From a virus, in the IMG/VR virus record IMGVR_UViG_3300024507_000221, positions 1 through 22,818 of that record: a stretch of 22,818 bases of DNA; one strand, given 5' to 3'. The notes under the pieces are model-generated. The model was not told the DNA's origin. It did not search any database and saw nothing but the letters and a program-made list of their open reading frames with translations. Of this stretch, positions 1 through 22,818 are shown piece after piece (positions within the stretch are counted from its first letter, which is position 1; each line of letters begins with the position of its first letter). A program made the translations under genes and the position numbers.

Positions 1-855
1 CTTCTTGAGAAATGGTACAACACCCGTGTGTTGAACTTCTCCCCCTCTGATTTTGCTGTTGATGCCACGGATCCTACCAGCGTTGATGCCGATTCCCGCC
101 CTCTGTGCAACATATCTACCAATAGCCATATCAGAGCTAAAGATAGAATCGAGGGTGTCATCAACATCAACAAGAACACAACTAGCAAATTGTCTAAGTG
201 GCGTTCGCACTCCTGCCATGATGGGAGTTGGGATGTTGATTTTGTGCTTGGAGATTGCGTCATAATACCTCTTAACATATGACATTCTAGTTTCTTTTGG
301 GTACTCTGCGAAGATAGTGAGAGCAATCATCATATACATGAATTGCGGAGTTTCATATACTCCACCACCGCTTCTATCTTGCACGAGGTACTTATCAACG
401 ACTTGACGTAGACCTGCATAAGTGAACAAATAGTCGCGGTCATGATCAATATATGAATCAACTTTATCAATTTCTTCTTTTGAATACTTGTTAAAAATAT
501 CATTATCATATACTTCTCGATTTACACAATTGTAAATATGGTGCTCAAGAGAAGGCAATTCTTTCATCTTTCCATAAAGTTGCTTACGGACTGCAAAAAG
601 AAGCAGACGAGCAGCAACATATTGATAGTTAGGATGCTCCAAATCGATTAAATCCGATGCAGAACGAATCAAGATTTCTTGAATTTCTGCGGTAGTAATT
701 CCATCATAAAACTGAATACCCGAAGTCATCTCAACTTGACTCGCAGAGACCCCCGCAAGACCCCTACATGCCTCCTCAACCATCAAATGCATCTTATCTA
801 GGTCAAGAGATTCAATTCGACCATCACGCTTTTTAACCTTTGTACCGTTGCTCAT
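1..855 (-). CDS. nrdA: Ribonucleoside-diphosphate reductase alpha subunit, N-terminal part (cut by window edge)
   Basis: The large subunit of aerobic class I ribonucleotide reductase makes deoxynucleotides for phage replication, together with NrdB. I translated 285 codons with no stop before the window edge, so the C-terminal part lies outside. The N-terminal ~90 residues look like an ATP-cone (KKRDGRIESLDLDK, then HPNYQYVAARLLLFAVRKQLYG). The catalytic core begins with PTPIMAGVRTPLRQFASC and QRAGIGINAGRIRG, both very close to T4 NrdA as I know it. Cys226 in RQFASC is in the place of the conserved active-site cysteine near the N-terminus of this family. The ATG at 855 overlaps the gp61 stop as ATGA, so translation is probably coupled to the primase. 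Expression is expected from the promoter at 1847-1874. Nothing in the visible part is broken. Confidence 0.95.
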   Translation of the reverse strand, partial: MSNGTKVKKRDGRIESLDLDKMHLMVEEACRGLAGVSASQVEMTSGIQFYDGITTAEIQEILIRSASDLIDLEHPNYQYVAARLLLFAVRKQLYGKMKELPSLEHHIYNCVNREVYDNDIFNKYSKEEIDKVDSYIDHDRDYLFTYAGLRQVVDKYLVQDRSGGGVYETPQFMYMMIALTIFAEYPKETRMSYVKRYYDAISKHKINIPTPIMAGVRTPLRQFASCVLVDVDDTLDSIFSSDMAIGRYVAQRAGIGINAGRIRGINSKIRGGEVQHTGVVPFLKK

Positions 856-1820
856 ATTTTCTTCCAGGTAGTAAATTTAAGTTTTGCTTCTAATCCAGAG
901 TAAGTATTTGATTCTATCACATTTTGAACGTTAAGTCCAGATAAAACCATATCATTGATGTCTTTTTCTTTTATTGTTGAAGGCCAGATGACAACTTTTT
1001 GTCCATCTTCGATAACACGGGAAATTCTTGATAAGATTTCTGAATTACGTGGTTCGTTATCGTATATCCAAACACAATCACAAATACCCCACTTAGCAAC
1101 ATCACCATCAGCTCCGCAAAGAGCAATCGCGTTGCGAATGAAAGTTGAGTCGAATGGACCTTCGGTGATGTAGACAGTTTCACTTTTTTGGACTTCATCA
1201 AGACCATAGATTTTTGGTGCATCGTCACTGAGCATTATAGTAATGTATTTAATCTTGCTGGAACTTAAAGATCTTCCTTGAAATCCAACAAGAGTATTTT
1301 GATAGAACAAAGGAATAACAATCCTAGGTTCATCTTTAGAAGTATCATCGAAGACTTCTTTTAGGGAATTAGTCCACGATTTAAACTGATCTGTGTAATA
1401 AAATTTATCCGGGTTTAGTTTTCTATTCTCTAGATACTTTTTTGCATCAGAATTTTCGGATGCTTTTGGTAAGTTTATCTTTGATTTAAACTTTGGCGCT
1501 TCAAATTTAAATACAGGTTCATCGACAACAAAGTTTTTACCCGTATTTCCCGATTTAAATTTTTCGAAAGTATATTGTTTATAGATTACGGAATCAATTT
1601 GCTTTAAAAAATTATTAAAAGAAATATTAATACCACAGTTATGACACTTAAAGTTTGTATTAGTTTTTACTTGGTATAAATATCCTCTTGCTTTGGTTTT
1701 ATTTTTTTGAGAATCGCCACAAATAGGACAACGAAAGTTGTAAAGATTATGCTTTACTCTTTTAAATTTTTGAAATCTAGAAGAAATCAAATTGATGTAT
1801 TTAACATCAATAAAATCCAT
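852..1820 (-). CDS. 61: DNA primase, T4 gp61-like
   Basis: This 322-aa protein makes RNA primers for lagging-strand synthesis and acts with the gp41 helicase as the primosome. A zinc-ribbon lies at the N-terminus: C31PICGDS and C59HNC62, four cysteines in two CxxC pairs. A TOPRIM-type region follows at about 212-260: VYITEGPFDS with E220, then CVWIYDNEPRN with D254 and E256. The length is close to that of T4 gp61. The first ATG at 1820 follows a good sigma70-type promoter (1847-1874) after a short leader of about 20 nt with no clear Shine-Dalgarno. Its TGA overlaps the nrdA ATG. The gene is separated from the other replisome genes by the late block, as a small early unit with nrdA. Confidence 0.93.
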   Translation of the reverse strand: MDFIDVKYINLISSRFQKFKRVKHNLYNFRCPICGDSQKNKTKARGYLYQVKTNTNFKCHNCGINISFNNFLKQIDSVIYKQYTFEKFKSGNTGKNFVVDEPVFKFEAPKFKSKINLPKASENSDAKKYLENRKLNPDKFYYTDQFKSWTNSLKEVFDDTSKDEPRIVIPLFYQNTLVGFQGRSLSSSKIKYITIMLSDDAPKIYGLDEVQKSETVYITEGPFDSTFIRNAIALCGADGDVAKWGICDCVWIYDNEPRNSEILSRISRVIEDGQKVVIWPSTIKEKDINDMVLSGLNVQNVIESNTYSGLEAKLKFTTWKKI

Positions 1821-1846
1821 GACAATACACTGTGTGGAGTCTGTTT

Positions 1847-1874
1847 ATTCTACTAGGTTATCGTGTTTTGTCAA
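1847..1874 (-). promoter_or_regulatory. Sigma70-type promoter for gp61-nrdA
   Basis: On the minus strand a perfect -35 TTGACA (1874-1869) is followed after 16 bp by TAGAAT (1852-1847), one mismatch from TATAAT. The start codon of gp61 lies 27 nt downstream of the -10 box. It would make the primase and nrdA an early or middle unit recognised by the host sigma70-type polymerase, independent of the late genes upstream. Confidence 0.75.
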
Positions 1875-1913
1875 GACACAAAACAGTTATAAGACCTGTC
1901 CACTTTATAACTG
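1864..1913 (-). repeat. Two adjoining inverted repeats upstream of and across the gp61 promoter -35
   Basis: The first pair is CAGTTATAA (1884-1892) and TTATAACTG (1905-1913), 9 bp perfect with a 12-bp spacer. On the minus strand it is followed by TTTTGTG, so it could be a weak terminator for the 115-aa gene. The second pair, 8 bp TGTTTTGT (1864-1871) and ACAAAACA (1878-1885) with a 6-bp loop, overlaps the -35 hexamer TTGACA and shares two bases with the first. Terminator, operator, or both remain open. Confidence 0.5.
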
Positions 1914-1964
1914 AGTTTGTAATCTTTTGAAGAGAATATATGGTTGTTTTATTTTTAGTTTTCA

Positions 1965-1980
1965 TTGGCACCAGTGCCAA
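1965..1980. repeat. 16-bp dyad symmetry, TTGGCAC-CA-GTGCCAA
   Basis: A 7+2+7 bp inverted repeat, perfect in both arms, begins 7 bases after the stop of the 115-aa gene. There is no U-run directly after it, so it is not a classic terminator. It may be a protein-binding dyad or an RNA hairpin that protects the 3' end. It stands out because its arms are G+C-rich in an A+T-rich gap of 167 bp (1821-1987) that holds no gene. Confidence 0.5.
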
Positions 1981-1987
1981 CACTTGA

Positions 1988-2335
1988 TTATTTAGTTTTA
2001 ACTTGTTCGGTTAAAGAATTTATTGAAGAATTTATAAAATCTGTTACAAATGGAACAAACAACAAAGCAAGTGCTACAACACCTGCTGCCATCCATTTGA
2101 ACTTAGAAAGTTCGTCTACTTTTACTTCAAGTTTACCCATTTTTTCATTGATATCCACATCACTTCTTGCACAATTAAAAATTCTTTCATCATGAACTGC
2201 AAGCATTTTACAAATATTCTGATTTGTTTCACTGAGAGTTTGAATGGCAGCGTCTACACGCTCTACCATTTCCTCATGAATTTTCACTCTTTCTTCAAGA
2301 ACCGCAACTTTAATCTTTGAGTCTTGTCCGAACAT
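1988..2335 (-). CDS. Coiled-coil protein with a C-terminal membrane segment, function unknown
   Basis: This 115-aa protein is predicted to be helical. Residues 7-76 look like a coiled coil (VAVLEERVKIHEEMVERVD and EKMGKLEVKVDELSKFK). One hydrophobic stretch follows at about 80-97 (WMAAGVVALALLFVPFV), with a short polar tail. The layout (coiled coil, single membrane span, short tail) resembles the small hemolysin XhlA-like or Rz-like accessory proteins seen in phages, but I see no diagnostic motif. It lies last in the late-type run with the 254-, 134- and 71-aa genes. A role at the host membrane, possibly in lysis, is inference only. Confidence 0.7.
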   Translation of the reverse strand: MFGQDSKIKVAVLEERVKIHEEMVERVDAAIQTLSETNQNICKMLAVHDERIFNCARSDVDINEKMGKLEVKVDELSKFKWMAAGVVALALLFVPFVTDFINSSINSLTEQVKTK

Positions 2336-2340
2336 TGTCT

Positions 2341-2556
2341 TTAAGTTGATTGTTTTTTAGGATCCCAACGATTTCTGGAATTTTTTCCTAATCCAATTAT
2401 CTTTTTTCTTCTAGTCATTCCCATAACAGGATCAAAACCAGCAGTTGGACCCTTTGCTTGAGCGGATCCAGAAAAACCACCAGATCCTCCTGGAGCATTT
2501 GCGACCATTTGCTCTCTTATTATTTCAATTATCCTGTCCAGTTTCTTCTTTTCCAT
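2341..2556 (-). CDS. Small Gly-rich conserved phage protein, unknown function
   Basis: This 71-aa product has a helical start (MEKKKLDRIIEIIREQ), then a Gly/Ala-rich linker (ANAPGGSGGFSGSAQAKG), the phrase TAGFDPVMG and a basic C-terminus (RRKKIIGLG, RWDPKKQST). I place the start at 2556 because the reading frame's upstream start at 2595 would be TTG with an unrelated Cys-rich extension. The ATG lies inside the 134-aa gene with a 32-bp overlap, so translation may be coupled. I recall similar short proteins from marine T4-like phages, but with no known role. Its position next to structural genes suggests a virion or assembly protein, which is inference. Confidence 0.65.
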   Translation of the reverse strand: MEKKKLDRIIEIIREQMVANAPGGSGGFSGSAQAKGPTAGFDPVMGMTRRKKIIGLGKNSRNRWDPKKQST

Positions 2557-2929
2557 TGTAGATTTTATACAGTTCGGACAAACAATACATATCAACCTGA
2601 ATGTTACTCACACTAGACTTTGGATACTCTGGTAACTTACCCAAAAAAATAATAAAAGATTTAACTACATTCCACAAATCTTTTTCAAGTTTAAAAAATA
2701 ACATTGGAGTTGCCGCTTCACCAAATATATTATAGAGAATAATAAAGTGATTTAAAATCAAGTGAGTTTTCAATTCACCTGATTTTTTATATCGCTTCAA
2801 TAATCTTTTAATGTACTTAAAATGATTTAAATCTTTATCAAAATCTTCTTTGGTTACCGCTTGAGGATTTTCATAGTTTTTTATTGCAAATAAAAGAAAA
2901 TTATCATCATTCAATTCAGTAAATAACAT
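2525..2929 (-). CDS. Conserved phage protein of unknown function, 134 aa
   Basis: The protein starts MLFTELNDDNFLLFAIKNYE and continues with a basic helix (FKYIKRLLKRYKKSGELK) and hydrophobic helices (THLILNHFIILYNIFGEAA, FFKLEKDLWNVVKSFIIFLG). It looks soluble and all-alpha, with no membrane span long and clean enough to call. I think I have met this family in other T4-like phages, but I do not know a function. The ATG is 12 nt downstream of the 254-aa structural gene, so it belongs to the transcript started by the late promoter at 3741-3748. Its 3' end overlaps the 71-aa gene by 32 bp. Confidence 0.75.
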   Translation of the reverse strand: MLFTELNDDNFLLFAIKNYENPQAVTKEDFDKDLNHFKYIKRLLKRYKKSGELKTHLILNHFIILYNIFGEAATPMLFFKLEKDLWNVVKSFIIFLGKLPEYPKSSVSNIQVDMYCLSELYKIYNGKEETGQDN

Positions 2930-2941
2930 AGACTATTAAAT

Positions 2942-3706
2942 TCAAGCAGGTGGATAAAGTGGAGTATTACCAGTAGTAATTCCAGACATTGCAACAAGAA
3001 CTTCGGTCTTGACTCTCATTTCACCTTCAACTCCCATGTAAGTTGTAACCCCAACCCATCCCTCATGAGTTAAAGCGTATGAAGTTCCTTGTGCTACTTC
3101 AATTCCAGCATCAGCAACACCATAAACTGATCTAGCATATCCATCAGCAAGTCTTGCGAATCTTAATATATCACCTGTACTAATTCCAGCACTAATTGTT
3201 GAAGCAAGAGAAATTGTCGTTGCTCCAATGCTATTAATAACAACATTATTACCATTGTTTACTAGAGCATCACCAACAACTACTCCAGTTGCCCCATTTA
3301 AAACACTTGACGAAATAACATTTGTTCCAATTCCAGCAGATGCTGTTGCAGTTCCAGTATATGTAATTGGTGAAAAACTTCTAGCGGCAATATTTGCTGC
3401 ACTGAATGTACTATCGAGAACAGTATACTTAGGTAATTCGCTAATATCAAATTGAACTCCAGAAATAGTAGCACCGCTTAAATTGGAGGTAGAAGCAATT
3501 GAAAGTTGTGTTGCACTTGTAATTCCCACAATTACAGCATCACCATAATAAGTACCCGTTCTAGATCCAAAACGAATAACATCACCAACTGCTGCAGCAC
3601 CTGCATTGCCAAAAGTAGTACCACTACCGGTCACAGTCAAAGTTTGATAGTCTAAAGATACTGTACCACCAGAACCTTTAGCATCATTATTTCCCCAGAG
3701 TGCCAT
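2942..3706 (-). CDS. Beta-rich virion structural protein with an internal duplication
   Basis: This 254-aa protein is rich in Gly, Thr, Ser, Ala and Val and almost free of Cys, as is typical of phage surface or fibre proteins. It holds two similar beta-rich units, at about 22-83 and 125-183. They share GDVIRF against GDALVN and GDILRF, VIVGITSATQLSIAST against VVINSIGATTISLAST, and a following Ser/Gly/Ile-rich turn. The C-terminal part (EGWVGVTTYMGVEGEMRVKTEVLVAMSGITTG) is likely a separate beta domain. The ATG at 3706 lies 35 nt downstream of a perfect TATAAATA late promoter. The virion assignment is inferred from composition and from the late promoter; I cannot say whether it sits on head, tail or fibre. 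Confidence 0.75.
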   Translation of the reverse strand: MALWGNNDAKGSGGTVSLDYQTLTVTGSGTTFGNAGAAAVGDVIRFGSRTGTYYGDAVIVGITSATQLSIASTSNLSGATISGVQFDISELPKYTVLDSTFSAANIAARSFSPITYTGTATASAGIGTNVISSSVLNGATGVVVGDALVNNGNNVVINSIGATTISLASTISAGISTGDILRFARLADGYARSVYGVADAGIEVAQGTSYALTHEGWVGVTTYMGVEGEMRVKTEVLVAMSGITTGNTPLYPPA

Positions 3707-3740
3707 GTTCTTTCTTCCGTAAAAGTTATTTGCTAAAAAT

Positions 3741-3748
3741 TATTTATA
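3741..3748 (-). promoter_or_regulatory. T4-type late promoter TATAAATA
   Basis: A perfect match to the T4 late consensus TATAAATA on the minus strand, 35 nt upstream of the 254-aa structural gene. In T4 this box is read by the gp55 late sigma factor with gp33 and the gp45 clamp. Its first T is also the last T of the U-tract of the preceding terminator. Confidence 0.75.
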
Positions 3749-3779
3749 AAAAAAAGAGACCTTACTTTTTGGTCTCTTT
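3748..3779 (-). terminator. Rho-independent terminator after the 54-aa gene
   Basis: On the minus strand GAGACC and GGTCTC form a perfect 6-bp stem, extended by A-T pairs (AAAGAGACC with GGTCTCTTT), around a 9-nt loop. Eight T follow. The stop codon of the 54-aa gene lies in the loop. The U-tract runs straight into the late promoter at 3741-3748. Confidence 0.85.
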
Positions 3780-3926
3780 ATGTAAAACAACCCTCAAAAA
3801 ATTAGTTGTCAGATCAAGTAATCCATTTTCCTCAAATCTTTTTGTTTTTGCTAACCACTCGGAAGTGGTTAGCAGTAGACCGAGAACAATGGTAACTCCC
3901 CAGTTGGTCACAAAACAAGTAATCAT
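3762..3926 (-). CDS. Small single-span membrane protein, 54 aa
   Basis: This short protein begins MITCFVTNWGVTIVLGLLL, giving one likely membrane segment at about residues 4-21, followed by a charged part (EWLAKTKRFEENG) and an amphipathic helix (LLDLTTNFLRVVLHKETKK). Its ATG overlaps the TGA of the 57-aa gene as ATGA. The coding call rests on this coupling, the exact fit of the stop inside the terminator loop and the membrane segment. A single-span peptide of this size could be a pinholin-like or other membrane effector, but no motif proves this. Confidence 0.65.
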   Translation of the reverse strand: MITCFVTNWGVTIVLGLLLTTSEWLAKTKRFEENGLLDLTTNFLRVVLHKETKK

Positions 3927-4096
3927 GCTTGTGGCGTAAAGAGTTTATCCTTTACAAGATCATAAACTACATTATCAATGCTATTATCTGTACTATCAAC
4001 ATACTTTTTAAGTAAGTCAAGAACAAGATTTTTAACTGCTGGATGTGTCGCGATTTGAATTAAAAGTGGTTTTACCACTGCAACTACTGCGCCCAT
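3923..4096 (-). CDS. Small helical protein, 57 aa, unknown function
   Basis: The product is MGAVVAVVKPLLIQIATHPA followed by VKNLVLDLLKKYVDSTDNSI and an acidic-basic tail ending in FTPQA. It looks like a set of amphipathic helices rather than a true membrane span. The strong Shine-Dalgarno GGAGG lies 7 nt upstream of the ATG (minus strand GGAGGAACATC before ATG), one of the best in the window, which suggests high expression. A degenerate late box (CTAAATAA, 4126-4133) lies 30 nt upstream. It is translationally coupled to the 54-aa membrane protein, so the two probably work together. Confidence 0.7.
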   Translation of the reverse strand: MGAVVAVVKPLLIQIATHPAVKNLVLDLLKKYVDSTDNSIDNVVYDLVKDKLFTPQA

Positions 4097-4125
4097 GATG
4101 TTCCTCCGTAAGAGAGTATCCTATC

Positions 4126-4133
4126 TTATTTAG
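4126..4133 (-). promoter_or_regulatory. Degenerate late-promoter-like box CTAAATAA
   Basis: The minus strand reads CCTAAATAAG about 30 nt before the start of the 57-aa gene. The spacing is like that of the better late boxes in this window (29-35 nt), but the match to TATAAATA is weak. Confidence 0.3.
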
Positions 4134-4135
4134 GA

Positions 4136-5836
4136 TTACATTAAAGATCCTTTACCATGTTTGGAAATCATTTGTTGTCTCACAAAATCTAACGCTCTTT
4201 GGGAGGTCTCTTTATGTCTTTTCATTCTTGCTTCTCTTTCTGCTGGAGTTTCTGGTTTTGATGCAGATTGTTTTGCAGGAGATGTTGAAGAACGAGCACC
4301 CATTCCACCACGCTCAAGTTGTCTATCCTTCATTCGATCAGAATCTTCTTCAGAAACAGTTTCTGGTTTTCTTTGCTTCATTAATGCTTGTTTTCTAAGA
4401 GTAGCAATCCTAGTGTCAAGAGAAGCTCTTTGTTTTTGAACTTGAAGTTCTTGAGGGGTTAATGCAGTAGAATCTGCGACTGCTTCTTCAACTTTTTTAG
4501 GAATTCTTTCATGTTTTGTTTTTGCAAAATCACGAATTTTTTTCTCACTCATATCATCAACAATTTTAAGAACAGCATCACTTACTTCAGATCTTGGAGT
4601 CTGACCTCTTTTTACCGAAAGAGCAAGTCCAAATATTTTTTGCTGCTGCTCACTAGCAGCTTTTTCATTGATTACTTCCTCAGATACTGCTTTTTTAATT
4701 TTTTTAGCAGCAGTAACAGTTCCAGTAACACCAGATTTTACGCCTTTACCAAATTCAGATGCTCCTTTTGCAGCAACTCTTAGTGCTTTTCCTGCAGTTT
4801 GAGTTGCTGCACGATGCCTTTCCATTCCAGATTGGTATGCTTTTACTGCGCCAAAAATTCCTTTTGCAATTGCATCTCTTACTGGTTTCTTAGATGGTTG
4901 CTTTTCAACAGCTTTTTTAATAGCAACTGATTTTTTTCTGACAGTTGACGATGCAGGACTTGACTTAAATCTTCGAGTAGTTCCATACTTTTGAACTGCT
5001 GCCTTTGTTGCTTGAGACGGTGCAGTTCCTTTTGGAAGTTTTTGAGGACTTTTCTTTTTACCAAGTAAAGTTCTTGCTTCGTTTAATGTATATTCTTCCG
5101 AAATTTCAAAAACAAAATTTACAAATTCCTCAAGCCCAAGTTCTTCAATAAGAATATCTAAACCTTCTTCATTTAAACCCTGTTCATAAAAATATTCAGT
5201 CGCAATATCAACAGTTTCAGTAAGAACTTCTTCATCAAGTTCTACCATTTCAATCAATGTTCCACCAAGATTTTCAACTGATTCACCTATTTTAATACCA
5301 GACCCAATTGCACTTGTTTTTATTTTATTTTTTACTTGCTTTTCAACAATTTTTTGATTTTCCTTATTATCAACTTTATCGGTAATTTCAACCAAATCTT
5401 CTCTCCAATTGGAGAATCCTTCTTTTGCAACTTTTTTGCTTCCACCCATTTCATCCTTACCCAACCTACCCGCAATTACATCACCTCTAGTTACTTTGTC
5501 ATATGGAGGATAATTATTTGCAAGATTGCCATCATTTGTTTTCTTCGCTTCTTCCATTTTTTGCTTCGCTTTATCTCTCAAAGCCTTCTTCATGGATTCT
5601 TTTTCATTACCATCCTTGTCAAAATCCAAGTAATCTGGTTTTGCTGCTTCCTTGATACCTTTCTTTTCTCTCATTGCCTTTGCTTTTGCAAGTGTTCTTT
5701 CTCTGGCAGCATCTTGCTCACTTTTAGGAATAGCAGTCACTGCACCAAGTCTTTCTGCAGGTTTACCAGGAACTGCAGATTCAGAAACTTGCTCCAGATA
5801 TACTCTGGAAATATCATTCAGAGGATTGGTTGACAT
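4136..5836 (-). CDS. Putative prohead/internal head protein with LxE cleavage sites and a DUF3008-like domain
   Basis: This 566-aa protein has a mosaic layout. The N-terminus (NPLNDISRVYLEQV) is a type I recall from other cyanophage head-region proteins. A charged, Lys/Glu-rich part runs to about 180. Residues 186-253 are strongly acidic (IEMVELDEEVLTETVD, ILIEELGLEEFVNFVFE) and end in LNE253|AR, which fits the T4 gp21 prohead-protease rule (Leu/Ile)-x-Glu before a small residue. A Lys/Ala/Arg-rich basic part follows to about 385. A second possible site is INE391. Residues 394-450 (QQQKIFGLALSVKRGQ, DDMSEKKIRDFAKTKHERIP) resemble the small bacterial family DUF3008. A late-type box at 5869-5876 lies 33 nt upstream. 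The acidic-site-basic plan is shared with the 298-aa protein. Function as a core or internal protein is inference. Confidence 0.7.
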   Translation of the reverse strand: MSTNPLNDISRVYLEQVSESAVPGKPAERLGAVTAIPKSEQDAARERTLAKAKAMREKKGIKEAAKPDYLDFDKDGNEKESMKKALRDKAKQKMEEAKKTNDGNLANNYPPYDKVTRGDVIAGRLGKDEMGGSKKVAKEGFSNWREDLVEITDKVDNKENQKIVEKQVKNKIKTSAIGSGIKIGESVENLGGTLIEMVELDEEVLTETVDIATEYFYEQGLNEEGLDILIEELGLEEFVNFVFEISEEYTLNEARTLLGKKKSPQKLPKGTAPSQATKAAVQKYGTTRRFKSSPASSTVRKKSVAIKKAVEKQPSKKPVRDAIAKGIFGAVKAYQSGMERHRAATQTAGKALRVAAKGASEFGKGVKSGVTGTVTAAKKIKKAVSEEVINEKAASEQQQKIFGLALSVKRGQTPRSEVSDAVLKIVDDMSEKKIRDFAKTKHERIPKKVEEAVADSTALTPQELQVQKQRASLDTRIATLRKQALMKQRKPETVSEEDSDRMKDRQLERGGMGARSSTSPAKQSASKPETPAEREARMKRHKETSQRALDFVRQQMISKHGKGSLM

Positions 5837-5848
5837 CTTAATAAGTAC

Positions 5849-7126
5849 TTACTTTTTTGCCTTATACTTATTTATGAAATTGGTTCCATATGACTTTCCT
5901 CCAAATTGGAGATATTGTTTATTAGTTCCAACCGATCCTGGAGTCATTTTTGCATAGTGTTTAAATGCACCAAGAGTTCCAACAAGAGTATTTGGATGTA
6001 CTTTATCTCTCATTGGACTATTCATTTCTACTTCAGAATATTCCATCAAATCTTTGATCCAAGATTTAAACATATATCCTTCTTCCGTCACACATATCAA
6101 ATGATTAGTTCCTCTACGCATTACTTCACCAATTAATCCTGTATTTAAATTTTGAATTTTATCGCCTATTTTAAATATTTTTCCCTTTACATAATTTTCA
6201 CGAAGATTTTTCATATCATACTTAGGGGCAATATCCCATAGAGAATAACTTTCCTTTTTAACCTTAGATTTCTTAACTTTCATTCCCTGTCGAACAGCAT
6301 CAAAAAGTGTTTGTGTTTCTCCATCATCTAATGTTTTTGGTGTTCCTCTACGGAAAGAATTAAAATCATTATCTAATACTGCTTTTCTCATTTTAGATGC
6401 AGACATTCCCTCGATACCTTCTGCATCAGCATCTCTTACTCCAGCAGATACAACTCGAATTAAATCAAAATTATATAGTTCTCCATTATATTTTTGGGCA
6501 AGGTTTTCAAATTCTGCCTGACGATCAGAACCCACAACAATATTCACACTAGTATATCCTTCTTCTTGTGCTGCAACAAGAACATCAAAGATTGTTCTCA
6601 TATATGGGTCATTAATAATGTTCTCCTCAAAATCTGGGAACATTTTTTTCATGTAAGAAATTTTGATATCAGGATCTAGTGGATTTTTCTTTGGATCTTG
6701 AGTTCTTGAAGGATAAATCTTAATATCTCCACCAACAGAAATCCTCTTTGCCGACTTAAGAAGTTTATCATGACCAATTGTTGGTGGGTTAAAGCGACCA
6801 AAAACAATAGTAAGTGGTGATAGTTCTTCTTCAGGTTGCTCTTCTGGTGCTTGTCCTGATACCGCTTGAGGTTGTGGTGCAGGTGCTTGTGTTGCTTGAG
6901 TTGCTTGAGGTAATTGAGTTTTTGCTTGTTTATTTACTGGTTGCTTTTCTCCCTTTGTCGGTCTACCATCAGTGAATTTAAGTTTCCCTTCTTCTGTTCT
7001 TGCAACTGTTTTGCCAGATCTATCTACCCATCCACCATGACCATCTCCACGCAATCCAAGTTTTTTCGCCTGCATAGATGCTTGCGATTGCGTTGCTTCT
7101 GATAAAAATTGGAAGAAACTCTTCAT
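5849..7126 (-). CDS. Nucleotidyltransferase (HxGH superfamily) with an N-terminal capsid-targeting peptide
   Basis: This 425-aa protein opens with MKSFFQFLSE|A, very like the capsid-targeting peptide of T4 internal proteins (MKTYQEFIAE|A), which gp21 removes after Glu10. Residues 21-60 hold a GDGHGGWVDRSGK motif, then a Gln/Pro/Ala linker (70-100). Residues 104-282 form a cytidylyltransferase-like domain: GRFNPPTIGH (110-119, the HxGH ATP site), NIVVGSDRQ (195-203) and SASKMR (242-247, the ISSTxxR-like site). These features are known from NMN adenylyltransferase, pantetheine-phosphate adenylyltransferase and related enzymes. Residues 316-362 (FKIGDKIQNLNTGLIGEV onward) look like a KOW/SH3-like domain. 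The true substrate cannot be read from sequence; NMN is one candidate. The late-type box at 7169-7176 and flanking head-like proteins support a packaged enzyme. Confidence 0.8.
   Translation of the reverse strand: MKSFFQFLSEATQSQASMQAKKLGLRGDGHGGWVDRSGKTVARTEEGKLKFTDGRPTKGEKQPVNKQAKTQLPQATQATQAPAPQPQAVSGQAPEEQPEEELSPLTIVFGRFNPPTIGHDKLLKSAKRISVGGDIKIYPSRTQDPKKNPLDPDIKISYMKKMFPDFEENIINDPYMRTIFDVLVAAQEEGYTSVNIVVGSDRQAEFENLAQKYNGELYNFDLIRVVSAGVRDADAEGIEGMSASKMRKAVLDNDFNSFRRGTPKTLDDGETQTLFDAVRQGMKVKKSKVKKESYSLWDIAPKYDMKNLRENYVKGKIFKIGDKIQNLNTGLIGEVMRRGTNHLICVTEEGYMFKSWIKDLMEYSEVEMNSPMRDKVHPNTLVGTLGAFKHYAKMTPGSVGTNKQYLQFGGKSYGTNFINKYKAKK
5869..5876 (-). promoter_or_regulatory. Late-type promoter CATAAATA
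   Basis: One mismatch from TATAAATA, on the minus strand, inside the 3' end of the nucleotidyltransferase gene and 33 nt upstream of the 566-aa gene. The spacing equals that of the two perfect late boxes (29 and 35 nt), which supports it despite its place in coding sequence. Confidence 0.55.
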
Positions 7127-7168
7127 ATTGTTTATTTTTATACTTTTATTTATTTTTTTCTGCTTTTA

Positions 7169-7176
7169 TATTTATG
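7169..7176 (-). promoter_or_regulatory. Late-type promoter CATAAATA overlapping the tRNA 3' end
   Basis: The minus strand reads CCATAAATAT, one mismatch from TATAAATA, 43 nt upstream of the nucleotidyltransferase gene. The box uses the last two bases of the tRNA-Ala gene. A second AATAAATA at 7147-7154 lies only 21 nt from the start codon and seems too close, though it cannot be excluded. Confidence 0.5.
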
Positions 7177-7248
7177 GAGAATAGGAGACTCGAACTCCTG
7201 ACATCCTGCTTGCAAAGCAGGCGCTCTACCAGACTGAGCTAATTCCCC
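7175..7248 (-). tRNA. tRNA-Ala, anticodon UGC
   Basis: The 74-nt gene folds fully on the minus strand. The acceptor arm GGGGAAT pairs with ATTCTCC (one G-T). The D arm is GCTC/GAGC, and the anticodon arm is CCTGC/GCAGG around the loop TTTGCAA, giving anticodon TGC for GCA alanine codons. The T arm is AGGAG/CTCCT with loop TTCGAGT. The discriminator is A and CCA is not encoded. It lies between the terminator of the 298-aa gene and the nucleotidyltransferase gene. A sigma70-type promoter at 7259-7287 ends 11 nt before it. Confidence 0.97.
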
Positions 7249-7258
7249 AAGTTTAGAC

Positions 7259-7287
7259 ATTATAAAACCCCTCAACTAAAAAGTCAA
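7259..7287 (-). promoter_or_regulatory. Sigma70-type promoter for tRNA-Ala, built into a terminator
   Basis: The minus strand has TTGACT (7287-7282), a 17-bp spacer and a perfect TATAAT (7264-7259). The -35 box lies in the 5' arm and loop of the preceding terminator hairpin and the -10 box starts at its U-tract. The tRNA begins 11 nt downstream of the -10 box. Confidence 0.7.
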
Positions 7288-7293
7288 GGGGTT
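7262..7293 (-). terminator. Rho-independent terminator after the 298-aa gene
   Basis: The minus strand CCCCTTGAC and GTTGAGGGG pair over 9 positions (two G-T) around the loop TTTTTA, followed by TTTTATA. It ends the transcript of the 298-aa gene and carries the tRNA promoter within it. Confidence 0.85.
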
Positions 7294-7316
7294 AAAGCAA
7301 CCTTCCGATTTATTTA

Positions 7317-8213
7317 TCAGATAGTTTCAGTAACCATAATTTTCAATGCTTCTTCTCTAGTGTTACCTTGCTCCATCAATTCGGCAAGAGTTGTATCAAA
7401 TACATCAACTTCTTCAGTTGCCATTCTTGAAGCAAGTTTTGAAGCACCAGAAGCAACTCCAGATGCAGCTGCTCCTACTGCTTTTTTAACACCTCTCTTT
7501 GTTCTTGCTGCAGTGTACTTAGCACTTTGCTTTGCTTTTCCAGCAACATCAGATGCTGCTTGTCCTGCTTTTCTTGCAGCACTATAAGCACCTACTTGCG
7601 CTTGAGCGATTTTCTTCTTAATTCTACCTTTAATATCAGCAGCAACTTTTGCTCTCAGTCCTCTTCTCTTTTCAGGATCCTTCGATCTTGCAGCCATTCC
7701 TGCAGCAGGGTGAAGACCTCTCTTTGTTGCATATGCAGCTGCTGGTCTATCAACAGCACGGAACTTTGCTTCTTTTCCAGCTTCCTTTGCTTTTGCAACT
7801 GCTGCTTTACCAGCAGACTTTGCTTTTCCAAGTGCAGACTTAACAGCACCTTTTACTTTAGCAATTTTTTCTGCTCTCTTTTCCTTTCTGACTACAGATG
7901 CGCCTGCCTTTCTTGCTTGACTTGCCGCTTTTTCTGAAGATTGTGCATACTGCTTTCTTGCCGCAGCACGAGCACTCATATCAACTCTTGCTTCCGAAAG
8001 AACTTCTTCAAAGATTTCTTCCACTTCATCAAAATCATATCCTTCTTCAAGCATTTCATCAATTGTTTCTTCTACAATTGTATCAATTTCTTCGTCAGTA
8101 AGATCTTCAATGCCAGCAAACTCATCTGACATTTCTTCCAACTCATCTCTAAGATCTTCATCATAAATTGCACTATATGCTTCACACAAACCTCTAAGTT
8201 CTTTAGAATCCAT
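7317..8213 (-). CDS. Putative DNA-condensing internal head protein with acidic propeptide
   Basis: This 298-aa protein has two opposite halves. Residues 1-74 are very acidic (DEDLRDELEEMSDEFAGIED, IVEETIDEMLEEGYDFDEVE, EIFEEV). They end in LSE74|AR, a match to the T4 gp21 prohead-protease rule. Residues 75-265 are rich in Lys, Arg and Ala with repeated AxKA, KAKSAGKAAVAKAKEAGKEA and AARKAGQAASDVAGKAKQ units, like histone H1-type tails. A short acidic C-terminus (TEEVDVFDTTLAELMEQG) closes it. An acidic propeptide that shields a basic DNA-binding part until cleavage in the prohead would explain the plan; this is inference. The gene has its own perfect late promoter 29 nt upstream and its own terminator, so it is a monocistronic late unit and probably abundant. 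Confidence 0.75.
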   Translation of the reverse strand: MDSKELRGLCEAYSAIYDEDLRDELEEMSDEFAGIEDLTDEEIDTIVEETIDEMLEEGYDFDEVEEIFEEVLSEARVDMSARAAARKQYAQSSEKAASQARKAGASVVRKEKRAEKIAKVKGAVKSALGKAKSAGKAAVAKAKEAGKEAKFRAVDRPAAAYATKRGLHPAAGMAARSKDPEKRRGLRAKVAADIKGRIKKKIAQAQVGAYSAARKAGQAASDVAGKAKQSAKYTAARTKRGVKKAVGAAASGVASGASKLASRMATEEVDVFDTTLAELMEQGNTREEALKIMVTETI

Positions 8214-8241
8214 TTGAAAGTTTTTAGTAATTCTGTATATT

Positions 8242-8249
8242 TATTTATA
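8242..8249 (-). promoter_or_regulatory. T4-type late promoter TATAAATA
   Basis: A perfect TATAAATA on the minus strand, 29 nt upstream of the 298-aa gene. It follows directly on the seven-T tract of the terminator at 8249-8269, sharing one T, as at 3741-3748. Confidence 0.75.
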
Positions 8250-8269
8250 AAAAAAGACCCCGAAGGATC
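8249..8269 (-). terminator. Rho-independent terminator with a UUCG loop, end of the replication operon
   Basis: On the minus strand GATCC, loop TTCG and GGGTC form a compact hairpin with the very stable cUUCGg tetraloop, then TTTTTTT. The stop codon of the 61-aa gene is part of the first stem arm. It separates the gp43-uvsX-gp41-mazG transcript from the late block. Confidence 0.85.
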
Positions 8270-8453
8270 AAATACCAAGAACAGCACCAATATTATCGTC
8301 AAGTTGTTGAATTACTTCACGAATATCAATTACACGCGGAGGAACACTCACTTCATCATAAGTATATCCTTTTTGTGCATCAAACAAAACTTGACGAACT
8401 GCTGCTGCTGCACGAGCATCCATTTTAATTGTTACTTGTTTTTCTTTAGTCAT
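8268..8453 (-). CDS. Small conserved phage protein, 61 aa, unknown function
   Basis: The product starts MTKEKQVTIKMDARAAAAVRQVLFDAQKGY and ends with VIDIREVIQQLDDNIGAVLGI. It looks soluble, with a helix-strand-helix character and no recognised motif. The ATG overlaps the MazG stop as ATGA, so it is translated with MazG. Its TGA lies in the stem of the terminator. The tight fit between the coupled start and the terminator makes it a real gene. A role next to MazG in nucleotide metabolism or replication is guesswork. Confidence 0.75.
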   Translation of the reverse strand: MTKEKQVTIKMDARAAAAVRQVLFDAQKGYTYDEVSVPPRVIDIREVIQQLDDNIGAVLGI

Positions 8454-8854
8454 AGATCTCCATTTTTACGATTTTCAGAACGCTCAATACTGAAAGCACC
8501 TTCAGGATAACGAGCATTTAATTTCTCAAAGTTCATTTGAATAACTTCTTCAAGAGAAATATCAAGTCCAATACATGCCTGAGAAACATACCACATAATG
8601 TCCCCAAGTTCACGCTTCAAGTGAAACAAGTTTTCTTGATTTACAGGTTTACCTTGAAAGACAATCTTCTTTACAATTTCAGTAAATTCACCTGCTTCGG
8701 CAGACATTCCTACAGCAGCAGTAAGCAGTCTTTCGGTAGGAAACTCCTGTTCCCTTAGTTCCATAAGACTGTTGATGAAAGATGCGTGGTCTTTACTAGG
8801 ATTAGAAGTAGTGGTATTAACGAACTCGACATACTTATTAAGATCAATAGTCAT
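8450..8854 (-). CDS. mazG: MazG-like nucleoside triphosphate pyrophosphohydrolase
   Basis: This 134-aa all-alpha protein hydrolyses (d)NTPs, or possibly (p)ppGpp-like nucleotides, to the monophosphate and pyrophosphate. The metal-binding signature is clear: GMSAEAGEFTEIVKK (EAGEFTE, the ExxxE part), then FHLKRELGDIMWYVSQAC (ELGD, the ExxD part), and NFEKLNARYPEGAF, a usual MazG ending. One MazG unit is present, not the tandem pair of E. coli MazG. It is a common auxiliary gene of cyanomyoviruses. The start is coupled to gp41 by TGATG and the stop to the 61-aa gene by ATGA. Which nucleotide it uses cannot be seen here. Confidence 0.9.
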   Translation of the reverse strand: MTIDLNKYVEFVNTTTSNPSKDHASFINSLMELREQEFPTERLLTAAVGMSAEAGEFTEIVKKIVFQGKPVNQENLFHLKRELGDIMWYVSQACIGLDISLEEVIQMNFEKLNARYPEGAFSIERSENRKNGDL

Positions 8855-10230
8855 CAGAATTTAAATCCCTCAAATGATTTTTTAGGTTTCTTTTCTTCAT
8901 AATCATACTCTTCATCCTTTCCGTTGTCAAGAATATCTTGCTGAGCAGATTGTTCACAATCATAAAGTCTCATCTTGGCACGATCAATACCAACAACAAA
9001 ACGCTTATGAATTGTTGGATCATTATAACGATTCTTAAGTTGTTTCACAAGAATTTGACCAAGACCTTCAAGTTCTTCTGTAGAAATTAACGCAAACATC
9101 AAGTCAGCAGTTGCAGGGAGACCGAAAGACTCAGAAGTATCTGTTAGTTCCACATCAGAAGAACCATAACCAGAACGAGTAGTCTGAGTAGCACTTACAA
9201 TGGGAACATTAAATTCCACAGCAAGACCACGAAGTTCTTCTGCAATTGCTTTTACAAAAGTATAAGAGTTGATATTACTATTACCCTTATACCTTGAAGA
9301 TGAACAAATGTTTAGATAATCAATAAAGATAATATCTGGTTTGAACGATTTCTTAAGAGCAAGTTCATTCAGAAGAGACTTAAAATGTCCAGAGTGTGCA
9401 GAAGCAGTTGGATACTCTTTAATGATTAAAGTACCTTGAGTTTTCTTTGCAAGGTTTGTAACCTTATTCTCAAACATTTGCTTTGGTAGATCTACAATAT
9501 CCTGAATAGGAACATTCAGGAGGTTTGCGTCAATTCTTTCAGCAATGCGTTCTTCTGCCATTTCCAGCGTAATGTACAGAACGTTCCGTCCCTGGAGCAA
9601 GACGGAGCTAGCCATATGGCACATGAATAAAGACTTCCCGACGCCCGTACCAGCAAGAGCGATGTTAAGAGTTTTGTTAGGGAGACCACCTTTCGTGATT
9701 TTATTAAAGTATTCGAGATCAAATTCAATTTTATCCTCCTTTTTATGATATGATTCGTATCTTTGTTCATAGTCTTGTAGATAATCATGTCCGATATGAG
9801 TATCAAAACTTACAGCAAGAGCATCAGAAAGAATAGAAGGAATACTGTCACGATTTTTCTTTTCATCTTTACCGTCTGTAATATGAATTGATTCCATAAG
9901 TGCCAAATAAATGGCACGATCACGACACCATTTTTCAGTGGTATTAACTAACCAATCAAACTCAACAGGCACATCATCCAAACAAGAAATTACTTGCACA
10001 ATTTCCTTAAAAGACTGTTCATTAATGTCTGTTCTTTTTTCTATCTCGATACAAAGAACCTCTTTGGTTGTTGGTTGATTGTATTGTTGTACAAAAGACT
10101 GAATTTCTTCAAATATAATTTTTTGATTAAGGTCTTCAAAATATTCAGATTTAATAAAAGGAATTACTTTCCTAATGTATTGTTCATTGTATAAAAGGTT
10201 TCTAAGAATTAGAAACTCAACTTTCTCCAT
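8854..10230 (-). CDS. 41: Replicative DNA helicase, T4 gp41-like (DnaB family)
   Basis: This 458-aa hexameric 5'-3' helicase unwinds the fork and binds the gp61 primase. The N-terminal part (about 1-150) is the DnaB-type helical domain, ending [20 protein letters not shown], very close to T4 gp41. The RecA-like core has Walker A GTGVGKS (194-200), the Walker B region [11 protein letters not shown] around Asp304, and [22 protein letters not shown] followed by [17 protein letters not shown]4 gp41 is 475 aa, so the size fits. The start at 10230 has a Shine-Dalgarno-like AAGGAA and overlaps the 3' end of uvsX by 14 bp. Its stop overlaps the mazG start. Confidence 0.96.
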
Positions 10231-11224
10231 AACTAAATTCCTTTCGTGCGATTTGGTCTAATTGTTCCATTACTTCTTCTGTGAAGTATACTTCAGGTTC
10301 TTTTAGAATCTGTTTAGCATAAATTTTCTTACCATCAATTTCATAGCGTCCTGCTACATTCTTCCAGAGTCCACCAATCTCACCAAGTTCCAGAAGACCA
10401 TAGTAACGATCAAGGCCGCGCTCATCATAATACAGACGGATCTCAACATCTTTATTCTCCTTACTCAAACGCGATTTAGCAGTCTTAGCTTTGATAATAT
10501 TGCCGACCACTTCTGTTCCATCCTTTTCTTTCTTTTTGCTGAGATAAATGATCGTACTTGCTGCGTATTTGAGTCCAGAACCTCCCCCCATTTCTTTCGT
10601 TGGTACATAAGCTCCGATGACATCGTATGTATGATTTGTGACAAGGAGTGGAACATTTGCTTGACCTAATTTAAGTGTGAGCATTCGGAATGCACCTTTG
10701 ACAAGTTGAGATTTAGTCATATCACGAACTTGTTTATCATTGAGTGCATCAGTGATTTCTTTTTCAGTGGAAAGCATTCCTAAAGAGTCTAGCACAAACA
10801 TGCAAGGTTTGCGTTCTTCTACAGGTTTTTTTAAGTATAGGTCTACTGCTTTTAATGCTTTTCCACGAAATTCTTCAATAGTAACAACATTAACAACCAC
10901 AAGGCGAGAAGTATCAATTCCACGGGATTCTACAAGTGATTTAGTAATAGCAGCCTCAGTATCAAAATAGAGACAATAACCATCGGGATTGGTATCAAGA
11001 AAATTCTTAACAACGGCGAGCGAGAAGAAAGTTTTTCCAGTACTAGACTCTCCAGCAATAGCAGTAATCTTGTTCCCAGATACACCACCAAATATACTAC
11101 CTGAAACCAGTGCATTAAAAATGTACGAACCAGTGTCAACATATTTTTCAGTCTCATCAATGTCTGCGGCAAGTTGCGTATACTCACCACCAATTTCTTT
11201 TACAATATCTTTTAAGAAATCCAT
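10217..11224 (-). CDS. uvsX: Recombinase UvsX (RecA/Rad51 family)
   Basis: This 335-aa strand-exchange protein drives recombination-dependent replication and repair. Visible motifs are Walker A GESSTGKT (58-65) in [20 protein letters not shown], Walker [13 protein letters not shown] with Asp146, and the loop region [20 protein letters not shown], typical of phage RecA-like proteins. The length is shorter than T4 UvsX (391 aa), as in other cyanophage versions. The ATG at 11224 has AGGAAA upstream and lies inside the end of the 43-aa gene. It is followed at once by gp41, the usual order in this phage group. Confidence 0.95.
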
Positions 11225-11343
11225 AATTTATTTTTCCTGTTTATGTTAAAAGTCCACAATTTATTATAAAGATCTTTTTGATTAGAATTTTTAAGAATCT
11301 CTATAATTATTTTAAATTCTTTTTCTGTTATAGGTATGTCCAT
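11212..11343 (-). CDS. 43-aa protein overlapping both gp43 and uvsX
   Basis: An ATG at 11343-11341 overlaps the gp43 stop as TAATG. The frame runs 43 codons ([20 protein letters not shown] to [17 protein letters not shown]) and stops 10 bases inside uvsX. It fills the whole gap between polymerase and recombinase. The predicted product is a small helical protein. I recall short genes in this place in other cyanophages, which supports coding, but the evidence here is only the overlap at both ends and the sensible helical pattern ([13 protein letters not shown]). Function unknown. Confidence 0.65.
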
Positions 11344-13838
11344 TAAGAAAAAAATGATTCTAAACTTACAGTTTTTTCAACATTCCAACCAATAGAATCA
11401 AGAATAATTTTAAGTGGTTCTAAAAATGCCTTCTCAAATTGTAAATCATAGTCTATGTATCTGTCAAGATTAAGCTCTTTAGGAAAATCTTGAATAAATG
11501 AGATTACATTCTCGTGGATAATATTGGGTTTTTTGAGGTAGATAAACTTAATTTTTTCTCCATTCTGTATAAGAGAATATTTGTTAGTTAATTTATTACT
11601 CTTTATGTAATGATTAAACAAGAGAGCTCCGCGAACATGAATTGGAGTTCCTTTGATGTAAATATCGGAAGAAGATTGATATTTAGTTACATCAGAAGCT
11701 GATCGTGGGAAAGAGATAGATTCTGGAGAAAGTGTCCTGAATTCAAGGCGACAATTATCAATAAAATTAATTATATCATCCTCCGTCCCATTCATCAAAA
11801 TTTTAAAGGAATCTTTTAGCATTTTACGACATGGCGCAGGAGTGGAAGATTTAATTGCCTCAATCCCTTTAATTTTTAATTTAGGTTCCTCATAACGAAC
11901 TCCCTCACTATCCCAAACACTGAGAATATATCGCTTCTTCGCAGTCCAAATACCACGCTCAGCAATACATTCACGCTTCATAAACATCTTCTGTTCATAA
12001 GCATTCACATAGTCCGCCAATTCTTGATAAGAACTTTCAATATACTTTTCAAATTCCACAGAACAGACCTTATCAAGGAACGAAACAATGCCTTGAGTAG
12101 TTTTCTCTCTTCCTTGGAATACACTTTCAACCAAAGGGCCCATATTAATATACAGAGAGTCGGTATCAGAAGCAATAACATAATCAAAATCCCCACTTTT
12201 AAGAATTTTATTCAAATAAGAATTCACCTTATTCATAATCCACTGAATAGCAACTTGACCAGAGAGAGTGATTGCTTCAGCGTTTGCCAGTTTGTAATAA
12301 CGGAAATACTGATTCCCAATGGCACCATAAGCAGAGTTCAATTGAATCTTTCTCGCCATCTGAATATTATTGCAGCGAGATATCTCCTTAATCAACTCTT
12401 TGTTCTTTGTCTTTTCATATTCCTGTTCTGCAGCAAGCATCTTCTTCTTAAAGACTACCCGTTCATTATAAATTTTTTCCATCAGTTCCGGAAGAAACCC
12501 ACGAACCTCTTTAAGAAACATTGCACCATTTGCACATACTGCATAATCTTTATACATCTCAAAGTTAAGACTTTGATCCAAAATCTTATCGACAGAAACT
12601 GTTGGATGTTTTTCTTCTAAAAGAGTTTCTGGTGAGATGTTATACATCATAATCAAGTGTGGGTACAGTGAGTTCAAGTCAAAACTCACAACCCAATCAT
12701 ACATTCCAGGAACAGGTTCTTTTACATAGGCACCAGCATACTTTTCATCCTTCTGTGTTTTATTTTTTGGAGGAATGACAATGTTTCTTTTCTTGAGATA
12801 TGTGTAGATAATGTTATCCCACATACGAACTTGGTAGAACACATCAGCATAGTTCACTTTAGCGTCATATGCCATTGTCAACGCAAGTTCAATCAATTTC
12901 ATCTTGTCTTCCAGTCGGTCAACAAGTTCCACATCCTTGATGTTGTACTCTACGAATTTCTGCCATCCTTTAGTGTAGAAATCTTTAAAAGTGTCAAACT
13001 CTGAGTGATCCAGTTTCTTCTGACCCAGTTCTACTTCGGCAATGTAATCTAGTCGATAAGATTCTTGTGCTTTATATGTAAATTTTTTATAAAGATCAAG
13101 GTAATCAAGTTGAGTCAATCCACCAACATCAAATGTTGTATGCTTACGACCATTAATATAAATCTCACCTTCAGTTACAAGTCCCCAATTGGAAAATCGT
13201 TTCATTAGTTTTTCACCAAGAACACGATTCAATCTTTTACAGATATATGGAATGTCATATAACTGAATGTTCCAACCAGTCACAACATCGGGAACATCGA
13301 CCATCCAATAATTAATGAAACTATTAAGAAGTTCATATTCACTTGGGCAGTAATGATAAGTTACATTACTCTGTTTATTATTAAATGGTTTAACTCCCCA
13401 AGTAATAATTTCTTTAGTTGTATAGTCCTGAATTGTAATTGCAAGAATTTCTTCAGAGCAAGATTCTACATCAGGGAATCCTTGCTCTGATGCAACCTCA
13501 ATATCCAAAGTTACAAGTTTGATTTTACTAATGTCAAACTTGATTTCATCTTCCGAATATTTTTCCGAAATATATTGATAGATATAACGATCATTTCCAT
13601 AGATCTCGAACCCATCGATTTCATCATATTTTTTATAGAACTCCCGACAATCTTTAACTGTACCTGGATTGATTGGTTCTACTGCTTCTCCACTTAATGT
13701 CCTATACTTAGAATCTTTTTTAGTTTTTACAAAAAGAGTAGGAAAAAACTCATCTCTTGTTTCAAATCTTTTACCATTTTCTACGCCACGAACCAAAAAT
13801 TGATTTCCAATCAACTGAACATTAGTGTAAAATCTCAT
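11343..13838 (-). CDS. 43: DNA polymerase, T4 gp43-like (family B)
   Basis: This 831-aa replicative polymerase has a 3'-5' proofreading domain. Exo I is LVTLDIEVAS with Asp112 and Glu114; Exo II is VVTGWNIQLYDIPYI near 186-199; Exo III is VEYNIKDVELVDRL with Asp302. The polymerase motifs are A (SFDLNSLYPHL, Asp387), B (KIQLNSAYGAIGNQ, 497-510) and C (ASDTDSLY, Asp558 and Asp560). All catalytic acids are present. It is somewhat shorter than T4 gp43 (898 aa) and is one uninterrupted frame with no intein or split. The ATG overlaps the stop of the 86-aa gene as ATGA, and its stop overlaps the 43-aa gene. Transcription is expected from the promoter at 14409-14437. Confidence 0.97.
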   Translation of the reverse strand: MRFYTNVQLIGNQFLVRGVENGKRFETRDEFFPTLFVKTKKDSKYRTLSGEAVEPINPGTVKDCREFYKKYDEIDGFEIYGNDRYIYQYISEKYSEDEIKFDISKIKLVTLDIEVASEQGFPDVESCSEEILAITIQDYTTKEIITWGVKPFNNKQSNVTYHYCPSEYELLNSFINYWMVDVPDVVTGWNIQLYDIPYICKRLNRVLGEKLMKRFSNWGLVTEGEIYINGRKHTTFDVGGLTQLDYLDLYKKFTYKAQESYRLDYIAEVELGQKKLDHSEFDTFKDFYTKGWQKFVEYNIKDVELVDRLEDKMKLIELALTMAYDAKVNYADVFYQVRMWDNIIYTYLKKRNIVIPPKNKTQKDEKYAGAYVKEPVPGMYDWVVSFDLNSLYPHLIMMYNISPETLLEEKHPTVSVDKILDQSLNFEMYKDYAVCANGAMFLKEVRGFLPELMEKIYNERVVFKKKMLAAEQEYEKTKNKELIKEISRCNNIQMARKIQLNSAYGAIGNQYFRYYKLANAEAITLSGQVAIQWIMNKVNSYLNKILKSGDFDYVIASDTDSLYINMGPLVESVFQGREKTTQGIVSFLDKVCSVEFEKYIESSYQELADYVNAYEQKMFMKRECIAERGIWTAKKRYILSVWDSEGVRYEEPKLKIKGIEAIKSSTPAPCRKMLKDSFKILMNGTEDDIINFIDNCRLEFRTLSPESISFPRSASDVTKYQSSSDIYIKGTPIHVRGALLFNHYIKSNKLTNKYSLIQNGEKIKFIYLKKPNIIHENVISFIQDFPKELNLDRYIDYDLQFEKAFLEPLKIILDSIGWNVEKTVSLESFFS

Positions 13839-14095
13839 TCTTTAATCAAGTCCTCATATTTTTCAAGTAAAGTTGGAGTTGGATCCACAAGCGTAAGAAT
13901 CTTTTCCGAACTCATCATAAAAGTTTTTTCTTTTGTGAACCCACAAAGGAATGGTTCCATAGTGTGATCATTTTTCACGACGAATGGATTAATCAGTTTA
14001 CAATCTGGTTCTCCAATGTCTGCACCGACTTCTTCAATTTCACTTATAAGAATTAAACTATTCGTTAATGCTAATATTTTGATCATTTTTTTCAT
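13835..14095 (-). CDS. Small protein, paralogue of the adjacent 109-aa protein
   Basis: This 86-aa protein (MKKMIKILALTNSLILISEI and onward) matches its 109-aa neighbour in order. IKILALTNSLILISEIEEV aligns with VKLAILKSGEDIIADIQEM, and KILTLVDPTPTLLEKYEDLI with VITLVDPIDQLSNMYQEDI. So the two come from a tandem duplication. A short beta-barrel such as an Sm-like fold is possible from the alternating strands, but this is inference. I use the ATG at 14095 because AGAGGA lies about 10 nt upstream; an internal ATG at 14086 is the alternative. It overlaps the 109-aa gene by 38 bp and the gp43 start by 4 bp. Confidence 0.75.
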   Translation of the reverse strand: MKKMIKILALTNSLILISEIEEVGADIGEPDCKLINPFVVKNDHTMEPFLCGFTKEKTFMMSSEKILTLVDPTPTLLEKYEDLIKE

Positions 14096-14387
14096 TTTTT
14101 AAAATGTCCTCTTGATACATGTTTGATAATTGATCTATGGGATCGACTAGAGTAATTACCCAATCTAAAGATACAGGAACTCTAGTATCTTTAGTAAGAA
14201 GAATCCAAGGAACCAATCTTATTTTAACAGAATTTGTTTCAACAGATTCCTTTTCTTCACTTGATTTCATTTTAATACTGCATGGTTTATTGAAGATATA
14301 ACCAACTACTTTATCTTCAACCACCATTTCTTGTATATCCGCGATAATGTCTTCGCCAGATTTTAAAATTGCAAGTTTTACAGTCAT
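14058..14387 (-). CDS. Small protein, first gene of the gp43 operon
   Basis: This 109-aa protein starts MTVKLAILKSGEDIIADIQE, followed by VVGYIFNKPCSIKM, a charged linker (KSSEEKESVETNS) and RLVPWILLTKDTRVPVSLDW, VITLVDPIDQLSNMYQED. The pattern of short strands is reminiscent of Sm-like or related small barrels, which bind RNA, but I cannot confirm it. It is a paralogue of the 86-aa product directly downstream. A GGAG sits about 9 nt before the ATG. A sigma70-type promoter (14409-14437) lies just upstream, so this gene leads the transcript for polymerase, UvsX, gp41 and MazG. Confidence 0.8.
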   Translation of the reverse strand: MTVKLAILKSGEDIIADIQEMVVEDKVVGYIFNKPCSIKMKSSEEKESVETNSVKIRLVPWILLTKDTRVPVSLDWVITLVDPIDQLSNMYQEDILKNEKNDQNISINE

Positions 14388-14408
14388 CGTTGCTCCATAC
14401 CTCTTAGC

Positions 14409-14437
14409 ATTCTACCAATAAAAAAAGGAGGAGTCAA
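14409..14437 (-). promoter_or_regulatory. Sigma70-type promoter for the gp43-uvsX-gp41 operon, built into a terminator
   Basis: The minus strand has TTGACT (14437-14432), exactly 17 bp, then TAGAAT (14414-14409). The -35 box lies in the 3' part of the preceding terminator hairpin, and the spacer contains its seven-T tract. The -10 box ends 21 bp before the start codon of the 109-aa gene. Confidence 0.7.
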
Positions 14438-14461
14438 CCTGGATTTTGCCAGGTGCTCCTC
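14420..14461 (-). terminator. Rho-independent terminator after the 54-aa MKSF gene
   Basis: On the minus strand GAGGAG pairs with CTCCTC and ACCTGG with CCAGGT, with a small asymmetric bulge between them and the loop CAAAAT, followed by a C and seven T. It closes the hsp20 unit. Confidence 0.8.
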
Positions 14462-14485
14462 GCGCCGACGATATTCAATTACTAT

Positions 14486-14650
14486 TTATTCTCCACCATC
14501 TCCACCATCCCCATTGCCACCCGCACTTGATCGACTTCTTACCGGAACTGCTTTTCCTTTTGGAATGTTTTTTTGCTTTCCTCCAGAATAAACAGTGTGA
14601 GGAATAGAATTCTTATATGCGATTGTTTTGAACTCGTCGAAAGATTTCAT
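14486..14650 (-). CDS. 54-aa protein with MKSFDEF start and Gly/Asp-rich tail
   Basis: The product is MKSFDEFKTIAYKNSIPHTV, then YSGGKQKNIPKGKAVPVRSR and a tail SSAGGNGDGGDGGE. The start MKSFDEF resembles the MKSFFQFLSEA capsid-targeting start of the nucleotidyltransferase, but a clear LxE site is missing (FKTIA instead). The gene follows hsp20 after 13 bases and is followed directly by a terminator, which defines the end of the unit. I see no function; a head-associated peptide is one idea because of its start. Confidence 0.6.
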   Translation of the reverse strand: MKSFDEFKTIAYKNSIPHTVYSGGKQKNIPKGKAVPVRSRSSAGGNGDGGDGGE

Positions 14651-14663
14651 TTTTTATTTTTAT

Positions 14664-15104
14664 TTAGAGATAATCCTTTCGTTTATGATGGTCAGGAACA
14701 ATTCTACCAAGAGTAATATTCAAAAGCCCATCCTCAAAATCAACTGATCTAACTTCCGTATCATCAGAGAGCGTCCACGCTCTCTTAAAACTCCGTTGAG
14801 CCAAACCTTTGTGGAGATAGTTGGACTCCGTTTCTTTATCTTCTTTTTGGCCTTCAACAAAGAGTTTACCATCTTGTGTGTAGACATAAACCTCCTTCTT
14901 TCTAAATCCAGCAAGAGCAAGTTCAAGTCGTGATTCTACATTGCTGACTTGAACTAAGTTGTATGGTGGATAGTTAGTAGTGGTTTCATGAAGATTGAAT
15001 AGACGATCAAAATATTCATCCATTCCAATACTATTGCGTGCGATTCTATCCATCAAAGCAGGAAGATCTGCATGTGTAAACCGTGAAGTTACAAGGTTAG
15101 TCAT
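14664..15104 (-). CDS. hsp20: Small heat-shock protein, Hsp20/alpha-crystallin family
   Basis: This 146-aa chaperone binds unfolding proteins without ATP. The family marks are YPPYNLVQVSNVESRLELALAG, the beta strand VYVYTQDGKLFVEG, and the LAQRSFKRAWTLSDDTEVRS, VDFEDGLLNITLGRIVPDHH run that resembles IbpA (RxFxRxFxL with AxxxxGxLxIxL). The C-terminal IxI motif is not obvious. I start at 15104 because AAAGGAG lies 9 nt upstream; the in-frame ATG at 15155 would add 17 residues (MPKGSTQYKLAFKGATI) but has no ribosome site. Hsp20 is common in cyanomyoviruses. It stands between two terminators, with a TATAAT box 61 nt upstream. Confidence 0.9.
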   Translation of the reverse strand: MTNLVTSRFTHADLPALMDRIARNSIGMDEYFDRLFNLHETTTNYPPYNLVQVSNVESRLELALAGFRKKEVYVYTQDGKLFVEGQKEDKETESNYLHKGLAQRSFKRAWTLSDDTEVRSVDFEDGLLNITLGRIVPDHHKRKDYL

Positions 15105-15164
15105 TATGGTAGCTCCTTTAAAAGCGAGTTTGTATTGTGTGGACCCTTTCGGCATCCATTACTA

Positions 15165-15170
15165 ATTATA
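15165..15170 (-). promoter_or_regulatory. -10 box TATAAT upstream of hsp20
   Basis: A perfect TATAAT on the minus strand, 10 nt after the U-tract of the regA terminator. I find no good -35 hexamer at 15-18 bp spacing, so it is a partial promoter or one that needs an activator. Confidence 0.5.
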
Positions 15171-15179
15171 CAAGAAACG

Positions 15180-15210
15180 AAAAAAAGAGGTATCGGTAAA
15201 ACCGAACCTC
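15180..15210 (-). terminator. Rho-independent terminator after regA
   Basis: On the minus strand GAGGT-TCGG pairs with CCGA-T-ACCTC (one bulged T) around TTTTA, followed by seven T. It ends the long clamp, clamp-loader and regA transcript. Confidence 0.85.
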
Positions 15211-15235
15211 TTTTTAGGGTGTTCCGACTTTTGTA

Positions 15236-15257
15236 GAGTGCCGCACGAATGGCACTC
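15236..15257 (-). other. RNA hairpin in the regA 3' untranslated region
   Basis: GAGTGCC and GGCACTC form a perfect 7-bp stem with an 8-nt loop, 6 bases after the regA stop codon and 25 nt before the real terminator. No U-run follows, so it is more likely an mRNA 3' stabiliser or a protein-binding hairpin than a terminator. Confidence 0.6.
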
Positions 15258-15263
15258 AACTAT

Positions 15264-15701
15264 TTATTCGGTTTCTACTGCTTTTCCTTTTTTACCGATG
15301 TTATACTTTTGTTCTAGAATCCAATCACCTTTATCCTTATATGCAAGAACTTTAATTTGGTTCAGAGGTGCAATATCAGAAACTTTATCTTGATTTAGAA
15401 CGGTAATAAGTCCCCAATCGGCAAGTAAACGAACAATACGATTTCGTCTCTGAACATCATTTACGGTAAGATTTGCATGTTTACCGTCCAGTGCAAATAG
15501 TTCTTTAAAATGAACAATGTAATATTTGCCTTGTTTATGTAAAATATGGCAAGACTGATAGAGTTTTTTCTCTTTGCGCGATGCAACTCCAATTCTGGTC
15601 AAAGTCTCACGAACCTTGAGGAAATCGTCTGGTTCATTAAGAATTACCTCCACCATTTGGTCTTGCGACCAATCAACCGTAGGTTCTACCGTAGTAGTCA
15701 T
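15264..15701 (-). CDS. regA: Translational repressor RegA
   Basis: RegA binds the start regions of several early phage mRNAs and blocks ribosome loading; in T4 the targets include gp44, gp45 and regA itself. The match to T4 RegA is strong: DDFLKVRETLTRIGVASRKE, LYQSCHILHKQGKYYIVHFK, RRNRIVRLLADWGLI and EQKYNIGKK correspond in order. The 145-aa product carries an N-terminal extension of about 17 residues (MTTTVEPTVDWSQDQ) and a short basic-acidic tail relative to the 122-aa T4 protein. The ATG overlaps the gp62 stop as ATGA and has a good GGAGG site 7 nt upstream. It is the last gene of the clamp-loader transcript. Confidence 0.96.
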   Translation of the reverse strand: MTTTVEPTVDWSQDQMVEVILNEPDDFLKVRETLTRIGVASRKEKKLYQSCHILHKQGKYYIVHFKELFALDGKHANLTVNDVQRRNRIVRLLADWGLITVLNQDKVSDIAPLNQIKVLAYKDKGDWILEQKYNIGKKGKAVETE

Positions 15702-16075
15702 TTTGATCCTCCAATGTCAAGTCTTTTTTTAATAAAATTAATTTGTTCTTTTGTCAGGATTTTTAGAGCTTGAAATGCTTTTTCATTACTATAACCATAG
15801 TATTGTTTTATACATTCTAAGTCCGTGACCTTATCCTTTCGGAGCCAAGGAGAAAATCTCTTCTTTTTCCTCAAACTATTTAGATAAAAAGAATATTGCA
15901 GATCTTTATCTAGGTGATGGTTCATATTCATTTCATTTACAAATAGAACACAATCTATATGACCAGATAAACATCTATTAATAATGTAAGGAGAATACTC
16001 TTTTACTATTGATGGATCATCCATCAAATTTTCTTTTGTAAAATTAATTGAGTTTAACCAGTCCTTCAATTCCAT
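15698..16075 (-). CDS. 62: Clamp loader small subunit, T4 gp62-like
   Basis: This 125-aa protein starts MELKDWLNSINFTKENLMDD and contains EYSPYIINRCLSGHIDCVLF, NSLRKKKRFSPWLRKD and KILTKEQINFIKKRLDIGG. It is the short gp62 form of cyanophages as I recall it, placed just before regA as in T4, where gp62 works with gp44 to load the gp45 clamp. T4 gp62 is longer (187 aa). The upstream in-frame start at 16156 would add 27 hydrophobic, unlikely residues, so I start at 16075. This start lies 32 bp inside the adenine methylase gene and lacks a ribosome site, so translation is probably coupled. Confidence 0.85.
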   Translation of the reverse strand: MELKDWLNSINFTKENLMDDPSIVKEYSPYIINRCLSGHIDCVLFVNEMNMNHHLDKDLQYSFYLNSLRKKKRFSPWLRKDKVTDLECIKQYYGYSNEKAFQALKILTKEQINFIKKRLDIGGSK

Positions 16076-16895
16076 AATTAAAAAGCAGAAGTTCTTTACG
16101 TTGTTTTTGTTCACGCATATATTCACCAACTGAACGCATAGTATAAGTAAGATCAAACTCGGCAGCGTTCCAATTCTTGAATCGGTTTTTTACAAGTTGG
16201 TCTGAGTTGTAACTAATCAGTTGATGCATAGGATAATGAAAATCACAATCAGCAGCAAACTTATCGTGATCAAATCCTTTGTGCATTGATCCCTTTCTCC
16301 CATAGAGATTATCCTTAATGTCATAAGGAGGATCGAGATACACAAAAGCAGTAGTGTCTCCATCCAGAAGATAATCGTATGAGTAATTAGTTATACGCCA
16401 TTTAGAAATTAACGAAGAATACGCAAGCAGTTTTTCGATACCTCGCATAGAGAAATTGGAATTAGATGCTTGCTGCGAAAATGATGAACTCTCTGTGAGA
16501 CCACTGAAAGAACACTTATTGACAACATAGAAAGCCACAGCACGATCAAAATTTGACACGGTTTTGTCATTGATCCGTTCCTTTGATTGAAGGAAAAGTT
16601 CTCTTGCTTTGTCTGGGGTATTATTTGCGTTTTTTAAATCAACAAGTTCACTTTTTAAATCATATCCAAACATCTGGAGTTGTTGCCAGAAGTTTACCAG
16701 AGGTTCATAAAGATCATTCACCCAAATATCTAGGTTGGGATACTTCTTCGTGATATAAATCGCAACACTTCCACCACCAAGAAATGGTTCACGAAATTCA
16801 CTATAGTCACGAAGGTCTGGAAAATATGATCCAATCTTTTCACAGGCACGAGACTTACCTCCTGGGTAGCGCAATGGCGTCTTAAGAGATTTCAT
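16044..16895 (-). CDS. dam: DNA adenine-N6 methyltransferase, D12 class (Dam-like)
   Basis: This 283-aa enzyme moves a methyl group from S-adenosylmethionine to adenine N6. The D12-class (alpha) marks are all present: TPLRYPGGKSR at the N-terminus, EFREPFLGGGSVAIYI (the FxGxG SAM site, 34-48), NKCSFSGLTESS (127-138) and the catalytic DPPY at 188-191 in VYLDPPYDI. The length is usual for Dam and T4 Dam. GATC is the likely target for a Dam-like enzyme, but the target region is not conserved enough to say. It may protect phage DNA from host restriction. It overlaps the 173-aa gene at its start (ATGA) and gp62 at its end, sitting between gp44 and gp62. Confidence 0.93.
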   Translation of the reverse strand: MKSLKTPLRYPGGKSRACEKIGSYFPDLRDYSEFREPFLGGGSVAIYITKKYPNLDIWVNDLYEPLVNFWQQLQMFGYDLKSELVDLKNANNTPDKARELFLQSKERINDKTVSNFDRAVAFYVVNKCSFSGLTESSSFSQQASNSNFSMRGIEKLLAYSSLISKWRITNYSYDYLLDGDTTAFVYLDPPYDIKDNLYGRKGSMHKGFDHDKFAADCDFHYPMHQLISYNSDQLVKNRFKNWNAAEFDLTYTMRSVGEYMREQKQRKELLLFNYGIEGLVKLN

Positions 16896-17413
16896 TTTAA
16901 ATCAAACTTTATACGATTTTTAAATTTTTCAATTTCAATAGGACTGAAAGAAGATCCATATAGTTTACCATATTTAAAGTCAACTTTTCTAACTTTATCA
17001 ATTTGACCATTTGGTAAGTTTCTATCAGTAACTGGAAACTTTAAAATATCATTTTTCCAAGCAATAGCAAACTTGGTTAGATTATTATTAAACCACACCA
17101 TTCCAAATTCAGGATATTCAAGATACTTAGATTTTCTATCCAAAAAACTTAAGCATCTCCAATTAGATGGCCAATCATCTTTCCAAGTTTTGCACCTTTC
17201 AAGATCAAAAGCACATTTAAGTTGGTTATCAAAATAAACACCAATATCTACACCATACTTACCAAAAGGTTTTGTGACAATTTTACATTGGTCGGGATAT
17301 TTATTGCGAAGAAATTTTACAAATATTTCGCTTTCATTATTGTCATCAAAAGAATCAATTCTGTCTTGAAAAGTTCCATATTCAAAAATTGTATCTTTAG
17401 TGACTGTTTTCAT
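16892..17413 (-). CDS. Unknown 173-aa protein, possible nuclease partner of the adenine methylase
   Basis: I do not recognise this protein for certain. Its middle (FGKYGVDIGVYFDNQLKCAF followed by DLERCKTWKDDWPSNWRCLS) has Asp56 and Glu72 spaced like the PD-(D/E)xK nuclease core. The usual final Lys of ExK is Cys74, with Lys75 next to it, so the match is loose. The rest holds aromatic-rich strands (FGMVWFNNNLTKFAIAWKND) and a basic C-terminus. It overlaps gp44 by ATGA at its start and the methylase by ATGA at its end. The tight link to a methylase suggests a restriction-like or DNA-modification partner, as inference only. Confidence 0.7.
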   Translation of the reverse strand: MKTVTKDTIFEYGTFQDRIDSFDDNNESEIFVKFLRNKYPDQCKIVTKPFGKYGVDIGVYFDNQLKCAFDLERCKTWKDDWPSNWRCLSFLDRKSKYLEYPEFGMVWFNNNLTKFAIAWKNDILKFPVTDRNLPNGQIDKVRKVDFKYGKLYGSSFSPIEIEKFKNRIKFDLK

Positions 17414-18354
17414 TTGAATTCACACTCACACATAATTTCAGTTAATGCAGCAAGAAGATTTACTTCTTGGTCAGCCACGAACGCACATTGGTATTGATAC
17501 TTAGCAATAACAAGAACGGCAGCAGGGATAGATGCGGGAACAAGGCAATCGTAAGAGGCGTCATAAATCCTGCGAAGAAGACTAGAAGCATCGTTGTCCA
17601 AGTTGGAGACCACCCACTTTCGGACTTCAGGAAAGTTTTTATCCTTGAGATTTTTAATAAGTTCATTTACAGAGATGTCTGAGAAAGATGCAAGAATGCC
17701 CGAGTCGATTTTTCCTCCTGTAGAATATCTCTGGCATTCGTTGAGGACCCTACGAAAGTCTGGGAAGTGTTTTGATACAAGTTCCGCAACGACTTTTTGA
17801 TCATATTCAATCTTTTCCGCATCCAAGATTGATTGAAGTCGTTGGAAGAAACTACCTGCAAGTTGAACTCTTTGCTTCCCTTTGATGGTGAAGTCGATGA
17901 CGGCACATCGGGAGTGAAGAGGTTCAATAATCTTGTTCTTGTAGTTACAGGTGAAGATGAATCGACAGTTATTATAAAATGCCTCAATATTCGCCCGTAG
18001 TAGGAGTTGTACATCGTTCCCTGTGTTATCAGCTTCATCGATGATAATGACTTTGTGTTTAGCAGATCCCGTAAGTGAGACGGTCGAAGCAAAGTTCTTT
18101 GCTTGGTTCCGTACAGTATCCAGGAAACGCCCTTCGTCGGATCCATTGATGACATAATAATCTGCCCCCAATTCATTACATAATGCTTTTGCGATTGTAG
18201 TTTTACCAATACCAGGAGGTCCTGCAAGAAGGAGATTTGGAATCTCACCTTTCGCTACAAACTCCTTAAATGTTTTTTTAGTGTCATCGGGCAAAATACA
18301 GTCATCAATCACTTGAGGACGATATTTTTCCACAAAAAGAAATTCACTTGCCAT
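17410..18354 (-). CDS. 44: Clamp loader large subunit, T4 gp44-like AAA+ ATPase
   Basis: This 314-aa ATPase opens the gp45 ring and places it on DNA. It begins FVEKYRPQVIDDCILPDD, the typical clamp-loader start. Walker A is GPPGIGKT (45-52), Walker B is VIIIDEAD (102-109), and the SRC motif HSRCAVIDF (147-155) carries the arginine finger. The C-terminal collar (from about 220) is helical. T4 gp44 is 319 aa. I start at the ATG at 18354; the frame opens upstream with TTG at 18366. There is no strong Shine-Dalgarno; the start region TTGATTATG is identical to that of gp45, which may be a RegA target. The stop overlaps the 173-aa gene. Confidence 0.96.
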   Translation of the reverse strand: MASEFLFVEKYRPQVIDDCILPDDTKKTFKEFVAKGEIPNLLLAGPPGIGKTTIAKALCNELGADYYVINGSDEGRFLDTVRNQAKNFASTVSLTGSAKHKVIIIDEADNTGNDVQLLLRANIEAFYNNCRFIFTCNYKNKIIEPLHSRCAVIDFTIKGKQRVQLAGSFFQRLQSILDAEKIEYDQKVVAELVSKHFPDFRRVLNECQRYSTGGKIDSGILASFSDISVNELIKNLKDKNFPEVRKWVVSNLDNDASSLLRRIYDASYDCLVPASIPAAVLVIAKYQYQCAFVADQEVNLLAALTEIMCECEFK

Positions 18355-18360
18355 AATCAA
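18352..18360 (-). promoter_or_regulatory. gp44 translation start element TTGATTATG, possible RegA target
   Basis: The minus-strand 9-mer TTGATTATG contains the preceding TGA stop, two T and the gp44 ATG. It is identical to the element at gp45 (19532-19540), and both starts lack a clear Shine-Dalgarno. T4 RegA represses the same two genes, so a shared operator is a reasonable inference. Confidence 0.4.
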
Positions 18361-18869
18361 ATCCAATTAGGTTTTCTTTCTGGCATACGGAGATAGTTAT
18401 CAGCAACCCAAGGTTTGGATGCAATGTATCTTTTGTATGCTTCAAATGTATCAATAGTGTCGTCAAACTTCCATTCCTCAGGCATAGCACGAGCAAATGG
18501 AGTCACTTCTGTAATCTTACCCTTAGGAAACAAGTAGTATGCATCCACAAGGGTTTTGTAGCAGGAGTGAGTTTTATTATACCGCAGGCAGTATTCATCA
18601 GACAAGTTCAATCCCCACTTGATTAACCAGTAGGCATTATGGATACTCTCCAGTGCCCACTTGGTGCAGGGATGATTGCGGAATGCTCCTTTCTCGGTCT
18701 TGTAGGGGGTTCCATCTGCTTTAGGGAGAGTGCCGTAACCGTATCCCCATTTTTCTGACGCAACGATAGAGAGCATCTGACAGCACTCTAGGGGCATCTT
18801 GACAATGTGTTTGTCGGGGAGGCAAATAGCACTCTCAGCGGGCCAAGGAGAAGTAACGAAGATATTCAT
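18357..18869 (-). CDS. Conserved phage protein of unknown function, 170 aa
   Basis: The product starts MNIFVTSPWPAESAICLPDK and holds HIVKMPLECCQMLS, FRNHPCTKWALESIHNAYWL, LNLSDEYCLRYNKTHSCYKT and PFARAMPEEWK, AYKRYIASKPW. I recall a widespread phage family with this pattern (MNIFxLDxDPxxAAxxxxDKHVVKM, NHPCxKW, EYxxRYGKxH, AMPxE), with conserved His, Lys and Trp residues that suggest an enzyme, but no proven function known to me. The start is the ATG at 18869, which overlaps the gp45 stop as TGATG. It separates gp45 from gp44. Confidence 0.85.
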   Translation of the reverse strand: MNIFVTSPWPAESAICLPDKHIVKMPLECCQMLSIVASEKWGYGYGTLPKADGTPYKTEKGAFRNHPCTKWALESIHNAYWLIKWGLNLSDEYCLRYNKTHSCYKTLVDAYYLFPKGKITEVTPFARAMPEEWKFDDTIDTFEAYKRYIASKPWVADNYLRMPERKPNWI

Positions 18870-19534
18870 CAACCAAAGGTAGAATCGGGTTCCATAGCAA
18901 TATAATAAGTCACATCAAACCCAGTATTCTTGAACCGTGACAAAAGTTTAGAAGAAATCACCACCTCATAAGAACCAGGGATAATCTTGATGTTTTCTAC
19001 TTTGAAATTAAAAGTGAATACCTCATCTGTTTCACCGACCACCACAGAGAAATCATTGGAAGTATCGTTCTTTTTATCGCGAACAACCAATTTTACAACA
19101 CCTGCTTCACCAACCACAGACAGGTCAGGAAGTTGATACACAGCAGCAGCTTTAAGCAGTTTATCAAGTTCTTTGGTATCAAGAATGAAACAAACATCTT
19201 CTGAGGGTAGAGAGATAGATTTGTCTGGAGGAGTAACAATTACATTAGGATCTGCAAAAAAATATTTGGAACGAGAACGACCTTCTTTAATGACTACATA
19301 ACCGTCATTCTGAAAATCAAGTTCAGCATTTTGATGGAGGTTGAGTCCATTCAGAAATTGGTTTAGATCATAGATACCAAAATCCTTAGGCAGTTCTTCT
19401 TCAATTGTTGCCTCTGCGAGAATATTTTTCATCACAGAAATTGTGCGAAGATTGCTTCCTTCTTTAAACAGAATGGACTGATTAATAGAAGAAAAGTTCT
19501 TGAGCAGAGTCAAAGTTTTGTCAGAGAGTTTCAT
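18869..19534 (-). CDS. 45: Sliding clamp, T4 gp45-like
   Basis: This 221-aa protein forms a trimeric ring that keeps the gp43 polymerase on DNA; in T4 it also activates late transcription with gp33 and gp55. It aligns with T4 gp45 along its length: MKLSDKTLTLLKNFSSINQS, IYDLNQFLNGLNL, a middle with KYFFADPNVIVTPPDKSISL, TFNFKVENIKIIPGSYEVVI and the C-terminus YYIAMEPDSTFG. I use the ATG at 19534; the frame opens with TTG at 19540. The start is just after the stop of the DUF3310-like gene (TGATTATG). The late promoters in this window fit with a clamp-activated late system. Confidence 0.95.
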   Translation of the reverse strand: MKLSDKTLTLLKNFSSINQSILFKEGSNLRTISVMKNILAEATIEEELPKDFGIYDLNQFLNGLNLHQNAELDFQNDGYVVIKEGRSRSKYFFADPNVIVTPPDKSISLPSEDVCFILDTKELDKLLKAAAVYQLPDLSVVGEAGVVKLVVRDKKNDTSNDFSVVVGETDEVFTFNFKVENIKIIPGSYEVVISSKLLSRFKNTGFDVTYYIAMEPDSTFG

Positions 19535-19540
19535 AATCAA
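19532..19540 (-). promoter_or_regulatory. gp45 translation start element TTGATTATG, possible RegA target
   Basis: Same 9-mer as at the gp44 start (18352-18360), built from the upstream TGA stop, two T and the ATG. No Shine-Dalgarno is visible just before it, so initiation may depend on coupling and be open to RegA control. Confidence 0.4.
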
Positions 19541-20043
19541 TAGTTGTAAGTGTTAGTGGTGTTTTTATGAAGTCCAGCGAAATGATAAAGAAGAACGCAA
19601 TAATGAATTGCCTTCAAAATGTCCATTTTGGACTTACCATTCTTCTTACCAAACCGCGAGAGATACTTGATAGCGTTGGAACGAGTGAATGGTTCACCAT
19701 CTCCAATACTCTCAATCAAATCGAGAGTTTGAGTTTTAGATTGTTCTGAAGTGTAGTGAGAATGATAAGTACTTGCAATATACTCTTCTACTGCTTTCAG
19801 AGTTTTATCTTCTTCATATTTCCAGAAACCATTTTTGTTTGTATCTTCAGGCATTTTCAAATTAAAAGTAGAAGGTAGATTCAGAGATAGATGATCATCA
19901 CCAAGTCCACCAGAAAGTCGGGAACTAAGGACAAACATATCGGGAGAAGGACACGGATTTCCAGTTAGACTAATACCATCTTCTTCCCAGAAATCTTGAT
20001 TAGGGATTGAACTTTCGTAAGTGCTCTCAAAGTTTTCGGACAT
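19537..20043 (-). CDS. DUF3310-like protein
   Basis: This 168-aa protein has a disordered acidic N-terminal half (SENFESTYESSIPNQDFWEE) and a C-terminal domain at about 80-155. This domain has HSHYTSEQSKTQTLDLIESI, then RSNAIKYLSRFGKKNGKSKM and DILKAIHYCVLLYHF. The pattern (HY, a helix, N-x-IKYLxR-x-GxK, D-x-x-KAxxY) fits the DUF3310 or SaV-like family, common in phages next to replication genes; some annotation calls it nucleotide-kinase-like, without proof I know of. It leads the gp45 transcript directly after the cobS terminator. A clear promoter is not visible (only TACTAT at 20052-20057), so read-through from cobS is likely. Confidence 0.75.
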   Translation of the reverse strand: MSENFESTYESSIPNQDFWEEDGISLTGNPCPSPDMFVLSSRLSGGLGDDHLSLNLPSTFNLKMPEDTNKNGFWKYEEDKTLKAVEEYIASTYHSHYTSEQSKTQTLDLIESIGDGEPFTRSNAIKYLSRFGKKNGKSKMDILKAIHYCVLLYHFAGLHKNTTNTYNY

Positions 20044-20063
20044 TGTATTTCATAGTAAAGGAC

Positions 20064-20089
20064 AAAAAGAGGAGGCACATTGACCTCCT
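20064..20089 (-). terminator. Rho-independent terminator after the CobS-like gene
   Basis: The minus strand AGGAGG and CCTCCT form a 6-bp stem around an 8-nt loop, followed by CTTTTTG. It is modest in strength and probably partial, because the gp45 transcript has no strong promoter of its own. Confidence 0.7.
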
Positions 20090-20098
20090 TATATCCTA

Positions 20099-21190
20099 TC
20101 AGTTTGACTGCTGTTCGTCAACAGGAAGTTGAAAGTCAGCATCAACCTTGTCATAAAGTTCAAGGAATGCTTGCTTGGTTTCATCATCAAAGCGGTTAAC
20201 GCACACTTGGATTGCCTTTGCTTTATCTTGGAAAATGCTGTAAGCACGGATGATGTGAACCAGACGGCGGGTGCTGATGATCTCCTCAATACCACCATCG
20301 TAGAAAGTCTTACGGATGATGTCTGCCCAATCGACCAGGCGCTTACAGAAATTACGATCTTCAATACCCAGATCCAAAGCAATACCTTCCAGAATCTTCT
20401 GCTCAGTTGCAGGGGCGGGATAGGACTGCTCAAAGGTCACAGGGAAACGCTCAAGGAATGCTTCGTTGAGAACATTGGTGCCGATGAAGCGACCATCATC
20501 AGAACCCTTACCCTTGGTGTTGGCGGTGGCGATCACATTGAAACCAGAGGCAGGTTTCACGAAGCGACCGATCTTTTTGAGGAACACACCTTTACCTTCC
20601 AGAATGGATTGCAGGCACAGGATCTTATTAGAAGCAAGGTCAATCTCATCCAGCAGCAGCACTGCACCACGCTCAAGTGCTTCCACTACAGGACCATTGT
20701 GCCATACAGTCTCACCATTGACAAGACGGAAACCACCAATCAGGTCATCTTCATCAGTCTCGATGGTAATGTTGACACGAATCAATTCACGCTTCAGTTG
20801 AGCACATGCTTGCTCAACGCTGAAAGTTTTACCATTACCAGACAGACCAGTGACGAACACAGGATAAAAGATATTGGACTGAATAACTTTTTTAATATCA
20901 CCAAAGTTACCAAACTTGACGAAGGTATCATCTTTATCGGGAATGAGGTTTTGTTCGATAGGGGGAACCACTGCAGGTGCTTGGAAAGTGCGTTCGATTT
21001 CTTGTACTTTTTGTTGCGTCACTTCAAGATTCCATTTACCACGACCAACTTTAAATTGATCAAGTTTTTTAGTAACAGTTTGATAGTTAGCATCGTTCAG
21101 ATTACACCAGGCACGGATATCAGCACCAGTGATGGTGTTTCCATACAGGTTCTGTAGAGAAGTGCGGATGTAGTCGGAGGAGAGTGCCAT
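20099..21190 (-). CDS. cobS: CobS-like AAA+ ATPase (MoxR/CobS type)
   Basis: This 363-aa protein matches the cyanophage protein named CobS after the cobaltochelatase subunit. The N-terminal domain (1-55, ALSSDYIRTSLQNLYGN, KVGRGKWNLEV) is helical. The AAA+ core has Walker A GLSGNGKT (115-122), IETDEDDLIGGF, Walker B VLLLDEIDLAS (Asp181, Glu182), VIATANTKGKGSDDGRF (sensor 1) and the lid region GGIEEIISTRRLVHII. All ATPase motifs are intact. The start is the ATG at 21190. The VWA-domain gene just upstream suggests an AAA+/VWA pair like CobS-CobT or MoxR-VWA, remodelling some protein or inserting a metal. A cobalamin role is not proven. A TATAAT box lies 25 nt upstream. Confidence 0.9.
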   Translation of the reverse strand: MALSSDYIRTSLQNLYGNTITGADIRAWCNLNDANYQTVTKKLDQFKVGRGKWNLEVTQQKVQEIERTFQAPAVVPPIEQNLIPDKDDTFVKFGNFGDIKKVIQSNIFYPVFVTGLSGNGKTFSVEQACAQLKRELIRVNITIETDEDDLIGGFRLVNGETVWHNGPVVEALERGAVLLLDEIDLASNKILCLQSILEGKGVFLKKIGRFVKPASGFNVIATANTKGKGSDDGRFIGTNVLNEAFLERFPVTFEQSYPAPATEQKILEGIALDLGIEDRNFCKRLVDWADIIRKTFYDGGIEEIISTRRLVHIIRAYSIFQDKAKAIQVCVNRFDDETKQAFLELYDKVDADFQLPVDEQQSN

Positions 21191-21215
21191 TAGTTTGCTT
21201 TGTTTCAACCTAGTC

Positions 21216-21221
21216 ATTATA
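21216..21221 (-). promoter_or_regulatory. -10 box TATAAT upstream of cobS
   Basis: A perfect TATAAT on the minus strand, 25 nt before the cobS ATG and 4 nt after the U-tract of the preceding terminator. At the -35 position I find CCCAGG (17-bp spacing), so the promoter relies on the -10 box alone or on another factor. Confidence 0.55.
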
Positions 21222-21225
21222 GAGC

Positions 21226-21249
21226 AAAAAGAGGTCCTCCTGGGACCTC
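21226..21249 (-). terminator. Rho-independent terminator after the VWA and 61-aa genes
   Basis: The minus strand GAGGTCC and GGACCTC form a perfect 7-bp stem around the loop CAGGA, followed by TTTTTG. Confidence 0.88.
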
Positions 21250-21254
21250 GGTGG

Positions 21255-21440
21255 TCAGTTTGCCAACTGGTTCTTGAGTTCTCTTAGGTACTCTTCACTT
21301 GCAATATGACCTGTATATCCTGGATAGTACTTATTTACTAAAGAGTCAATGCCCATAGCAGTTGTACTGCTATTACATTTAATCCATACTTCTTTTGTAT
21401 TGTATTCTACCACATGTTCGAATGGAAATTTTTGTTTCAT
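21255..21440 (-). CDS. Small protein of unknown function, 61 aa
   Basis: The product starts MKQKFPFEHVVEYNTKEVWI and ends EEYLRELKNQLAN. It is soluble, with a mixed strand-helix pattern and a Tyr-rich middle (NKYYPGYTGHIASE). The ATG overlaps the stop of the VWA gene as ATGA and the stop is directly followed by a terminator, so it is the last gene of that transcript. I see no known motif. Its place between the VWA gene and the CobS-like ATPase makes a link to that pair possible, as inference. Confidence 0.7.
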   Translation of the reverse strand: MKQKFPFEHVVEYNTKEVWIKCNSSTTAMGIDSLVNKYYPGYTGHIASEEYLRELKNQLAN

Positions 21441-22818
21441 GCAACTAAAGAAATGAACTCACCAAGAACTTTTTTATTTAGTTTTTTAGTCTTAAGGGAC
21501 TTAACGAACGCAGATTTAATTTGGGATTTAGTTGCATCTTCGGAAACTTCAAACTCAGTTTCTTGAGAAAGTGCAGTTGCAGACATTCCAAAGTACGCAT
21601 CATATCCAGACTTTGTAATTGTGAAACTCTTCAGTTTCTTCCAATCATTTTGAATTTTCTCATATTCTTTTTCAAGTTGAGAATGATACATTTGAACAAA
21701 GCGACTGAAGTTGCGACTTTCAAGAACACGAATACCAATAAAGTTCATGGAAGTAAACTTATCTTTCAGGTTCCTAAGAAGAACATCAGTAAATTCATGA
21801 TAACCATATCCAATCTTATAGGTAGTTCCAAGTTTACGATCACGAAGGAATGTCGTATGTGGATTAATATACCCAGTTCCAAGAAATGGTTTCTTTTCCC
21901 ACTGGCGTTTAACTTCTTTGTGGTGGACAAGTTGATTTGCTTCACCATCAGTAAGAACAATACATTGAACTTTTTGAAGTTTGTTTTCCTTTTGGAACTT
22001 AGGAAGAATCTGATGAAGAGTAATCAGAGATTCATTCAAAGGAGTTCCTGAGAGAGAAAGACGATTTGGATAAGTATAGGGAGAACTATAAGTCCTACCA
22101 AAACAATAAGCAAGACGCCAAATATTCAACATTTGATGCTCAAGAACACTACCAGAAACTTTACTAGTGAGAATATTCATCATGGAGAAAGTTTCATCTA
22201 CAACCAGAAGACCATCTTTCTTTTGGTAATGTGGAGTGCGGTCTGCAGCAAGATAACGATCATTTTCATAATCATACTCACCACGACGCCACTCACTAGT
22301 AAAAGCATAAACCTCAAAAGGAATGGATACTTTCTTACAGAACCAAACAAGATTGAAGAGTTGCTTACATGTATCAAGCATCACATCACACATAGAACCA
22401 CTCCAGTCCAAAACAAATACAAGACCATGATTCTTGCCATCAGGAATCACAGATACTTTCTTGAACAAGTCTTCATTGTACTTGTAAGTATGAAGACGAG
22501 ATGTATCGAGAACACCAGTGCGAGCAGTTGATGCACGAGCATACTGATCTGCAGCCTTACGACATTCAAATTCTTTTACCAAGTAGTTGACTTCTTTTTG
22601 AGCAGAAGATTTAAACTTTTTAAAGTCAAGATCAGATTCTTTATAGAGATTTGTAGGAGTATAACTTTGTCTTTCCGCATGTTCATTATGGATTTTTTGT
22701 TGATGAGCAAAAGAATCATCAATATCTTTATGAACTTCAGAGTTCTTACCAATAACAGTATCAAGATTTACTTGAGGAACCTCAATATAAACATTTTCAT
22801 ATCCATCGTTACCCACAA
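21437..22818 (-). CDS. VWA-domain protein, CobT-like partner of the AAA+ ATPase (5' end outside window)
   Basis: The visible 459 residues contain a von Willebrand A domain from about 131 on. The metal-binding MIDAS motif is GLVFVLDWSGSM (Asp137, Ser139, Ser141). Further VWA parts are KKVSIPFEVYAFTSEW and QCIVLTDGEAN with its Asp. The N-terminal part (VYIEVPQVNLDTVIGK) is charged and probably a linker. The frame stays open to the window edge, so the real start lies upstream; the first in-frame GTG at 22816 is not a believable start. A VWA protein beside a CobS/MoxR-type ATPase is the classic arrangement of cobaltochelatase and MoxR systems. The stop is coupled to the 61-aa gene. Confidence 0.88.
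   Translation of the reverse strand, partial: VGNDGYENVYIEVPQVNLDTVIGKNSEVHKDIDDSFAHQQKIHNEHAERQSYTPTNLYKESDLDFKKFKSSAQKEVNYLVKEFECRKAADQYARASTARTGVLDTSRLHTYKYNEDLFKKVSVIPDGKNHGLVFVLDWSGSMCDVMLDTCKQLFNLVWFCKKVSIPFEVYAFTSEWRRGEYDYENDRYLAADRTPHYQKKDGLLVVDETFSMMNILTSKVSGSVLEHQMLNIWRLAYCFGRTYSSPYTYPNRLSLSGTPLNESLITLHQILPKFQKENKLQKVQCIVLTDGEANQLVHHKEVKRQWEKKPFLGTGYINPHTTFLRDRKLGTTYKIGYGYHEFTDVLLRNLKDKFTSMNFIGIRVLESRNFSRFVQMYHSQLEKEYEKIQNDWKKLKSFTITKSGYDAYFGMSATALSQETEFEVSEDATKSQIKSAFVKSLKTKKLNKKVLGEFISLVA

Follow-up and report, generated by a model that had tools for sequence, protein, structure and literature searches.

The stretch of DNA analysed here (the window), a viral record of 22.8 kb, is a fragment of a T4-like cyanophage. 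Its minus strand carries T4-like cyanophage genes for DNA polymerase, UvsX, gp41, the clamp loader, CobS, and gp61; names were assigned from annotated relatives and profile matches. The window also contains an open reading frame (ORF) of 425 amino acids that matches phrog_395 (E 4e-101) and is the counterpart of PSSM2_194 from phage P-SSM2, annotated as T4-GC 190. Matches to this ORF are found in 562 phage records. T4-GC190 is a cyanophage core gene and is listed among the experimentally determined virion proteins (PMC3037559).

The features of the window that concern this protein are collected in Table 1. A first-pass annotation had placed an HxGH nucleotidyltransferase domain in the ORF, and both expected motifs, GRFNPPTIGH (of the (H/T)xGH type) and SASKMR, were found. 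In the table and below, a slash within a sequence marks a known or predicted cut.

Table 1. Features of the enzyme gene and its surroundings
Feature	Position	Strand	Remark
Tagged nucleotidyltransferase, 425 aa, family T4-GC190 / phrog_395	5849..7126	(-)	
Putative capsid-targeting peptide MKSFFQFLSE, residues 1-10	7097..7126	(-)	
Predicted gp21-type cut, Glu10/Ala11	between codons at 7097 and 7096	(-)	
Accessory N-terminal module, residues 15-54 (QASMQAKKLGLRGDGHGGW...)	6965..7084	(-)	missing from some tagged relatives
Nucleotidyltransferase domain, residues 102-284	6275..6823	(-)	model pLDDT 94, pTM 0.88
GRFNPPTIGH, (H/T)xGH motif, residues 110-119	6770..6799	(-)	
SASKMR motif, residues 242-247	6386..6403	(-)	
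C-terminal small module, residues 306-365	6032..6211	(-)	separate ORF in S-CAM1
ATAAATA late-promoter-like motif upstream of enzyme gene	7147..7153, second copy 7169-7175	(-)	
tRNA-Ala (TGC)	7174-7249	minus	between 298-aa gene and enzyme gene
298-aa neighbour, related to S-SCSM1 ORF89 (virion protein)	7317..8213	(-)	late-promoter-like motif upstream
566-aa neighbour, counterpart of S-SCSM1 ORF92 (virion protein)	4136..5836	(-)	late-promoter-like motif upstream
254-aa protein, related to S-SCSM1 ORF95 (virion protein, named tail fiber)	2942..3706	(-)	late-promoter-like motif upstream
Small basic ORF containing GGFSGSAQAKGPTAGFDPVMGMTRRKK	2341-2595	minus	start codon uncertain

Late promoters of T4-like phages have the consensus NATAAATA. 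In the window this motif lies at most 50 nt upstream of the genes for the 298-, 425-, 566-, and 254-aa proteins, and upstream of 0/22 other genes examined. Because its number in the whole window shows no excess (11 versus 7.4 expected), the information it carries is in its placement. Among the distinct upstream regions of homologs, the motif lies no more than 70 nt from the start in 19/20, 81/123, 35/36, and 59/59 cases for the same four genes, respectively. For homologs of gp61, mazG, gp41, uvsX, and gp43 the count is 0/172. According to the S-SCSM1 annotation, the homologs or positional counterparts of the four proteins are all virion proteins. S-SCSM1 also has a tRNA-Ala in the corresponding island.

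The 298-aa neighbour contains LCE/A at residue 11 and LSE/A at residue 74, the second with an acidic stretch before it and a basic one after it. Such a charge switch at LxE/A occurs in 5/6 non-redundant homologs of this protein, compared with 0.7 expected. The 566-aa neighbour has LNE/A at residue 253 and contains a DUF3008 domain, to which S-SCSM1 ORF93, a stand-alone virion protein of 69 aa, is similar in sequence. Its charge switch is weak (12/47 homologs versus 6.8 expected), and thus no weight is put on it.

The small basic ORF contains GGFSGSAQAKGPTAGFDPVMGMTRRKK, similar to the N-terminal arm that the mature major capsid protein has in the same species (GGSAAGGPTAGFDPVLISLIRR). In S-SCSM1 the counterpart of the ORF is ORF97, which carries a virion-protein annotation, and searching with gp23 recovers the ORF in sister contigs. 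The protein may dock to the partners of the capsid protein by mimicry.

The N-terminal peptide and its conservation

Positions 7126-7082 (minus strand) translate to MKSFFQFLSEATQSQ, residues 1-15 of the 425-aa ORF. The T4 record gives MKTYQEFIAE/A as the N-terminus of both IPII and IPIII. The enzyme shares four of the ten residues of this peptide (M1, K2, F7, and E10).

The positions that are conserved within the enzyme family can be read from 38 non-redundant relatives. Phe7 is present in all 38, Lys2 and Glu10 in 37 each, and Phe4 in 36; Met1 is near-invariant as well. Position 8 is restricted to L, I, F, or V, position 9 is variable, and position 11 is Ala in 32/38. Conservation of the tag is thus highest at positions 4, 7, 8, and 10. 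In mutants of T4 IPIII, residues 4 and 7 mainly govern targeting, and residues 8 and 10 govern processing (PMC9026906). With the T4 peptide read from its record and the conserved positions in agreement, the T4-like start described by the first-pass annotation is confirmed. The enzyme has an aromatic residue at position 4, Phe7, a hydrophobic residue at position 8, and Glu10, and a small residue follows the predicted cut.

The tag is retained in 158/165 homologs examined, in some of which the enzyme domain is only about 30-45% identical. The enzymes of S-SZBM1 and S-CREM2 have lost the accessory N-terminal module and kept the tag. In several contigs the catalytic strand starts a few residues after the tag, as in MKSFNAFLTE/AKDKGVVFTFGRFNPP. 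Untagged homologs are found in S-CAM1, HTVC008M, and jumbo phages. One natural variant (L338:7453) has Gln for Glu at position 10 (MKSFYSFFEQAED); this protein might be targeted without a cut at that position.

Reuse of the tag and the processing machinery

A targeting signal of the T4 type should be portable between unrelated proteins. Viral contigs were scanned with the back-translated pattern MK[ST]F..F[LI].E/A, in which position 11 is fixed as Ala and 14 bases are specified. At least 120 stretches carry the pattern, and the examined set comprises 81 matches at 80 loci. Among the matches listed, 81/81 of those examined lie at the start of an ORF. With Gln in place of Glu10, a control pattern matches 30 times across the whole collection, and 14 of these matches fall at the start of an ORF of at least 60 aa. 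The excess over the control is therefore at least fourfold, and the difference in placement (81/81 among the matches listed versus 14/30) excludes chance.

Among the matches listed, the enzyme family is the commonest (35 of the 81 examined), and the remaining tagged ORFs fall into about 28 clusters, many of which are short basic proteins or proteins of low complexity. The tag is thus found on unrelated cargos. Their domains include a GNAT acetyltransferase (PF13508, 1.2e-7), a DPBB domain (3e-12), and DUF6267 (1.5e-102); an ADP-ribosyltransferase-like cargo is weakly matched (PARP 4e-4, ART-PolyVal 6e-3, both below cut-off). Late-promoter motifs accompany 17/45 tagged genes outside the enzyme family, compared with 2.4 expected.

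An almost T4-identical tag of the type MKTFQEFIAE/A occurs on short proteins (L028:19403, L029:19246, L198:3736, and L220). In these the tag is followed by an ADP-ribosyltransferase-like YHGT segment with weak domain matches. In some phages DUF6267 proteins begin with the tag or with a similar sequence (L185:4695; L095 ORF16, Melnitz-3), which suggests that this family may also be a head protein.

The cut motif by itself is a poor guide. In the S-SCSM1 proteome, virion proteins are not enriched for a loose pattern of the cut site close to the N-terminus (5/48 versus 15/234, p 0.35), and a stricter pattern gives 3/48 versus 2/234 (p 0.04). Since the bare motif is uninformative, the full tag is required.

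Contigs that carry a 100% identical enzyme encode gp21, the T4-type prohead protease, and gp23. The gp23 of this species has SMLME/SPTN at the position expected for T4-type processing, and its relatives have LAE/A, LTE/A, or LME/A at the corresponding site; these gp23 sites are assigned from position and motif.

The same contigs contain a second tagged ORF, which starts MKSFQQFISE/SVNISGDFNG.... It belongs to a conserved protein of 105-109 aa in the structural-gene region (L363, S-SCSM1 ORF30, S-SZBM1_191, L230). This protein is likely a second internal protein of the window's own species.

That the first ten residues of the enzyme are a T4-type capsid-targeting sequence, as the first-pass annotation had proposed, is strongly supported. 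Support comes from conservation at the T4 positions, gp21 and a gp23 cut motif in the same species, the late-promoter motifs, the occurrence of the tag on unrelated proteins, and virion proteomics published for relatives.

Fold, substrate, and a proposed mechanism

Foldseek places the domain model closest to the solved structures of NaMN/NMN adenylyltransferases and PPAT, with which it shares about 12-20% identity. When PDB sequences were searched with a profile, the matches were at chance level apart from one weak NMNAT. Like NadM, NadD, NadR, and PPAT, the enzyme has a nucleotidyltransferase fold, the (H/T)xGH motif, and a C-terminal S...R motif. Unlike them, it has extra N- and C-terminal modules, and the family models stay below their cut-offs (13-15 bits for the window protein with the curated NMNAT models, whose cut-offs are 164 and 341). 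A NadV-type enzyme (PF04095) was found in 0/14 related phage records, some of which are fragments. The comparison with NMNAT and PPAT suggested by the first-pass annotation thus upholds the nucleotidyltransferase fold and fits both enzymes without choosing between them. Because the fold fits both, the models fall below cut-off, and NadV is absent from these records, the protein is named only an adenylyltransferase-type enzyme. The idea that NMN is the substrate is weakened by the structural ambiguity and by the missing NadV.

Two related proposals were considered for the enzyme. NAD+ salvage through NadV is lowered by the same 0/14 count. Identity with phage Namat was set aside because the core of that protein is reported to resemble Nampt, which belongs to another enzyme class (PMC12774641).

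A mechanism that we hold to be probable starts late in infection, when the enzyme would be made. The N-terminal peptide would draw it into the prohead core. A gp21-type protease would then cut after Glu10, leaving a roughly 46-kDa enzyme that starts at Ala11 inside the head. At the next infection the enzyme would most likely enter the cell with the DNA, where it would adenylylate a nucleotide-like substrate, with NMN as the leading candidate. Tag conservation, late-promoter motifs, the protease and capsid-protein motif, tag reuse, and the enzyme fold are observed here and support this mechanism, as does the published detection of relatives in virions. Cleavage after Glu10, injection, and the substrate are inferred.

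The closest parallel is provided by IPII and IPIII of T4. The ten-residue N-terminal peptide, its determinant positions, and the final Glu before a small residue are alike, as are the T4-type gp21 and gp23 in the enzyme's species and the late-promoter motif. Here, unlike in T4, the tag occurs in marine phages on many unrelated cargos, and the cargo is a 46-kDa enzyme instead of a small basic protein. T4 Alt is a packaged and ejected ADP-ribosyltransferase. The present protein would likewise be a head-carried enzyme acting at the start of infection, although of a different enzyme class. Several points count against the mechanism: some relatives are untagged, the virion detections discussed below may be carry-over, and the enzyme exceeds the T4 internal proteins, which measure about 8-20 kDa (PMC9026906), in size, although Alt too is packaged and ejected.

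It is quite possible, if still the lesser prospect, that the enzyme is packaged and delivered and acts on something other than NMN, such as phosphopantetheine or another acceptor, in which case it would not contribute directly to supplying NAD. The scores of PPAT structures come close to those of NaMN/NMN adenylyltransferases, every curated model falls below cut-off, and the absence of NadV from the phage records points the same way. On the other side, NMNAT models match more of the 47 homologs examined with NCBIfam (NadR type 35/47, TIGR00482 30/47) than PPAT does (17/47), all of these matches being sub-threshold.

Alternatively, the peptide may target the prohead core while the enzyme serves head assembly, remains with the capsid, or is active only in the cell that produces it, so that it is not injected. 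T4 head assembly is slowed without IPIII (PMC9026906), and injection itself is a proposed step. We regard this as unlikely. The family as a whole has kept its active-site motifs, which suits catalysis and not a purely structural role.

Virion detection and significance

Published mass spectrometry has found proteins of the T4-GC190 family in virions of S-SM1, S-SCSM1, S-SZBM1, and S-CREM2, and S-CBWM1 is cited as an additional case. The presence of the family in virions is therefore already published and is not new. Three of these proteins, S-SCSM1 ORF91, S-SZBM1_140, and S-CREM2 ORF154 (T4-GC190, NMNAT-like), belong to the same family as the window's enzyme, and all three start with the tag.

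Peptide counts are low in two of the phages (two for S-SZBM1, three for S-CREM2), and the authors of the S-SCSM1 and S-CREM2 studies themselves caution that detection may be carry-over. If an abundant late protein were simply carried over, the N-terminal peptide would serve something other than entry into the head. This is highly improbable, given that separate groups detected the enzyme in four phages, that the conserved positions coincide with the residues mapped in T4 for targeting and processing, and that many unrelated proteins carry the tag. A purely coincidental likeness to the T4 peptide, for which the low identity with IPIII and the commonness of the bare cut motif near start codons in a phage proteome might be cited, is refuted by the pattern of tag conservation in the homologs, along with the ORF-start placement described above.

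In the portions available, the S-SCSM1, S-SZBM1, and S-CREM2 publications describe neither a targeting peptide nor its cleavage. A literature search on capsid targeting in cyanophages, mostly outside subscription journals, gave only a T4 review, in which cyanophages appear solely in a reference title. Within the literature searched, the explanation of packaging by a tag provisionally appears to be new.

Cyanophages infect the ocean's most abundant photosynthetic cells. To our knowledge, their metabolic enzymes are usually assumed to be active only after expression. A readable tag for head entry would explain why this enzyme has been detected in virions repeatedly. It would also allow candidate injected proteins to be listed from genome or metagenome sequence. 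We think it reasonably likely that marine T4-like phages use the tag as a general address for head entry, and that dozens of unrelated families, several putative enzymes among them, carry it. If so, sequence alone would be enough to bring to light a set of pre-packaged, injected proteins for host takeover, most of it unknown so far.
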